Positions 1 through 64,000 of a stretch of 64,000 nucleotides of DNA are shown in pieces. Each line of letters begins with the position of its first letter. Position 1 is the first letter of the stretch. The position numbers and the translations under genes were made by a program. Origin of the DNA: Clostridium thermosuccinogenes. GTDB taxonomy: Bacteria; Bacillota; Clostridia; Acetivibrionales; DSM-5807. The notes beneath the pieces were generated by a model that was given only the letters and a program-made list of their open reading frames with translations, was not told the DNA's origin and ran no database searches. The stretch lies in assembly GCF_002896855.1 (NCBI RefSeq), contig NZ_CP021850.1, positions 3,311,665 through 3,375,664 on the forward strand, read 5' to 3'.

Positions 1-224
1 GCTTCACGGATGACTTCATCATCACAGCCTTTAAAGCACGACCTTATCAGGTTATCCGCGCCCCATCCTATATAGCTTATAATCTCATCCCTGGGCAGAG
101 GCGGCCTGCCAAAGTGCTTGAGAGAGTACTCCACCGCACCGGCTATATCGTCCCTGGAATCTATGATAACTCCATCAAAGTCGAATATTAACACATTGAT
201 ATAAGGTTTTTGATTTTTATGCAC
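1..224 (-). CDS. HAD-superfamily phosphatase, partial (C-terminus off window)
   Basis: N-terminal 74 or so residues of a haloacid dehalogenase hydrolase of the phosphoglycolate phosphatase/beta-phosphoglucomutase type. The first strand carries the nucleophile motif FDFDGVIIDS (DxDG), followed by a helical cap region. The GTG start is chosen because AGGGGAT lies about seven bases upstream. The rest of the gene runs off the left edge, so substrate and length cannot be judged. It lies just downstream of rsfS on the same strand (32 bases away) and may share its transcript. Family call is firm; the reaction is not. Confidence 0.75.
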   Translation of the reverse strand, partial: MHKNQKPYINVLIFDFDGVIIDSRDDIAGAVEYSLKHFGRPPLPRDEIISYIGWGADNLIRSCFKGCDDEVIRE

Positions 225-256
225 AATTGATCCCCTAACTTTTTATATCCCGTAAG

Positions 257-595
257 TTATTTATAAGTGATGATTCCGTCGGACCAAAGCCTTTCAAGGT
301 TATAGAATTTCCTGTCTTCATCATGGAATATGTGGACTACTACCTCACCATAATCCAACAGTATCCATCTGAAGCTGTTATAACCTTCCTTGTGAAGCAT
401 AGTGTACCCTGCCTCTGCAGCCTTTTCTTCCACGCTGTCGGCAAGGGCTTTCAAATGCGTGCTGGATGTTCCGCTGCATATTACAAAATAATCGGCCAGG
501 ATTGATATGTTTTCAATGTTTATAATATTGATTTCCTTAGCCTTTTTGTCCTGGAGAGCATCCACAACCATATCAACAAGTTTTTTTGAGTCCAA
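257..595 (-). CDS. rsfS: Ribosomal silencing factor RsfS
   Basis: RsfS (Iojap/YbeB family) binds ribosomal protein uL14 and blocks subunit joining when nutrients are short. The 112-residue product has the family hallmarks: ADYFVICSG near residue 35, SSFRW-like NSFRW and WILLDYGEVVVHIF in the C-terminal half. An upstream in-frame ATG at 625 gives ten extra residues, but I prefer the TTG at 595, since AAGGA lies seven bases before it and the protein then begins at the usual family position. It follows yqeK and nadD in the standard Firmicute order. Confidence 0.9.
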   Translation of the reverse strand: MDSKKLVDMVVDALQDKKAKEINIINIENISILADYFVICSGTSSTHLKALADSVEEKAAEAGYTMLHKEGYNSFRWILLDYGEVVVHIFHDEDRKFYNLERLWSDGIITYK

Positions 596-738
596 TAAAT
601 AATCCTTCCTTTCCCATAAACACATGAAATTGTATTTTCACTGCAATATCCTATTCAGGTAAGCTTTTGGCCTTCATTCCCTGAGTCAGGATATTGAAAT
701 CCCTTCAGTATATAATAGTAAAATCCATCCTTGGTTTG

Positions 739-1314
739 TTACCATCTTTTATTGATTTCATTGATTAGATAGTTTCTTGAGTTAACAGTATCAATGTGGA
801 GCAGCGCTCCCTTGGAAAGCACATACCTTATGCTGCCGTCCAGAGCGGCAAGTACCGCCTTGTCCAGGTCGACAAAAGCATCCTTCCGTATTTCATCCAC
901 ACCTTTAAAGTTTCTTGAAGGCTCTATTATGTCTGCCACAAATACTATTTTTTCCAACAGACTCATATTCTCCCGGCCTGTGGTGTGGTAGCATACGGCA
1001 TCCAACACTTCCCTGTCGCTTACTCCATACACTTCCTCGGCAAGCTTTGATCCCAAAGGCCCGTGAAGCAATTCCGGCTGCGTTCTGCACACATCGTCCA
1101 CTGGAATATGATATCTTTCACATAATTCAAACAATACTTCTCCCTTGATTTCCCGGGCACAATCATGAAGCAGTCCTGCCATAGCCGCTTTGCTCTCATC
1201 TGCTCCATACGTTTGAGCCAGCTTCACCGAAGTGTTCATAACCCCTATTGTATGATTAAACCTTCCCGGTTTCAATATTTTTTTAAGTTCACGCTTGATC
1301 TCGTCTATCGTCAT
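739..1314 (-). CDS. yqeK: YqeK, HD-domain Ap4A hydrolase
   Basis: HD-domain metal-dependent phosphohydrolase, 191 residues. YqeK proteins cleave diadenosine tetraphosphate symmetrically into two ADP. Visible metal-ligand motifs are the early His of FNHTIGV, the HD pair in LLHDCARE, and His residues in LLHGPLGS and CYHTTG. Start at 1314 is supported by AGGAG five bases upstream; an upstream in-frame start at 1338 would add eight residues without a better site. It sits between nadD and rsfS, the usual arrangement in Firmicutes. Confidence 0.9.
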   Translation of the reverse strand: MTIDEIKRELKKILKPGRFNHTIGVMNTSVKLAQTYGADESKAAMAGLLHDCAREIKGEVLFELCERYHIPVDDVCRTQPELLHGPLGSKLAEEVYGVSDREVLDAVCYHTTGRENMSLLEKIVFVADIIEPSRNFKGVDEIRKDAFVDLDKAVLAALDGSIRYVLSKGALLHIDTVNSRNYLINEINKRW

Positions 1315-1477
1315 AATATCTCCTCTTGGCACCGGCATTCCATATATTGCTCATCTCTGTACCGGTTGCTCAGCCCGGCACTGGATTTCATCAGAAGGAT
1401 GCTCCAGCTTTTCGCGCCTTGTCCAAAGATTGGTTTAACGACGCCATGCCTGGTACGGCCGGTTTTTGGAGCGCTGT

Positions 1478-2104
1478 TTACGCAAAATCCTTGTAAAGCC
1501 CGTGCTCCATAATATATTGCTCCACTTTTTCAGGAACAAGATACTTTATTGATTTATTATTTCCCACCTTGCTCCTTATAGTTGTGGAAGAAATATCAAT
1601 AAGAGGCATCTTTGCAATGTGAATTCTGGCGCCATAACGGTTTTTCAAATTATCAATCTCATGGGTAAAATCCTTCTCTTCAAATCCTGGTCTTAGGGTA
1701 GCGATAAACTCGCACATTTGAAAGACCTTTTCATACTGCCTCCAGGTCAGCAGGTCACGTATCACATCCGCCCCGACTATAAAAAACAGTTGGACATCCC
1801 AGCCGTACTCCTGCTTCAGTTGGGACAATGTATCCACCGTGTATGTGTATCCCTGCCTGTCTATTTCCATGCGTGATACCCTGAAGTATGGGTTGGTTTC
1901 TACCGCAAGGCGGGTCATATTATACCTGTGTTCAGCATCGGTAACCCTTGAAATATTTTTGTGCGGTGTTAGTCCCACCGGTATGAAAATTATCTCATCC
2001 AGTTGAAACTCTTCCCTTATGGTTTCAGCGGCTATCAAATGCCCATGATGCACAGGGTCGAATGTTCCTCCTGAAATACCAATTCTTTTGTGCTTCTCAG
2101 CCAT
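1478..2104 (-). CDS. nadD: Nicotinate-nucleotide adenylyltransferase
   Basis: NadD transfers AMP from ATP to nicotinate mononucleotide, giving deamido-NAD in NAD biosynthesis. The 208-residue protein opens with the nucleotidyltransferase motif GGTFDPVHHGHL (the HxGH site), has PVGLTPHK for substrate binding and the C-terminal ISSTTIR (SSTxIR) motif. It is first in the nadD-yqeK-rsfS run on the minus strand; the 163-base spacer to yqeK holds no recognisable gene. Confidence 0.95.
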   Translation of the reverse strand: MAEKHKRIGISGGTFDPVHHGHLIAAETIREEFQLDEIIFIPVGLTPHKNISRVTDAEHRYNMTRLAVETNPYFRVSRMEIDRQGYTYTVDTLSQLKQEYGWDVQLFFIVGADVIRDLLTWRQYEKVFQMCEFIATLRPGFEEKDFTHEIDNLKNRYGARIHIAKMPLIDISSTTIRSKVGNNKSIKYLVPEKVEQYIMEHGLYKDFA

Positions 2105-2483
2105 TTACCATACCTTCATTTGTCTATATTTGTACTATATTTGTACTCCACAGCTGAAAAATATTATAGCATAATTGAATTTTTTCATAAAGGTTAAATT
2201 TTATATCAGGGTAAGCCTTCATTCCAGTGGCTAAAGTCATGGACTTCCGGCTAAATTTACTGTAAGGTATCCCTGATGCCTCTAAAGGGCAGCAATGTTG
2301 CAAATAATCAAACTTTACTTTCCACTTTCCATAGGTAAGCAGGAAAAGAAAATGCTGCATGAAAATCAAACTGAAATGACTGCGCTTCACACCATGGTAG
2401 AGCAGGTTGGAGCTGTCTCAAAACAGAATTTGAGACAGCTCCTTTTTATGTGGTGCATCCAGCTTCACTGAAAGTTCACATAT
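2105..2483. other. Intergenic region between nadD and the purine-operon terminator
   Basis: No credible gene is visible. An 88-codon open frame on the minus strand (2124-2390) has no ribosome site or protein-like composition. The only clear structure is the strong hairpin listed separately at 2409-2442. The nadD promoter must lie near 2110-2170, which is AT-rich, but I cannot fix its boxes. Confidence 0.5.
2409..2447 (+). repeat. 12-bp hairpin with T-tract, possible dispersed repeat
   Basis: GGAGCTGTCTCA pairs perfectly with TGAGACAGCTCC over a 10-base loop and is followed by CTTTTT on the plus strand. No plus-strand gene ends here, so it is not an obvious terminator for a neighbour. A close relative lies at 38221-38257. 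It may be a dispersed repeat or an old insertion-element end. Confidence 0.6.
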
Positions 2484-2506
2484 AAAAAAGGGGGTGTTAC
2501 ACCCCC
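2484..2506 (-). terminator. Intrinsic terminator of the purine operon
   Basis: Read on the minus strand, GGGGG-TGTAACA-CCCCC is followed directly by TTTTTT, 22 bases after the purD stop codon. It ends the purE-purD transcript. Confidence 0.9.
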
Positions 2507-2527
2507 TGCTGGTATGCAAACTAACTA

Positions 2528-3787
2528 CTATTTTAACCCTATATCCTTCCTGAAATGCATATCTTTGAAGCTTATCCTGCCAACCCCCTGGTAAGCTTTC
2601 TTTATAGCTTCATCCAGACTGCCTGCCGTAGCGGTAACTCCCAGAACCCGTCCGCCTGCCGTAAAATATGCTCCGTTTTCCTTTTTGGTTCCGGCATGGA
2701 ATACTACAATATCCCCATCGGATTCAGCATTCTGTATGCCGGTAATCTCATAGCCCGTAGCATATTTCCCAGGGTATCCTCCCGATGCCATTATCACACA
2801 TACGGCTGCGTTATCTTCCCATTCTATTTTAATGGAATCCAGCTCTTCATCGATTACGGCATTGAATATCTCCACAATATCCGTCTTTAACCTGGGCAGA
2901 ACCACCTGGGTTTCAGGATCACCAAATCTGGCATTGTACTCCAGCACCTTAGGACCGTCACTGGTAAGTATCAGTCCGAAATACAGCACTCCTTTAAACT
3001 TCCGGCCTTCTTTGCTCATTGCCTCTATGGTGGGCTTATATATCTTCTCCATGCAGTACTCAGCAATTTCCGGAGTATATATCCTGCTGGGAGAAAAGGT
3101 TCCCATTCCTCCGGTATTTGGTCCCTGGTCATTGTCCAGCGCCCGTTTGTGATCCTGGGAGCTCACCATGGGGACCACAGTTTTGCCATCGGTGAAGGAA
3201 AGCACCGACACCTCCTGACCGGTAAGAAACTCTTCAATTACCACCTTGTCGCCGGATGCGCCGAAGATTTTTTCTTCCATAATGCTGTTTACTGCATCCC
3301 GCGCTTCCTCAAAGTTCTGCGCTATGACGACGCCCTTTCCCAGAGCCAGGCCATCAGCTTTTACAACTATAGGGTACTTGCTGTTTTTAAGATATTCCAC
3401 TGCATCCCTGCTGTTGTCAAAAACTTCATACTCAGCAGTGGGAATGCCGTACTTTTTCATCAAAGCCTTGGAAAAGGATTTGCTCCCTTCTATTATGGCG
3501 GCCTTTTTCGTAGGACCGAAGGCTCTTATGCCTGCCTCTTCCAGCGCATCCACCATCCCTGCTGCCAGAGGATCATCCGGTGCGACCACCACCATATCCA
3601 GACTTTTGTCCAGCGAGAATTGCACAATTTTTTCTATATCCATTGCTTTTATGGGTACACACTCAGCAATGGATGCTATTCCACCATTGCCCGGCGCACA
3701 ATAAATCTTGTCCACCAGTGGGCTCTGGGCGATTTTCCATACCAGGGCATGTTCCCTGCCTCCACTGCCTACTACCAGTATTTTCAT
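2528..3787 (-). CDS. purD: Phosphoribosylamine-glycine ligase (GAR synthetase)
   Basis: PurD joins glycine to phosphoribosylamine with ATP, the second step of de novo purine synthesis. The 419-residue protein has the N-terminal MKILVVGSGGREHAL motif, an ATP-grasp core with PIVVKADGLALGKGV, and metal/ATP residues in LEYNARFGDPETQ. I start at 3787, where GGAGGAG precedes the ATG; the longer open frame to 3835 lacks a site. It is last in the purine operon, 69 bases after purH, and followed by a terminator. Confidence 0.95.
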   Translation of the reverse strand: MKILVVGSGGREHALVWKIAQSPLVDKIYCAPGNGGIASIAECVPIKAMDIEKIVQFSLDKSLDMVVVAPDDPLAAGMVDALEEAGIRAFGPTKKAAIIEGSKSFSKALMKKYGIPTAEYEVFDNSRDAVEYLKNSKYPIVVKADGLALGKGVVIAQNFEEARDAVNSIMEEKIFGASGDKVVIEEFLTGQEVSVLSFTDGKTVVPMVSSQDHKRALDNDQGPNTGGMGTFSPSRIYTPEIAEYCMEKIYKPTIEAMSKEGRKFKGVLYFGLILTSDGPKVLEYNARFGDPETQVVLPRLKTDIVEIFNAVIDEELDSIKIEWEDNAAVCVIMASGGYPGKYATGYEITGIQNAESDGDIVVFHAGTKKENGAYFTAGGRVLGVTATAGSLDEAIKKAYQGVGRISFKDMHFRKDIGLK

Positions 3788-3856
3788 ATACTCCTCCGTA
3801 ATTTGCATAGGACTAATCTCTGCTTTTAAAGCCATTCCTGCTTTCTGAATGTCCCA

Positions 3857-5401
3857 TTAATGTTTAAAATGCCTTATCCCGGTAAATATCATTGCAATAC
3901 CATATTTATTGCAGGCATCGATGGATTCCTGATCCTTTATGGAGCCTCCCGGCTGGATTATTGCAGTTATACCGGCTTTGGCTGCAGCCTCCACACAATC
4001 CGGAAAAGGAAAGAAGGCATCCGATGCCATAACTGCGCCTTTAGACCTTTCACCAGCATATTCAATGGCAATTCTGGCAGCCATTATCCTATTGGTCTGT
4101 CCAGGGCCAACCCCCAGCGACTGCTTGTTCCTGGCCAAGGCTATTCCATTGGATTTGCTGTGCTTTACAACCTTCATCGCAAATATCAGGTCTTCCAGCT
4201 CATCCTGAGTGGGTTTCTTTTCGGTTACGCACCTCAAATCATCCATATTGATCAATTGATTGTTGTAGGTTTGAACCAGAAGTCCTCCCGCCACCTTCTT
4301 CATGTCATATGTGCCCTCGGGAAGCTTTGCAGAAATGTTGTCCAACTGCAATATCCTGATGTTCTTCTTTTGGGAAAGTATTTCAAAGGCTTCTTTTGTG
4401 TAAGATGGCGCGATAACAATCTCTATAAATATCTTGTTGATTTCTGAGGCCGTCCTTTCATCAATCTCCCGGTTGGCCACTATTATACCTCCAAAAATGG
4501 AAACCGGGTCGGCTTCATAGGCCTTTATATATGCATCATATATGTTGTCGGCACTGGCCACACCGCATGGATTGGCATGCTTGACCGCCACCACCGTAGG
4601 CTCGTCAAATTCCTTTATCAAATCCAGAGCGCCGTTGGCATCATTTATGTTGTTAAACGACAGCTCTTTTCCATGAAGCTGTTTTGCCGATGAAATGCAT
4701 CCAGAATTTGATCCCACTTCTCTGTAGAAAACGGCTTTCTGATGAGGGTTTTCTCCATATCTCATATCCTGCACCTTTTCAAAGGTCAGGGTGAGGTTCT
4801 CCGGGAAGAATTCCTCTCCCAGTTGTTCCTTCATATACTTTGAAATCAAGGTGTCATAATGGCTGGTAAGCTCAAAAACCTTGTAAGCCAGCTTGAACTT
4901 GGTTTTTACCGAAACATCGCCGGTTTCATCCATTTCCTTCAGCACAGCGTCATAATCGGACGGGTCCACAATCACCACCACATCCTGATAGTTTTTTGCA
5001 GCCGCCCTGAGCATGGTAGGTCCTCCGATGTCTATGTTTTCGATGGCTTCTTCCAACTGCACATTGTCCTTTAATATGGTTTCTTTAAAAGGATACAAAT
5101 TTATGACCACCATATCAATGGTGTCGATATTGAGTTCCTTAAGCTGGCGCATATGCTCCTCATCGCTTCTTATAGCCAGCAGCCCGGCATGTATTTTGGG
5201 ATGCAGCGTCTTTACCCTACCGTCAAGGCATTCAGGAAAGCCTGTTATATCCGATACGTTAACCACCTTGATCCCTGCGTCCATCAAGGTCTTGGCAGTG
5301 CCCCCCGTGGATATGATTTCAATTCCACGCTTCTCCAATTCCCGTGCAAAACCGATAATCCCGGTCTTGTCCGATACGCTTATCAATGCACGCTTTATCA
5401 T
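3857..5401 (-). CDS. purH: Bifunctional AICAR formyltransferase / IMP cyclohydrolase
   Basis: PurH performs the last two steps to IMP: formylation of AICAR and ring closure. About 514 residues, the usual length. The N-terminal MGS-like cyclohydrolase domain shows [12 protein letters not shown] and STGGTAKTL; the transformylase domain carries [12 protein letters not shown], with the catalytic Lys-His pair, and [10 protein letters not shown]. Start ATG at 5401 is ten bases from AGGAG, whereas the GTG at 5410 is only one base from it. Confidence 0.95.
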
Positions 5402-5484
5402 ATATTTCACACTCCTGACATATTATCCATATATCCTGTTTAAATCCGGCGCGGCTGCCTTAGTTTATAAGCACCGAAACCGCT

Positions 5485-6117
5485 TTATACGCCGGAGTTA
5501 ATTCTGACTTTTCGTCCTTCCACTGTGATCCTGCCTTCGGCGAACAGCTTTATCGCTTCCGGCAGTATATTCCATTCAGCCTCCTCCATAACTCTTTTCT
5601 GAAGAGTTTCCGGGGTATCATCATCCTTGACGCAGACGGCTTTCTGCAGAATGATGGCACCGGCATCGGCCTCGAGATCAACAAAATGCACTGTAGCCCC
5701 GGTCACCTTTACTCCGTACTCCAGAGCTTTGATATGCGGGATCAGTCCATAATAGCCTTTTCCGCAGAAAGAAGGTATGAGGGAAGGATGAACATTGATT
5801 ATCCGGTTTTTATATCTTGTAATAAAGGTTTCTCCCAGGATGGACAGGAAGCCTGCCATCACCACCAGATCGACATCATATTTGCTGAAATGCTCGATCA
5901 ATGCTCTGTCATACTCGTCAACCCCTGCATAATCCTTCCTGGGTATGCAGACAGCAGGTATGCCATGCCTGTTTGCCCGTTCCAACGCATATGCTCCCGG
6001 TCTGCTGGACACAACAGTCACTATGGAGCAGTCCTTCAAGTACCCGCTGTTTATTTTATCAATTATTGCCTGAAGGTTTGTGCCGCCACCTGAAACCAGC
6101 ACTCCAATTCTTAACAT
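5485..6117 (-). CDS. purN: Phosphoribosylglycinamide formyltransferase
   Basis: PurN uses 10-formyl-THF to convert GAR to FGAR. The 210-residue product has the N-terminal [13 protein letters not shown] loop, the formyl-THF catalytic stretch with N and H in [11 protein letters not shown], and the Asp in [11 protein letters not shown]. Its start overlaps the purM stop by seven bases, implying translational coupling. Confidence 0.95.
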
Positions 6118-7133
6118 ATATCCACTCCTGAATCTCCTTTAATCAACTCGCCGATTATATATGCCTTCTCACCTTTTTCATTAAGGTATGCAGCCACATC
6201 CCCGGCAATATTTCTATCCACTGCCATTACCATACCGATTCCCATGTTAAAGGTATTAAACATATCCTTCTCCGGAATGTCCCCTATCTTCTGTATGAGG
6301 CTGAAAATGGGAAGCACCGGCCAGGTTCCTTTGTTTATCCTTACTCTAAGGCCTTCCGGCACCATTCTCGGTATGTTTTCTATAAAGCCTCCTCCGGTGA
6401 TATGAGAAATACCCTTTATCTCAAATCTTTCTATCAAATCCGCCACCGTCTTGACATATATCCGTGTAGGCTTCAGCAGTTCCTCTCCCAGGGTTGTGCC
6501 CAGGGATTCCACATACTCATTAAGCTTTTCCCGGGTGGGGTTAAATACCTTTCTCACCAGGGAATAACCATTGCTGTGGATACCGGACGAAGCCAGCCCT
6601 ATGAGGACATCTCCTTCCTCTATGCTTTTTCCGTCAATTATCCTGCTTTTATCCACTATGCCCACTGCAAATCCTGCCACATCATATTCATTCTCCGGGT
6701 AAAATCCCGGCATTTCAGCAGTTTCGCCTCCTATCAGCGAGCATCCGGCCATTACACATCCGTCGGCTACACCCTTTACGATATTGGCCACCTTTTCAGG
6801 CCTGTTTTTTCCCACTGCGATATAATCCAGAAAAAACAGAGGTTCAGCACCACTGCATGCAATATCGTTCACACACATGGCGACACAATCTATTCCTATG
6901 GTATCATGCTTGTCCATAAGGAATGCTATTTTCAGCTTCGTACCTACTCCATCGGTTCCCGACACCAGAACCGGCTCTTTAAACTTAGCCTTGTCCAGGG
7001 CAAACAGACCTCCGAATCCTCCTATATCCGTCAACACTTCAGGTCTGAAAGTCCTTCTCACATGATCTCGCATCAGCCTGACTGCTTCATAGCCAGCTTC
7101 CACATCCACTCCGGATTCTTTATATGTTGTCAT
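6111..7133 (-). CDS. purM: Phosphoribosylformylglycinamidine cyclo-ligase (AIR synthetase)
   Basis: PurM closes the imidazole ring, turning FGAM into AIR with ATP. 340 residues, typical. Features: [15 protein letters not shown] at the N-terminus, [17 protein letters not shown] (ATP/phosphate binding), GGETAEMPG, and [11 protein letters not shown] in the C-terminal half. It precedes and overlaps purN. About 200 bases separate it from purF, a gap with no recognisable gene. Confidence 0.95.
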
Positions 7134-7337
7134 TGGATCACTCCTGTCCGCATTATTTTACAGCCTGATGATAAATCCTGCTGTAAAAGCCAATTTTACA
7201 GTAAATCAAATTTAATATAACTGGGTTGAAAACATCCGCCGCATCTCAAAATAGGCTCCTGTGCCATTGCAGCGCGGCAACACGGCTTAAGTTCCCAATC
7301 TTCATTTTGTTAGTTCCACACCGCATCGGCAGGTGCT

Positions 7338-8762
7338 TTATCTTTTTCCACCGCACAAATATTTGCTTCCTTCCCCGGGAACCTCCATGGGATATTCGCC
7401 GGTGAAACAGGCGCTGCAAAAACCACATTTTGCTCCCACCGGTGTCTTGAGAAGTCCCTCAAGGCTGAGATAACCCAAGCTGTCGGCCCCTATCAGCTGC
7501 CGGACTTCTTCTATTGAGCTGATGGAAGCCACCAGCTGCTTGCCGGATGGTATATCAACTCCAAAATAACATGGATACTTCATAGGCGGTGAGCTCACCC
7601 TCATGTGCACCTCTTTTGCTCCCGCATCCTTCAAAGCCTTGATAATTCTCTTGGTGGTCGTTCCCCTTACTATGGAATCGTCTATTATGACAAGCCTTTT
7701 TCCCTCTATCGCATTTTTCATTACGTTCAATTTGATTTTTACGCCCATTTCCCTTTGCTCCTGATCCGGCTGTATGAACGTTCTTCCTATGTACCGGTTT
7801 TTCAGAAGACCCTGCCCATATGGAATTCCCGATTCCATGGAATAACCTATTGCTGCCGTGATCCCCGAGTCAGGCGCACCGATGACCAAATCAGCTTCCA
7901 CAGGATGCTCTATAGCCAGTCTTCTTCCGGCTTCCAGCCTCGCCTGATATACGCTTGCACCGTCCAAAAAGCTGTCCGGTCTGGCGAAATAGATGAATTC
8001 GAATATGCAAAGCCGTGACTCCTCTTTTATATCCATTTCTATGGAGCTTATGCCTTCTTCGCTGATTGTGACGATTTCTCCCGGTTTCACATCTCTGATG
8101 AATTTGGCGCCTATAGCATCCAAGGCACAGCTTTCCGATGCCAGCACATAGGAGTTGCCCAAAAGCCCTATGCAGAGGGGCCTTATCCCCAGAGGATCTC
8201 TTATTCCTATGAGCTTATCCGGTGTGAGCAGCAGGATGGAATAAGAGCCACGCACATCCTGCATCATTTTTTGTATCGCTTCTTCTACTTTTCCGCATAT
8301 CAGGCTGTATCTCGATATCAGATTCAATATGACTTCAGAATCATTGGTAGATTGGAATATTAGACCGTCTTCTTCCAGCTTTTCTCTCAAATTAGACGCA
8401 TTGACCAGATTACCGTTATGGGCCAGAGCCAGCTGTCCGTTCCTGTACTTAATCACCATGGGCTGGGCATTTTCCCTGGAGTTAGCTCCCGTCGTTGAAT
8501 AACGCACATGGCTTATTGCAATCCTGCCCTTTAGGTGATTCAATATCACTTCATTAAACACTTCAGGAACCAGGCCCATATCTTTATGGTACAAGATGGT
8601 ACCATTATCATTCACAGCTATTCCCGCACTCTCTTGTCCACGGTGTTGCAGTGCATATAATGCATAGTAAGACATCCGCGCAACATCATGGCCATCCTTG
8701 TCAAAAATGCCAAATACCCCGCATTCTTCTCTCAGTTTGTCCCTTCTGAAACCTTTTCTCAT
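7338..8762 (-). CDS. purF: Amidophosphoribosyltransferase (Bacillus-type, Fe-S)
   Basis: PurF makes phosphoribosylamine from PRPP and glutamine, the committed step. The 474-residue protein starts with a short propeptide; the nucleophile Cys is exposed by cleavage within LREECGVFG. The N-terminal Ntn glutaminase shows QHRGQESAGI; the PRPP site is VIIDDSIVRGTTT. Cysteines in CGFCSACF near the C-terminus and in LCIFEFIYFARPDS fit the four [4Fe-4S] ligands of the Bacillus subtilis class. It lies 198 bases downstream of purE with no purC between. Confidence 0.95.
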   Translation of the reverse strand: MRKGFRRDKLREECGVFGIFDKDGHDVARMSYYALYALQHRGQESAGIAVNDNGTILYHKDMGLVPEVFNEVILNHLKGRIAISHVRYSTTGANSRENAQPMVIKYRNGQLALAHNGNLVNASNLREKLEEDGLIFQSTNDSEVILNLISRYSLICGKVEEAIQKMMQDVRGSYSILLLTPDKLIGIRDPLGIRPLCIGLLGNSYVLASESCALDAIGAKFIRDVKPGEIVTISEEGISSIEMDIKEESRLCIFEFIYFARPDSFLDGASVYQARLEAGRRLAIEHPVEADLVIGAPDSGITAAIGYSMESGIPYGQGLLKNRYIGRTFIQPDQEQREMGVKIKLNVMKNAIEGKRLVIIDDSIVRGTTTKRIIKALKDAGAKEVHMRVSSPPMKYPCYFGVDIPSGKQLVASISSIEEVRQLIGADSLGYLSLEGLLKTPVGAKCGFCSACFTGEYPMEVPGEGSKYLCGGKR

Positions 8763-8960
8763 TTGACTTACCTCTATCCAATTATGAATTCTTCTTGATT
8801 AAGATTTTTGTATTCCTGCTTCATCAACCGCACAATATGCAGCCTCCCCAGGCGTTAATTCGGACAGCTCCTGTCCTATTGCGCCCCTACCTATGGCCAA
8901 TGCCACAAAATAAAGACGCTAATCTTTCAACGAATTCATACTATTTATTCAATATTCTGC

Positions 8961-9470
8961 TTAATCAATATCCTGCAGTTTGCTTTTCAAAGCTTTGTTC
9001 TTTTCCTCCACCTTGTCTGCCAGCTTCTTCTTATAGTCTTTCAGCATCGCCCTAAACTCCGGATACCCTACGGACAAAATCTGGATTGCCAGCAGTGCCG
9101 CATTGTCGGCACCATCTATGGCAACTGTCGCCACAGGGATGCCGCTGGGCATCTGGACTATGGAAAGTAAAGAATCCATGCCGTCCAGCGTTGATGATTT
9201 TATTGGAATTCCAATTACAGGAAGGGTGGTATAGGCTGCCAGAACCCCTGGAAGATGCGCCGCTTTTCCTGCAGCGGCGATAATTACGTCAATGCCGTTT
9301 TTTTCTGCGTTTTTTGCAAACTCAGCAGCTTTATCGGGTGTTCTGTGAGCAGAGCAAACCATTGCCTCCACTTCCACTCCAAATTCTTTCAATATGCCAA
9401 AACAGCTCTTCAAAACCGGCAGATCCGAATCGCTGCCCATTACAACCGCCACTTTAGGCTTCTTTTCCAC
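8961..9470 (-). CDS. purE: N5-carboxyaminoimidazole ribonucleotide mutase
   Basis: PurE class I moves the carboxyl group of N5-CAIR to give CAIR. The 169-residue protein has [11 protein letters not shown] for substrate phosphate, the His of CSAHRTPD, and [15 protein letters not shown] start with AGGAG nine to ten bases upstream. First gene of the purine operon. The AIR carboxylase-like larB at 23552 is a distant relative in the same window. Confidence 0.95.
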
Positions 9471-9735
9471 TCAAATCATCTCCTGTATCCGTATTTTTAA
9501 CATTCATTCCCTACACAATTCATATGTCCCATAGCTCATTTTCCATTAATGCCGCTTACACGCCATTAATGCTGTCTGTTATTCATGCTGTATTCAATCG
9601 GTAACTTTTTTTGCAGATTGGCTTTATCAGAAAACTACCTTAAGACGGCATTTTCAGCTTTCGGTTCGAGGGACAAAAGCCACATGGCTCTTCGGTCTCC
9701 TCTTTTCCTGCTTCGGATTTTCAAAACCCGTCTGT
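9471..9735. other. Leader region of purE
   Basis: About 265 bases between the pbuG terminator and purE. I found no purine riboswitch core (no TTTCTACC on the minus strand), no convincing PurR-box pair and no clear sigma-A promoter. Control of the operon therefore cannot be read here, in contrast to pbuG. Confidence 0.5.
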
Positions 9736-9766
9736 TAAAAAACGGGCTTTGAAAGTCCGAAGCCCG
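9736..9766 (-). terminator. Intrinsic terminator of pbuG, inside a larger hairpin
   Basis: On the minus strand CGGGCTT pairs with AAGCCCG and is followed by TTTTTT, about 37 bases after the pbuG stop. The same bases can also form a longer, mutually exclusive helix: 9711-9731 pairs with 9742-9762 over about 21 bp with one or two mismatches. Confidence 0.8.
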
Positions 9767-9802
9767 GCTCGAAAGAAAAAGCCGGACTTCGTTTTGACTC
9801 GA

Positions 9803-11212
9803 TTAGAGTCCTAAAATTCCTGCTATTACAAAGTTAATCAGGAAGAGTGCACTAACTATATACATTATAGGATGTACTTCTTTTGCTTTTCCTGTTACCA
9901 CTTTAGCTATTACATGAACTATAAATCCGGCGGCAATACCGTTGGATATGCTGTAGCTGAATGCCATAACAGCTACGGTAAGGAATGCCGGAAGAGCTTC
10001 CGAAAATTCTTCCCAGTCTATTTTCTTGAAAGCACCTGCCATAAGTATACCAACTATTATAAGAGCCGGAGCTGTAGCTGCAGACGGAACTGCTCCTGCA
10101 ATCGGAGTAAGGAACAAGCATGCGAGGAAAAGAATTGCTGTAACTACTGAAGTAAGTCCGGTCCTTCCTCCTTCTGCTATACCTGCAGCACTCTCAACAT
10201 AAGTGGTGGTATTGCTGGTACCGAACAATGCGCCTATGGATGTAGCGGTCGCATCTGCAAACAAGGCTTTATCCAGCTTGGATTTGAAACCTTTGCCGCT
10301 GAACAGGGCAGCTTCATCTTTATCATCAAATATTCCGCTCTTTCTACCGGTTCCTATAAAGGTTCCTATTGTATCAAAAGTATCGGACATGCTGAAAGCA
10401 AGAATGGTTGAAAGCACTACGAATATGCGGGAAGTGTCACTGAAAAGTCCTGAAAAATCCAATTTTAAGAAAGTATCGGATATAGCTTTAACTGAATGGC
10501 TGTCTCCGCTGAAACTGGTAATTCCCATAGGTATACCTATAAGTGTTGTTGCAATAACCCCGATAAGTATAGCACCTTTAACCCTGAGAAGCATGAGCAC
10601 GATCATTATTACCAATCCGATGAGCGCCAGCTGCGCATTCTTGTCAGTGAAGTTAACCAACGCAGGAACAGCTCCTCCACCGGCAACAACAGTAGCAACT
10701 TCACCGGAACCATCCTTGATTACTGAAAGGAAGGGAGCATCTGCTGTGAACTTAATAAACTGAGCATTCTTAACACCTATATAAGCAATGAAAAGTCCTA
10801 TACCTCCTCCGATCGCATGCTGCAGAGATACAGGAATCGCCTTTATGATGGACTTCCTTATCTGAGTAACTGTAATAATTATATTTATAATACCACATAT
10901 AAATACTATAGCCAGTGCTTGCTGCCAGCTAAACCCTAAAGCAAAGCAGACCGTATAGGTAAAGAAAGCATTTAAACCCATGCCCGGAGCCTGTGCATAA
11001 GGAACATTGGCAACCAGAGCCATAATCAAAGTGCCGATAACCGCTGCAATGATAGTTGCTACGAACACTCCGTCCCAAGGCATTCCGGTCTGGGAAAGGA
11101 TGCTCGGATTAACAAAAATAATATAAGCCATAGTAAAAAATGTAGTTATACCTGCCACAACTTCAGTACGTACATTTGTGCCGTTTTCTTTCAATTTGAA
11201 AAACTTGTCCAC
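9803..11212 (-). CDS. pbuG: Guanine/hypoxanthine permease, NCS2 (AzgA-like) family
   Basis: Nucleobase:proton symporter of the AzgA branch of NCS2. 469 residues, about 12 to 14 membrane segments, with the family features TEVVAGITTFFTMAYIIFVNP near the N-terminus, APGMGLNAFFTYTV, GIGLFIAYIGVKNA, SDTFDTIGTFIGTG and ATSIGALFGTSNTTTYVESA. A guanine-class riboswitch with a terminator precedes it, which supports purine uptake rather than uracil or xanthine. It points the same way as the pur operon but has its own terminator. Confidence 0.92.
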   Translation of the reverse strand: MDKFFKLKENGTNVRTEVVAGITTFFTMAYIIFVNPSILSQTGMPWDGVFVATIIAAVIGTLIMALVANVPYAQAPGMGLNAFFTYTVCFALGFSWQQALAIVFICGIINIIITVTQIRKSIIKAIPVSLQHAIGGGIGLFIAYIGVKNAQFIKFTADAPFLSVIKDGSGEVATVVAGGGAVPALVNFTDKNAQLALIGLVIMIVLMLLRVKGAILIGVIATTLIGIPMGITSFSGDSHSVKAISDTFLKLDFSGLFSDTSRIFVVLSTILAFSMSDTFDTIGTFIGTGRKSGIFDDKDEAALFSGKGFKSKLDKALFADATATSIGALFGTSNTTTYVESAAGIAEGGRTGLTSVVTAILFLACLFLTPIAGAVPSAATAPALIIVGILMAGAFKKIDWEEFSEALPAFLTVAVMAFSYSISNGIAAGFIVHVIAKVVTGKAKEVHPIMYIVSALFLINFVIAGILGL

Positions 11213-11317
11213 TTTACAACAACCTCCTCATTTTAATCAAACTTAAATAACGTGCTATGAACTGCAACCAGTTACTTACTTTGTGGACTATCACCTCCAT
11301 ATATTATCCGCACAAAA

Positions 11318-11354
11318 TTAAAAAAGGCATACAGTTTTTGAAAATCTGTTTGCC
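11318..11354 (-). terminator. Riboswitch expression-platform terminator of pbuG
   Basis: Minus strand GGCAAACAG pairs with CTGTATGCC (one mismatch) and is followed by TTTTTTAATTTT, about 105 bases before the pbuG start. It should form when the upstream aptamer binds ligand. Confidence 0.85.
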
Positions 11355-11513
11355 TATGATTCAGAAAGTGAACGTCATTTATGCTGCAGTAGGTAGCCGT
11401 ACAACTAAATAAGCTGACAATACCTGCCGACCTTCCGCTGTCACATCCACCTGAATTCAATAACCGAACTTTCTGTACGGATCAGCCACGCATAAAAGCA
11501 TTAACCAGTCTCA

Positions 11514-11580
11514 CTCATAGTCAAACAATTTACGGTTGTTTGGTAGAAACTCTCGGACCGTATTTCCGAAATTATATGAG
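11514..11580 (-). promoter_or_regulatory. Purine riboswitch aptamer, guanine/hypoxanthine class
   Basis: Classic 67-nt aptamer. P1 is CTCATA with TATGAG; the conserved J1/2 TATAAT, J2/3 GTTTCTACC and the complementary loops with AAATA and CCGTAAA are all present. The ligand-pairing position is C (GACTATG rather than GATTATG), so it should bind guanine or hypoxanthine, not adenine. It is upstream of pbuG, with an unusually long spacer of about 160 nt to the terminator hairpin. Confidence 0.95.
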
Positions 11581-11604
11581 GTTTCGCAATATTTAGTTTA
11601 CGAA

Positions 11605-11636
11605 ATTATAGTATCAGATTAACCTGTCTTTGTCAA
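11605..11636 (-). promoter_or_regulatory. Sigma-A promoter of the riboswitch-pbuG transcript
   Basis: TTGACA at 11631-11636. With 17 bases spacing the -10 box is TACTAT (11608-11613); the perfect TATAAT (11605-11610) is 20 bases away. The start falls just before the aptamer. Confidence 0.75.
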
Positions 11637-11756
11637 TTGGAGAAAGCAAAAAATACGAACATTTTTTTAATTTTTTTAAATAATATTCGTATTTATATCC
11701 GTACTTTCAGTTTTTCACCGGGACGATGATCATCCAGCACTCCGCTGATGAACTGC

Positions 11757-11791
11757 AAAAAAAGAACGTTGCTGTTTCAAACAGCACGTTC
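11757..11791 (-). terminator. Terminator of the blaI-M56 operon
   Basis: Minus strand GAACGTGCTGTT pairs with AACAGCAACGTTC, one bulge, followed by TTTTTTT. It lies about 245 bases past the last gene (12038). The AT-rich stretch between, 11792-12037, shows no gene. Confidence 0.8.
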
Positions 11792-12037
11792 GACAGGATT
11801 TCAAGAAGATGTTGCCAAGCTAAATGACCGCTTTATTGGTTTTTGATTTTGAAACATCTCCATATCTTTAGCTGACATCTCAAGGAGTTTTATTTAGTTT
11901 TATATAGTTTCATTACATTTAATTTAATCTCATTTGATTTCCATCAATCCATGCGTAGAAAACCATGCGCTTTATCAAACTCTTATTAAGCATCTCAAAG
12001 TCTTTCTTTTTTAATTTGCGCTTATTTTATCTTGCGC

Positions 12038-13000
12038 TTAATCTTCCGAGGAGTTTACCGGCTTGCTGAAAGCATGGCATAAGGCAGCACTTATACATCC
12101 TGATGCTATAATAACCAGTATATCTATAGGGGCAAGCACCAAGCCTGCCAGTCCGTCAAATAAAAATCCGGAGCCGAAACGGTACAGATGGCCGCTCAGC
12201 AGAATCATCTCACCGATATACATGACAAGCGTAACGGCTGATGCCACGATTGAAGGCAGCAATACCGAAAGAGTTTTCTTTTTGTCAATAAAAAAGGAGC
12301 CAACATATACACCCGATGTTACACCGAACACGACAAAGAATATACTCATAAGAACCGCAGAGAGAGCTGATACCGTAATTTCTCCGTCCCTGAAAAATGC
12401 GGTAAAACAGGCAAAAATGCAAAGGCCAAGAAATAAAACAGCAAGCACCGATTGAACTACCAGTGCCTTTATCCTGCTTTTATTTTTTGTGACAATCATA
12501 TGGGCAAAGCCGTAAAAGCAATTTAAAAGAGCGACTATCAAAACCACGGAAATTATGTAAAAATGAAGTTTGAATGCCGGACTGTAATCGCCTATCAGCA
12601 CATCAATTGGCCGCCAAGTCCTCGTCTGAACGTTTTCCGGCGAAACATAACACATAAACATTTGCCAGCTTTCAAGCTTTGTTTTAACATTTTCCGTAAC
12701 AATAACCATATTTTCAAGCAACAGTTCCGATGCAAAAAAGATGACGAGAGATATTGCGGATGCCGCTGCCAATGCGTATTTTCCTGCATATTTTATCAAT
12801 GCCGGCAATATAAAAACAGCAATTATGACGGCCAAACTGATGGGGGTATAAGGAATTATGTACTTCGGATAATTCTCTGCCAAAACCGCTCCATCCCGGA
12901 CCATATCGGCAACAACCCTAACCCCCATATACAGTGGATAAAATGATGCTATAAGCACTCCAATCACAGAAAATAGGCAGAATCTTTTAAAACTGGTCAT
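12038..13000 (-). CDS. Polytopic membrane protein of the blaI-M56 operon, function unknown
   Basis: 320 residues with roughly seven hydrophobic segments: one at the N-terminus, others near 50-70, 78-95, 145-165, 178-200, 215-240 and 255-310. No enzymatic motif is visible. It is last in the blaI operon, and its ATG overlaps the stop of the lipoprotein gene (ATGA, 12997-13000), so the two are likely made together. By context it may be part of the response or sensing machinery of the M56 system. I do not recognise the family. Confidence 0.7.
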   Translation of the reverse strand: MTSFKRFCLFSVIGVLIASFYPLYMGVRVVADMVRDGAVLAENYPKYIIPYTPISLAVIIAVFILPALIKYAGKYALAAASAISLVIFFASELLLENMVIVTENVKTKLESWQMFMCYVSPENVQTRTWRPIDVLIGDYSPAFKLHFYIISVVLIVALLNCFYGFAHMIVTKNKSRIKALVVQSVLAVLFLGLCIFACFTAFFRDGEITVSALSAVLMSIFFVVFGVTSGVYVGSFFIDKKKTLSVLLPSIVASAVTLVMYIGEMILLSGHLYRFGSGFLFDGLAGLVLAPIDILVIIASGCISAALCHAFSKPVNSSED

Positions 13001-13602
13001 TGCTCTCCCTCCTTATAAATCAAATCTGTGTATATTGGACTGTGGGGTATATAATCACCAAGCTTAGAACTCAGCATACCATGGAAAATATCGCTCCAGG
13101 TAACTTTATTATCGTTTACCAGCACATATCTCACATACGAAGCGTAGGTGGCATCGCTGGTTTCGGCTTCTCCCTCATACCTCATCAGGTATTTGTATTC
13201 CGATTGGTGCAGTTTTTCCTCTTCATAGTGGCTTACAACGAATTTATTTCCGTCATAGGAAAGCTCAAAGATATACATCTTAGGATAATCGTCTTTTATG
13301 CTTTCGTAGTATTCCGGATCATAATGCGACGGATCACCGATGTTGTAATAGTGGACAACTCGGACCCTGCAAGGTGTTTTTTTGGCCGACAAGGCAACAA
13401 AGTCCTGCCAGGCGTCTTCTCCGCAGGTGACGCTGCCGTCTTCTATCACGACATAACCCGCACGCTTTGCATCCTCCAAAGTAAAATTATCAGTTACATT
13501 TTTCAAGTCCTTCCATTCATCCGGTGCTGTTGCTTTACCGCAGCAGGACAGGAAAAGAACAAGCAGCATTGCCGCATAGCAAGCACAAAGGATTCTTTTC
13601 AT
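12997..13602 (-). CDS. Lipoprotein of the blaI-M56 operon (DUF4362-like)
   Basis: 201 residues. The N-terminus is a lipoprotein signal with the lipobox LFLSCC near residue 21. The mature part begins around LEDAKRAGYVVIEDG and continues VRVVHYYNIGDPSHYDPEYY, which resembles the small extracytoplasmic domain (DUF4362 type) often linked to M56 peptidases; this resemblance is from memory. An AAGGAGGGG site precedes the ATG. It probably acts outside the membrane as a sensor or effector of the neighbouring peptidase. It overlaps the next gene by four bases. Confidence 0.75.
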   Translation of the reverse strand: MKRILCACYAAMLLVLFLSCCGKATAPDEWKDLKNVTDNFTLEDAKRAGYVVIEDGSVTCGEDAWQDFVALSAKKTPCRVRVVHYYNIGDPSHYDPEYYESIKDDYPKMYIFELSYDGNKFVVSHYEEEKLHQSEYKYLMRYEGEAETSDATYASYVRYVLVNDNKVTWSDIFHGMLSSKLGDYIPHSPIYTDLIYKEGEQ

Positions 13603-13712
13603 ACTCTCCCCTCCTTATTAAAAAGCTTTTCAAAGGTCAAATCATAGCTTTTTCCACCTTCCGGGTTTCTGGTTACTGCAATTTTAGTTCTTGTAGAGCT
13701 TTTGACTCTGTC

Positions 13713-14630
13713 CTAAGAAGCATTTGTCAGAAGCGCATACCCAATCGCAATGGCAAATGCAGTCAAACCAATGATTGAAATGGCTGACAGCTTTCTATAT
13801 GAGAGAATATGCTCAATGCGCACCCGTAGCTTTGCTCCACCGAATGCCGATGCAAAAGCATTCCTGCTTTCGGTACAGTCAACAAGGGCTAATGCGTAAG
13901 CTTTTTTCTCATCTTCTACGCAGCCTGCCAATACTCGCTCATCGCAGGCCAGTTCAGTTACCTCTAGGAACTTCTTTAAAAACAGCCAGATAAATGGATT
14001 GAACCAATGAACAGAGGCGGAGATGACAGCAAGGATACGCCAAAAATTGTCCTTGCGTTGAATATGGGCAGATTCATGTTCCAGAATGTATCGCAGGTCC
14101 CGCAGCTCATATCCCCTGGGAATGATGATCTTCGGGCGAAAAATACCGTATGCTGCCGGTGAGGTTATCCTGTCTGAAACATATATGTTATCTCGTAACA
14201 GAATGGCATCTTTTGTTTCAGATTTTGCAACAGCATAAAGGATTGCATAAACAATAAGAAAGGCAACAGCAACACCAATCCAGACGATAGAAGCGACGCT
14301 GAATAAGGCATCCAGCAAACTCACTTTATAGTTAATCGGAAAGTAGCTGTCCGCGGCCATTAAATGATTTGTAACGGTAAAATCCAAGGCCCCGTCATAT
14401 ACGACCACAGCCTTTGTGGTAAACTTCGAAATCAATGTCATAAGGCTGTATTTGCTTGGTATTCCCACCGGAATCCACATCCTAAGAAAAGGAATTACCC
14501 ACAATATATGAACCAGGCGCCGTGGGAGCTTTTTGAGCTTCCCTAACAGCAAAATGATGATGCCGGCAACCGATGCCGATATGCTCATATTGAAAAACCA
14601 ATAGAACGCTTCAGAAAGCAATGCCGTCAC
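13713..14630 (-). CDS. BlaR1/MecR1-type M56 membrane metallopeptidase, short, ends at TAG
   Basis: 305 residues. N-terminal membrane helices, then a cytosolic zinc peptidase with HESAH (HExxH) in YILEHESAHIQRKDNF near residue 180, further helices, and a last membrane segment before LLTNAS. BlaR1 normally carries a C-terminal penicillin-sensing domain of about 250 residues; it is absent here. After the TAG, the same frame stays open for 37 sense codons with protein-like content and stops at a TGA that overlaps the lipoprotein ATG (13599-13602), suggesting the TAG interrupts a once longer gene. It overlaps blaI by four bases. It likely cleaves BlaI on receiving an envelope signal. Confidence 0.85.
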   Translation of the reverse strand: MTALLSEAFYWFFNMSISASVAGIIILLLGKLKKLPRRLVHILWVIPFLRMWIPVGIPSKYSLMTLISKFTTKAVVVYDGALDFTVTNHLMAADSYFPINYKVSLLDALFSVASIVWIGVAVAFLIVYAILYAVAKSETKDAILLRDNIYVSDRITSPAAYGIFRPKIIIPRGYELRDLRYILEHESAHIQRKDNFWRILAVISASVHWFNPFIWLFLKKFLEVTELACDERVLAGCVEDEKKAYALALVDCTESRNAFASAFGGAKLRVRIEHILSYRKLSAISIIGLTAFAIAIGYALLTNAS

Positions 14631-14980
14631 CTCTCTTCAATCATCTTTCTCAATTCATCCAATTCTTCGGAAGAGAGCTTTTCATCCTGGAGCAAAGCAG
14701 AGAAAAGCGCCTTTTTTGAACCACCAAAGAACTTGTCAACAAGGCTTTGGGCCTCAGCTTTGCAGACATCCTCCCGGGATATCAGAGAGGAACAAATGAA
14801 GCCCGGTTCTTCTCTTTTGATATATCCTTTGCTTTCAAGCTTTTTAACAACTGTATATGTGGTGTTCTTGTTCCAACCGATCTGCTCCGCGGCAATCAGA
14901 CTGATCTGCTTGGCACTGATGGGTTCATTTTCCCATATGATTTCCATGACCTTAATTTCGCTGTCAAATAATTTCTGCAT
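14627..14980 (-). CDS. blaI: BlaI/MecI-family transcriptional repressor
   Basis: 117 residues, winged helix of the penicillinase repressor family: KVMEIIWENEPISAKQI, helix-turn-helix around SLIAAEQIGWNKNTTYTVVKKLESKGYI with the typical NTTYTVVKKL recognition segment, and a C-terminal dimerisation arm. It is first in the operon with the M56 peptidase; cleavage by that peptidase would relieve repression. Two adjacent dyads over its own promoter are likely operators. Confidence 0.92.
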   Translation of the reverse strand: MQKLFDSEIKVMEIIWENEPISAKQISLIAAEQIGWNKNTTYTVVKKLESKGYIKREEPGFICSSLISREDVCKAEAQSLVDKFFGGSKKALFSALLQDEKLSSEELDELRKMIEER

Positions 14981-14998
14981 ACGACCAACACCTCTTTC

Positions 14999-15045
14999 AG
15001 ACTATTGCTGTAGTCTATACTATCATAATAGTCTGAGACTGTCAA
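14999..15045 (-). promoter_or_regulatory. blaI promoter with two adjacent BlaI-like dyads
   Basis: TTGACA (15040-15045), 17-base spacer, TAGTAT (15017-15022). Two 18-base dyads lie end to end, 15017-15034 and 14999-15016, both beginning AGACTA on the minus strand; the second reads AGACTACAGCAATAGTCT. They cover the spacer, -10 box and start region, as expected for autorepression. Confidence 0.8.
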
Positions 15046-15129
15046 TATGTGCTAAAAAAACATGCAGTGTCAACATTGAATTCAGAAAGTTTGCTTATAA
15101 TTGCAGTGAAGCTCTGCGTTTACAAATAA

Positions 15130-15185
15130 CGTTAGGTACCTTGACAATTTCAAAATACCCTACTATAATATCAAGGTACCTAACG
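15130..15185 (+). promoter_or_regulatory. marR promoter flanked by perfect inverted repeats
   Basis: TTGACA (15141-15146) and TATAAT (15164-15169) are 17 bases apart. CGTTAGGTACCTTGA (15130-15144) overlaps the -35 box and its exact reverse complement (15171-15185) follows the -10 box. Each copy is itself near-palindromic around GGTACC. Two MarR dimers could bind and shut the promoter. Confidence 0.88.
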
Positions 15186-15202
15186 AAAGGAGAAAGAATC
15201 CT

Positions 15203-15655
15203 ATGCTTTCATATAATGAAAATGATATCACCGGTAAGCTGATACATAACCTCTGGGCTATCCATCATGTTATGTGCAGTATATCGGGCGGAAGAGCTGG
15301 TCAGAAGCGCATTCTTACCATACTCTTGCGGAACGGAACAGTGACCCAGGCGGAACTGACGGAGCACCTTGGAATTCATCCTGGTTCGGCCAGTGAGGTG
15401 TTATCAAAACTGGAAAACTCCGGCCTGATACATCGGGAGGAAAACAGAGCCGATCGGAGAACCATCGATATTTGCCTGACAGAAAAAGGCAAAGCAGAAG
15501 CAGAGATCGCCCTTGCCCAGCGCGAGCAAGCAAAAAAAGAGATGTTTTCAGTTCTTTCTGAAAAGGAGCAAGCCGAGCTTCTTGCCCTGCTGGAAAAGCT
15601 GATGGCAGACTGGAACACACGCTATGCTCGGCAGGCGGAAAGAGGTAGAAAATGA
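15203..15655 (+). CDS. MarR-family transcriptional repressor
   Basis: 150 residues. Winged helix: RILTILLRNGTVTQAELTEHLGIHPGSASEVLSKLENSGLIHREENRADRR is the usual MarR recognition helix and beta-wing with the RxxDRR basic tip, followed by LTEKGKAEAE and a long dimerisation helix. AAAGGAG lies ten bases before the ATG. Its stop overlaps the first ABC gene (ATGA). It very likely represses itself and the exporter through the paired sites at 15130-15185, releasing on binding a drug or toxic compound. Confidence 0.92.
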   Translation: MLSYNENDITGKLIHNLWAIHHVMCSISGGRAGQKRILTILLRNGTVTQAELTEHLGIHPGSASEVLSKLENSGLIHREENRADRRTIDICLTEKGKAEAEIALAQREQAKKEMFSVLSEKEQAELLALLEKLMADWNTRYARQAERGRK

Positions 15656-17367
15656 AGCTGATCTTTCAATATTTACGCAGGCATATCTATATTTTTCTGA
15701 TTTCCACCTTGTTTCTGACGCTGGAAGCGGTGGCAGATCTTCTGCAGCCAACCTTTATGTCGTATATCGTAGACAAAGGCGTTGAAAATGCAGATATACG
15801 AAAAATACTTTCCTATGGTGCAGTTATGCTCTGTATCGTTCTGTTAGGCGCTGTTTCAGCGGTAATGAGGAATATCTTTGCCAGCCGTACCTCCCAGGCC
15901 ATCGGCAAGGAACTACGCCGGGATATGTACCACCGGGTGCAGACCCTTTCTCTGGAAAATATCGACCGTTTGCAGCCTGCTTCCGTCATTACGCGCATCA
16001 CAAATGATGTGGCGCAAATCCAGGAGTTCATCAACGGCATGATGCGCATAATGGCCAAAGCTCCCATTACATGTGTTGGAGCCATCGTACTGATCATCGT
16101 TCAAACCCCCAGGCAGGCCCCCATTATGATCGCGATCATAATGGTGGTTGCCGCGCTTATTTTCGGAAATGTTAAAATTGGCTATCCTCGCTTTGCCAAG
16201 GTGCAGAATAAGTTGGACAAGCTCAATGGCGTAGCCAGAGAGTTTCTGACCTCCGTAAGAGTCGTGAAGGCTTTCAACGCTGAGCGCGAAGAGGCAAAAA
16301 AATTCAACATGGCATCAAACGAACTGGCAACTGCCAGCACCGAAGCATTGCAGGTTATGTCGGTGTTTTTCCCACTCATCAACTTAAGCGTAAATTTCGG
16401 CATAGTAATCCTTCTTTGGATATCCAAAAGCCAGGACGTCTCTCAGATCGGCAAATTGATGGCCTCAATCAATTATATGACTCAAGTGCTCTTTTCCGTC
16501 ACCATAATCTCAAATGTCATCAATGTTGCCGTCCGTGCAATAGCATCTTCCCGCCGCATTCAGGAGGTGCTGGACGAGAAGCCGGCTCAGGTGGTGCCGG
16601 ATCGTCCACAGAGGCCCGAGATTCTGGGTGATATTTGCTTTGAACATGTGTCCTTTGCTTACGCCAATGCTGGAAAAGACGCTCTGCACAACATTGATTT
16701 TCACATAAAATCCGGGGAGACCATCGGTATTATAGGACCCACCGGTTCAGGGAAAACTACACTGATCAACCTGATCCTAGGCTTCTATGATGCACAGGAA
16801 GGCAAGGTACTGATAGATGGCTGTGATGTCAAGCAGATCGATAAAAAATGGCTTCGAAGTGCTGTGGCTATAGCTCCTCAGAAAGCGCTCCTATTCAGTG
16901 GCACAATCCGTGAAAACCTCCTCTGGGGCGACAGCAAAGCGGATGATGAAGCTTTGCAAAAAGCTGCTGAGATTGCCTGTGCCGACTTTATTCAAAAAAC
17001 AGAACGAGGTTATGACACTGTATTAGGGCAAGGCGGTGTCAATCTATCCGGCGGGCAGAAACAGCGTCTGTCTCTTGCCAGAGCGCTTGTGCGCAATCCT
17101 AAAATATTGATTCTTGACGACTGCACCAGCGCCCTTGACGCTGAAACTGAGGCAGCTGTTCTGCGTGGTCTTCGCAGTCTCTCCGGCAGCATGACAATAC
17201 TGCTCATCAGCCAGCGCATCTCAACAGTGAGAAAGGCTGACCGCATCCTTTGCCTTGAGCAGGGAGAGATGAAAGGCTTCGGAACACACGAAGAGCTGCT
17301 GGCATCCTGCCCGCTTTACCGTGATATTTATGATTCTCAGATAGGAGGCGATAGCCATGGCAGATAA
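15652..17367 (+). CDS. Heterodimeric ABC multidrug exporter subunit with degenerate ATP site
   Basis: 571-residue type IV ABC half-transporter: six membrane helices (about 1-300), then the nucleotide-binding domain with Walker A GPTGSGKTT, signature LSGGQ, Walker B ILILDD and D-loop SALD. The normal catalytic Glu after Walker B is Asp (LDDCTS), and the switch His is Gln (LISQRIST). This is the pattern of the non-catalytic partner in BmrC/BmrD- and TM287/288-like heterodimers. It overlaps both marR and the partner gene. Confidence 0.92.
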   Translation: MKLIFQYLRRHIYIFLISTLFLTLEAVADLLQPTFMSYIVDKGVENADIRKILSYGAVMLCIVLLGAVSAVMRNIFASRTSQAIGKELRRDMYHRVQTLSLENIDRLQPASVITRITNDVAQIQEFINGMMRIMAKAPITCVGAIVLIIVQTPRQAPIMIAIIMVVAALIFGNVKIGYPRFAKVQNKLDKLNGVAREFLTSVRVVKAFNAEREEAKKFNMASNELATASTEALQVMSVFFPLINLSVNFGIVILLWISKSQDVSQIGKLMASINYMTQVLFSVTIISNVINVAVRAIASSRRIQEVLDEKPAQVVPDRPQRPEILGDICFEHVSFAYANAGKDALHNIDFHIKSGETIGIIGPTGSGKTTLINLILGFYDAQEGKVLIDGCDVKQIDKKWLRSAVAIAPQKALLFSGTIRENLLWGDSKADDEALQKAAEIACADFIQKTERGYDTVLGQGGVNLSGGQKQRLSLARALVRNPKILILDDCTSALDAETEAAVLRGLRSLSGSMTILLISQRISTVRKADRILCLEQGEMKGFGTHEELLASCPLYRDIYDSQIGGDSHGR

Positions 17368-19165
17368 GAATTATTCCGTTCCTCCGGCAAACAGCAGCGG
17401 ATTCTTCCGCCCAGGACGGGGCGGCGCTGCTGTAAAGCCCAAAAACATGAAAGGAACTCTGTACCGGCTCTGGCAGCTAACGCGAGGAAAACGGAATGGT
17501 CTCGGTTTTATCTTTCTTTTGTCTGCCTTAGGCTCAGCAGCGGCCATTCTTTCCCCCTATGTCACAGGTAAAGCTGTGACTGTTATCAGCACCAGAGGTG
17601 CCATCAGCGGTATTCTCGCCTGTCTGATGGGCTTATATCTCTGCGACTGGCTGGTCAAGTTCCTGCAGCAATATCTGATGGCATCCATTGTACAGCGCAT
17701 CATTCATCATATACGCAGTACGCTTTTTGAAAAGATGCGCGAGCTGCCCATTTCTTTTTTCGACCGGCGCCAGCACGGTGAACTGATGAGCCGTCTGACC
17801 AACGATATCGACAATATCAGCACAACGATATCAAATTCTCTGACATCGCTCATGACCCACTGCTTTACCGTCGTTGGAATCCTAGTCATGATGCTCTACC
17901 TCAGCCCTCTGCTGACACTGGTATCCCTTTTGGGCGTGGCAATGATTTTTATGCTGACAAAAATTGTGACAGGAAAGACAAGAAAGCTCTTTGCCATGCA
18001 GCAGAAAAACCTTGGCTCGCTGAATGGTCAGGTGGAAGAAAGCATTTCAGGATTAGCGGTTGTAAAAGCCTTCTGCCGGGAAGAACAGATGGAAATTGAT
18101 TTTGAAGAGAGGAACGACGCCCTCTATCAGGCCTCTGTCAAAGCATTGATCTGGTCCGGATATCTGATGCCACTGATGAATGTCATCAACAACCTGTGTT
18201 TTGTGCTCATTGCGGTTATCAGCAGCATAATGTTTGTAAATGGCAGCATCAGCAGCATAGGTCTGATCACTAGCTTTCTTCTCTATATGCGCCAGTTCAC
18301 CAGACCCTTTGTAGATATTGCAAATATATACAACAGCTTTCAGACAGCAGTCGCCGGTGCAGAACGCATATTTGAAATACTGGATGAGCAATCGGAGCCG
18401 GAGGATATTCCCAATGCATACAGTCTGAAAAGGCCACGGGGCGACTTCGAATTCAACCATGTCTGGTTCGGCTATGACCCTAACAGACCTGTGCTCAAAG
18501 ATATATGCCTGAAAATACCGGCAGGCACACAGGTAGCCATTGTAGGACCCACCGGTTCAGGTAAAACAACCCTGATCAATCTACTGACCAGATTTTATGA
18601 TGTGACCAGTGGCAGCATTACTCTTGATGGCCATGACCTGCGGGAATACAAGCAGAGCGATCTACGGGATGCTTTTGGTGTCGTTTTACAGGACACAGCG
18701 TTGTTTGCCGAATCGGTCAAATACAATATCAGCTATGGTCACAAGGGTGCAACTATGGAACAGATCCGGGAAGCCGCCAAAATTGCCGGTGCTGACGGGT
18801 TTATAGAACGGATGCCTAAAGGCTATGATACCATCCTGGAACAAGGCGGACAAGAGCTTTCTCAAGGCGAACGCCAGCTGCTGACCATCGCCAGAGCAGT
18901 TCTGGCCGATGCGCCGATCATGATCCTGGACGAAGCAACCAGTTCCGTGGATACGGTAACCGAGCGAAAGATCCGTCGTGCCATGCTGAACATCTGTAAA
19001 AGCAGGACATCTTTCATCATTGCCCATAGACTGTCCACGATACGCGACTCTGATCTGATCATTTTGATTGAAAACGGAGAAATCGCAGAACAAGGCACCC
19101 ACGACGAGCTCATGGCTGCCGGTGGAAAGTATGCATCCATGTACCGTACCCAAACAGGAGAATGA
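17357..19165 (+). CDS. Heterodimeric ABC multidrug exporter subunit with catalytic ATP site
   Basis: 602 residues with an N-terminal cytosolic extension of about 50 residues, rich in Gly and basic residues (FFRPGRGGAAVKPKNMKGT), then six membrane helices and an ABC domain. Walker A GPTGSGKTT, Walker B IMILDEATS with the catalytic Glu, and switch IIAHRLST are intact, but the signature is LSQGE rather than LSGGQ. Together with the partner this makes one consensus and one degenerate ATP site. The two genes overlap by 11 bases. Confidence 0.92.
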   Translation: MADKNYSVPPANSSGFFRPGRGGAAVKPKNMKGTLYRLWQLTRGKRNGLGFIFLLSALGSAAAILSPYVTGKAVTVISTRGAISGILACLMGLYLCDWLVKFLQQYLMASIVQRIIHHIRSTLFEKMRELPISFFDRRQHGELMSRLTNDIDNISTTISNSLTSLMTHCFTVVGILVMMLYLSPLLTLVSLLGVAMIFMLTKIVTGKTRKLFAMQQKNLGSLNGQVEESISGLAVVKAFCREEQMEIDFEERNDALYQASVKALIWSGYLMPLMNVINNLCFVLIAVISSIMFVNGSISSIGLITSFLLYMRQFTRPFVDIANIYNSFQTAVAGAERIFEILDEQSEPEDIPNAYSLKRPRGDFEFNHVWFGYDPNRPVLKDICLKIPAGTQVAIVGPTGSGKTTLINLLTRFYDVTSGSITLDGHDLREYKQSDLRDAFGVVLQDTALFAESVKYNISYGHKGATMEQIREAAKIAGADGFIERMPKGYDTILEQGGQELSQGERQLLTIARAVLADAPIMILDEATSSVDTVTERKIRRAMLNICKSRTSFIIAHRLSTIRDSDLIILIENGEIAEQGTHDELMAAGGKYASMYRTQTGE

Positions 19166-19206
19166 CAGGAAAATCATCCACGGAAACAACTTCCTTCATA
19201 AAAATA

Positions 19207-19247
19207 AATCCGGAATACCAGTTTTTATGCTGGTTTCCGGATTTTTT
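19207..19247. terminator. Terminator shared by the ABC operon and guaA
   Basis: AATCCGGAATACCAG pairs with CTGGTTTCCGGATT, followed by TTTTTT on the plus strand. The opposite strand ends in ATTTATTTT. It lies between convergent genes, five bases from the guaA stop, and can serve both. Confidence 0.88.
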
Positions 19248-19251
19248 GCTG

Positions 19252-20787
19252 TTATTCCCATTCGATGGTAGCCGGCGGCTTCGAAGTGATATCATACACT
19301 ATCCTGTTTATATGTTTAACTTCATTCACTATCCTGTTGGATACTCTTTCCAGCACATCGTAAGGTATCCTGGCCCAGTCCGCAGTCATAAAATCAGTAG
19401 TGGTAACAGCCCTTAAGGCAAGGGTGTAATCATAGGTTCTCTCATCCCCCATGACACCTACGCTTCTCATGTCGGTGAGCACGGTGAAGTACTGGTTGAT
19501 CTCCCTGTCAAGACCGGCTTTCGCTATTTCTTCCCTGAAAATGTAATCCGAATCCCTCAGTATCTCCAGCTTCTCCCTGGTTATATCACCAATTATCCTG
19601 ATCGCCAGACCCGGACCCGGGAAAGGCTGTCTCCATACGATATGGGCCGGTATTCCCAGTTCTTCCCCTACCTTCCTTACTTCATCCTTAAACAGGTTTC
19701 TCAAGGGCTCGATAATCTCCTTGAAATCCACATGATCCGGCAATCCGCCTACATTGTGGTGGCTCTTGATTACTGCCGCATTGCCGGTGCCGCTTTCTAT
19801 AACATCGGGATAAATGGTGCCCTGTACCAGAAAATCCACCTTGCCTATTTTCTTTGCTTCATCCTCAAAAACCCTTATGAATTCCTCTCCGATTATCTTT
19901 CTTTTCCTCTCAGGATCGGAAACACCTTTAAGCTTGTCCAGGAATCTATCCTGAGCATTCACCCTGATCAGGTTGATATCATACTGTTCTTTAAACACCT
20001 GTTCCACCTGGTCGGCTTCGTATTTTCTCAAAAGCCCGTGATCGACAAATATGCACGTCAGCTGTTTTCCTACCGCTTTATGTATAAGCACGGCAGCCAC
20101 CGACGAATCCACACCGCCGGAAAGGGCGCACAAAACCTTCTTGTCCCCTACCTTTTCCCTTATGGATTTTATCGACTGCTCCACAAAGGAAGACATCTTC
20201 CAGTCCCCGGAACAGCCGCAAACCTTATAGAGAAAGTTATGGAGCATCTCCCTTCCCTTGGGAGTGTGGACAACCTCAGGATGGAACTGTACACCGTAGA
20301 ACTTTTTCTCAGTATTCTCCATGGCTGCTATCGGACAGTTGTCGGAACCTGCAATCGCCACAAAGCCTTCCGGAAGTTTTTCAACATGATATGTATGGCT
20401 CATCCAGCATGTGGTTTCGCAGTCCACCCTATCCATCAAAAGGCTATTTCCTTTAATACGGATGTCCACCTTTCCATACTCCCTCTGGGGAGCCTTGGTA
20501 ACACTTCCGCCCAGCATTACAGCCATAAGCTGCATACCATAGCATATTCCCAGTACCGGCACTCCAAGATTGAACACTTCCCTGTCGCAGAAAGGAGCGT
20601 TTTCATCCAGAACCGATGCCGGCCCTCCGGTGAATATGATCCCTTTCGGATTCATGGATTTTATACGTTCAATTGAAGTATTGTATGGGAGAACTTCGCA
20701 GTAAACATCTGCTTCCCTTACTCTTCTGGCAATAAGCTGGTTGTACTGCCCACCAAAATCCAGCACCAGCACTAACTCATTTTTCAA
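19252..20787 (-). CDS. guaA: GMP synthase (glutamine-hydrolysing)
   Basis: GuaA aminates XMP to GMP with ATP and glutamine. The class I glutaminase domain has [14 protein letters not shown], the nucleophile in VLGICYGMQ, and the His/Glu in [11 protein letters not shown]; the PP-loop ATPase has [12 protein letters not shown]; the C-terminal dimer domain has [13 protein letters not shown] and ends in PPATIEWE. About 511 residues. I start at the TTG at 20787, seven bases from AGAGGTG; an upstream TTG at 20808 would add seven residues and lacks a site. Confidence 0.95.
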
Positions 20788-20921
20788 CTTTATACACCTC
20801 TTATCCAAAATTAAACGAAATTATCCGTATTTCTCATCGCCCATGCAACACACTAAACCGGCCTTCCATGTAAAACCGGCTGAAGTTGGTTTGACCCTGA
20901 GCCTTTTTAATATAATGCAAT

Positions 20922-20951
20922 ATTATATATAAATTTATGCCGGATTGTAAA
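20922..20951 (-). promoter_or_regulatory. Probable guaA promoter
   Basis: TTTACA (20946-20951), 18 bases, TATAAT (20922-20927) on the minus strand. The leader to the guaA start is about 125 nt and contains a CCGG-ended imperfect hairpin near 20853-20880, but no purine riboswitch core. Confidence 0.6.
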
Positions 20952-21090
20952 GCAAATTTAAGAGAAGGGGCATTGCCCTGCCAGTGATAGCAATTCAACC
21001 CATTGTGCTGGCATTTTCTAAGATAGGTTACTTGCTAAAGAGCTGAAATGGATGACAAAACTTAAATTAAACCCGCATAATTCATGACAA

Positions 21091-22032
21091 TCATATATCC
21101 GCCATAAGTGCGCTTCCATTGAGGTAGTTAAATTTGCTGCCCTGATATCGGCCTTCCCTCATCATCTTTTCCTCAATTTCATCCCTTATCTTCCACCAGC
21201 TGGTCCCCCAGTTGCAAAATAATGTCCTCTCTTCGGGCGCCCGGCCTAAGAGCCTTTGTACCACTATTTCCGGATTCAGATATTCCAGGAAGGTTATTGT
21301 CCGTTCGATAAATTCCTCCTTATCAACAGGAGAAATCTCCCCTCTCAAATACATGTCGCCCATGACGGTACCTTCCAGTATATAAAGGGAATGGCATTTC
21401 ACCTGCTTTACTCCCAACGCCGAAAGAATCCTGGCTCCTTCCTTCACATCCTCCCGGTCGTCCATCGGCAGGTCGGCAATGTAATGGGCACAAGCCTCCA
21501 GCCCGTACCGGTTTATACGGAACACGGCATCGATAAACTCAGCCAGGCCATGACCCCGGCCAAGCTGCTTCAAAGTATGGTAGTTTACTGTCTGAAGGCC
21601 CAGCTCTATTACAATGTCAATATGCTTTTCATCTTTCACCCTTGCCATAAAATCCAGATATCTTTCATTGATGCAATCCGGCCGGGTAGATATATAAATA
21701 GCCACAACATCGTCCAGGCAGGCCTCAAGAATATATTTTTCAAAGGCTTCCAGAGGAAGATAAGTGTTGGAATAATTCTGGAAATATGCTATGAACTTAT
21801 CGGAATTGTATTTTCCACCTATATATTTTGAGTTCTTTTCCAACTGCTCCCTCACACCCATGGAGCAAGGCAGGTTTTCGAAACCTGCCCCTTCTTCGCC
21901 GCAAAATATACAGCCTTTGCTGTTTAGCCTTCCATCCCTGTTTGGACATGTGACAGGGATGTTCACCGGCAGCTTGTACACTTTTGATCCGTATCTTTTT
22001 TTAAGGTAATCAGAAAATTTATTATATAGCAT
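21091..22032 (-). CDS. Radical SAM protein, YhcC (TIGR01212) family
   Basis: 313 residues. The N-terminal cluster motif is TCPNRDGRLNSKGCIFC, the spaced Cys-Cys-Cys arrangement of this family; it continues YFQNYSNTY, AIYISTRPDCI, ELGLQTVNYHTLKQLGRGH and CHSLYILEGT, all family signatures. Oxygen-sensitive [4Fe-4S] enzyme that cleaves SAM; the substrate is not established for this group. It is 42 bases from larC, so it may be co-transcribed with the lar genes. The ATG is close to AAAGG, so the exact start is slightly uncertain. Confidence 0.88.
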   Translation of the reverse strand: MLYNKFSDYLKKRYGSKVYKLPVNIPVTCPNRDGRLNSKGCIFCGEEGAGFENLPCSMGVREQLEKNSKYIGGKYNSDKFIAYFQNYSNTYLPLEAFEKYILEACLDDVVAIYISTRPDCINERYLDFMARVKDEKHIDIVIELGLQTVNYHTLKQLGRGHGLAEFIDAVFRINRYGLEACAHYIADLPMDDREDVKEGARILSALGVKQVKCHSLYILEGTVMGDMYLRGEISPVDKEEFIERTITFLEYLNPEIVVQRLLGRAPEERTLFCNWGTSWWKIRDEIEEKMMREGRYQGSKFNYLNGSALMADI

Positions 22033-22074
22033 CCTTTACACCCTTTTAAGCCGCAGCGGCATATTTCAGCAGCA

Positions 22075-23532
22075 TCACAAAAGCTCCGATGCTTTCCTAA
22101 GCACCAATTCATAGACTTCCCGAAGAGGCATTCCTGTCTTTTTTGCTATTCTTTTGCAGTCCTCATATTCGGGAGAAAATTTCCGAATATCGCCGCTGGT
22201 TGCAATTTTTAGGCCTACCTCACCATAACCGGTTTCCACAACTGCCATTTCCCTTTGCATGCAGTATCTCTTTGTAGTTCTGCTCCTTATCCCCAGCGTG
22301 GATGTCTCTTTCATTATAAGCTCCGCCATCCTGCTCTCCTGTCCTTTTTCAGCCAGCACCGTCAGCATCACGGCAGGACGGTTTTTCTTCATGTAGACCG
22401 GGGTATAAAAAACATCCAAAGCTCCGCTTTCCAGGAGAAGCTCTGATACATAACCCAGTATTTCAGGGCTCATGTCATCAATATTGGTTTCCAGGACGGA
22501 TATTTCATTCTCGGTATTTTTATCCTCCACCCTTCCACCATCTACAACGGAACCCAGGACCACCCTCAACGCATTGAATCTGCCGGTATCCCTTTTTCCC
22601 ATGCCATAGCCAACCTTATCCACAGTCATGGCAGGCATGCTGCCGAAACCGGAGGCAAGGCATTTGATTATGCCCATTCCAGTAGGTGTGACCAACTCAG
22701 TATTTATATCCTCAGAAATCAACGGTATGCCGCTTCCGGACAGCATTTCCATAACTGCAGGCACCGGGACCGGAATCGTGCCATGCTGACATTCAATAAA
22801 GCCATGTCCGTCGTGCAGGGGAGATGAAAAAACCTTGTCCACCTTAAGCATATCAAGGCAAATTGCCACACCTACAATGTCAACAATGGAATCTACAGCT
22901 CCCACTTCATGAAAATGAACTTCATTTATATCCTTGTTATGTACTTTTGCTTCTGCCCGGGCTATCTCCCGGAATACTTTCTTGCTGAACTCCTTCACGC
23001 TTTGATTCAATTCAGAGGCGTCTATAAGCTCCTCAATATCCTTGAGATTGCGGGATATATGGGAATGCTCATGAGGATGCTCATGGTCATGCTCGTGAGC
23101 ATGTTCATGACTATGCCCATGAAGATGTCCATGCGAATGCTCATGGGAATGTACATGGTTATGGTCATGAGGATGACCATGATTATGTTCGTGAGCATGC
23201 TCAATGCTGTGTTGGCGTACATGGCTGCATGAGCTGTCACCGGAATGTCCATCGGTGCATCCAAGAGTATCACCATGGGAATGTCCTTCTGCATGCCCTT
23301 TTGTGTCATCGTGGGTATGCCCATGCGCATGCCCGTCGTTCAGCACCACCTGCACATCGGTTCCGGTGATTCCGTTTTTTTGCGTATTCCGTATTACTAT
23401 CTCATATCCGTCTAATTTTAGCTTACCCAGTTCTTTTAAAAATTTATCCCTGTCTATTCCCAGGTCCAGCAAAGCTGCCATCGCCATATCACCGCTGATA
23501 CCGGAAAAACAGTCAAAGTAAAGGATTTTCAT
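22075..23532 (-). CDS. larC: Nickel-pincer cofactor cyclometallase LarC with large His-rich insert
   Basis: LarC inserts nickel into the pyridinium-dithiodicarboxylate nucleotide, finishing the cofactor of lactate racemase and related LarA enzymes. 485 residues in one unbroken frame, unlike the split larC1/larC2 of Lactobacillus plantarum. It starts MKILYFDCFSGISGDM; after residue 65 comes a stretch of about 95 residues dominated by His with Gly, Glu, Asp and two Cys, then DIEELIDAS, EVHFHEVGAVDSIVDI, ELVTPTG and ETNIDDMSPE. The insert is likely a nickel-holding or metal-storing arm. 19 bases downstream of larB. Confidence 0.92.
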   Translation of the reverse strand: MKILYFDCFSGISGDMAMAALLDLGIDRDKFLKELGKLKLDGYEIVIRNTQKNGITGTDVQVVLNDGHAHGHTHDDTKGHAEGHSHGDTLGCTDGHSGDSSCSHVRQHSIEHAHEHNHGHPHDHNHVHSHEHSHGHLHGHSHEHAHEHDHEHPHEHSHISRNLKDIEELIDASELNQSVKEFSKKVFREIARAEAKVHNKDINEVHFHEVGAVDSIVDIVGVAICLDMLKVDKVFSSPLHDGHGFIECQHGTIPVPVPAVMEMLSGSGIPLISEDINTELVTPTGMGIIKCLASGFGSMPAMTVDKVGYGMGKRDTGRFNALRVVLGSVVDGGRVEDKNTENEISVLETNIDDMSPEILGYVSELLLESGALDVFYTPVYMKKNRPAVMLTVLAEKGQESRMAELIMKETSTLGIRSRTTKRYCMQREMAVVETGYGEVGLKIATSGDIRKFSPEYEDCKRIAKKTGMPLREVYELVLRKASELL

Positions 23533-23551
23533 TCCGATTTCCTCCGCTTCA

Positions 23552-24298
23552 CTATAATTTATTTATCATACTGGCAAGATAACCTGCGCCAAAACCATTG
23601 TCTATGTTCACCACACCAATGCCGCTGGCGCAGCTGTTGAGCATCGTAAGCAGGGCTGAAAGCCCTCCGAAATTTGCACCATAGCCAACGCTGGTAGGCA
23701 CGGCAATAACAGGTTTGTCCACCAGACCGCCCACTACGCTGGCCAAAGCGCCTTCCATACCGGCAACCACTATAAGCACATTCGCCCGCATCAGGGCATC
23801 CGTATTGGCCAGCAGTCTGTGGATACCCGCCACTCCCACATCATATATCCTTTCAACCTTATTTCCCATCGTCTCCGCTGTAACCGCAGCTTCCTCCGCA
23901 ACAGGCATGTCGGAAGTTCCTGCAGTAACCACTGCAATTATCTTTTCCGATTTTTTTACCTCCACCCTGTTGACAACCACTATCCTTGCCATTTCATAAT
24001 ATACCACATTGTCGGCTATTTCCCTTATGCCCTCATATACTTCCCGGGAAGCCCTCGTAGCCATGATGTTATTGTCCCTGTCCATGAGCCTCTTGGCAAT
24101 CGCTTTTATCTGTTCCACCGTCTTCCCCTGGCAATATATGACCTCCGGATATCCGTTTCTTATATTTCTGTGATGATCCACCTTGGCGAAACCCAAATCT
24201 TCAAAAGGCAGCTTTTTCAGCTTCTCCACAGCCTCATCTATCCCTGTTTCACCTTTTCTCACCTTTTCCAGCATACGACGCAAGCTTTCCTCATTCAT
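23552..24298 (-). CDS. larB: Pyridinium-3,5-biscarboxylate mononucleotide synthase LarB
   Basis: LarB carboxylates and hydrolyses nicotinate adenine dinucleotide, the first step to the nickel-pincer cofactor. 248 residues: N-terminal helical LRRMLEKVRKGE and FAKVDHHRNIRNGYPEVIYCQGKT, then a PurE-like core with VVTAGTSDMPVAEEAAVTAE, AGMEGALASVVGGLV and TSVGYGANFGGLSALLTMLNSCA. GGAGGTGG precedes the ATG. larA and larE are not in the window, so the enzyme using the cofactor must be encoded elsewhere. Confidence 0.93.
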   Translation of the reverse strand: MNEESLRRMLEKVRKGETGIDEAVEKLKKLPFEDLGFAKVDHHRNIRNGYPEVIYCQGKTVEQIKAIAKRLMDRDNNIMATRASREVYEGIREIADNVVYYEMARIVVVNRVEVKKSEKIIAVVTAGTSDMPVAEEAAVTAETMGNKVERIYDVGVAGIHRLLANTDALMRANVLIVVAGMEGALASVVGGLVDKPVIAVPTSVGYGANFGGLSALLTMLNSCASGIGVVNIDNGFGAGYLASMINKL

Positions 24299-24502
24299 GA
24301 GACCACCTCCAGTTCCGAAATGTTATTACTTTCTTCCGCCCATACGGCCGCAAAATCCATTAAATTAAATATCCATTTTAACTCATAGAATATATATTCC
24401 ACTAAACTTACGAATATAAAGTACAAGCTTGCAAATACAATTTTCTTTTTAATCCGCAAAACCGGCAAAATACCGGCCGGATATATAAAACAGCAGGTAT
24501 AA

Positions 24503-24534
24503 GAAGCAGGAAGCTTGATCAAGCTTCCTGCTTC
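24503..24534. terminator. Perfect 16-bp palindrome overlapping the prfB stop
   Basis: A 32-base perfect inverted repeat reading GAAGCAGGAAGCTTGA in each direction. On the minus strand it encodes the last residues (KQEA) and stop of prfB. The T-run after it is poor (CTTATACC), so termination may be weak, or the hairpin may guard the RNA end. Confidence 0.65.
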
Positions 24535-25638
24535 CTATTTGATATACTCTTTAAATACTCGTTTATAAACCCGTCAATGTTTCCATCCATGACCGAATTT
24601 ACATCGCCCTCTTCATAGTTGGTCCGGTGATCCTTCACCAAAGTGTACGGACAGAATACATAGGACCTTATCTGGCTTCCCCATGCAATTTCCATCTGTA
24701 CGCCTTTGAGGTCTTCAATCTTCTCCTTGTTCTCCCGTTCCTTCAATTCCAGAAGCTTTGCTTTGAGCATCTTCATGGCCGTCTCTTTATTTTGGAACTG
24801 GGAACGCTCGGTCTGGCATGATGTTACAATACCAGTCGGGATATGGGTTATCCTGACAGCCGACTCAGTCTTATTTATATGCTGTCCTCCGGCACCGCTG
24901 GATCGGTAGGTATCTATTTTCAAATCATCCGGATTGATCTGGATATCCAAATCATTCTCCAATTCCGGCATTACTTCCACAGACGCAAAGGATGTATGCC
25001 TTCTGCCGGATGCATCAAACGGTGATATCCTTACAAGGCGGTGCACTCCTTTTTCCGACTTTAAATAGCCATATGCGTTCTCACCGATCACATTTATTGT
25101 TACGCTTTTAATTCCGGCTTCTTCACCGTCGAGGAAATCGAGGGTCTTAACCATATACCCTCTGCTTTCAGCCCACCGGGTATACATTCTCAGAAGCATT
25201 TGAACCCAGTCCTGAGCTTCCGTTCCTCCGGCTCCCGCATGAAGCGTCAGTATGGCGTTATTTTTATCATATTGCCCTGTGAGCAAGGTCTCCAGCCTCA
25301 GCCTTTCCAATTCCTCCGTCAGCTCTTTCAGACCTTCCTCCACTTCCGGTATGACACTGGCGTCACCCTCCTCAAGGCCCAACTCATTTAAAGTTTTTAG
25401 GTCCTCCCATTGAGCTTCCAGCTTTTCAAACCTCTCAAGCTTTGTCTTAAGAGACTTGGTTTTTTGGAGAACCTTCTGGGAATTCTCAATATCATCCCAG
25501 AATCCTGGTTCAGCAGCCTTGTTTTCCAGCTCCTCTATCTCGTTTTTCAGCCTGGCGATGTCAAAGAGAAGCCCTCATTTCGTCCAAATCTCTCTTTTTT
25601 GCTTCAATCTGAAGTTTAAACTCTTCCAGTTCGAGCAT
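24519..25638 (-). CDS. prfB: Peptide chain release factor 2, with programmed +1 frameshift
   Basis: RF2 ends translation at UGA and UAA. Translation starts at 25638; after 25 codons it meets an in-frame TGA (25561-25563) in the context CTTTGAC, and a +1 shift continues to 24519, giving about 372 residues. With that numbering the stop-codon reader SPF falls at about 205-207 and the peptidyl-hydrolysis GGQ at about 250-252, as in Escherichia coli. This is autoregulation: low RF2 favours the shift. An ISLre2 copy lies just upstream, but the promoter at 25690-25718 is intact. Confidence 0.96.
25560..25577 (-). promoter_or_regulatory. prfB programmed +1 frameshift site
   Basis: Minus strand AGGGCTTCTCTTTGAC: Shine-Dalgarno-like AGGG upstream of the slippery CTT followed by TGA and C, the canonical RF2 recoding signal at codon 26. 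Confidence 0.95.
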
Positions 25639-25689
25639 TTTATCAACCCTTTCAAAATAGCATTATATTGCTAGTATTTTTTCTCTTAT

Positions 25690-25718
25690 ATTATCTATTT
25701 AAAATATAATGTTGTCAA
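25690..25718 (-). promoter_or_regulatory. prfB promoter
   Basis: TTGACA (25713-25718), 17 bases, GATAAT (25690-25695) on the minus strand. The ISLre2 target duplication begins only ten bases upstream of the -35 box. Confidence 0.82.
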
Positions 25719-25727
25719 TGTCATATA

Positions 25728-25736
25728 CGACATCTA
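25728..25736. repeat. Target-site duplication, left copy
   Basis: CGACATCTA, repeated in direct orientation at 27520-27528 on the other side of the element. Nine bases fits the ISLre2 family. Confidence 0.9.
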
Positions 25737-25859
25737 GCTCGAGTAAAATTACTGTAGGGAATCAATTGGAATAAATATCCAAAAAATTGAAAAGAAGATG
25801 ACATCCTGTTAAGATATAAGTCGCCAAATCAAAATACTCAACGAAAGGATGCATCTTCT

Positions 25860-27290
25860 ATGTACAATAGTATACAACATTTTATTGGTTTTGGTGTAAA
25901 AAAGATTGAAGAAAAGGTAAAAAAATTTGTTGAAAAGCCTACGGACCTAGCTGACCTTGTTTTGGGATTGCATGAAGAACTTCTTGAATTAGGTAGAAAC
26001 ATTGTTACAGAAGTTCTTGAAGATATGGATGATTATCTGCGGGAATCGGCTTCTCGCAAGCAGAACTGGGAAATTGTAAGAAAGGATAGAACAGGACTTT
26101 TAACAAGCTTTGGACCCATCAGTTATGAACGAACATATTTTAAGCCTAAGAAAGGCGGAAAAAGGCAATATCTTGTGGATAGAATAGTTGGTATCAATCC
26201 TCATGACCGAGTAAGTGCTGATGTTGTCATAAATGCTGTGGAAGAGGCTGCGGAGAGCAGTTATAGAAAAGGTGGAGAAAAAGCTGCATACATGGATGAG
26301 GTAAGCAAACAGGCTGTAATGAATAAAGTACATGAACTTGAAGTTGTTCAGCCATCGGTGGAAAAGAGAAAGGATGAGACACCAAAGATTCTGTATATTG
26401 AGGCTGATGAAGACCATGTAGCGCAGCAAGGGAAAAAGAGACATAAGACAGAAGATGAATGGGGAGCAAGTAGCACACTAATGCCTAAGCTTGTATACGT
26501 TCATGAGGGAATTGACCATGAAAAAAGCACGAAGAAGAGAAAAGTATTGAAGAATCCCCGTTATTTTGGAGGAATCAGAGATAGTGAAGAACTGTGGCTA
26601 GAGGTTTCCCAATACATAGATGATACTTATGATGTGGATAAGATTGAAACTGTATATATATCTGGAGATGGAGCAGCTTGGATAAAACAGGGATTAAACT
26701 GGATTGGTAAAAGCAAGTTTGTATTGGATAAGTATCATTTGAGCAAATACGTAAAAGTAGCAACGGCACACTTGGAAGACGAAGATATCGAACAGGAATT
26801 AGATGATGCCTTGAAAGAAGCTGATAAGGCGGGGCTTAAGAAGGCATTTGCTAAAATTCTTGAAAAGACAGAATCGGAGACAAAGAGGAAAGCGGTTAAC
26901 GATGCAAAAAGATATATATTGAATAACTGGGCAGGAATAGAGATAAAGGTAGATAACTATGAAATTGTAGGATGCAGTGCTGAAGGGCATGTAAGCCATA
27001 TTCTATCCGATAGGTTAAGCAGCAGGCCAATGGGTTGGTCAAAAAATGGTGCGGACAAGATGGCCCAACTCAGAATTTTCAAGAAAAACGGAGGAAAAGT
27101 ATACGACTTGGTAATGGCTCAAAAGAAGAAAGAACAACGGGAGCAGGCACAGCAGCTACAAGATGAATTAATTCGTGAATTGAGAACAAATAGGAATAGA
27201 TATGATGGTGTTTGGGACAGTAATCTAACAATAATCAGTAAAGGCCATAAAACACTGCTTTATAGAGCGCTAAGAGCCTTTGTAGGGTAA
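25860..27290 (+). CDS. ISLre2 family (UPF0236) transposase
   Basis: 476 residues, intact. Family features: charged N-terminal helices, FGPISYERTYFK, the acidic segment ILYIEADEDHVA, VYISGDGAAWIKQGLNW, KFVLDKYHLSKYV, and the C-terminal GCSAEGHVSHILSDRLSSRPMGW. These acidic motifs (EADEDH, SGDGA, LDKYH) are candidates for the catalytic acids, but I have not verified which. A GGATG site lies before the ATG. Codon use is more AT-rich than in neighbours, as expected for a mobile gene. Confidence 0.95.
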   Translation: MYNSIQHFIGFGVKKIEEKVKKFVEKPTDLADLVLGLHEELLELGRNIVTEVLEDMDDYLRESASRKQNWEIVRKDRTGLLTSFGPISYERTYFKPKKGGKRQYLVDRIVGINPHDRVSADVVINAVEEAAESSYRKGGEKAAYMDEVSKQAVMNKVHELEVVQPSVEKRKDETPKILYIEADEDHVAQQGKKRHKTEDEWGASSTLMPKLVYVHEGIDHEKSTKKRKVLKNPRYFGGIRDSEELWLEVSQYIDDTYDVDKIETVYISGDGAAWIKQGLNWIGKSKFVLDKYHLSKYVKVATAHLEDEDIEQELDDALKEADKAGLKKAFAKILEKTESETKRKAVNDAKRYILNNWAGIEIKVDNYEIVGCSAEGHVSHILSDRLSSRPMGWSKNGADKMAQLRIFKKNGGKVYDLVMAQKKKEQREQAQQLQDELIRELRTNRNRYDGVWDSNLTIISKGHKTLLYRALRAFVG

Positions 27291-27337
27291 CAATGAACGA
27301 AGGGAACGGCGAAGCGAACCCTTTACAATAAGAGGGA

Positions 27338-27431
27338 CCCATATGGTATAATGGGCTAAAGTGGCAGCCAAAAGCTCCAGAGACATTCCCCTGTTACAAG
27401 GGGTGCCGCCCTGGCTGACAAACCATATGGG
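27338..27431 (+). ncRNA. Structured 3' region of the ISLre2 element
   Basis: Between the transposase stop and the right end, CCCATATGGT (27338-27347) pairs exactly with ACCATATGGG (27422-27431). Inside, CAGCCA (27365-27370) pairs with TGGCTG (27412-27417), and CCCCT (27388-27392) with AGGGG (27399-27403). This nested, multi-helix fold has no T-run and is not a simple terminator. It could be a functional RNA or a DNA recognition structure; role unknown. Confidence 0.6.
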
Positions 27432-27519
27432 AGATGCTTGTTGTCAAGGGCGTGACCGGAGTGGACTTATTTTAGGAAGTCGTCTTATCTTCAATTCCCT
27501 ACAGTAAATTGACTCAATC

Positions 27520-27528
27520 CGACATCTA
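27520..27528. repeat. Target-site duplication, right copy
   Basis: CGACATCTA, identical to 25728-25736, marking the right junction of the ISLre2 insertion. Confidence 0.9.
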
Positions 27529-27536
27529 AGCGGCAA

Positions 27537-27565
27537 TTGACTAAATTCAATATCTATAGTATAAT
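27537..27565 (+). promoter_or_regulatory. Promoter of the leader ORF and CNNM gene
   Basis: TTGACT (27537-27542), 17 bases, TATAAT (27560-27565). It starts only nine bases after the right target duplication, so the insertion just missed it. The start site should be near 27572, giving a leader of about 22 nt before the small ORF. Confidence 0.85.
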
Positions 27566-27593
27566 TCTCATAAAATTATTGGGAGTTTTTACA

Positions 27594-27662
27594 ATGGATG
27601 ATTCACCTTTACCTGAGCGATATGTATTAATGTTGGTAATAAATATGGTAATATTGCTATAG
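27594..27662 (+). CDS. 22-residue leader peptide, acidic/proline N-terminus
   Basis: ATG with GGGAG eight bases upstream; the peptide begins MDDSPLPERY and ends in a hydrophobic run (LVINMVILL). The last base of the TAG stop is the first base of a terminator hairpin. Promoter, ribosome site, ORF and terminator together look like a transcription attenuator. The N-terminal acidic/Pro pattern recalls enterobacterial MgtL, whose acid-Pro residues destabilise ribosomes when Mg2+ is low. The next gene encodes a CNNM/CorC family protein linked to Mg2+ export. The coding call rests on the signals; the mechanism is inferred. Confidence 0.6.
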   Translation: MDDSPLPERYVLMLVINMVILL

Positions 27663-27711
27663 CACGGGGCAAAATAGATATTAATATCTATTCTGTTTTC
27701 GTGCATTTTTT
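27662..27711 (+). terminator. Terminator/attenuator before the CNNM gene
   Basis: AATAGATATT pairs with AATATCTATT, extended by CA/TG, several G-T pairs and GCACG/CGTGC, then ATTTTTT. The stem starts on the stop codon of the leader ORF, so a ribosome finishing that ORF would cover its 5' arm. Confidence 0.8.
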
Positions 27712-27787
27712 ATTGGTAATGCAATATCCATAAGAACTGACATTTATCCATTATCGTTCAAATATGTGCATTTGGGAGGTTATATTG

Positions 27788-29131
27788 TTGTCCGAAGGAG
27801 ACTCTATATTTTGGCAGCTGGTTTTGCAGCTTATTCTGATTCTTATCAATGCAATATTTGCCTGTGCTGAAATCGCAGTCATTTCAATGAATGACACCAA
27901 ACTTTCAAAGCTTGCTTCAAAAGGCAATAAACGTGCTAAAAGGCTTGTAAAGTTAACCGAACAGCCATCCCGGTTTCTTGCCACAATACAAGTAGGTATA
28001 ACTTTTGCCGGCTTTCTCGGCAGCGCTTTCGCCGCAGATAATTTTTCAGACAAGTTGGTAAATTGGTTGGTCGGCATGGGCGTTGAAGTTTCTGTGAAAA
28101 CCCTCGATACAATCTCGGTTATTGTTATAACCCTGATTCTTTCATATTTCACTCTTGTATTGGGAGAACTAGTACCTAAGCGGATTGCCATGAAAAAGGC
28201 TGATGAGCTTGCCCTTGCCATTTCTGGCCTGGTATATTTCATCTCAAAAATATTTGCTCCTCTGGTATCGCTTCTGACTGCATCTACCAATGGCATATTG
28301 AAGCTTTTAGGCATCGATCCGAATGCCGAAGATGACAGGGTTACTGAGGAAGAAATCCGTATGATGGTACAGGCAGGCAGCGAAAAAGGAACCATTGATC
28401 AGGATGAAAAGGAAATGATACAAAACGTTTTTGAGTTTGACGACAAAACTGCCGGAGATATAATGACTCATAGGACTGAGGTTTCTCTCCTCTGGCTTGA
28501 AGAAAGCGATGAGCAGTGGGAAAAAACCATAACCGAAAGCCGACATACCATGTATCCTGTTTGTGATGGAAGCACAGATAATATCATAGGTGTTTTAAAC
28601 ACAAAGGATTATTTCAGGATTAAGGAAAAAAACCGGGATATTATCTTAAAAAAAGCTGTAAAGCCCGCATACTTCGTTCCGGATACAGTACGTACCGATG
28701 TATTGTTCCGCAATATGAAGAAAAGCCGCCATCGTTTTGCCATAGTGTTGGATGAATACGGAGGGATGGACGGTATAGTTACAATGAGCGATATTCTGGA
28801 ACAACTGGTGGGAGATCTGGAATATGATGATTCTGTGCCAGAAAAGCGACCCACGATTGAACGGGTTGATTCCCATACATGGAAAGTATTAGGTTCACCT
28901 CCTCTGGAAACGGTGTCAGAATGTCTTGGCATAGCGCTTCCGCTGGATGACTATGATACCTTTGGAGGGCTGGTCTTCGGCCTGCTAGGATATATCCCTG
29001 AAGACGGAAGTACTCCTGAGATTGAGGAATATGGACTTTTGATCAAAGTTTTGGAAATAAAAGAACATCAACTGGAAAAAGCCATAATCTATCTGCAGCA
29101 AAAACCTGAAGACGACGACACGAAAGAATAG
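27788..29131 (+). CDS. CNNM/CorC (HlyC) family transporter, probable Mg2+ exporter
   Basis: About 447 residues. N-terminal CNNM transmembrane domain (about 1-190) with FACAEIAVISMN, QVGITFAGFLGSAFA and LVLGELVPKRIAM; a CBS pair (about 205-335) with DIMTHRTEV and RFAIVLDEYGGMDGIVTMSDILEQLVGDL; and a C-terminal CorC/HlyC domain. Relatives such as Staphylococcus MpfA and Bacillus YhdP export Mg2+. I start at the TTG at 27788, eight bases from GGGAGG, not at the upstream ATG at 27764. It is preceded by the leader ORF and attenuator, and followed by its own terminator. Confidence 0.9.
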   Translation: MSEGDSIFWQLVLQLILILINAIFACAEIAVISMNDTKLSKLASKGNKRAKRLVKLTEQPSRFLATIQVGITFAGFLGSAFAADNFSDKLVNWLVGMGVEVSVKTLDTISVIVITLILSYFTLVLGELVPKRIAMKKADELALAISGLVYFISKIFAPLVSLLTASTNGILKLLGIDPNAEDDRVTEEEIRMMVQAGSEKGTIDQDEKEMIQNVFEFDDKTAGDIMTHRTEVSLLWLEESDEQWEKTITESRHTMYPVCDGSTDNIIGVLNTKDYFRIKEKNRDIILKKAVKPAYFVPDTVRTDVLFRNMKKSRHRFAIVLDEYGGMDGIVTMSDILEQLVGDLEYDDSVPEKRPTIERVDSHTWKVLGSPPLETVSECLGIALPLDDYDTFGGLVFGLLGYIPEDGSTPEIEEYGLLIKVLEIKEHQLEKAIIYLQQKPEDDDTKE

Positions 29132-29190
29132 AACAGCATCGTTCATAACACAACAGATTGAATTGCATAATTGTAACATCCCTTTAAAAT

Positions 29191-29229
29191 CTCTGATCAA
29201 ATCTGACAGTTTGAATCAGAGGTTTTTTT
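29191..29229 (+). terminator. Terminator of the CNNM gene
   Basis: CTCTGATCAAA pairs with TTTGAATCAGAG (one bulge), followed by TTTTTTT, 60 bases after the stop. Confidence 0.9.
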
Positions 29230-29397
29230 ATCTCTTAATGTGCATAACCCTTCTTTGTAAACATTTCCGTATGCAGCTGACAAATTCAACAAACAATTCC
29301 TAAACGAATAAAAAAATGGATGCAAGAAAATAATTAAACAGAGATTCTTTAGCTTTTTTTAAAAATTTTTCATCAGCTTGGAAGGAAGGAAGATAGC

Positions 29398-30717
29398 ATG
29401 AAAAAGAGAAAACTATTGGCTCTTTTACTGATATTGATTATTACTGTTAGCCTGGGAGCATGCAATGGCGCCGGCAATGGTAATGACAAGGATAACGTCG
29501 GCAATGACGGAAAAACCAGCCTGGGTACAGCGGTGGATATCCACGTTGCCTCCTGGAACAACGCAGCAGATAATTTAAGCGAAATAGCCGAGAAATTCAA
29601 TGCAGCAAACGGAGATAAAGGAAAGGTAATCATCGACTATTCCGACAGTGACTATTCAAAACTGAAACCCGCCCTGGCATCCGGTAACGGTGTCCCGGAT
29701 ATCTTTCAAACCCAAAGCCGTGATATACCTGCTTTTTTTAACAGCTACGGCCTGAGGGCTTTTGCGGATCTGTCGGATATCATTGCCGACGATGCTGAAA
29801 ATTGGGTCGATTTTGCTCTGGAAACCTGCAAAGGAGAAGATGGAAAATACTACGCAATTCCATGGGATATAGGTCCGGTCGGTCTGTATTACAGAGCTGA
29901 TATTTTTGAAGAGGCAGGCATTGATGTAAATACCCTTACCACCTGGGACAAGTATATTGAAGCCGGCAAACTTCTAAGGACGAAAGGCGATTATTATGTT
30001 GAGGCATTCAATTTCAACGGCGCTACTTCCACAGACGAATTCCTGATTTATTTTAACCAGTTGGGTGGTCAGTTCTATGACGAAAATGGCAATGTAAACC
30101 TTGCCTCCGAAGAAATGATAAGGGCAGCCGAGTTATGCTTAAAGATGATCGATGCAGGGGTTGCCATGGATATCCCGAATGCGTGGGATGACAGGATTGC
30201 TGCCATCAATGAAAACAGGCTGGTGGCTTTCCCCTATCCGGCCTGGTACATGGGCACCATGAAAAACTCCTGTGAAAATACTGCTGGAAAATGGAGAATA
30301 ACAAAAATACCCGCTTTTGAAGAAGGCGGAAATGTCTATGCCAATGCAGGCGGTTCTGTTCTCGCGGTTTCCTCCACTACCAAGAACCTTGATTTAGCCA
30401 AGAGATTTCTTGAGTATGCCATAAAGAGCAAGGAAGGAAGCGATATCAACATGAAATACGGTGAATTTCCGTCTTACAAGCCTGCCTATGAGACAGAGTA
30501 CTTCAAATCTAAAGACGAATATTTCGGAGGCTTGGAAGTAGGCACCATTTTCGCCGGTTTGACCGGTGCGCCGGCAACCAAGTGGGGACCTTATTTCACC
30601 GACGTTTCCGAATCCATGAAAACTGCGGCAGGCAACATCCTTGCCAACAGGATGGACCCCAGGCAGGCTTTGGAGGCTGCGACGAAAGATGCTCAGAGCA
30701 AGATAAACGCAAAATAG
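29398..30717 (+). CDS. Extracellular sugar-binding lipoprotein (ABC, family 1)
   Basis: 439 residues. Lipoprotein signal with lipobox SLGAC near residue 22, then a Gly/Asn/Asp-rich linker and a family 1 solute-binding fold: VDIHVASWNNAADNLSEIAEKFNAAN, PDIFQTQSRDIPAFFNS, YAIPWDIGPVGLYYRADIFEEAGI, PYPAWYMGTM and the C-terminal ASSTTKNLDLAKRFLEY-like segment. It would deliver a sugar or oligosaccharide to an ABC permease. The permease genes that should follow are broken, so the protein is probably stranded or uses another permease. Good GGAAGG site. Confidence 0.9.
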   Translation: MKKRKLLALLLILIITVSLGACNGAGNGNDKDNVGNDGKTSLGTAVDIHVASWNNAADNLSEIAEKFNAANGDKGKVIIDYSDSDYSKLKPALASGNGVPDIFQTQSRDIPAFFNSYGLRAFADLSDIIADDAENWVDFALETCKGEDGKYYAIPWDIGPVGLYYRADIFEEAGIDVNTLTTWDKYIEAGKLLRTKGDYYVEAFNFNGATSTDEFLIYFNQLGGQFYDENGNVNLASEEMIRAAELCLKMIDAGVAMDIPNAWDDRIAAINENRLVAFPYPAWYMGTMKNSCENTAGKWRITKIPAFEEGGNVYANAGGSVLAVSSTTKNLDLAKRFLEYAIKSKEGSDINMKYGEFPSYKPAYETEYFKSKDEYFGGLEVGTIFAGLTGAPATKWGPYFTDVSESMKTAAGNILANRMDPRQALEAATKDAQSKINAK

Positions 30718-30757
30718 TCCCCTTTGATCTACCAACGGGCAGATAGCCATGTTAATG

Positions 30758-30801
30758 ACTAAAACCTCGCGCCAAGACGTGGGTACGAGGTTTTAGTTTT
30801 T
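30758..30801 (+). terminator. Hairpin after the sugar-binding gene
   Basis: ACTAAAACCTCG pairs with CGAGGTTTTAGT, then TTTT. Such hairpins between binding-protein and permease genes usually lower permease expression. Confidence 0.85.
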
Positions 30802-30840
30802 AACTTGAAAATAATTAAATCAAGAAGGAGAAGTGAGCCT

Positions 30841-31215
30841 ATTGAAAGGCAATATAAAAAAAGAGATAATACCTTGGATTTTATAGCTCCGTTCCTAATA
30901 ATATTCATAACCTTCATGGCTTATCCAAGCATCTATTCGATCATAGTAAGCTTCACAAAATACAGGGCCGGAAAGTTCAGCTTCGCAGGCTTAAGCAATT
31001 TCAGATATATTGACAGACCCCACCTTCAGGAAAGCAATCGGAAATACTTTTTTCATACTGATATTTCAGGTTCCGATTCAAATCTTTCTGGCAGTAGTAC
31101 TGCAAATTTTCTCAACATCCGCCGTATAAAAGCGCTGGGTTTGTTCAGAATGTTCATATTCATGCCTGTGCTGATATTCTCCTGCTGTTCCAGAGAAATT
31201 TCATAGAAGGCATTA
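30841..31215 (+). pseudogene. Degraded MalF-type sugar ABC permease
   Basis: Fragments of a MalF/UgpA-like permease remain in different frames: DFIAPFLIIFITFMAYPSIY and FAGLSNFRYI, then after a shift near 31013 DPTFRKAIGNTFFILIFQ, then after another near 31125 LGLFRMFIFMPV, and finally FQRNFIEGIM. A further shift in a run of seven A (30856-30862) separates the likely TTG start (30842, after AAGGAG) from the body. The C-terminal half with the EAA loop is missing. At least three frameshifts plus a deletion make this a pseudogene, unless the shifts are sequencing errors. Confidence 0.85.
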
Positions 31216-31244
31216 TGAGCGGTGCCGTAAAGGGATAAAAGGGA

Positions 31245-31292
31245 TGCCTAAAAGTTCCGGCAGGTTGGCAGACTACAGCCTGCTTTATGTAT
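31245..31292 (+). pseudogene. Remnant 5' end of a second (MalG-type) permease
   Basis: After AAAAGGG an ATG opens a frame reading MPKSSGRLADYSLLYV and stopping at once. This looks like the cytosolic N-terminus and start of the first helix of the second permease gene, cut after about 16 codons. Very short, so the assignment is tentative and rests on position after the first permease remnant. Confidence 0.4.
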
Positions 31293-31301
31293 AAAGCTGT
31301 T

Positions 31302-31805
31302 CTATTTATATATTACGAGCTCTTCCATCGGCTTTCTTTTCTTTTGGACGCCAGCCTCGTCATAATAGCCCAGAGGAGTAAAAGCCACCGGCTCCATGCT
31401 GTCATCAATTCCCAGAACCTCCTTGGCCGCTTCCACATTGAAGGCTCCGATCCAGCAGGTACCAAGGCCCAGATCCCTCGCTGCCAGAATCATATGAGTC
31501 ATAACAATGGCCGCATCCACATCGCTGGAATTTTTTCCGTCATATCTCACCCAGCATTTTTCCGGTATCGAACATACGCCCAAAATAACCGGTGCCGTGA
31601 CAAACCAGTCTTTATTGTATATCTTTCTCAGCTCGTCCTCACGGCCTTTGGTGTTGATCACCAGGATTTTAAACCCCTGACGGTTTGCAGCAGTAGGAGC
31701 TATCCTTCCGGCTTCCAGTATCTTCTTGATTTTTTCATCCTCCACCGGATCGCTTTTGTATCCTCGAACGCTGTACCTTTTGTCTATAAGCTCAAAATAC
31801 TCCAT
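31302..31805 (-). CDS. Nitroreductase-family FMN oxidoreductase
   Basis: 167 residues, short nitroreductase fold. FMN-phosphate motif near the N-terminus (DKRYSVRGYKSDPV), IAPTAANRQGFKILVI, then DVDAAIVMTHMILAARDLGLGTCWIGAF and the C-terminal FTPLGY plus KKRKPMEELV. Uses NAD(P)H and FMN to reduce nitro compounds, quinones or similar; the substrate cannot be told. It faces the permease remnant and may mark the deletion edge of that locus. Confidence 0.9.
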   Translation of the reverse strand: MEYFELIDKRYSVRGYKSDPVEDEKIKKILEAGRIAPTAANRQGFKILVINTKGREDELRKIYNKDWFVTAPVILGVCSIPEKCWVRYDGKNSSDVDAAIVMTHMILAARDLGLGTCWIGAFNVEAAKEVLGIDDSMEPVAFTPLGYYDEAGVQKKRKPMEELVIYK

Positions 31806-32128
31806 AATATTACCTCCTGACTGAAATTTATTAGCTTGATATAAAACAAGAGCCCAAGCTTACTTTCGACTTCATAATAAATTGCGACATGGCTTCCGTC
31901 GCCGGAAACGGTAAGCTTCATGCTCTTTGCCAATATTTGCGTTTAAGAATGTTACACCCAAGATTATTATAACCACGGCAGGAAATTTTTTCAATCCCGT
32001 CCTGCAACTCATATATAAAGCCATTTTGAAACATCATGCATTTGCAGATTTCACATAAAACAATTCTAAGCATCAAAAAAGCCGGACAAATCCGCAATTT
32101 CGCGTATTTATCCAGCCTCAAAATAAAT
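31806..32128. other. Gene-poor region with a terminator-like hairpin
   Basis: No convincing gene. A 67-codon minus-strand frame (31918-32121) lacks a ribosome site. On the minus strand GGATAAATACGC and GCGGATTTGTCC pair and GGCTTTTTT follows (32074-32118), a second possible terminator for the gene at 32150. Confidence 0.5.
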
Positions 32129-32149
32129 AGAGGTTTGAAAACAACCTCT
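32129..32149 (-). terminator. Hairpin directly after the 32150 gene
   Basis: Minus strand AGAGGTT pairs with AACCTCT around a short loop (the plus strand reads AGAGGTTTGAAAACAACCTCT) and is followed by ATTTATTTT. It begins on the base after the stop codon. Confidence 0.75.
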
Positions 32150-32575
32150 TTAATAGCTATAAATGCCCCTTCTTCCCAGTAATCTCCTTATTAATAAAAT
32201 TGATATAAGATCTCTTAGGAATGGTGTGCCAAATCCATAAGGAGCATAACCATACGGTGAAAAGCCGCCATAAAAACCAAATTGCCTGTTGTCGCCAGTT
32301 CCGGCCTTGTCGTTTTCAGCCCACCCCAGTTCCATCATAGTATCATGGTATATTTCATCCACTATTCTTTCCACAGCGGCTCTCGTCGGGTACGGGTGCA
32401 TTTCATGATTACCCGGAACATCATATACCAGGCATGCATCCATCACTCTTGGGTAAACAACCCTGTATATATCAGGATACATATCCTCCAGAGTTTCTGT
32501 CGGATACTGCATAAGGGGCGAAGCACACTGAGCAGGACTCAGCATCTGACTGTAAGGCATGCAGCTGTAATCCAC
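32150..32575 (-). CDS. Conserved clostridial protein, possible spore-coat component
   Basis: 141 residues. N-terminus rich in Met, Tyr, Pro and Cys (YSCMPYSQMLSPAQC); a central helical part DMYPDIYRVVYPRVMDACLVYDVPGNHEMHPYPTRAAVERIVDEIY; then a Gly/Tyr/Phe segment (FGFYGGFSPYGYAPYGFG) and an arginine-rich end LIRRLLGRRG. I recall similar small proteins in spore formers, sometimes labelled spore-coat related, but cannot name the family. GTG start six bases from GGAGG. No partner genes. Confidence 0.7.
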   Translation of the reverse strand: MDYSCMPYSQMLSPAQCASPLMQYPTETLEDMYPDIYRVVYPRVMDACLVYDVPGNHEMHPYPTRAAVERIVDEIYHDTMMELGWAENDKAGTGDNRQFGFYGGFSPYGYAPYGFGTPFLRDLISILLIRRLLGRRGIYSY

Positions 32576-32682
32576 AAAAATCCTCCTTTCAAGTCTTTTG
32601 TAACATTATATGCTTCCTTCGGATTTGTGGTTACCATTTGATATATTATGTTTACTTCACCTTACAAATCAGATGCTTTGCT

Positions 32683-33510
32683 TCAAGCTCGGTCGGTTAT
32701 AAACCTCCTGATGGCTGCAGCCACGCCATTTTGCTCATTGGTAAGTGTGACGAAGTCAGCCATATCTTTTATAAAGGTTTCTGCATTGCCCATTGCAATC
32801 CCCAGGCCGGCATATCTGATCATTGGGGCGTCATTTTCATTATCTCCTATGGCAATTAACTCCTCCCGCTTTATACCCAGCCTTTCTGTAAGTATCTCAA
32901 GGGCTCTGCCTTTGTTATTGCCTTTTTTTATCACCTCGAAATTGTTGGAACCGGAGCTGGTGACATCAACCGAACCGATCCTTTCCACCTCAGCCCTCGC
33001 TTTCGCAAGCCGCTCCTTATCATCGCATATTGCTATTACTTTCAGCGGAAGCTCTCCGGAATCCCTAAGCACTTTTATAAGGTCATCGGCTATTTGAACA
33101 TCTATGCGATCCTCCTCCGGAAGCTCCTTATTCCTCTTCCAGATAGACAAAGCCGACCTTTCCATTTTTTCTGCATAAAGGGTATCGCCTACATAATAAT
33201 GAAAGTAAATGCCTTCCCTGCGGCATATGTCGATGACTTTCGCGCAATCATCGGCAGACATGGGATTATTAAAGAGTATTTCTCCTGTATCAGCGCATTT
33301 GATAACGGCACCGTTGCAGGCAATCACCGGATCTTTTGAGCCTATCTCCCGGGCATACATCCTTGCCCCTCTGTATACCCTCCCGGAGCAAATCACAACC
33401 TTCACTCCCATATCCATTGCCAATTTTATAAACCTTTTGTTTTCAGAGGATATTTTCTTTTCTGAATTCAGCAAAGTGCCGTCAAGATCGATGGCTATCA
33501 TTTTGTACAT
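32683..33510 (-). CDS. Cof-type HAD-IIB sugar-phosphatase
   Basis: About 275 residues. HAD motifs: I in MIAIDLDGTLLNS, II near VVICSGRVY, III with K in NNKGRALEIL, and IV in AIGDNENDAPMI. The cap is the Cof/YbiV type. Likely a cytosolic phosphatase of sugar phosphates or other small phosphoesters; specificity unknown. It follows the aminotransferase by 11 bases and is probably in the T-box-controlled operon. I prefer the ATG at 33510, spaced from AAGGAA, over the TTG at 33516. Confidence 0.88.
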   Translation of the reverse strand: MYKMIAIDLDGTLLNSEKKISSENKRFIKLAMDMGVKVVICSGRVYRGARMYAREIGSKDPVIACNGAVIKCADTGEILFNNPMSADDCAKVIDICRREGIYFHYYVGDTLYAEKMERSALSIWKRNKELPEEDRIDVQIADDLIKVLRDSGELPLKVIAICDDKERLAKARAEVERIGSVDVTSSGSNNFEVIKKGNNKGRALEILTERLGIKREELIAIGDNENDAPMIRYAGLGIAMGNAETFIKDMADFVTLTNEQNGVAAAIRRFITDRA

Positions 33511-33521
33511 TATCAAGTTCC

Positions 33522-34691
33522 TTACCTTCTGTTCCTTTCCACGAATTTTTGTATTCTTCTCAAGGCTTCGTAAATATTCTCCATGGAAGTGGCATAGGTT
33601 GCCCTGAAATATCCTTCTCCACAGTCACCAAAGGCATTACCGGGCACGATCAATACCTTTTCTTCCCTGAGGACTCCTTCACAGAACTCATCGGAAGTCA
33701 ACCCGGTGGATTTGACGCATGGAAAGACATAAAAGGCTCCCAGCGGTTCAAAGCAATCCAGACCCATCTTCCTGAAGCCGTCAACCATCACTCTTCTTCT
33801 CATGTTATACTCATTAACCATCTGAGCCACATCCTCATCGCAGTTTCTCAAGGCCTCTATGGCAGCATACTGGGATGTGGTGGGAGAACACATTATGGCG
33901 TATTGATGTATCTTCTTCATAGCACTTATCAATTCCGGATGTCCACAGGCATAGCCCAGCCGCCAACCGGTCATGGCAAAGGCTTTGGAAAAGCCATTTA
34001 TCAAGAGGGTTTTGTCTTTCATTTCAGGATAGCTGGCAATTGATACATGCCTTCCTTTATAGGTCAGCTCGGAATATATTTCATCGGACAATACGATTAT
34101 ATCCTTGTCTTTCAGCACCTCTACAATCTTATCAATATCTTCCTTTTCCATAATCGCGCCTGTGGGATTGTTCGGGAACGGCAGTATAAGCACCTTGGTC
34201 CTGCTGGTAATAGCACTCTCCAACTGCTCCGGGGTAAGCCTGAACTGATCTTCTGCCCTTAAGTTTATAACAACAGGGGTGGCTCCGGCAAAAGCTGTGC
34301 AGCCTTTATATGCCACAAAGCTCGGCTCCGGGATTATCACCTCGTCCCCCGGCCCTGCCAGAGCCCTGATAGCCACATCAATGCCCTCACTGCCCCCGAC
34401 AGTCACCAGTATCTGGTCCACGGGGTCATATTCCACATCGATTTTTCTTTTAAGATATTTGGAAATTTCCTTTCTTAATTCGATAAATCCTGCATTGGAG
34501 GAATAATGCGTATGACCCTTTTCCAGGGAATATATGCCCGCTTCCCTGATAGCCCATGGAGTCACGAAATCCGGTTCGCCCACCCCCAGGGATATTGCAT
34601 CCTTCATCTCATTTATCAGGTCGAAGTATTTGCGTATACCGGAAGGAGGCACAGCCCTTATATGGGGCAATATCATATCCGACATGTTCAT
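33522..34691 (-). CDS. Class I PLP aminotransferase (PatA/AlaT-like)
   Basis: 389 residues. SLGVGEPDFVTPWAI at the N-terminus, PLP-binding PFPNNPTGAI (Asn), SDEIYSELTY (Asp/Tyr) and the Schiff-base Lys in LLINGFSKAFAMTGWRLGY, then the C-terminal Arg in YFRATYATS. Members convert keto acids to amino acids with glutamate or alanine. An alanine-specific T-box upstream argues for a role in alanine formation from pyruvate. It overlaps the Lrp gene by four bases. Confidence 0.9.
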   Translation of the reverse strand: MNMSDMILPHIRAVPPSGIRKYFDLINEMKDAISLGVGEPDFVTPWAIREAGIYSLEKGHTHYSSNAGFIELRKEISKYLKRKIDVEYDPVDQILVTVGGSEGIDVAIRALAGPGDEVIIPEPSFVAYKGCTAFAGATPVVINLRAEDQFRLTPEQLESAITSRTKVLILPFPNNPTGAIMEKEDIDKIVEVLKDKDIIVLSDEIYSELTYKGRHVSIASYPEMKDKTLLINGFSKAFAMTGWRLGYACGHPELISAMKKIHQYAIMCSPTTSQYAAIEALRNCDEDVAQMVNEYNMRRRVMVDGFRKMGLDCFEPLGAFYVFPCVKSTGLTSDEFCEGVLREEKVLIVPGNAFGDCGEGYFRATYATSMENIYEALRRIQKFVERNRR

Positions 34692-35167
34692 AATACAACA
34701 GCCTCCCTGTCATCCTCCGGTTTTTTGTCAAAGATTACTCCTTCATCCTTGTATTTTTTCAGCACGAAATGGGTAGCCGTGCTGAGAACAGACTCAATAG
34801 GCGCCAGTTTTTCTGCGACAAACAGCGCTACTTCCTTCATGGTCTTTCCTTCAACGATAACAGTAAGGTCAAAGCCTCCGGACATCAGATAGCAGGCCTT
34901 CACCTGTGGAAATTTGTATATTCTCTCAGCTACTTTGTCAAAACCTTCTCCCCTTTGAGGAGTCACTCTAACTTCGATCAGCGCTATTACCTTTTCTCTG
35001 CCGGTTTTTTCCCAATTTATCAGGGTATTATAACCTAATATCACATTATCCTCTTCCATCTTGCGTATCGCTTCATGAACTTCCTCCACGCTCTTGTTGA
35101 GCATTACGGCTATTTGCTCCTCCGTAAGCTTGTTGTTTTTCTCCAACAGCTCAAGTATTTCCTCCAT
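34688..35167 (-). CDS. Lrp/AsnC-family transcriptional regulator
   Basis: 159 residues. N-terminal helix-turn-helix (LTEEQIAVMLNKSVEEVHEAIRKMEEDNVILGY) and a C-terminal RAM ligand domain with ALIEVRVTPQ, YLMSGGFDLTVIVEG and STATHFVLKKYK. Such proteins sense amino acids such as leucine or alanine. Translationally coupled (ATGA) to the aminotransferase, so it probably tunes that gene's pathway. First coding gene after the T-box. Confidence 0.92.
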   Translation of the reverse strand: MEEILELLEKNNKLTEEQIAVMLNKSVEEVHEAIRKMEEDNVILGYNTLINWEKTGREKVIALIEVRVTPQRGEGFDKVAERIYKFPQVKACYLMSGGFDLTVIVEGKTMKEVALFVAEKLAPIESVLSTATHFVLKKYKDEGVIFDKKPEDDREAVVL

Positions 35168-35219
35168 AAATCAAAACCTCCCTTGATTGAATTATTTCGC
35201 ATATATTACATAAAATAAA

Positions 35220-35510
35220 AACTCCTTCATCCAAAAGGGACGAAAGAGCTATTCGCGGTACCACCCTAATTAACATCTTCACGATGTTCTCTCTACCAGT
35301 ACTTGGCCTAAGCCTTCATACTGTGCCTCTATAACGCGAGGTAACGTCTTCTTCTACATTAAAGCCTTGCCCGCATATTTCATATGTAAGCATGGGCTTT
35401 ATTTCTCAAAGAGAAACTCAAGAGCTGCTTTCTATATAATCCTTTTCCGGACTTTCACCATTCCTCCGGCTCGCTGTGAAATTCATATATATACTCTTCT
35501 CTGTCATCGC
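35220..35510 (-). promoter_or_regulatory. T-box riboswitch, probably alanine-specific (GCA)
   Basis: Minus strand: stem I begins GCGATGACAGAGAAGAGTA, has the AGCGAGCCGG/GTGAAAGTCCGG apical pair, and the specifier region GAAAGCAGCTCTTGAG; counting back from CTCTTGAG gives codon GCA at 35426-35428. The T-box AATTAGGGTGGTACCGCG is at 35254-35271, with TGGT pairing to a tRNA ending ACCA (A73), as tRNA-Ala has. The terminator CTCTTTCGTCC/GGATGAAGGAG plus TTTTT is at 35220-35250. Uncharged tRNA-Ala should switch on lrp, the aminotransferase and the phosphatase. AGC (Ser) is the alternative reading but does not fit the U in TGGU. Confidence 0.88.
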
Positions 35511-35573
35511 TTTTAATAATATTTTGTTATTATTTCTATTATATAAGAAAATCTCTTTTATATCAATACAGAC

Positions 35574-36083
35574 TTAAGCAATTCTGTCATTGATTATATC
35601 ATTATTTAAATCATCATTTATCTCTCTATCTATATTATTTATATTTTCATCTATTTCATCAACTACATCTCCCAGCTGCTTATCATATTTGCTCAAAATC
35701 CCGATGATTTTTGATTTCAGTTCCATGAAATCTCCTCTCATATCGACAAGCTTCTCTTTTTCTTCCTCTATCAGCTTATCCATGCGCTTCTTCTCTTCCA
35801 ACGCCTTGTTTTTAGCATCGTCCAGTATATTTTTTGCATTCTCCTGAGCTGTTATAAGGGCCAATGCAATTTTTTTCTGTTCATTGCCTATTTCTTCATA
35901 CTTCCGGTTTATATCTTCATATTTGGATTTATACTCCCTCAGCTGATTTCTTATGTTGTTTATCTCATTATCCTTTTCCTTCAATCTATCATCAAATTCC
36001 TTCAGCATTTTTTCTATGTACAGGTTTACATCTGATTTCTTAAAGCCGAATACGGATGTTCTAAAGCGTTTTTCTCCAGCCAT
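35574..36083 (-). CDS. DivIVA-domain coiled-coil protein
   Basis: 169 residues. N-terminus FRTSVFGFKKSDVNLYIEKML is the short DivIVA/GpsB membrane-binding motif, followed by a long acidic/basic coiled coil (about 25-150). Members sit at curved membranes or septa and recruit division or cell-wall factors. Two tandem runs rich in Asn/Asp/Ile close the protein. GGGGGAGG lies before the ATG. Shorter than the main DivIVA and outside the usual sepF-ylmH context, so it is a paralogue of unknown role. Confidence 0.8.
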   Translation of the reverse strand: MAGEKRFRTSVFGFKKSDVNLYIEKMLKEFDDRLKEKDNEINNIRNQLREYKSKYEDINRKYEEIGNEQKKIALALITAQENAKNILDDAKNKALEEKKRMDKLIEEEKEKLVDMRGDFMELKSKIIGILSKYDKQLGDVVDEIDENINNIDREINDDLNNDIINDRIA

Positions 36084-36232
36084 ATAGCTTCCTCCCCCAC
36101 AAATGGAAAAATAATACGTTAATAAGTATATATTCCATATAAATCATAAAAATCCTTTTTGTTTACAAAAATTATTCAAATTATCCATTACCTCAATGGT
36201 AAACTTCGAAATATAAACCGGTTAACTTTTAA

Positions 36233-36261
36233 TTGACAAAGTACCGGAGTATGGATAGAAT
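36233..36261 (+). promoter_or_regulatory. Promoter of the M-box-mgtE transcript
   Basis: TTGACA (36233-36238), 17 bases, TAGAAT (36256-36261), just upstream of the riboswitch. Confidence 0.85.
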
Positions 36262-36274
36262 ATTAATGTACAAA

Positions 36275-36433
36275 ATCCGGTAGGCAAGGCTACCACAGGG
36301 ATACGGACTGCTGCCGCGAAGTAGTGGAGACACGACGAGATGGTAAGCAGGTTATGTCGAAGCACAAGGCATAGCCTAATGCAGTTTCATCGCCCTGTGA
36401 TGCTAAAGCTCAAACGGTGCTGCATGATATAAT
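36275..36433 (+). promoter_or_regulatory. M-box (ykoK) Mg2+ riboswitch
   Basis: The conserved M-box pieces occur in order: GGTAGGCAAGGCTACC hairpin, GGATACGGACTGCTGCC, the GTCGAAGCACAAGGCAT segment, CCTAATGCAGTTTCATCG and GTGATGCTAAAGCTC. It closes back on its 5' end. Mg2+ binding should favour the terminator that follows and shut off mgtE. Confidence 0.93.
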
Positions 36434-36440
36434 CGTCTAT

Positions 36441-36481
36441 TCCCATGTACTCCGTTTGATATGCATGGGATTTATTTTTTC
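36441..36481 (+). terminator. M-box expression-platform terminator
   Basis: TCCCATG pairs with CATGGGA over a 16-base loop, then TTTATTTTTT. It forms directly downstream of the aptamer. Confidence 0.9.
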
Positions 36482-36502
36482 ATATCAAGAGAGGTGAAAA
36501 AC

Positions 36503-36604
36503 ATGGACGCTGGCAGTAGTAACGGCACAAACCCAGGTCGGAGTATAATTGAAAAGTTAAATGACATGGTACCGCTATATACAAAAGCGTCCATTGTTAT
36601 CTGA
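36503..36604 (+). CDS. 33-residue ORF between the M-box and mgtE
   Basis: ATG with AGAGGTG about eight bases upstream; the peptide begins MDAGSSNGTNPGRS and ends DMVPLYTKASIVI. It lies after the M-box terminator and 87 bases before mgtE, so it is made only when the riboswitch lets transcription through. The first codons (ATGGACGC) and last codons (GCGTCCAT) are complementary, so the ORF could close into a large stem. It may be a leader peptide or just a translated spacer. I do not recognise it. Confidence 0.5.
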   Translation: MDAGSSNGTNPGRSIIEKLNDMVPLYTKASIVI

Positions 36605-36691
36605 CGCTTCGGCCGTTTGTGTCTTGCTCCTGTCTTACTTTGTTCGGTGCTTTTCCGAACATTGAAAAACTTAAGATTGGAGGAATGACCT

Positions 36692-38047
36692 ATGGCAGAA
36701 ATCACCGCAACCTTTGAAGCAACCATAGAAATGCTTCTGGAACAAAAGAAATTCAACAGCCTGAAAGATATTCTTACCACTATGTATCCTGCCGATATCG
36801 CAATACTTTTTGAGGGTCTTCCAAAGCAAAAGCTCACGCTGCTGTTCAGGCTTTTGCCCAAAGAGCTCGCAGCGGAGGTGTTTGTTGAGATGGAAAGCCA
36901 TCTGCAACAGCTTCTCATCACCGGTTTTTCCGACAAGGAACTAAAGGAGATTATAGATGAGCTGTATATGGATGACGCAGTTGACCTTATTGAGGAGATG
37001 CCGGCAAATGTGGTAAAACGTATACTTTCCCAGGCTGATCCCGAAACCCGGCGGCTCATCAACGAAATGCTCATGTATCCGGAAGACAGCGCCGGAAGCA
37101 TAATGACCACTGAGTTTGTTGATTTGCGTCCGGAGATGACCGCGAGCGATGCTGTCGATCATATTCGCGCTACCGGCATAGACAAGGAGACTATAGACGT
37201 CTGCTATGTTACCGACACAAAGCGCAAACTGGTGGGTGCCATATCGATACGCACGATAATTCTGGCGGCAAAAGATACAAAAATCAGTGAAATAATGGAT
37301 CCACACGTGATCTCAGTAAACACACATGAAGATCAGGAAGCTGTTGCACAGATTTTTGCAAAGTACGGATTCACGGCCATCCCTGTTGTAGACACAGAAA
37401 ACAGACTTGTTGGAATAGTAACCGTGGATGATGCTATCGACGTAATGCAGGAAGAAACTACGGAGGATATATCCAAAATGGCGGCCATAACCCCGCCGGA
37501 TAAGCCTTATTTCCAGCTGTCTGTATTTGAGATCTGGAAAAGCCGTATTCCCTGGCTGCTGCTTCTTATGATTTCCGCAACCTTTACCGGTATGATTATA
37601 TCCAGCTTTGAAAAGGCCCTTGCGACATATATCGTCCTTACGGCATTTATACCTATGCTTATGGATACCGGGGGCAATTCCGGAAGTCAGGCTTCAGTCA
37701 CCATCATCCGCGGATTGTCGCTGCAGCAGATACAATTCTCCGACATCCTGCGAGTGGTGTGGAAAGAGGCGCGGGTGGCTGTAATGTGCGCTATTACCCT
37801 ATCCGTATTCAACTTTGCAAAGCTCATGCTCTTTGACAGGGTGGGATTATATGTGGCTCTGGTTATCTGCATTACATTATCGGCAACCGTTTTCGTCGCG
37901 AAAATTGTAGGCTGCATATTGCCCATGCTTGCCAAAAAAATAGGATTTGATCCGGCAGTTATGGCAAGCCCGTTCATAACAACCATAGTAGATGCTTTGT
38001 CCCTCATTATATATTTCAGTACAGCATCGGTAATCCTGGGCATTTAG
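36692..38047 (+). CDS. mgtE: Magnesium transporter MgtE
   Basis: MgtE is a homodimeric Mg2+ channel gated by cytosolic Mg2+. 451 residues: N domain (about 1-130) with DIAILFEGLPKQKLTLLFRLLP, a CBS pair (about 135-255) with YPEDSAGSIMTTEFV and FTAIPVVDTENRLVGIVTVDDAIDV, and five membrane helices with PWLLLLMISATFTGMI, FIPMLMDTGGNSGSQASV (the pore signature) and DPAVMASPFITTIVDALSLIIYF. GGAGG lies seven bases before the start. M-box control fits the function. Confidence 0.96.
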   Translation: MAEITATFEATIEMLLEQKKFNSLKDILTTMYPADIAILFEGLPKQKLTLLFRLLPKELAAEVFVEMESHLQQLLITGFSDKELKEIIDELYMDDAVDLIEEMPANVVKRILSQADPETRRLINEMLMYPEDSAGSIMTTEFVDLRPEMTASDAVDHIRATGIDKETIDVCYVTDTKRKLVGAISIRTIILAAKDTKISEIMDPHVISVNTHEDQEAVAQIFAKYGFTAIPVVDTENRLVGIVTVDDAIDVMQEETTEDISKMAAITPPDKPYFQLSVFEIWKSRIPWLLLLMISATFTGMIISSFEKALATYIVLTAFIPMLMDTGGNSGSQASVTIIRGLSLQQIQFSDILRVVWKEARVAVMCAITLSVFNFAKLMLFDRVGLYVALVICITLSATVFVAKIVGCILPMLAKKIGFDPAVMASPFITTIVDALSLIIYFSTASVILGI

Positions 38048-38220
38048 GCAACACAAAGGATGCAGGCATTCATGTTTCAAAGCCTGAAAGTCCTCAAAGA
38101 AGCTTTTTAGCCGGGAAGCAAATACTTTGATTTTGCAAAAATTAATGTTATTCTAAATGGGGTTGCAGACAATATCGAAATAACATGATATGCTATGATG
38201 CTATCAAAAAATATAAAAAG

Positions 38221-38257
38221 GGGGCTATCTCAAAACGAAATTTGAGATGGCTCCCTT
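38221..38257 (+). terminator. Hairpin downstream of mgtE, related to 2409-2442
   Basis: GGGGCTATCTCA pairs with TGAGATGGCTCC (G-T pairs) over AAACGAAATT, then CTTTAA. It may end mgtE, although 175 bases past the stop. It matches the 2409 hairpin in both stem and loop, pointing to a repeat family. Confidence 0.65.
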
Positions 38258-38308
38258 TAATAATCCCTTCACTTCTATGTCCTGTTCTTCGCTATGTTCA
38301 AAATTTTA

Positions 38309-38638
38309 TCATAAATGTTTATCAATCAAACCCGCATATTCACTCTTGGAACGGGCACCGATCACCTTTTCCACCATCTGTCCGCCTTTAAACACCATGA
38401 CGGTAGGAATGCTCATTATTTTATACCTGTTTGCTATCTCTCCCTGTTCATCCACATTTACCTTTGCAACCTTTGCTTTGCCGTCATAATCTTCTGCAAG
38501 TTCATCCATGATAGGCGATACCGCTCTACATGGTCCGCACCATTGAGCCCAGAAATCAACCAGAACCGGTTTGTCGGATTGGAGCACCTCCTGCTCAAAA
38601 TTGCTGTCTGATATAACTATAATTTTTTCACTTGCCAT
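38309..38638 (-). CDS. trxA: Thioredoxin
   Basis: 109 residues, classic thioredoxin: VLVDFWAQWCGPCRAVSPIMDELA with the redox CGPC pair, KVNVDEQGEIANRY, and the cis-Pro in IMSIPTVMVFKGG. Reduces protein disulphides in the cytosol with electrons from thioredoxin reductase, which is not in the window. The start at 38638 has GGGAGG upstream; the longer frame to 38656 does not. Confidence 0.96.
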   Translation of the reverse strand: MASEKIIVISDSNFEQEVLQSDKPVLVDFWAQWCGPCRAVSPIMDELAEDYDGKAKVAKVNVDEQGEIANRYKIMSIPTVMVFKGGQMVEKVIGARSKSEYAGLIDKHL

Positions 38639-38815
38639 ATTATGCCTCCCACACAATTTAATCTATTCCTGAATCCTATAGACATTATAATAACCTTTTA
38701 TTAATTATTATTTTACCCCAAGCAGGGCATTTAAAACAATATTCATTGATTTTGCCTCAAAAACTTCTCTCAAATCAAATATTGCTTTGACCAGCTAAAC
38801 TCGCCCAAATTTTTC

Positions 38816-39841
38816 CTATACAATCTCAATATATAACACATCGTTGTCCATCGTGACAAGATATTTACCAAACACTCCCACATATTTCCCCCGGTATTCC
38901 ATAGCGATTTCTCCTTTTAACTCATGAAGCATTCTTTTGTCTCTTTCATTAAGATATATGCTTCCGTCCTGGGCTATGCAGATATGCTCCGTTGAGCACG
39001 GAATTATTAATTCAGCGTAGGAAAACTTGCCTTCCTGAATTTCCTGCAAAGTCCCATATTTTATCCTTTCGACATTTCCGTTCTGGTCCCTTTCTCCCAG
39101 GTAAACAACATCCTCCACGTCCACTCCCAGAATCATGCTGTTCCCTAAATCAAGCTCCCTTTCTTCACCCTTTGAATTATACCTAACAAAAATATCTGAT
39201 CCGTTCCGCTGATACAACAGGATATCACTGTAATTTAAAAGATGCATGTCCGTATCCGGGCTTACGGCCATAACATGGCTCAATTCCTCCATAATGTTGT
39301 AACAATATATCTCTGCCCTGGCCGGCCCGGCTGCCACCTTTACATACACAAGGTTTGTGAGGGTTGAGAGCTGGATATCCACAACCTTGCTGCCCTCAGG
39401 CAACCCGGATATTTCGGGGTAATCCCGGACAACCCCGCTGTCGGCGTCATAGGTTTCGACATATATATCACCCCGGACATCCCCTTTTTTCCTTGTCGAG
39501 TATATGAGCATATTCCTGTCCGGAAGCCATTTATAAAAATCCGGTACAAAGCCTTCCTGAAGCACCATTTCCTCTTCACCGCCGGCTACATCAACAATAA
39601 CCAGCTCATCCCCCAGTATATAAGATGCATAGGAGGCATCAAAAGAAAGTGCGACGTGCTGTGCTCCTTCCGGAAGCTTTACTTTGCCTCCGGATTTTTG
39701 CCCGCCAATTTCCGCATATTTCACAATTTCAACATCGCTTACCCTTCCGGGGAGGTAAACCCTGTCTATAAAAGCCAGGAGCAAAAGCTGAAATGCTAAT
39801 GATATAAATGCCCACACAGCTATTCTGCCAGGCTTTTTCAT
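38816..39841 (-). CDS. Membrane-anchored propeller-like extracytoplasmic protein
   Basis: 341 residues. One N-terminal membrane anchor (about 8-28), then an all-beta extracellular part of repeated short strands: ALSFDASYASYIL, FYKWLPDRNMLIYSTRK, STLTNLVYVKV, LLNYSDILLYQR, ICIAQDGSIYLNERD, YVGVFGKYLVT. The pattern suggests a beta-propeller. No enzyme motif seen. Its start overlaps the end of the phosphodiester glycosidase gene by four bases, so the two probably act together at the cell surface. Confidence 0.75.
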   Translation of the reverse strand: MKKPGRIAVWAFISLAFQLLLLAFIDRVYLPGRVSDVEIVKYAEIGGQKSGGKVKLPEGAQHVALSFDASYASYILGDELVIVDVAGGEEEMVLQEGFVPDFYKWLPDRNMLIYSTRKKGDVRGDIYVETYDADSGVVRDYPEISGLPEGSKVVDIQLSTLTNLVYVKVAAGPARAEIYCYNIMEELSHVMAVSPDTDMHLLNYSDILLYQRNGSDIFVRYNSKGEERELDLGNSMILGVDVEDVVYLGERDQNGNVERIKYGTLQEIQEGKFSYAELIIPCSTEHICIAQDGSIYLNERDKRMLHELKGEIAMEYRGKYVGVFGKYLVTMDNDVLYIEIV

Positions 39842-40863
39842 TCAAAATCCCCCCTGCTTTTGGGCACTACGATAAATGCAGTAGGAATTTTGCGTTCTCC
39901 CAGCCTGTCGGCAGGCTTATTGATCACCTCTCCGTTAAAAAACATCGTAGTTGATGATCCGCCATCCAGATTAACCGCATTCACAGCTCCATATTTTATC
40001 AAAATATCCTGTACATCCTTCAAGGTTGCCCCTACGGATTCAATGCTTCTGCCATCCACCACCAGAAAAAGCACCTCTCCGTTCTTTCTTTGCCCTATGG
40101 CTGTGCGTGGGGCAATCCCCCAGCCTCCATCCCCCGTAGTGATGGTAGGCTTTCCGTTCACCACCAGAGGCGGCCCAAAGCTGATTCCCTCTTTGACATT
40201 ATATTTCTTGAGTTCTTCAATTGAGTGCATACCCACTATCAACATTCCATCTTCGGTAAAGGCTGCAGTATCCATCCTGACCTTTTCGCTGCCCGATTGG
40301 TTGTATATCACTTCACCCTTATGAATGATATAACCCATGGGACTTCCACCGGTTCCCACCCAGCCATTATCCGTAAAACCGCCGCCATTTATGGCAGCGA
40401 CAGCATTGTTCCGACGGGCAATGCTGCTGGTGGTTTCTCCCGATACCGGCATTTTTTCGGAGTATCCCACCTCTATGCTTGTAGGATCGTATATGACCAT
40501 CATCTTTCCTTTAAAATCCTTGCCTTGGATATCAAAAACTTCAATTCTGTCGCTGTGGTTTTCACCAAATTCCAGCCTCCGGACTTTCTCCCCCCTGGCA
40601 GTCGGATCAACTGCATAGCTGCTTTTTAGTATTTCTACTATCTCCTCCTCCGGAAGAAAAGTCCTGGCGACAAATTGAAATTTGGATGAGTTGATGGACA
40701 TCCCCACCACCATAGCCTTCACATTGTCAAAAGGCCCATAAAAGACCAGAAGCGGGAATGTAATCGAGAACAAGACAGCCTGGAAAAGCAAGAACAGGGC
40801 AAGCCTTCCCCACAAAAACCTATTCTTTTTAACCTCTTTTTTACTTTCCATTCCTGGTACCAT
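39838..40863 (-). CDS. Phosphodiester glycosidase family protein (NAGPA/DUF2233)
   Basis: 341 residues with one N-terminal membrane segment (about 20-45) and an extracellular NAGPA domain: NNAVAAINGGGFTDNGWVGTGGSPMGYIIHKGEV, ISFGPPLVVNGKP, RTAIGQRKNGEVLFLVVDGR, and the C-terminal NLDGGSSTTMFFNGEVIN motif. The family removes sugars from phosphodiesters, in bacteria probably from wall or exopolysaccharide polymers. The start is ambiguous: an internal ATG at 40851 (MESKKEVKK) would shorten it by four residues. Confidence 0.88.
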   Translation of the reverse strand: MVPGMESKKEVKKNRFLWGRLALFLLFQAVLFSITFPLLVFYGPFDNVKAMVVGMSINSSKFQFVARTFLPEEEIVEILKSSYAVDPTARGEKVRRLEFGENHSDRIEVFDIQGKDFKGKMMVIYDPTSIEVGYSEKMPVSGETTSSIARRNNAVAAINGGGFTDNGWVGTGGSPMGYIIHKGEVIYNQSGSEKVRMDTAAFTEDGMLIVGMHSIEELKKYNVKEGISFGPPLVVNGKPTITTGDGGWGIAPRTAIGQRKNGEVLFLVVDGRSIESVGATLKDVQDILIKYGAVNAVNLDGGSSTTMFFNGEVINKPADRLGERKIPTAFIVVPKSRGDFE

Positions 40864-41014
40864 CGATGAGACCCCACATTTTTAATTCTTTCTGCAAGCT
40901 ACCCTGCTATTTGCCGCATAGCTTCCATATATTTAATATAATAAATTTTCCGGTTATTTTAAATGTCTGATAATGGAAAAAGGAGCTTTGCGATAGGCAC
41001 TCAAGCTATGAACA

Positions 41015-41422
41015 TCATGCAATTCCATAGGCATCCAGAGCCCTGTGGCCTCGTTCAAACAACAGCCCTGCCACAAACCATGCCGGGGCAAAATCCAACC
41101 TTACCAAAGAGTCCACGGCAAAAGGCCCGGTGTAATACCATGGCTGTACCCCCAGCAAGTCTCTAAGCAGCATACCGGTAGCATACTCAATTCCCCATAT
41201 TATCACGACCCAAACCAGGCCTCTGAGCGGCCATTTCCAATCCTGTATAATGTCATGAATAGGCTCCAGGAATATAGCCAGGCCGTATATGAAAAACATC
41301 CAGAGACTCGTATAGCTGCTTAAGTTTTTATCACCGCTTAATAAAGATCCAAGTCCTGTCCAGAAGACTTCAATACCCCATCCGGTAAATCCATACAAAA
41401 AGAATCTTTTATACCTAATCAT
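41015..41422 (-). CDS. Small polytopic membrane protein (putative ABC_trans_CmpB type)
   Basis: 135 residues with four hydrophobic segments. It starts RYKRFFLYGFTGWGIEVFWTG and has SLWMFFIYGLAIFLEPIHD, LRGLVWVVIIWGIEYATGML and PAWFVAGLLFERGH, an order that resembles the CmpB-type putative ABC permease family. The charged, Trp-rich loops are typical. Function unknown; no partner ATPase nearby. Confidence 0.7.
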   Translation of the reverse strand: MIRYKRFFLYGFTGWGIEVFWTGLGSLLSGDKNLSSYTSLWMFFIYGLAIFLEPIHDIIQDWKWPLRGLVWVVIIWGIEYATGMLLRDLLGVQPWYYTGPFAVDSLVRLDFAPAWFVAGLLFERGHRALDAYGIA

Positions 41423-41636
41423 ATAATTATTTTAGGTGAAGAGTAATCTTTTTATAGCAGGAATATATTGCTGCTGTTTCCGGAAAATTCGGTTTTTGGT
41501 CATATTAGCATCAGCATTCCAGAACAAAGCAGTATATCTTTTGTTTATATGCAAAAACTATGGTATATTGAATCGGCATTTCATATCACACCGATCATGG
41601 GTAATAATTTGCCTTTTGGCAGTACTGGAGGTAGCA

Positions 41637-41795
41637 ATGAAAAGCAAAAAATCAAAACCTATTACACAACCTGCCGGGTTCAAGGGGGAAAGTGTACCTG
41701 AGAAGGATGACATGGACCATGATCCAACAGGAAGATACATGAGAAAAAATCCTTATAAGACACCCCCCAACAACATGACGACAAAAGGGAAATAA
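41637..41795 (+). CDS. Small basic protein, 52 residues
   Basis: ATG nine bases after GGAGG. The protein begins MKSKKSKPITQPAGFKGE, is strongly charged, has DDMDHDPTGRYM and ends TPPNNMTTKGK. No signal or membrane segment, no motif I can name. An in-frame upstream start at 41436 would add a membrane-like segment but has no ribosome site. A terminator begins at its stop codon, supporting a real, separately ended gene. Confidence 0.7.
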   Translation: MKSKKSKPITQPAGFKGESVPEKDDMDHDPTGRYMRKNPYKTPPNNMTTKGK

Positions 41796-41823
41796 AGGCA
41801 TTATTCAATGCCTTTATTTTTAT
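41794..41823 (+). terminator. Terminator of the 52-residue protein gene
   Basis: AAAGGCATT pairs with AATGCCTTT, then ATTTTTATTT. It starts within the TAA stop. Confidence 0.9.
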
Positions 41824-42213
41824 TTCGGCAGCATTCCTGCCATGTAGTACAAGTGGACAAAGAACACATTTTAACTGTATAATTAATATTAGCTTATATA
41901 GGTAATTGCGTATGATTGCACCGCCTGTCCTTTGCCGGACTGGCGGATCATGCAGTACAGCATGTACTGATATTGCACAGGATAGCAAGTATTAATATTA
42001 CATAAAAACTGGCTATTTTAGTAGAGTTGCCTCTTTGCAGGCAAAATACTATTTTCAACTGTTTACACCGGCATGGAGAGCCTCTGCATGTGGATGATCT
42101 ATATAACTAATAGAGGAAAAAAAGATTTATACACCTCTTGACTTAGATGGCCGGTAATCATTTATGTGAATGAGGGACTTGTTTCTCCCTCATCATATAT
42201 AAGGAGGGATATG
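41824..42213. other. Leader region of the DacF-like gene with several hairpins
   Basis: No gene. CCGCCTGTCC and GGACTGGCGG (about 41921-41946) form a strong stem with a T-T mismatch; AGTAC/GTACT lies just after. Near the gene, ATGAGGGA (42171-42178) pairs with TCCCTCAT (42187-42194) 20 bases before the start codon, and could hide or expose the ribosome site. No known riboswitch recognised. Confidence 0.5.
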
Positions 42214-43506
42214 ATGCGCAAAAAAATAATGCTTAAAATATCGGCTTTGATATTCTTGTTGTTTTTTGTTTCATCTCAGCTTTGTTTTGCTGATGATACG
42301 ATACGCAACAATGCCAATATAGCACCGGAAGCAGGAAATATTCCTGATATATTGGAGAACGCCAATGTCGATATTAACGCCAGGTCCGCCATATTGGTCG
42401 ACACTGCCAAGTGGCAGACTTTGTATGCGAAAAATGCTAATGAAAAGCTTCATATATCCACCGCAAACAAAATAATGACCACGCTGATAGTCATCGAAAA
42501 AGTCAACTTGTATGATAAGGTAACGATAAGCAAGGAGGCTTCGGATGCAGAAGGATCTATCCTGCATCTGGAGGCTGGAGAAAAATACTCCGTGGAAGAT
42601 TTGCTTTATGCCCTGATGCTCAAATCTGCCAACGATGCTGCCAATGCCCTTGCCGAATATACTGCAGGAGATGTTGAAAAATTCGTGCAGATGATGAACG
42701 CAAAAGCTCAGGAATTAAAACTGAATGATACGGTGTTCAATAATCCCACCGGATTATACGACGAAAAGCAATATACGACAGCCTCCGATCTTTCTGTATT
42801 AATGAAGTATGCTCTGTCCAATCCGACTTTCAACAACATTTTTTCCACCCCGATTAAGCTGTGGTTCTATAGTGACAGCTCCACGGTGTTGAAAAGCCAG
42901 AATAAATTGTTCTGGAGCTACAACGGTACTGACGGTGGAAAACTTGGATACAACGAGAAGGACAAGCAATCCCTTATTTCCACAGCGACAAAAAATAACC
43001 GGCGCCTTATGGCCATTGTACTGGAGTCATCGGAAGAAACTGTCTACACTGATGCTGAAACTCTTTTGGAGTATGGTTTTACAAATTTTAAATCAGGCAT
43101 CCTGGTATCAAAGGGACAAATATTAAAAAGGCAGCAGGTGGGTGATAAAACTATAAATCTGGTAAGTGGAGAAAGTGTTTATTACACCTATCCCATAGGC
43201 AGCGATTATATAAAAAGCATAAATATTAAAGTGGTCGACGAGATAACTCTCCCTGTAACAAAAAGCAACCCCCTGGGAGTAGCTACATATGTCCTGGCAG
43301 ACGACACCACAATAAATGTCAACTTATATTCCGATACCGAGATATATCCTCCGCAAAGCATGAAATCACGTTTTCTCAATACCCTTATGGAGAACAAGGA
43401 TATATTGTATCTGATAGCAGGACTTCTCGTGTTGGAGGTATTGGTAATTATATTCAACATAATCCGGGCTATAAGAAGAAAATTTGTTGCAAGGAAGCAA
43501 AACTAA
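42214..43506 (+). CDS. DacF-type penicillin-binding protein with altered active site
   Basis: About 430 residues: Sec signal with SSQLCFA, a D-Ala-D-Ala carboxypeptidase S11 domain, a C-terminal beta domain and a final membrane anchor (about 400-420) with a basic tail. SxN is intact (KSANDAAN). But the SxxK motif aligned on KIMT reads TANK, so the nucleophile position is Thr, and the KTG motif is KLG (DGGKLGY). It may be inactive as a carboxypeptidase, or use a neighbouring Ser (IS-TANK). AAGGAGGG favours the ATG at 42214 over the preceding ATG. Confidence 0.88.
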   Translation: MRKKIMLKISALIFLLFFVSSQLCFADDTIRNNANIAPEAGNIPDILENANVDINARSAILVDTAKWQTLYAKNANEKLHISTANKIMTTLIVIEKVNLYDKVTISKEASDAEGSILHLEAGEKYSVEDLLYALMLKSANDAANALAEYTAGDVEKFVQMMNAKAQELKLNDTVFNNPTGLYDEKQYTTASDLSVLMKYALSNPTFNNIFSTPIKLWFYSDSSTVLKSQNKLFWSYNGTDGGKLGYNEKDKQSLISTATKNNRRLMAIVLESSEETVYTDAETLLEYGFTNFKSGILVSKGQILKRQQVGDKTINLVSGESVYYTYPIGSDYIKSINIKVVDEITLPVTKSNPLGVATYVLADDTTINVNLYSDTEIYPPQSMKSRFLNTLMENKDILYLIAGLLVLEVLVIIFNIIRAIRRKFVARKQN

Positions 43507-43523
43507 TTCCCTGCAACAAATTT
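43480..43523. terminator. Hairpin inside two overlapping convergent gene ends
   Basis: AAATTTGTTGCAAGG (43480-43494) pairs with CCCTGCAACAAATTT (43509-43523), one mismatch. It lies in coding sequence of both genes, whose stops overlap by four bases. Both arms encode KFVA in their own gene. Confidence 0.75.
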
Positions 43524-44600
43524 ATATACTTTTTCTGAAATATTGGCTATGACGTCCGGAGCTTCAGCCTCATCCACATCCTTTGACATTACCGATAATA
43601 TATAGGGTTTCTCTGCATAGATAATACCGACGTCATGCACTGCACGAACCTGCGTGCCTACTTTATGAGCTACCTTTACATTCGGTGGAAGCAATTTATT
43701 CAGCCTGTCGTTAAATGCTGTGTTTTGAAGGTATTCCATTAGTTCTCCGCCAAGCTCTTCATTCTCTTTATAAAAGTCATACACCATTTTTAAATACAGG
43801 GACATATCCTTCGGACAAGAAATATTCCTGTCGTAATCGACAACAATGCCGCCCGACTGCTTCATGAATTCCCTATAAACCTTTTCTCCACCAATAAGCC
43901 GTTTTAACATGTTGGTGGCCACATTATCGCTTTCCTCTATTGAAAGCTTTGCCAGCTCTCTTACAGTATACTTCTTACCAAAGTCGACATACCTTATAAC
44001 TCCCGTTCCTTCTGAATAATCCTCCTTTGTGTATGTCAATATATCATCAAGATTTATATAGCCTTTCTCAACTTTTTTATAGATAAGAAGGATTAAAGGC
44101 AATTTGGCAGTACTGGCAGCATCATATTCATCAGTATCATTTATACCGAACTCCGATCTGTCATATAGGCTATAAAAGTGGATTCCGTACTGACCTTCAA
44201 ACCCTTCTATATAGTTTTCCAATTCTCTTTTTATAACTGATGTATCCATAGGCTTAGGTTCAATTGTAAAGCCTTTCTCCTGCAGATCGCCTTCCGCCTT
44301 CCTCGTTATTCTTGCTTCCAGCTTCATAGCTGCATTGCTTTGAGACATTGCCGCATCATCGCCATTACCGGTGGTTTCATAGGTATCATCCTTTGTGTCC
44401 TGCCTTTTTTCACCATCCCGGTCATTTTCAAATGCGATGAGAAATCCACCTTTCAGTCTGTCCAGTATTTCGTTATCAAACACGGCATATACTGATGTAA
44501 TCAACAATGTGAATAAAATTAATGCTAAAAGCAACCTTTTCCTTTTCAACTTTCTTTTTTTTGCCCTTATCGGGCTTGACAGGTATCTATTGTATCTCAT
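43503..44600 (-). CDS. Membrane-anchored class A beta-lactamase-like serine hydrolase
   Basis: 365 residues: basic cytosolic start (AKKRKLKRKR), one membrane helix (about 22-42), a low-complexity linker, then a beta-lactamase2 domain. Motifs: DAASTAKLPL (SxxK, intact Ser-Lys), EESDNVATN (SDN) and AHKVGTQ (KVG in place of KTG). Proteins of this kind are often wall hydrolases or sensors; resistance is not implied. The ATG at 44600 has GAGGTG upstream; the longer frame to 44651 lacks a site. It ends inside the convergent DacF-like gene's tail. Confidence 0.87.
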   Translation of the reverse strand: MRYNRYLSSPIRAKKRKLKRKRLLLALILFTLLITSVYAVFDNEILDRLKGGFLIAFENDRDGEKRQDTKDDTYETTGNGDDAAMSQSNAAMKLEARITRKAEGDLQEKGFTIEPKPMDTSVIKRELENYIEGFEGQYGIHFYSLYDRSEFGINDTDEYDAASTAKLPLILLIYKKVEKGYINLDDILTYTKEDYSEGTGVIRYVDFGKKYTVRELAKLSIEESDNVATNMLKRLIGGEKVYREFMKQSGGIVVDYDRNISCPKDMSLYLKMVYDFYKENEELGGELMEYLQNTAFNDRLNKLLPPNVKVAHKVGTQVRAVHDVGIIYAEKPYILSVMSKDVDEAEAPDVIANISEKVYKFVAGN

Positions 44601-44760
44601 CCATGAGTCACCTCGTAAAACACTCGTGTACTCAGGCAGGTACAGCAGCAATTTGATACCTACTTTTATATAGTATTTCTAAATACTGTAAATAATACAC
44701 ATGCATAACATTTTTTTTAAATAGTTTAGACCAATATACCGGATATTATATAAAGTACGC

Positions 44761-44788
44761 AAAAAGGGAGCGAAAAATCGCCCCCTTT
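44761..44788 (-). terminator. Terminator of the dapB-darA transcript
   Basis: Minus strand AAAGGGGGCGA pairs with TCGCTCCCTTT and runs into TTTTTG. It ends 16 bases after the darA stop. Confidence 0.85.
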
Positions 44789-44803
44789 ATATCCTTGCAC
44801 CTT

Positions 44804-45202
44804 TTATACCTTTTCAAATCGCTCAACATTAACCACAAAAATTGTAGCACCACCGACAACCACTTCGGCAGGATATTCAGTCAAAGCCTCATCGGTTCCG
44901 TCACTGGCCAGGGATGACTCCTCCATATAATTGCTCGATGTCCTTGGCATGAACATTCTTCCCATTCCCGAAAAAGTCGATGCAGGTGTAACTGCTTGCT
45001 TCCTGCTTTTAGACTTTTTGGTGATGATATCAATAACCTTTGTCACTTTATCATCATCCACACCAACAAGGAGCGTAGTATTGCCGGACCTTAGGAATCC
45101 TCCGGTCGAAGCCAACTTGGTTGCACTAAAACCATTTTTGTTCAGCTCATCCATAACCTTACGCTCATCGTCATCGTGGACAATTGCAAAAACCAGCTTC
45201 AT
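44804..45202 (-). CDS. darA: Cyclic-di-AMP receptor, DarA/PstA (YaaQ) family
   Basis: 132 residues, PII-like fold. Family signature: MKLVFAIVHDDDERKVMDEL and TGGFLRSGNTTLLVGVDD, followed by the flexible loop (RKQAVTPAS...) and a C-terminal strand VVVGGATIFVVNVERFEKV. DarA trimers bind c-di-AMP and pass the signal to unknown partners. The protein is longer than the 109-residue Bacillus one because of its loop. GGAGGGG precedes the ATG. It follows dapB by 73 bases, and a c-di-AMP riboswitch lies upstream of both. Confidence 0.92.
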   Translation of the reverse strand: MKLVFAIVHDDDERKVMDELNKNGFSATKLASTGGFLRSGNTTLLVGVDDDKVTKVIDIITKKSKSRKQAVTPASTFSGMGRMFMPRTSSNYMEESSLASDGTDEALTEYPAEVVVGGATIFVVNVERFEKV

Positions 45203-45275
45203 TATTAACCCCTCCGTTTTTAGTTTATAAATTGAAATATATTCTAAATATTGATTTTCCCCCGTAATGCATATC

Positions 45276-46157
45276 CTAAACCTGGTTAGCTTCCTCATGG
45301 ACTCCTTTTTTTCCATCCATGTAATGCATCATGCGGTTTTTGGATATGCTTTTCTCTTTTTCCAGATAATCATTAAGTGCTTTCCTTAAGTTTAACACAT
45401 CACTCATCTCAAAGTAACCCGTTTTTTTATAAATAAATTTCACAGCCCTGAGGGCACCCAAGGCAAAAGCCTTGCGCGAAAAGGATTCATGGGAAATTTC
45501 TATTTTATCTTCTTCACCGACGATCATGACCTCATGCTTTCCCACCACTCCTCCGGCACGCACCGCATTTATAGGTACATCAATTTCAGAGCTGTCGCTT
45601 CCTGATGACACCAGCCCTTTTTTGATTTCATTAGCCAATTTTATGGCTGTTCCCGAAGGTGCGTCCTTTTTATGCTTGTGATGCACTTCCGTCACCTGGA
45701 AGTCATAATTGCTGAGAATGTTGGCCATTAAATTTGACATCAGCATAAGCACATTCACTCCCAGGGTTATGTTAGGTGCATAGACTATTCCGTTGCGATA
45801 TTTCCTGGACAATACAAAAAGCTTCATCATGGATATTTTTGAAAACCCTGTTGTTCCTATTACTATGTTTACCTTCATTTTGGCGAAAAGCTTCGCATTT
45901 TTTATCGTCGCCTCAGGGTTTGAAAAATCCACCACCACATCAGGCCTGGTTCTGAAAACAATCTGCTGCAGGTTATCGCAGCTATCAATTAAAATTCCTG
46001 TTTTCCCACAGCCTATAACCTCACCGAGATCCTTTCCCTTTTTGGGACTTCCAGCACTGCAAACAGCAGCTACCACCTTTATATCATCCTGCTCCAGAAA
46101 AACTCTGGCGATTTCCTTTCCCGTCCTTCCGAGACCAACTATACATACTCTAATCAT
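45276..46157 (-). CDS. dapB: 4-hydroxy-tetrahydrodipicolinate reductase
   Basis: DapB reduces HTPA in the lysine/diaminopimelate/dipicolinate pathway. N-terminal Rossmann motif VCIVGLGRTGKEIA, VDFSNPEA, GTTGFS, APNITLGVNVLM, and the catalytic/substrate motif EVHHKHKKDAPSGTA. A C-terminal extension of roughly 40 residues (YLEKEKSISKNRMMHYMDG...) is not usual. The start is uncertain: ATG at 46157 matches the family start but is 13 bases from AGGAGG; ATG at 46169 is only one base from it, and a TTG at 46166 lies between. Confidence 0.9.
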   Translation of the reverse strand: MIRVCIVGLGRTGKEIARVFLEQDDIKVVAAVCSAGSPKKGKDLGEVIGCGKTGILIDSCDNLQQIVFRTRPDVVVDFSNPEATIKNAKLFAKMKVNIVIGTTGFSKISMMKLFVLSRKYRNGIVYAPNITLGVNVLMLMSNLMANILSNYDFQVTEVHHKHKKDAPSGTAIKLANEIKKGLVSSGSDSSEIDVPINAVRAGGVVGKHEVMIVGEEDKIEISHESFSRKAFALGALRAVKFIYKKTGYFEMSDVLNLRKALNDYLEKEKSISKNRMMHYMDGKKGVHEEANQV

Positions 46158-46656
46158 AATTCTCAACATCCCTCCTGTAATAGAAAATTAAGACAATAAC
46201 ACCGGGTGCTATTGGAACTATTTTCATTAGCAGCATCAAATTCAAATACTACATTGTTGTATTGGAAACAATGGCTATAGCATTCCTTCAACTTCCCTGG
46301 CGAAGCCAAAAATCCACCTAATGAAGTTGCATGTGCATGGTAGGCTAATTATAAGCCAATTGCCGCACTTCGGGCGAAACAAGCGCTGCAATAATTGTTG
46401 CTTATATACCTAAATAACAAAGCAGAAATAATGTGCAATTAAATGTGAAGACAGTATAATTGCTGCAACAGGCGTATTAAAATCAGCATTCCCGGCATAA
46501 ATTTTGATAGTCTCACCGATAACTATTTTGCTTTCATGCTTCCACTTGTAAACACGATATCGGCATGCACGTTTTCTTTAGTTAATTAGACTAAAACTAT
46601 AAGTTAGAGTAAAAACTTTTGATATGTTTTAATGAAAATAAAGTTCCATAGCATCA
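46158..46656 (-). other. Long leader or spacer between the c-di-AMP riboswitch and dapB
   Basis: About 500 bases with no credible gene. On the minus strand a frame of about 50 codons containing VYKWKHESKIVIGETI is open but has no start codon; it may be a remnant or chance. No second promoter is clear. Confidence 0.5.
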
Positions 46657-46690
46657 TAAAAGCCGCAGAGAGCATCTGCAGCTTTTGATT
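46657..46690 (-). terminator. Terminator after the c-di-AMP riboswitch
   Basis: Minus strand AAAAGCTGCAGA pairs with TCTGCGGCTTTT, about 40 bases past the aptamer. The T-run is part of the stem and short, so strength is uncertain. Confidence 0.65.
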
Positions 46691-46727
46691 ATTCTAAAAA
46701 GGCAAGAATAAACAATACATAAACCAC

Positions 46728-46925
46728 CCTCTCTTTCAACGCTTACGAGGTTAGCTGCCGGATTCGGATCGAAAGAGTTGACCCTACCATATTAGAAATG
46801 TGATGCCCACGTATGCCATTCAAGCAACGTCCGATTCACTGCCTGAATTCATCGCCGGATTGTCGGCATCCATTTGCTAATAAGGATTCACCCCAGAAAT
46901 TGGTTCCCCCGTTCTGTTCGATTAA
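46728..46925 (-). promoter_or_regulatory. Cyclic-di-AMP riboswitch (ydaO-yuaA)
   Basis: Minus strand core elements in order: GAACGGGGGAACCAAT, GGGGTGAATCC, GCCGACAATCCGGCGATGAATTC, CGATCCGAATCCGG, and the strongly conserved CAGCTAACCTCGTAAGCGTTGAAAGAGAG. This is the ydaO class, which binds c-di-AMP and normally turns genes off. The next gene on this strand is dapB, about 570 bases away. Confidence 0.93.
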
Positions 46926-47061
46926 GCGCAATATATTAAATTGTTTTATCGCGAGCGGAAAGCCGCTCAGGACAAATTAGCTGCTCGTGCGGGTATGCAA
47001 TGCAAGAACCACACTGAGCAAATACATACAATAAATGTATTTATATTTAGTAACTGTTATT

Positions 47062-47070
47062 ATTATATCA
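47062..47070 (-). promoter_or_regulatory. Extended -10 promoter of the c-di-AMP riboswitch
   Basis: TGATATAAT on the minus strand, with a weak TTGTGG box about 20 bases upstream. The leader is about 130 nt before the aptamer and contains a GAGCGGCTTTCCGCTC hairpin. Confidence 0.6.
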
Positions 47071-47244
47071 TAAAAACCATATTTTTACCACAAAAAATTT
47101 AGAAGCATATGAATCTTTGTGAGTTCCACATCAATATTTTCAATCTCTTTTAGAGTTCATACTTAAAGGGGAGCAGATTTTGCAAAATATCCTCGCTTAA
47201 GAATATAGGCTATCTGCTTCGACTTAAGTATGCACTGGTCAGCT

Positions 47245-48420
47245 TTATCTGCACAGTTCAAAGACTTCTATTATTTCTTTTTTCCCAAGGGGTACATAGC
47301 CCGATATTACACGCTTGCCATAATGAGTGCATTTTTCAGCCATTTCCTCAAATTTCTCATCGGATATGTTAAGCTCCGACAGTCTTACGGGCATGCCTAT
47401 GGACCTAAAATAATCCTCCGTCGCCAGGATGCCTTTCAGCGCAGTTTCCTCAGGATTCTCAAAATTCATGTCAATGTTCCAGACTCTTACGGCAAACTGG
47501 CAGAATTTCTCCACATTATGCTTGTAAACATATTTGGCCCATGCCGGGAAAATTATAGACAAACCTGCCCCATGAGCTACAAAATCATACATGCCGCTAA
47601 GTTCATGCTCCAGCTGATGGCATCTTAGGAATGATTCCCTGCCGGCTCCGGTCAGATCGTTATGGGACAGGCTTCCTGCCCACATAAGGGTCGCTCTGGC
47701 CTCATAATCCCTGGGATTCTTTATAGCAATTTCACCGGCTCTTATCACAGCTTTTAAAAGCCCTTCCGCTATGCGGTCGGTTAAGTCCACATCCTTTGTC
47801 GAAGTAAAATAGCGTTCCATGGTGTGCATCATTATATCCACAATTCCGCAACCGGTCTGGAACTTATCCACTGTATATGTAAGCTCGGGATTCATTATTG
47901 AAAAAAGCGGCCTGTTGAACTCGCTGTTAAATCCTCTTTTAAGAAGCTTGTCTTCATTGGTGATTACTGCCGATGAGCTCATTTCACTGCCGGAAGCGGC
48001 TAAAGTCAAAATTGTTCCTACCGGAAGCGCTTTATCCGGCTTTGCATTGCCAGCTGAAAATTCCCAAGGGTCAATATCGGTCAGGGCAGAAATTGCTATG
48101 ACTTTGGCTGAGTCAATAACGCTCCCACCACCTACTGCCAAAACCATTTCAACGTTCTCTTTTTTACACAGCTCCGCACCGATTCTAACCAGGCTTACCT
48201 TTGGGTTGGGCTGCACTCCACCCAGTTCCACAAAATCAATTCCGTTATCCTTCAAATCCTGGACCACCTGGTCGTAAAGCCCGATTCTTTTTATGCTTCC
48301 GCCGCCATAATGCAGTAATATTTTTTTAAAGCCGTACTTTTTTATTATCTCTCCGACTTTCCTGTGGGTATCCTTGCCAAAGTACACCTTCGTTGGTGTG
48401 TAAAATTCAAAATTAAGCAT
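47245..48420 (-). CDS. Iron-containing alcohol dehydrogenase (BdhA/YqhD-like)
   Basis: 391 residues. NAD(P)-binding GGGSVIDSAKVIA, TLAASGSEMSS, metal region CGIVDIMMHTMERYF, and the His pair in RCHQLEHELSGMYDFVAHGAGLSI. This is the butanol dehydrogenase branch, reducing aldehydes such as butyraldehyde, acetaldehyde or methylglyoxal with NAD(P)H in fermentation. Single gene; a weak stem near 47170-47229 follows it. GGGTGG before ATG. Confidence 0.93.
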   Translation of the reverse strand: MLNFEFYTPTKVYFGKDTHRKVGEIIKKYGFKKILLHYGGGSIKRIGLYDQVVQDLKDNGIDFVELGGVQPNPKVSLVRIGAELCKKENVEMVLAVGGGSVIDSAKVIAISALTDIDPWEFSAGNAKPDKALPVGTILTLAASGSEMSSSAVITNEDKLLKRGFNSEFNRPLFSIMNPELTYTVDKFQTGCGIVDIMMHTMERYFTSTKDVDLTDRIAEGLLKAVIRAGEIAIKNPRDYEARATLMWAGSLSHNDLTGAGRESFLRCHQLEHELSGMYDFVAHGAGLSIIFPAWAKYVYKHNVEKFCQFAVRVWNIDMNFENPEETALKGILATEDYFRSIGMPVRLSELNISDEKFEEMAEKCTHYGKRVISGYVPLGKKEIIEVFELCR

Positions 48421-48688
48421 AATATTACCACCCTTTTCTTAAAACTATACTGTTGTGCCGTTAATCAAAGATAGCTGAATTTACCTCCCTTGAATAAGCA
48501 TTTCCTGCTGGGAGTTCAGGTATCGGAATTCAGACACAACAAGCAGAAGTATTTTTCTTTATTATACCCCAATTTAGCAAAACCATAAACAGGGTTTCCC
48601 AGTTTACTTTCGGGTATCGCCAAACCATGGCCCCATCAATATCTGTTAAAGTTAGCTGTTCCAGTGGTTTGAAGCAATCCTGCCCTTA

Positions 48689-49432
48689 TCACACAAAAAT
48701 ATCATAACTGAAATTTATGATTGCATGAGCAATAGTAGGTGCAAGAATGTTATTGTCTCTGGTATACAAAAATACGAGATATACATGTATGATGCATGTA
48801 GTTATCAAATGCGGCATGTCATACATTATAAATTCGAATATCGGCATATTTGCCCGCATCATCTGAAAAGGGACATGCATCAGTCCGAACAAAATTCCGA
48901 CAACTATAATGCCCAGCCATTTATTGCCAATCAAACCTTGGATCCTCGTTTGCAAAAATCCTCTGAATACCAATTCTTCTACTAATGCTATACATATGAG
49001 ATAATATAAGAAGCTCCATAACAAATCAAACAAATCAGGATTTACAGTTTTACCGCTGCTGATGGGTCCTGATATATTCAGCAGCGTGAAAGGTATTGAA
49101 CCTATGATTCCAATTACAACTGACCTTCCCGCCTTTTCCATCTTTATGCCAATGCTCCTGATGCTCTGTTTTCTGAGCTTGAGGATTATAAAAAGAGGTA
49201 TGAGGTTTATCAAAACATAAGGAAAATAAAAAACAAGCCGGAATAATGTCTTGCTGCTGAAATAGCTTCCCAGGCTTTGATATATTTGCGTTTTAAACAC
49301 TAGCAGCCCAAATAGCAGCATCAATACAATGTAGAATGCATAATATATGATGCTGTAAACTCCATCCTGCCTGTCAACTGATTTCTTGGTTTCCTCATCG
49401 AAATTTATTCTAAGCAACTGTATCAATCTCAA
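48689..49432 (-). CDS. CPBP-family intramembrane metalloprotease
   Basis: 247 residues, about seven membrane helices. Catalytic motifs of the CAAX/CPBP (ABI) family: EELVFRGFLQ, LFGLMHVPF (His) and the C-terminal APTIAHAIINF (His, Asn). These glutamic-type proteases often act in bacteriocin self-immunity or protein processing; no bacteriocin gene is adjacent. TTG start seven bases from AAGGGGG. Confidence 0.88.
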   Translation of the reverse strand: MRLIQLLRINFDEETKKSVDRQDGVYSIIYYAFYIVLMLLFGLLVFKTQIYQSLGSYFSSKTLFRLVFYFPYVLINLIPLFIILKLRKQSIRSIGIKMEKAGRSVVIGIIGSIPFTLLNISGPISSGKTVNPDLFDLLWSFLYYLICIALVEELVFRGFLQTRIQGLIGNKWLGIIVVGILFGLMHVPFQMMRANMPIFEFIMYDMPHLITTCIIHVYLVFLYTRDNNILAPTIAHAIINFSYDIFV

Positions 49433-49982
49433 ATCATTGCCCCCTTACAAATCTATATATTCACATATAGGACCTCGTTTTAGTTTGATTCTGTCAGCTT
49501 CTGCTGATCATTAAAGGATGTCGATGTCAGAACAACAGCCGTATTATCATAGGGATAAGTACCTATTCTTTTTACCGGCTAAATCTCATCAAACGCCATC
49601 TTTGCCACTTCTTATTTTCATTATCCGTATAACTTACCTCTCACAGCAGCTATCCAGCACAAATATTTTATATGCTTAATTATTTATAACATGCCATACA
49701 GCAATAAGTTAACATATGAAGTATACCATATTTATACTTGAATTGATACCACTATATAAATGTATCCTTCCTCTGTATCAATACCGATAATTTCTGATAT
49801 AATTTATATAGTTTATATAATGAGGCTGAAGGATGCTCTGTATTTACAGGCAGCGGACATCCACCGCTTACAGCATATGATACCTATGCCTCCCACATAG
49901 TCGAAAAGCATGCTGCGATAGGGAGCAATCGCTTCCGTTGCTGCAAAACAACAAAGACAATAAGCAGGAAAGGATATGTAAA
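49433..49982. other. 550-base leader region upstream of the PanE-like gene
   Basis: No gene seen. TGATATAAT (about 49794-49802) is a likely extended -10 on the plus strand. The following 180 bases can fold: GAGGC (near 49823) with GCCTC, GCAGCGG with CCGCTTACAGC in part, and GGGAGCAATCGC with GCGATAGGG-like pairing. Not matched to a known riboswitch. Confidence 0.45.
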
Positions 49983-50903
49983 ATGAAAAAAATTCAGAAA
50001 GTATATTTGTCAGGCCTTGGAGCCATAGGAAGCTCTTATGCAGGCAAATTGCATGATATGGACCCGGACAGTATAAGGATTATTGCCGACAGGGAACGAA
50101 TAGAGCGTTATACCAAGAATGGAATTGCCATAAACGGCAAGGTATATAATTTTCAATACCTGGCGCCTGAAGAGGATGCAGCTCCGGCAGATTTGATAAT
50201 CATAGCTGTAAAGCAGCATCACCTGGAACAGGCTATAAAGGACATCAGTAATTTTATAGGGGATGATACTATAATTCTCTCCCTCCTGAACGGCATATCC
50301 AGCGAGGAAATATTGGGCCGGACCTTCGGTATGGAAAAAATCCTCTACTCCTTCTGCGTATCTACGGATTCTGTGAGAATAGGTACTCAAGTCAAATATT
50401 CTGTTCTGGGTACCATCGTATTCGGCGAAAAGACAAATAAAGAATATTCCCAAAAAGTCCTGGCCGTAAAAGACCTGTTTGACAGGGCACAGATTCCCTA
50501 TTCCATCCCTGAGGACATGATCCGAGAGCAATGGTGGAAATTCATGATGAACGTTGGCTTAAACCAGGTTTCAGCTATTTTGCGCGCTCCCTACGGAGTG
50601 TTTCAGAAGGTAAAAGAAGCCCGGGAGCTGATGGAGATGGCATGCAATGAAGTCATCGACATTGCAACCAAAATAGGAATCAACCTTACAAGGGATGATA
50701 TAGACAAATACTTCAAAATTATAGATACCCTCTCCCCCAACGGCAAAACCTCCATGCTGCAGGATGTGGAAGCACACAGAAAGACAGAGGTGGAGATTTT
50801 TGCCGGCACGGTAATTGAACTAGGCCAAAAATATGGTATCCTGACGCCAGTAAACAATATGCTGTATAAAATGATCCGGGCTATGGAACAGGCATACAAT
50901 TAA
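49983..50903 (+). CDS. Ketopantoate reductase-family (ApbA/PanE) dehydrogenase
   Basis: 306 residues. N-terminal NADP fold: VYLSGLGAIGSSYAGKL, then APADLIIIAVKQHHLEQAI and LLNGISSEEIL, with the C-terminal catalytic region EQWWKFMMNVGLNQVSAIL and RKTEVEIFAGTVIELG. PanE reduces ketopantoate in pantothenate synthesis; with no pan genes nearby it may act on another 2-keto acid. The start at 49983 follows GGAAAGGATATG; the longer frame from 49938 is not needed. Confidence 0.88.
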   Translation: MKKIQKVYLSGLGAIGSSYAGKLHDMDPDSIRIIADRERIERYTKNGIAINGKVYNFQYLAPEEDAAPADLIIIAVKQHHLEQAIKDISNFIGDDTIILSLLNGISSEEILGRTFGMEKILYSFCVSTDSVRIGTQVKYSVLGTIVFGEKTNKEYSQKVLAVKDLFDRAQIPYSIPEDMIREQWWKFMMNVGLNQVSAILRAPYGVFQKVKEARELMEMACNEVIDIATKIGINLTRDDIDKYFKIIDTLSPNGKTSMLQDVEAHRKTEVEIFAGTVIELGQKYGILTPVNNMLYKMIRAMEQAYN

Positions 50904-50968
50904 CTGCTGACAGGAGACGGCAGTCATGTCAAAAATATACATTATATGGCAGCAATGAGAATAAATTA

Positions 50969-51274
50969 TTGGGTGTGATGATAATAGCAGGTATAAATGT
51001 TAATCAAATTGTGCTGGCAGTTCTTATATTACTGAATATTTATGGTTTTTCCATGGCAGGCTTGGACAAAAGCAGGGCACGAAAGAAATTGTGGCGCATA
51101 CCGGAGCAAAGTTTTTTTGCAGTTTCCCTTCTGGGAGGCAGCATTGGGGTTTATCTGGGGCTTTTATTTTTCAGGCATAAAACGCGGCATAAGCATTTTA
51201 TGCTTGGAATACCTGCTATTATAATAATCCAGGTTCTAGCAGCATTATATTTGCTTGATTTTACATTGTTTTAG
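50969..51274 (+). CDS. DUF1294 membrane protein
   Basis: 101 residues, three hydrophobic segments. The DUF1294 core is clear: YGFSMAGLDKSRARKKLWRIPEQSFFAVSLLGGSIGVYLGLLFFRHKTRHKHFMLGIP. Function unknown. The start could be the TTG at 50969 or the ATG at 50978; neither has a strong site. 65 bases after the PanE-like gene. Confidence 0.85.
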   Translation: MGVMIIAGINVNQIVLAVLILLNIYGFSMAGLDKSRARKKLWRIPEQSFFAVSLLGGSIGVYLGLLFFRHKTRHKHFMLGIPAIIIIQVLAALYLLDFTLF

Positions 51275-51404
51275 TACTATTTAGAACATTTTTCTAAAAA
51301 TCATTGAATATGGACAGTAAGTATATTATTATGTAAATATCATAGGCGAGTGACTATTGATAAATACCTTATAAAAATTGTTCATTCAGAGGAGATCACT
51401 GGTT

Positions 51405-52283
51405 TTGAGTAACGATAATATATTTTTTAAAAGCAGGCCTCTGCCGGATGAGGAATTTTTACCCACGATGAGCTTATTTGAATGCCCTCAAATGTATATC
51501 ACCATCTCTAACAAAAATTTCTCTTTTGCATCAAAAGGTTCTCATGCTCATGATGGATATGAGTTTATTATTTCTAACAGCTATATGCCCCATTTAGGTG
51601 TTGACAGCAAGTCCTTCTGCTGCTCTAAAAACGAAATTTTGGCTATCAACCCCGGTCAGCAGCATGGACCTTTGGACAGAATTGACAATGCATATTTTCA
51701 TGGAGCCATGGTAAGTAGAAAGCTCATGGAAGAAACTGCTTATTCTATCTATGGCAAAAGCAATGTGCAGTTTAAAAATGAAGTATCAGCTGCAAGCAGT
51801 CTGTTACGCAATCTGATGGGCATGTTTGTTTCAGAAGCAAAAATGCCTCAAGCCGGAACTTCCATCATCCTTACCAGTCTGAGCTGTCACATCGCTGCAT
51901 TGCTTCTTCGGGAGCTAAAAAGTAATATGCCCTGCACCGAAAAATTGATTAACAGCATAGAAGCGAGAAGAATAAAAGGAGTTATAGACTATATGAATGA
52001 GTCTTACAATATTGACTGCTCCATAGAAGATCTTTCGAGTGTAGCCGGCCTGAGTTCTTATCACTTTATACGCGTATTTAAAAACAATACCGGAAAGACT
52101 CCCTATGAGTACCTTATAGACTTAAGGATCGAAAAGGCAAAACAGTTGCTTGCTGATAAAAATTATACAGTAACCGATGTCTGTTTGGAATGTGGCTTTA
52201 ATAATCCAAGCCATTTTACAAGGTTATTCAAAAATAAAACCGGAATAACACCAACATATTTCCGCTCAATAATTTTAAAATAA
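51405..52283 (+). CDS. AraC-family transcriptional regulator
   Basis: 292 residues. N-terminal cupin-like sensor (SHAHDGYEFIIS, NEILAINPGQQHGP) and a C-terminal double helix-turn-helix: GVIDYMNESYNIDCSIEDLSSVAGLSSYHFIRVFKNNTGKTPYEYL and DVCLECGFNNPSHFTRLFKNKTGITPTYFR. Probably an activator of sugar or stress genes. TTG at 51405 is nine bases from AGAGGAGA. Its target is not obvious. Confidence 0.9.
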   Translation: MSNDNIFFKSRPLPDEEFLPTMSLFECPQMYITISNKNFSFASKGSHAHDGYEFIISNSYMPHLGVDSKSFCCSKNEILAINPGQQHGPLDRIDNAYFHGAMVSRKLMEETAYSIYGKSNVQFKNEVSAASSLLRNLMGMFVSEAKMPQAGTSIILTSLSCHIAALLLRELKSNMPCTEKLINSIEARRIKGVIDYMNESYNIDCSIEDLSSVAGLSSYHFIRVFKNNTGKTPYEYLIDLRIEKAKQLLADKNYTVTDVCLECGFNNPSHFTRLFKNKTGITPTYFRSIILK

Positions 52284-52671
52284 TCTGGCCAGGAATTCTC
52301 TTTTTGCTTTTTTTCTTAATGAAGGCATCATAAAGTATACTTCTGTGTTTTCAGTTTAAATTAACCTGTTGTGCTAGTGATTTAACTGCGAGATGCAATA
52401 CAGAAAACGTTTTGCTGGCCAATATGCACTAATGAAATGTTTGTGACAATTCAGGAATGAATTCAGCCAATAATGGATGTATTGATTGTTACAACGAGTT
52501 AAATTAACTTTTCTTATTTTACTTCCACTAAAAGCATTAACAAAAAGTTTTATATATTACAGCAATAAATGCAAAGAGTAGCAATCTAAATATAGATTAG
52601 TATAATCAGCAGATATAAATTATAAATGATAGCTTTATTTGTTTCCGTACAAATATTTGGAGGTGTAAAAA
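52284..52671. other. AT-rich region upstream of the SLH protein gene
   Basis: 390 bases without a gene. ATCTAAATATAGAT is a small palindrome followed by TAGTATAAT near 52595, a possible -10. I see no terminator for the AraC gene apart from a T-rich stretch just after it. Confidence 0.45.
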
Positions 52672-54231
52672 TTGAAAAGAATGAAGACTTTTACAACTTT
52701 TCTGCTGGTTTTACTAATGACTTTTTCATTAATTGCCACACCTGCTTCAGCTTCAGCATCAGTATCTCTTATAGCATCCCCTGACAAGGTTGTACCGGGA
52801 GAAGAGATAGCAGTAACGATAACAGGGCTTACTGAGGATCAGATTGAAAACGGCGCATGGATTGGCTTTTTCAAGGTAGGCGCTAAAAACCATCAGTTTG
52901 AAAGAACGGAATATATTTTTGACTTGCCAGCAGATAATGTTTACAGGGTTACAGCACCTGTAACATATGGAGATTATGAATTCAGGCTGTTTCCTGATTA
53001 TAATGCAACCAGTTACATTGCAGTAAGCAATACTGTGACAGTAGGCGAAAGAGAAGCAGCGTTTAAGGTATCAACGGATAAGCTGCATCCTGGTGAGGAA
53101 ATATTGGTGACAATAAGCAATATTCCTGAAATTGATGAATATTATCATGCTTATGTAGGATTGTACAGTGTAGATGCAAAGGATAATCAGCCAATAAGCA
53201 CTATTTATATATCCGAGCTTCCTACAGGCAACACCTGGAAAATCAAAGCACCCAATAAGTTGGGAAAATATCATTTCCGGGCATTCAATCTTGATGAAGA
53301 GCACCCTATGGGCCGCGGAGGGGAATTCGAGGTAATACCCAACGAACCCGTATTCAAGCTGGAGAAACTAGAGTACCTGATAAACGAAGAAATCAAGGTA
53401 TCCTACTCCGGTGAACCGGTATCAGATGGCGCCTGGATCGGGTTTTACAAGGAAGGCAGCAAGAATAACGATTTCATAGATTTTGCATACCTTGAAAATT
53501 TAAGCAACAACACTTTCACTGTTAAAGCCTATGAAAGCGGAAGATATAATTTCCGGATTTTCATGGATTATGACGATAAAAGCATTTGTGGAACCAGCAG
53601 TACAATAGCCGTAATAGATGAATATCTGCCGGAAGACGAACAGGGAACCGGCGGTGGAGAAACCGTAATAGTACCCAATATTGATGAAGCGACAAGCTGG
53701 GCACGGCCTGAAATTACAGAGGCCTATGAACTGAATCTGACAACCGACAAGATCCTGATCGACTTCCAGAAGGATCTTACCAGGGAAGAATTCTGTGAGC
53801 TTTCAATAAAGCTTTATGAAAAAATGACAGGCACCAGCGCGGAAGCGGTTAAAGATAATCCTTTCACCGATACGAATAACCCTGAAATATTAAAAGCATA
53901 TAACCTGGGTATCGTAAAAGGAATATCTGCCGACAAGTTCGGTCCTAATCTGAGTGTAACAAGGCAGGAAATTGCAGTCATGCTTCTTAGGACTTTAAAA
54001 TGCGTTATGCCCGAGCTTAACACAAAGGCCGAATTCAAGCTGAAATTCCATGACGAAAAGGAAATAGCCTCCTGGGCGCTTGAAGCAGTCAAGTTCTTCA
54101 ATGCCAATGATATAATAAAGGGTGCTGCCAGCGATGGTACCACCGGCTATATACTGCCAAAAGCAAATACAACCAGAGAGCAGGGAATAACCCTTGTAAA
54201 GAGAGTATACGACAAGTTCTTCACGATCTAA
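52672..54231 (+). CDS. Secreted S-layer homology protein with three Ig-like repeats
   Basis: 519 residues. Sec signal peptide ending around TPASASA, then three diverged beta repeats of about 90 residues, each with a PGEEI/NEEI strand, an AWIGF/AYVGL strand and a final YxFRxF strand (about 30-125, 128-220, 222-315). A linker (GTGGGETV) leads to SLH-type modules with DLTREEFCELSIKLYEK, KAYNLGIVKG, LSVTRQEIAVMLLRTL and TTREQGITLVKRVYDKF. It is probably held on the cell wall. TTG start behind GGAGGTG. Confidence 0.88.
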   Translation: MKRMKTFTTFLLVLLMTFSLIATPASASASVSLIASPDKVVPGEEIAVTITGLTEDQIENGAWIGFFKVGAKNHQFERTEYIFDLPADNVYRVTAPVTYGDYEFRLFPDYNATSYIAVSNTVTVGEREAAFKVSTDKLHPGEEILVTISNIPEIDEYYHAYVGLYSVDAKDNQPISTIYISELPTGNTWKIKAPNKLGKYHFRAFNLDEEHPMGRGGEFEVIPNEPVFKLEKLEYLINEEIKVSYSGEPVSDGAWIGFYKEGSKNNDFIDFAYLENLSNNTFTVKAYESGRYNFRIFMDYDDKSICGTSSTIAVIDEYLPEDEQGTGGGETVIVPNIDEATSWARPEITEAYELNLTTDKILIDFQKDLTREEFCELSIKLYEKMTGTSAEAVKDNPFTDTNNPEILKAYNLGIVKGISADKFGPNLSVTRQEIAVMLLRTLKCVMPELNTKAEFKLKFHDEKEIASWALEAVKFFNANDIIKGAASDGTTGYILPKANTTREQGITLVKRVYDKFFTI

Positions 54232-54261
54232 TCAGCAGAAGCTGCCAAACAGCTTGTGTGC

Positions 54262-54287
54262 AAACAGCCACACCGGCTGTTTTTTTA
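54262..54287 (+). terminator. Terminator of the SLH gene
   Basis: AAACAGCC pairs with GGCTGTTT across ACACC, followed by TTTTT, 30 bases past the stop. Confidence 0.92.
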
Positions 54288-54622
54288 TGCTTGTATGACA
54301 TCTGCCGTTGCCTATAAAGAACAAAGCCTGTAGTATGGCTGTGAAAACAAAGATTTGAATACGGCTGTGATGAGAAAAGTTATACCATAACCAGCAATTG
54401 AAGGTCTCTTGAAAGCAAAAATATGATATAATAAATGCAGCAAATAGATCACAGCTGCATTTATCCTTTGCTTTTGCCCGTGCGGTTTTTGATTCCAAAT
54501 GCCCATGGGCAGCATTGTATTCGCATTCATGATAAATTACAAAGCTAACATAAAGCCGATATGGTGCCGTCAGGCTACCAGCAATTGCGATGCAAGACCT
54601 TGTTTGTGGGAGGAAATATAAA
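54288..54622. other. Leader region of the zinc-ribbon protein gene
   Basis: No gene. TGATATAAT (about 54424-54432) is an extended -10. Downstream AAATGCAGC pairs with GCTGCATTT, and TGGTGCC with GGCTACCA (one bulge) near 54570. The roughly 190-nt leader looks structured but matches no riboswitch I know. Confidence 0.45.
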
Positions 54623-54997
54623 ATGAACAACAACTTTTATTCCAAAGACTTCTATAAATTCAATAACAAGATAATCATAAAATGCGTCAGGTGTCTCAAC
54701 AACATGAGAGTTCCCCTGGATAAGGGCAAAATATCCGTCACATGCCCTGTGTGCAGAAAAGAGTTTATTTATAATCCGGACTCCATCCTTTCCACTCTCA
54801 AGCAGATCGTCCTTACTATTAGAGCCTGGACGAGAAGGAGCCGGAGGAACCTTGCCATATTTCTTGTTTCTGTAGTGGTCATCATTGCTTTTCTGTTTTT
54901 CATGGTATTTAGCTCATTCAGAAAGGCAAACTCATATAAAAATCCTTTTGACAATTCCAGTCCAGGCATAGAGGTTTATCATACAGGTCAGGAATAG
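54623..54997 (+). CDS. Zinc-ribbon membrane protein
   Basis: 124 residues. N-terminal zinc ribbon CVRCLNN...CPVCRKEF (two CxxC knuckles about 16 residues apart), a basic stretch RAWTRRSRRN, one membrane helix FLVSVVVIIAFLFFMVF and a short outer tail. The architecture suggests a small sensor or a scaffold; I do not know the family. ATG with GGGAGG eight bases upstream; an in-frame upstream start at 54590 is less likely. Confidence 0.75.
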   Translation: MNNNFYSKDFYKFNNKIIIKCVRCLNNMRVPLDKGKISVTCPVCRKEFIYNPDSILSTLKQIVLTIRAWTRRSRRNLAIFLVSVVVIIAFLFFMVFSSFRKANSYKNPFDNSSPGIEVYHTGQE

Positions 54998-55016
54998 ACG
55001 GACAGGCAGGCACATA

Positions 55017-55490
55017 TCATTCCTGCCAGTCCTTGCAGACATCTACCCACGAATCGGCATTGGAATACCTCTCCAGTTCATCCACAGTAAGCTCGATTAC
55101 GCTGTTGCTGCTGCCGCATGCTGGGAAAACCGTGTTGAACCTTTTCAAAGATATATCAAGGTACGAAGTAACTCCGCTTTTTACAGCAAAAGGGCAAATG
55201 CCACCAACAGCATGTCCTACAAGCTCAATCGCCTCCTCGGGAGTTAACATTTTTGCCTTTGCTCCAAACTGCATTTTGTACTTTGCATTGTCGATCCTTG
55301 CATCACCGGCTGCTACGACTAAAATACATCTGTCGCCCAGTTTAAAAGACAAAGTTTTGGCAATTCTTTTAGGTTCACAGTTTAGCGCCCGGGCGGCCAG
55401 TTCAACGGTAGCGCTGGAAACATCAAGCTCAACTATTCTGTCCTCCATATTGAATTGTCTGAAGTACTCTCTTACTTTCTCTATAGCCAT
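55017..55490 (-). CDS. YbaK/EbsC-family aminoacyl-tRNA editing protein
   Basis: 157 residues. The family removes mischarged amino acids from tRNA, typically Cys-tRNA(Pro). Motifs: VELAARALNCEPKRIAKTLSFK (the Lys site), LVVAAGDARIDNAKYK, VGHAVGGICPFAV and the C-terminal FPACGSSNSVIELTVDEL. GAGGAG before ATG at 55490; the 55 extra residues possible upstream lack a site. Stands alone. Confidence 0.9.
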   Translation of the reverse strand: MAIEKVREYFRQFNMEDRIVELDVSSATVELAARALNCEPKRIAKTLSFKLGDRCILVVAAGDARIDNAKYKMQFGAKAKMLTPEEAIELVGHAVGGICPFAVKSGVTSYLDISLKRFNTVFPACGSSNSVIELTVDELERYSNADSWVDVCKDWQE

Positions 55491-55651
55491 TTCACTTCTC
55501 CTCTTTTGCAAAAATGTATACTGATAAATTCCTATGTAAAATTCAGGGGACTTCCGGCCATAAGCCTGCCCCCGCATAGAAGCATCATGCCCCGGAAGTG
55601 GCAAAATGCCCTGTATGGGCCAGACAAAACAGCATTTGTCCCCATAATATA

Positions 55652-58312
55652 TCATACTAAACTATAAGTAAATTCGTAATCCCCTGAGCCGAGCTGGATT
55701 CTAACTCCCTCATCCGTCTGTTCATAACTTGTGATGCCACCGGCATCCTTAAGTCTCTTTCCATTCTCCAGAACACCGGACAAGTCGGCAGAGGGCAAAA
55801 CCACAACAGCAGTTGTATTTGCCGGTATGCATACCTTCAACTTCATGCTGTCTTCCGATATTGCCCATGCTGATTCTACCCTACCGTACATGGATTCCAG
55901 CTTTGCTTCGGCAAATTCGAGCCCTGGTCCCGGTTTAGGTGTTATATGAATACGTTTATATCCCGTCATTTCACTATCGGTATTGATGCCGGCTACGGAC
56001 CTATAGAGCCAATCCCCTATGGAGCCGTAAGCATAATGATTGAAGGAATTCATGTCTTTGCTCCAGAAAGATCCGTCTTCCTTTATCCCATCCCAGTGTT
56101 CCCATATTGTAGTAGCACCTTTTGTGATCTGATAAAGCCATGACGGATAGTCGGTCTGAAGAAGCAGCTTATATGCTATATCATTGTGCCCGTTTTGGCT
56201 TAAAACATGGCAGAGATAAGGAGTTCCTACAAATCCCGTGGTCAGATGGTATCCGTTTTGCTCAATAAGCTTCACCAAATCCCGGGTCACCCTCTTCCTG
56301 TCCCGGGCATCCACAAGATTGAACATAAGGGCAAGAACATGCGCCGTCTGCGTCGGTGAAGCTAGCCTTCCGTTGGGTGTGACAAACTCCTTTCTGAAGC
56401 TTACTATGATGTTTTTATAAAGCTCTTCATACTCTGCTGCATCTTCCCATTTACCCAGCACTTTGGCGGTTTTCGCCAAGATATCCGTTGAATAGGCATA
56501 GTAAGCTGTAGCAATAAAATCAACAGGAGTGGCGCCCACATAGCTGTCTGCCTTGCTGTCAAGGCCCAGCCAGTCACCGAAATGAAAGCCTGTATTCCAG
56601 AGATATTCATCGTCTCCCTGTCTTCTTATGTACTCCACCCAATGCTTCATGCTTTCATACTGCTCTTCCAGTATTCTCTTATCACCGTAGCATGTATATA
56701 TTGTCCACGGACATATGGTGGCCGCATCTCCCCATGCCGAAGAGGAATAGCTGTTATCATCCAGGACATGGGGTATTACATGTGGTACTCCCTTTTCTTC
56801 AGACTGGTCCGCAGAAAGATCTCTCAGCCATTTTGCAAAGAAAGATGCCACATTCATATTGAAACAAGCTGTACGTATAAACATTTGGGCATCACCGGTC
56901 CAGCCAAGCCTTTCATCCCTCTGGGGGCAATCGGTAGGAACATCGAGGAAATTGCCCTTTTGTCCCCATACAATATTGTGCTGCAGCTGGTTAACAAGTT
57001 CATTGGAGCAGGTAAAGCTCCCGGTTGTTTCCATGTCGGAATGTATAACCCTTCCGGTGAAGTTCTCCAACATAATATCCCCCGGATAACTCTCTATTTT
57101 AACATATCTGAAGCCCTGGAATGTGAAGTGGGGCTCATAACATTCCCTGCCCGTTCCCTTGAGGATATATCTGATGGTCTGCTTTGCGCTTCTCAGATTA
57201 TCGACATAGAAATTACCATCCTTATCCAGAACCTCTGCATGCCGGAGCACTACTTCCGCTCCTTCAGGGCCTTCTACTTCAAAGCGCACCCATCCCACCA
57301 TGTTCTGTCCAAAGTCGAGCACCGCTTCCCCCTTGGGTGTGTTGATTATGTTTATAGGCTTTATCTCCTGAATAACTCTTACCGGCACATTTTCCTGAGC
57401 TACAAGAATTTCTTTGGGGTGTTGGAGTATTGCTGCGCTTTCCCAACTGCTGTCATCATAGCCCGCCATGCTCCAACCTTCCTTTTCCAGCCTGGCATCA
57501 TAGGTTTCTCCGTGATATATCTCCGACATCAGTATGGGGCCTGAAGAAGTCTTCCAGCTGCCATCGGAAAGGATCAAGTTCTCATTGCCGTCTTCATATG
57601 TTACGTGCAGTTGGAGCAATAATGCAGCCTTATCACCGTACAGGTTCTTATTTCCGGCCCAGACCAGATTTCCCTTATACCAGCCATTGCCTAAAACAGC
57701 CCCGATGGCATTGTTGCCGTCCTTGAGCATCTCTGTCACATCATATGTCTGATACTGAAGCCTTTTATTATAGCTGGTCCAGCCTGGAGTAAAAAGGTGG
57801 TCGCTCACACGGGAGCCATTGATATAAAGCTCATACAGCCCCAAAGCAGTGGCATATACTCTTGCCGATCTGACCTTTCCGGCTGTACTGAAATCCTTTC
57901 TCAGCAATGGGCATATGTCAGACGTCTGGGCATCATCATAAATGCTTGAAGTAATCCATTCGGCCTTCCATTCCTTTTTGTCCAGCAGCCCTGTCTCAAA
58001 AAATCCAGGCTCACTCCAGCCGGACACATTGCCTTTGTTATCCCACACCATGATGCGGTAATAATAACGCTGCCGAGATATCAACGCCTCACCCTCGTAT
58101 TCTATATGTGCGGATTTATCGGAATTGACTATGCCGGTATCCCAAACTAAGTTCTTAAAGGTATCGTCTCCTTTTGAAACCTGTACCTGGTATGCAGTCT
58201 GCATTATCCCCCGGCCATCCGATTCCAGTTGCCATGAGAATCTTGGGGACAGCACATCGATCCCCAACGGATTTTTCTTATACTCACATCTTAGCTTTTT
58301 AACCTTTAACAT
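55652..58312 (-). CDS. Alpha-L-rhamnosidase, GH78
   Basis: 886 residues, no signal peptide, so cytosolic. N-terminal Fn3-like CEYKKNPLGIDVLSPRFSWQL, the rhamnose-binding beta domain (ATALGLYELYINGSRVSDHLFTPGWTSYNKRLQYQTYDV), then the catalytic (alpha/alpha)6 barrel with DVPTDCPQRDERLGWTGDAQ carrying the general acid Glu, and GATTIWEHWDG with the base. It trims rhamnose from imported plant or pectic oligosaccharides. The ATG at 58312 is eight bases from AGAAGGG. Confidence 0.95.
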   Translation of the reverse strand: MLKVKKLRCEYKKNPLGIDVLSPRFSWQLESDGRGIMQTAYQVQVSKGDDTFKNLVWDTGIVNSDKSAHIEYEGEALISRQRYYYRIMVWDNKGNVSGWSEPGFFETGLLDKKEWKAEWITSSIYDDAQTSDICPLLRKDFSTAGKVRSARVYATALGLYELYINGSRVSDHLFTPGWTSYNKRLQYQTYDVTEMLKDGNNAIGAVLGNGWYKGNLVWAGNKNLYGDKAALLLQLHVTYEDGNENLILSDGSWKTSSGPILMSEIYHGETYDARLEKEGWSMAGYDDSSWESAAILQHPKEILVAQENVPVRVIQEIKPINIINTPKGEAVLDFGQNMVGWVRFEVEGPEGAEVVLRHAEVLDKDGNFYVDNLRSAKQTIRYILKGTGRECYEPHFTFQGFRYVKIESYPGDIMLENFTGRVIHSDMETTGSFTCSNELVNQLQHNIVWGQKGNFLDVPTDCPQRDERLGWTGDAQMFIRTACFNMNVASFFAKWLRDLSADQSEEKGVPHVIPHVLDDNSYSSSAWGDAATICPWTIYTCYGDKRILEEQYESMKHWVEYIRRQGDDEYLWNTGFHFGDWLGLDSKADSYVGATPVDFIATAYYAYSTDILAKTAKVLGKWEDAAEYEELYKNIIVSFRKEFVTPNGRLASPTQTAHVLALMFNLVDARDRKRVTRDLVKLIEQNGYHLTTGFVGTPYLCHVLSQNGHNDIAYKLLLQTDYPSWLYQITKGATTIWEHWDGIKEDGSFWSKDMNSFNHYAYGSIGDWLYRSVAGINTDSEMTGYKRIHITPKPGPGLEFAEAKLESMYGRVESAWAISEDSMKLKVCIPANTTAVVVLPSADLSGVLENGKRLKDAGGITSYEQTDEGVRIQLGSGDYEFTYSLV

Positions 58313-58611
58313 GTTCAACACCCTTCTTTAAGAGGTTATGCAAATAAAAGTGAAACCGGATATGTTTAGCATGCGGCTAAACACCGGCAAATACGCCATG
58401 CCGTATTGCCATTATTTAACTTGCTAATTGTGCCGGCCCTTTCAATCGGCCGGCACAACGGATTATCTTAATATTTCATTGCTAACACGAAAAGAATAGT
58501 CAGGATAAATATTGCTTTTTTATAGCTTAAGAATTATTTTATCAAGAATTCTGCATATTCCAATGGAATATATTATCCTGAATATAGGTATTTTAAATAA
58601 ATTCCACTGGC
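58313..58611. other. Spacer with two strong hairpins
   Basis: No gene. GTTTAGC/GCTAAAC flanked by CCGG on both sides (58357-58388), and a perfect TTGTGCCGGCC/GGCCGGCACAA hairpin with a nine-base loop (58427-58457). Both lie in the leader of the rhamnosidase or after the UroD-like gene. Neither has a T-run, so they may protect or regulate RNA rather than end it. Confidence 0.55.
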
Positions 58612-59586
58612 TTAATAATCCCTCATTCTCTTCCATACGTCCAGTATCAGTTTGTACCTTTCAGGATTCATACCTTTAAAGGGGATATTGCTGGTGCAGA
58701 ATATATATCCTCCTCCCGGCTTTCCGTAAGTAAGGCAGTACTCGGCACTGGCAATAACCTCCTCATCGGTTCCGGTTTGAAGTGCTGCACAGTGTACATT
58801 ACCGCAAAGACATACCTTGTCACCGACCAGCCTTTTTACTTCCCGGATATCCACTCCGGCCATAGGATCTATAGAGTGCAGAGCATGGGGTTTGCATTCC
58901 ACCAGTTGGTCGAGGATGGGCATTATGTTTCCGTCGGTGTGCTTGATGGTATAAAGCCCGTCCTTTCTCGCCTCATCTATGATTTTATACAAATATGGCT
59001 GTATAAATTCTTCAAACATGGCAGGTGAAACAAAGGGGCCGGTATTGTAGCAGTAATCTGAGCATAAAAACAAGCAGTCCACTCCATTTTCCTGAAGCAC
59101 CTTGTTTCTTTTTATGGCTCTTTGTGCCATGTCTTCCGCCTTCGCTTTAACTCCGTCCGGATCATCGGCTATGGCATAGGCAAATTCATACATCTTGTCA
59201 CCATCGGGAATAGCAAAAGTTCCGTCCCCATGGAAGCCTATCATCATCGTATCGCCTATGAGCTCACGCAGATACTTTAGAAACAGCTTCATTTCATCGG
59301 GCAGAATGCCTTCGCTCCAGAAGCGGCTCATATCTCCCGGACCGTATCCAGGTATGATGGAATACTCAAGACTGCTGTACACATGCACGAAATATTGAGC
59401 GAGATCGTAGATTTTTGCTTCTTTCTCTTTTTGACTGAGTTTTGCAAGATTTTGGGGATATAAATCCTCCGTAATAAATTTCCTTCCGAACATCTCTTCC
59501 TCAAGCTGAAATTCCAATTCAAAAGTAGGTACTTTATCCGGAACCTTAAGTGTTAGCGCCGCAACTGCTCTTTCTTTCGGTGTCAT
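58612..59586 (-). CDS. Uroporphyrinogen decarboxylase (UroD)-like protein
   Basis: 324 residues, URO-D superfamily TIM barrel. TPKERAVAALTLKVPDKVPTFE start, CSDYCYNTGPFVSPAMFEEFIQPYLYKII, TIKHTDGNIMPILDQL, HSIDPMAGVDIREVKRLVGDKVCLCGNV and a C-terminal GGGYIFCTSN. In anaerobes such proteins are mostly corrinoid-linked methyltransferases; no corrinoid protein or heme gene is adjacent, so the reaction is open. GGAGG before ATG at 59586. Confidence 0.85.
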   Translation of the reverse strand: MTPKERAVAALTLKVPDKVPTFELEFQLEEEMFGRKFITEDLYPQNLAKLSQKEKEAKIYDLAQYFVHVYSSLEYSIIPGYGPGDMSRFWSEGILPDEMKLFLKYLRELIGDTMMIGFHGDGTFAIPDGDKMYEFAYAIADDPDGVKAKAEDMAQRAIKRNKVLQENGVDCLFLCSDYCYNTGPFVSPAMFEEFIQPYLYKIIDEARKDGLYTIKHTDGNIMPILDQLVECKPHALHSIDPMAGVDIREVKRLVGDKVCLCGNVHCAALQTGTDEEVIASAEYCLTYGKPGGGYIFCTSNIPFKGMNPERYKLILDVWKRMRDY

Positions 59587-59827
59587 CAAAATATCCTCCT
59601 TTAAAATAGGTTTGTACAAGTATGATTATATGCCATAATACCCGGATTGTGAATATATAAATGACGCATTCGGGTAAAAACTCCCTATCTGTCTCGGAAA
59701 CTTGTTGACATGCAAAAATCAGCCAATCATTTACATAATATGGCATTACCAAGATTGCAATTTCTTCCTTTTTTTATTATAATATCTATCGTTAATAATA
59801 TAACGAACGGGGAGAAGATAATTTGCC

Positions 59828-60604
59828 ATGAGACCATATTCCAAAGATTTTGAAGTACAGTACTATGAAATAAATAAATACCGTGAAGCAACGCCCATAT
59901 CTCTTTTGAACTATCTGGAGGAAACCGCCATATCTCACTCCGACGCGGTGGGATACGGAATGGAGAGGCTGTATAATGACGGAATAGGATGGGTTTTGAA
60001 CCGATGGCTGGTAGAAATCAGCAGGTATCCCATGTGGAACGAGAAAATCACCGTCGAAACCTGGCCGTCAAGCTTTGAACGTTTTTATGCCAACAGGGAA
60101 TTCCTTGTCAAAGATTCCGGGGGAAATATCATAGCCAAGGCTGCTTCCCTATGGATATTCCTGAACATCAACAGCAGAAGACCTATCAGGATACCTATTG
60201 AGCTGGGAGACGTTTATGGTATACATCCTGTGCGAACCTTCGACTGCACTTTTGGAAAATTGGAGTCCGCAGACAAATACACTCATAATCGGGATTTTTT
60301 CATAAGAAAGAGCGATATCGATACAAATAACCATGTCAACAATGCAAAATATCTCGATTGGATGCTGGAGGCAATACCTGATGACATTTATCATAACTAC
60401 ACCCTTTCAACCCTGGAAATTCAATATAAGAAGGAATTGACCTATGGTACGAAGGTGCATTCTGGCTGCATAGACGCAGGAACCGACGGGCATGGCATAG
60501 CTTTTATACATGGAATTTCAAATGATGAAGGCACTGAATGTGCTTTGGGCAAAACGACATGGATAAAAAGGAGCAGCCAGGAATTGCAGGGAATTACCGC
60601 ATAA
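59828..60604 (+). CDS. Acyl-ACP thioesterase
   Basis: 258 residues, double hot-dog fold of the FatA/FatB type. N-terminal EVQYYEINKYREATPISLLNYLEETAISHSD, GIGWVLNRWLVEISRYP, WPSSFERFYANREF, and the catalytic DIDTNNHVNNAKYLDW (Asn/His) in the second half. It releases free fatty acids from ACP. Single gene, AT-rich promoter upstream near 59775-59800. Confidence 0.92.
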   Translation: MRPYSKDFEVQYYEINKYREATPISLLNYLEETAISHSDAVGYGMERLYNDGIGWVLNRWLVEISRYPMWNEKITVETWPSSFERFYANREFLVKDSGGNIIAKAASLWIFLNINSRRPIRIPIELGDVYGIHPVRTFDCTFGKLESADKYTHNRDFFIRKSDIDTNNHVNNAKYLDWMLEAIPDDIYHNYTLSTLEIQYKKELTYGTKVHSGCIDAGTDGHGIAFIHGISNDEGTECALGKTTWIKRSSQELQGITA

Positions 60605-60786
60605 CAAATATGATAAAAGGAATTGACATGATTAATAAAAATTAACAATAAAAATCCGAAATTTTGTGAAATATTCAATATAATTTTACCAAAAAGTATT
60701 GTATAATATATTTATAAGAAAAATACCTACTTTTTCATTTTTGTTCCTCCTTTTAAAATAGATCGTTAATTTCATATGATTTGATT
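60605..60786. other. AT-rich spacer after the thioesterase gene
   Basis: No gene and no clear signal. The next features are the two terminators at 60787-60893. Confidence 0.5.
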
Positions 60787-60844
60787 TAAGGCACATTTAT
60801 TTATTGAAATTATTTATAAGAGATCATCGGTGCCTTATTTTTTT
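60787..60844 (+). terminator. Terminator of the thioesterase transcript
   Basis: TAAGGCAC pairs with GTGCCTTA across a long AT-rich loop, followed by TTTTTTT. It is 180 bases past the stop. Confidence 0.75.
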
Positions 60845-60846
60845 GC

Positions 60847-60893
60847 AAAAAAAACTGCACAGGTTCTGTCCCCTTAAGGAATTTCCCGTGCAG
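60847..60893 (-). terminator. Terminator of the liv-CBS operon
   Basis: Minus strand CTGCACGGG pairs with CCTGTGCAG (outer stem, one G-T) over a 21-base loop, followed by TTTTTTTT. It ends the liv genes and the CBS-ACT gene. Confidence 0.88.
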
Positions 60894-60988
60894 CTTGTCA
60901 AACTTGCTTAGTTCAAAGGTTTTTAACCTTCCTCTATTTTTATTTATTGTATATTATCCCTACGTGTGCCTATTCGTTTTCTTCCATG

Positions 60989-61630
60989 CTATTCGTTCTT
61001 TATAACGGATACTATGCTGTATCCTGCATCTTCCAGTGTCTTTACCATGTCCTTGACATTGAGCGTATTTACTCTCAATATAACGGTGCTTCTTCCTGCC
61101 TGTCCCCTGTAGACCGTCAAATGGGTAATGTTTGCGCCATATTCTTTGATAACCTTGGTGATATCAGCCAAAACCCCCGGAGCATCAGGTGCATCAATAG
61201 CAATTCTGCTTCCCACATCCCTTGCGCCCATGAGGTCTATAAACGCATCAAATATGTCTGTCTCGGTTATTATTCCTACAACCTTTCCGTTTTCCACCAC
61301 AGGAAGAGCGCCTATGTCATTGTCCCGGAGCAGCACCGCGGCTTCCTCCAACAGAGCATCGGGCGAAATAGTCTTAACATCTCTGGTCATCACGGTACTT
61401 ACCTTGGTTTTGGCCAGCAGGTAATTCATTTCGAAAATGCTCAAAGTGGTTGCCTTGGACGGAGAAACTTCAAGCATTTCCCTTTCGGTGACTATTCCCA
61501 CAAGCTTGCCTGATTTAACCACCGGCAATCTTCTGATCTTGTTTTGCCTCATAATATCAAGAGCTTCGGCAATGGTAGCATCAGGAGCAATGGTGTAGGG
61601 ATTGGTAGTCATTCTGTTTCTGACATGCAT
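60989..61630 (-). CDS. CBS-pair and ACT-domain protein (AcuB-like)
   Basis: 213 residues. Two CBS domains (about 1-140) with RRLPVVKSGKLVGIVTEREMLE and DIGALPVVENGKVVGIITETDIFDAFI, then an ACT domain with APGVLADITKVIKEYGANITHLTVY. It likely senses adenine nucleotides and an amino acid. Next to livF (five bases apart), a position common in Clostridia, so it may tune branched-chain amino acid transport or metabolism. AGGAGGG eight bases before ATG at 61630. Confidence 0.88.
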   Translation of the reverse strand: MHVRNRMTTNPYTIAPDATIAEALDIMRQNKIRRLPVVKSGKLVGIVTEREMLEVSPSKATTLSIFEMNYLLAKTKVSTVMTRDVKTISPDALLEEAAVLLRDNDIGALPVVENGKVVGIITETDIFDAFIDLMGARDVGSRIAIDAPDAPGVLADITKVIKEYGANITHLTVYRGQAGRSTVILRVNTLNVKDMVKTLEDAGYSIVSVIKNE

Positions 61631-61635
61631 GGAAA

Positions 61636-62340
61636 TCACCCTCCTAAATATGCTTTTTTAATATCTTCACTCTGAGCCAGTTCTTTAGCAGGCCCTTCCA
61701 GGACAATACTACCGGTTTCCAGCACATAAGCCCGGTGAGCTATTGACAATGCCATATTGGCATTTTGCTCCACCAGAAGGATTGTGGTACCCTGACTGTT
61801 TATATCCTGAATGATTTCAAAGATTTCTTTTACCAGCAGCGGTGCAAGGCCCATAGAAGGTTCGTCCAGCAGCATGATTTTGGGTCTGGACATGAGCGCC
61901 CTACCCATTGCCAGCATCTGCTGCTCACCTCCGCTCAAAGTTCCTGCCAGCTGTTTTCTTCTCCTGCCCAGCACTGGAAACCTCTCATATACTTTCTCCA
62001 TATCCTTCTTTATTTCTGCTTTGTCTCTTCTCAGGAATGCTCCCAGTTCAAGGTTTTCCAATACGGTCATATCCGGGAAGATTCTTCTGCCTTCCGGAAC
62101 ATGGGATATGCCCATCTTCACTATTTCCTGGGCATTTATGCCGCTGATTTCCTTTCCGTCCAGCAATATGGAACCATCAGAAGGTTTGACCAGGCCTGAT
62201 ATGGTTCTCAAGGTAGAAGTCTTACCGGCACCGTTGGCGCCTATCAGAGTTACGATTTCACCTTCCTGAACTTTAAGGGATATATTTTTCAGAGCATGAA
62301 TCACTCCATAATATACATTTATATTCTTAATCTCAAGCAT
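61636..62340 (-). CDS. livF: Branched-chain amino acid ABC transporter ATPase LivF
   Basis: 234 residues. Walker A GANGAGKTST, the LivF-type Q-loop area SHVPEGRRIFPDMTVLENLELGAF, signature LSGGEQQM, Walker B IMLLDEPSMGLAP, switch LLVEQNANMAL. Partners with LivG at the inner face of the transporter. Overlaps livG by eight bases. ATG at 62340 with GGAGA upstream. Confidence 0.93.
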   Translation of the reverse strand: MLEIKNINVYYGVIHALKNISLKVQEGEIVTLIGANGAGKTSTLRTISGLVKPSDGSILLDGKEISGINAQEIVKMGISHVPEGRRIFPDMTVLENLELGAFLRRDKAEIKKDMEKVYERFPVLGRRRKQLAGTLSGGEQQMLAMGRALMSRPKIMLLDEPSMGLAPLLVKEIFEIIQDINSQGTTILLVEQNANMALSIAHRAYVLETGSIVLEGPAKELAQSEDIKKAYLGG

Positions 62341-63118
62341 TGAGAATCTCCTCTCCCAGGTACGCTTCAATAACCCTTTTGTTTTTCTTTATTTCTTCGG
62401 GCACCCCATTTGCTATAACCATGCCATAATCAAGAACATATATCCTCTCACATATCTTCATGACCAGCGACATATCATGCTCTATCAGAAGAATAGTGAC
62501 GTTGAATTCCTTTCTGATCCATTCTATAAGCTCGGTAAGTTCCGCTGTTTCATTGGGATTCATACCGGCAGCCGGTTCATCCAGAAGGAGGAGGTCAGGA
62601 TTTGCAGCCAGGGCCCTGGCTATTTCAAGCCGTCTTTGTTCACCATAAGGAAGGTTTTTGGCGAGTTCATCCTTCTTCCCATCCAGTCTGAATATTTGAA
62701 GCAGCTTTAATGCCTTTTCATATATCTCCTTTTCCTCCCTGCCAAAAGACGGAAGCCTGAAAAAGGCCGGAACAAGTCCATATTTTACTTCATGATGAAT
62801 TGCTATGCGCACATTGTCCAGAACGGTCAAATCCTTAAACAGCCTTATATTCTGAAAAGTCCTGGCTATACCGGCTTTTGTGATCTTGTATGGCTTCAAA
62901 CCGTTCAGCACTACAGGTTTGCCCTTCGTATTAAGCTCTATGGTTCCGGAGCTGGGCACATAGACTCCGGTCAAAAGATTAAAAACCGTAGTTTTGCCGG
63001 CACCGTTCGGACCGATCAAACCTACCAGTTCACCCTTCTCAATATTCATATTTACATTGGATACTGCTGTGAGACCACCGAAAGACTTGGTCAAGTTCTT
63101 TACTGTTAACAACGGCAT
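62333..63118 (-). CDS. livG: Branched-chain amino acid ABC transporter ATPase LivG
   Basis: 261 residues. Walker A GPNGAGKTTVFN, the LivG-typical insertion GIARTFQNIRLFKDLTVLDNV, signature LPYGEQRRLEIARAL, Walker B LLLLDEPAAGMNPNET and switch LLIEHDMSLVM; C-terminus ends VIEAYLGEE. ATG at 63118 follows AGGAGGTG. 23 bases from livM. Confidence 0.94.
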   Translation of the reverse strand: MPLLTVKNLTKSFGGLTAVSNVNMNIEKGELVGLIGPNGAGKTTVFNLLTGVYVPSSGTIELNTKGKPVVLNGLKPYKITKAGIARTFQNIRLFKDLTVLDNVRIAIHHEVKYGLVPAFFRLPSFGREEKEIYEKALKLLQIFRLDGKKDELAKNLPYGEQRRLEIARALAANPDLLLLDEPAAGMNPNETAELTELIEWIRKEFNVTILLIEHDMSLVMKICERIYVLDYGMVIANGVPEEIKKNKRVIEAYLGEEILNA

Positions 63119-63141
63119 CGTTTTCACCTCCTGTTATCCGG

Positions 63142-64000
63142 TCATACAGCCGTTTGCCTTCTTAATATTTTTTCCGTTATAAACTTCTTAAACTTAGTCA
63201 TATCCTTGTTCTTTAAAATCATAATCACAATCAGTACAAGGGCATATATGACCATTTTCAGTTCAGGATATTCCTGCAGGTATGACGAAATAGTCGCCAG
63301 CAGTATGGATGCGATGATGGAACCGTGAATATTTCCCAGTCCACCCAATACGACTATAACCAATATGTCAATGGATTTCATGAAACCAAACTGGTCGGGT
63401 TTTATAAAGTAGAAATACAGGGAATAGAGAGCTCCTGCCACACCCGCAAAAAACGCACCTATGGCAAAAGCAATAACCTTATATCTGGTTGTATTTATAC
63501 CCATGGCTTCAGAGGCTATTTCATCCTCCCTTATGGAAATGCATGCCCTACCATGGGTGGAATTTATAAAGTTTTTAATCAGTACAATGGTTGCCACCGT
63601 AAAAATGTATACCCAAGTCCAGTTGGCGTACTGGGGTATGCTGAGTCCGCTGGCTCCACCTACCGCCTCTACATTCAAAATAATTATCCTTATGATCTCG
63701 GCCATACCCAGGGTAGCTATGGCAAGGTAGTCACCTTTAAGCCTCAATGTAGGTATTCCGATCAGTATTCCGACAAGGGCTGCTGCTATCGCCCCGGCAA
63801 AAATTCCTATCAAAAAAGAAAACTCTTGTTCCACGGTAACTGTGATATACCCGCACACATACGCCCCTATTGCCATAAAGCCGGCATGTCCCAGGGAGAA
63901 TTGACCGGTAAATCCGGTTATAAGGTTCAGGCTAACCGACAATATGATATTTAAGCATATCATAACCAGCAAAATCTGATAGTAATCATCTACAATGCCC
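63142..64000 (-). CDS. livM: Branched-chain amino acid ABC permease LivM, N-terminus off window
   Basis: 286 residues within the window. Membrane-spanning permease with MICLNIILSVSLNLITGFTGQFSLGHAGFMAIGAYV, the family signature, GLSIPQYANW, the EAA loop TRYKVIAFAIGAFFAGVAGALYSLYF and DILVIVVLGGLGNIHG. An ATG at 63972 is not the true start: the frame continues as GIVDDYYQILLV to the window edge, as expected for LivM. LivH and the binding protein should lie beyond. Confidence 0.93.
   Translation of the reverse strand, partial: GIVDDYYQILLVMICLNIILSVSLNLITGFTGQFSLGHAGFMAIGAYVCGYITVTVEQEFSFLIGIFAGAIAAALVGILIGIPTLRLKGDYLAIATLGMAEIIRIIILNVEAVGGASGLSIPQYANWTWVYIFTVATIVLIKNFINSTHGRACISIREDEIASEAMGINTTRYKVIAFAIGAFFAGVAGALYSLYFYFIKPDQFGFMKSIDILVIVVLGGLGNIHGSIIASILLATISSYLQEYPELKMVIYALVLIVIMILKNKDMTKFKKFITEKILRRQTAV

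Follow-up and report, generated by a model that had tools for sequence, protein, structure and literature searches.

Several described systems link the translation of short acidic and proline-containing peptides to Mg2+. The closest is MgtL, the leader ORF of the importer gene mgtA in Enterobacteria, on whose EPDP stretch ribosomes drop off at low Mg2+ (PMC11282234). A second one is formed by E. coli CorC (YbeX), whose acidic/IRD N-terminus is a destabilising start, and by YoaL, the leader of mgpA (yoaE). These are cation-tolerance genes; in Salmonella, high Mg2+ raises the expression of corC and mgpA, and the acidic start or leader has been proposed as the gate (PMC12421838, citing Chadani 2017 and 2021). 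The rules of ribosome destabilisation were derived in E. coli and are taken here from citing papers. Further systems for comparison are the tnaC/trp-type attenuators and the M-box (ykoK) riboswitch, which controls Mg2+ transport genes in Firmicutes. For the CNNM/MpfA Mg2+ exporters of Firmicutes, no regulation was described in the open-access literature that we found.

The locus compared here with these systems lies in Clostridium thermosuccinogenes, contig NZ_CP021850.1 (GCF_002896855.1). The window, meaning the whole stretch of DNA that was analysed, is 64,000 nt long and spans 3,311,665–3,375,664 of the forward strand. Coordinates below are window positions. The following features were recognized at the locus:

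25737–27519, + strand: ISLre2-type insertion sequence, with its transposase at 25860–27290 (Pfam UPF0236, Mutator-type); six other copies share the right end to 27519
27537–27565, + strand: sigma-A promoter of the leader/CNNM transcript (TTGACT 27537–27542, 17 nt, TATAAT 27560–27565; 11/12 match)
27581–27585, + strand: Shine-Dalgarno sequence GGGAG of the leader ORF, 8 nt 5' of the ATG (read from the sequence)
27594–27662, + strand: leader ORF of 22 codons, MDDSPLPERYVLMLVINMVILL and stop (starts MDDSPLPERY), with homologues in front of CNNM genes
27597–27620, + strand: conserved acidic/proline leader start, codons 2–9 (DDSPLPER), a proposed ribosome-destabilising stretch (codon-position differences, D/E content)
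27662–27711, + strand: intrinsic terminator, stem 27662–27671 plus 27673–27680 pairing with 27685–27704, then T6 at 27706–27711
27774–27779, + strand: Shine-Dalgarno sequence GGGAGG of the CNNM gene (read from the sequence)
27788–29131, + strand: CNNM/CorC family putative exporter gene, MSEGDSIFWQ..., start TTG 27785 or 27788 (Pfam, PDB relatives, NCBIfam)

Sequence reading, folding and conservation agreed that all elements of the unit described in an earlier note are present: promoter, Shine-Dalgarno sequence, leader ORF, terminator on the stop codon, and CNNM gene downstream. Only the start of the CNNM gene had to be corrected, because the ATG at 27764 sits 5' of the GGGAGG, and one of the two TTG codons is the start. 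The 5' arm of the terminator begins on the leader stop codon, with the G of TAG (27662) in the first pair. By folding, the hairpin (27662–27704) reached −17.7 kcal/mol with a z-score of −4.4, and none of 200 shuffles was equally stable. Masking by a ribosome at the leader stop left it at −4.9. A simple terminator scan had overlooked this hairpin because of its bulge; such scans missed bulged hairpins, and folding was used in their place. Between the terminator and the CNNM gene, the only promoter-like match was TTCAAA-18-TATATT (9/12), overlapping the CNNM Shine-Dalgarno sequence and start. Over the whole region such matches were at chance level (7 found vs 7.8 expected). The pattern GGAGN{4,12}RTGGAYGAYNNNCC, a Shine-Dalgarno sequence plus MDDxP, occurred once in the whole 4.7-Mb genome, at the CNNM leader, and the control gave 0.

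The insertion sequence next to the locus also bears on the promoter. ISLre2 elements insert 15–17 bases upstream of the −35 box of sigma-A promoters (PMC3942029). Besides its Mutator-type transposase, the element here is flanked by 9-bp direct repeats (CGACATCTA, at 25728–25736 and 27520–27528), and it ends 17 nt before the leader −35, leaving the promoter intact. Five of the seven ISLre2-type copies in the genome (L002–L007 being the other six) have TTGACA/T 17–18 nt beyond their right end, and four of those five also have a good −10. Given this promoter targeting, the transposon independently marks the leader promoter as real. An origin of the promoter from the insertion sequence was rejected, as it lies outside both the element and the target site duplication.

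To follow the leader in relatives, CNNM genes were sampled within the order, the class and the phylum of this bacterium, and named MAGs were added, giving 134 non-identical upstream regions. By a strict rule, a short ORF preceded by a Shine-Dalgarno sequence and with an acidic/proline N-terminus was found in 68 of them, whereas shuffles gave 2.7 and the opposite strand none; the 68 are a lower bound, since the motif is visible by eye in rule-negative loci (e.g., L011, L039, L045, L067). The search that the earlier note had proposed, for short ORFs with early Asp, Glu or Pro upstream of CNNM genes in Clostridia, found a conserved leader. Its starts were MDDSPLPER, MDDIPEDIR, MDDGDSN, MDAGDSSPD, MSDEESD, MSDSSDSDSEPP or similar. 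With a composition-blind definition, there were 124 Shine-Dalgarno-preceded short ORFs, while the opposite strand had 20 and each shuffle 48. The 124 had a mean of 2.09 D/E in residues 2–10, vs 0.71, with a p of 4e-18 that is only indicative, given the common ancestry of the sequences and possible near-duplicates among the MAGs.

The leader was also present outside the class (L288, L289, L296, L298, L302, L303). In distant CNNM paralogues it was rare, reaching at best 16/80 by a loose rule that includes some false cases. About half of the sampled CNNM genes had no leader by the strict rule, which, together with most of the distant paralogues, indicates that CNNM control can do without it. The leaderless CNNM genes (L147–L226 and others) often had an acidic/proline start of their own, such as MSDDGSIPLQ, MDNPDPGN, VEDGDSI or MEDPLLW.

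The geometry of the unit was shared by the relatives. The 5' end of the hairpin lay between −44 and +8 nt from the leader stop in 53 of the 55 leaders with a detectable hairpin, so that a ribosome arriving at the stop is expected to destroy it. Folding gave the same picture: the hairpins had a median energy of −18.5 kcal/mol, but of only −1.4 kcal/mol with a ribosome at the stop, and with a ribosome at codon 8 the hairpin was free in 98%. In an alternative subclass (L013, L052, L054, L131, L134, L135), the ORF reads through the hairpin and U-tract and ends in GNYMLSFLLCVFLLL. According to these models, full translation of the leader is incompatible with termination in all arrangements seen. 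Compensatory pairs were found at 6/15 in one hairpin group, and their support was weak in another. A strong promoter 5' of the leader was present in 77%, vs 4% of shuffles, and one of comparable quality 3' of the terminator in 0/55 loci. This upholds the earlier observation that there is no clear second promoter, the 9/12 match of C. thermosuccinogenes included. The single promoter before the leader and, by geometry and folding, the incompatibility of a ribosome at the ORF end with the terminator are as expected of a leader-peptide attenuator.

A riboswitch at this site was rejected. The leader part was unstructured (z ~0) in most of 12 loci, vs z-scores of −1.9 to −9.8 for the hairpins, which argues against a riboswitch, and no Rfam family matched 27520–27790 when the whole window was scanned.

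These elements suggest the following mechanism. RNA polymerase would start just past 27565, and a ribosome would initiate on the leader ORF. The first 8–10 residues, rich in Asp/Glu and with Pro, would form a nascent chain that destabilises ribosomes at low Mg2+, as in MgtL and E. coli CorC. If ribosomes abort early, the terminator would form and the exporter would be off. A surviving ribosome at the stop codon would, judging from the conserved geometry, sit on the terminator's 5' arm and keep the hairpin from forming, and the polymerase would enter the exporter gene. The net outcome would be exporter on at high Mg2+ and off at low Mg2+. By analogy, we infer that ribosomes abort on the acidic start, that Mg2+ is the signal and that the response runs in this direction; for Mg2+, the basis is the gene family and the published biology of MgtL and E. 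coli CorC (PMC11282234, PMC12421838). The attenuator logic of the earlier note has gained from conservation, from peptide selection limited to the start, from the overlap of ORF end and terminator and from the single promoter; its overall reading was supported in part. Two of the three outcomes that the note had named as refuting it, a separate promoter and missing conservation of the ORF, were looked for and not seen. A leader-peptide attenuator probably makes the expression of a CNNM-type exporter for Mg2+ (or cations) depend on how stable ribosomes are.

Ribosome release at a stop codon is quick, so its timing relative to the polymerase must fit for the masking to work. The leaders of L016–L028, L288 and L289 end in YRRP, YPRP or YLRP, directly before the stop. 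Here the proline may slow release and prolong the masking of the terminator.

Like MgtL, the locus has a short leader ORF with early acidic residues and proline and, downstream, a putative Mg2+ transporter gene, recognized by its CNNM/CorC domains; for MgtL, and by prediction for the CNNM leader, the outcome hinges on whether the ribosome finishes the leader. MgtL, however, precedes an importer, works with Rho and turns the gene off on finishing, whereas the CNNM leader precedes a putative exporter, carries an intrinsic hairpin and T-run in place of Rho-dependent termination, and is predicted to turn the gene on. No sequence relation between the two is claimed. The CorC/YoaL systems share the acidic start as a proposed gate, but there the destabilising stretch lies in CorC itself or in a leader overlapping the gene, and there is no intrinsic terminator attenuator. 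For CNNM proteins, the destabilising stretch may be located either in the leader or in the N-terminus of the protein itself, cf. E. coli CorC. As in tnaC/trp-type attenuators, the position of the ribosome at the leader end is predicted to decide on the transcription stop, but the CNNM leader has no single-amino-acid codon run, known inducer-binding arrest sequence or detected antiterminator hairpin. In the leader set, no run of codons for a regulated amino acid was found (the starts are mixed D/E/S/P), the later codons were unconserved and the leader part was unstructured. The M-box differs by its metal-binding RNA fold, and none was found at the CNNM leader. The CNNM leader would function like MgtL yet is not a member of that class; we regard it as a probable translation-coupled attenuator that lacks any amino-acid codon run.

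The CNNM gene product had CNNM, CBS and CorC_HlyC domains (Pfam), and its PDB relatives included 7m1u/7m1t and CorC (4hg0). The best NCBIfam model was PaeA, the polyamine export protein. Because PaeA is among the relatives, “ribosome-stabilising cations” describes the signal more cautiously. The same switch could respond to polyamines, or to the sum of ribosome-stabilising cations, with a PaeA-like CNNM protein exporting polyamines or several cations. This would agree with PMC12421838, according to which polyamines replace Mg2+ and are exported by PaeA once Mg2+ returns. The PaeA model scored 253 bits, far under the family cut-off of 500, and the leader class was found once before mgtE, the gene of a Mg2+ importer. 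We consider this alternative unlikely.

The genes behind such leaders bear on a further alternative. In the class genomes (n = 196), 12 short ORFs had a leader-like start and a substantial same-strand gene behind them, 7 standing before CNNM and 1 before MgtE. The same switch might report general translation stress, with pausing on the acidic/proline start governed by EF-P, ABC-F factors or ribosome-targeting drugs and Mg2+ being incidental. EttA acts on acidic starts, MgtL among them (PMC11282234), and the leader geometry would react to anything that halts the ribosome early. The short-ORF pattern, however, stands before Mg2+ transporter genes and not before translation-factor or drug-resistance genes, and translation stress as the signal is about as unlikely as polyamines.

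Selection on the leader peptide was visible in the codon positions. Among 17 leaders from the DDSPLPER group, codon positions 1/2/3 showed 202/222/586 differences in codons 2–9 vs 745/819/816 in codons 10–18. Because leaders entered the group on account of their start, this contrast is partly circular. Third bases were near saturation in codons 2–9, showing that the peptide similarity is not due to recent ancestry. The share of D/E in the leaders was 39% in residues 2–10 and 56% in residues 2–5, and ~5% past residue 10. By these sequence comparisons, peptide-level selection is confined to the acidic/proline start, and the tail is free. The synonymous bias that the earlier note had expected was found as a third-position excess in codons 2–9 only. 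A functional small protein was rejected, as the main group had no codon-position bias past residue 10. The same pattern makes a fixed expression level, i.e., leaky termination coupled to translation without any signal, very improbable: the chemistry of the first 8–10 residues is selected while the remaining peptide drifts, and an acidic start under selection needs a function. A chance ORF beside an unrelated terminator, conceivable because AT-rich leaders commonly hold short ORFs, is refuted by the conservation, the shuffles, the strand control and the genome-wide pattern count, and keeps next to no probability.

A second Mg2+ transporter gene of the window, mgtE (36692–38047), is preceded by two elements:

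36269–36425: M-box riboswitch before mgtE (Rfam)
36503–36604: short ORF MDAGSSNGTNPGRSIIEKLNDMVPLYTKASIVI and stop, beginning MDAGSSNGTNPGRS, between the M-box and mgtE

Related ORFs stood before mgtE in many Clostridia, with starts such as MDAGSSSGTxPDGR, MDAVPGRW and MDNIPGRSS. No Rfam match was found in 12 loci with mgtE leaders. These leaders had an acid at residue 2 in 54%, vs 9% of shuffles, and no acidic cluster; from their folding no single switch model emerged. The “mgtE motif” of the literature comes solely from Thioalkalivibrio. We put forward, as a tentative and rather doubtful idea, that Clostridia and their relatives use nascent-peptide sensors of ribosome stability on both sides of Mg2+ transport, with CNNM leaders turning genes on when finished and the mgtE class (MDAGSS..P.R) acting with the opposite sign, beside the M-box or replacing it. 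Elsewhere in the window, Rfam recognized T-box (35233–35516, −), purine (11498–11599, −) and c-di-AMP (46724–46938, −) riboswitches.

No description of the CNNM leader was found in the open-access full-text literature that was searched, and such leaders were absent from the main text of the RNA-motif papers PMC11109978, PMC8632094 and PMC2965389. The arrangement appears to be undescribed. If the proposed reading is true, the ribosome-based Mg2+ sensing of enterobacterial importers would have been reused in Gram-positives with its sign reversed, to open an exporter. With the CNNM leader, it can be tested directly whether ribosome destabilisation serves as a physiological switch, and a sequence rule for finding others is at hand.
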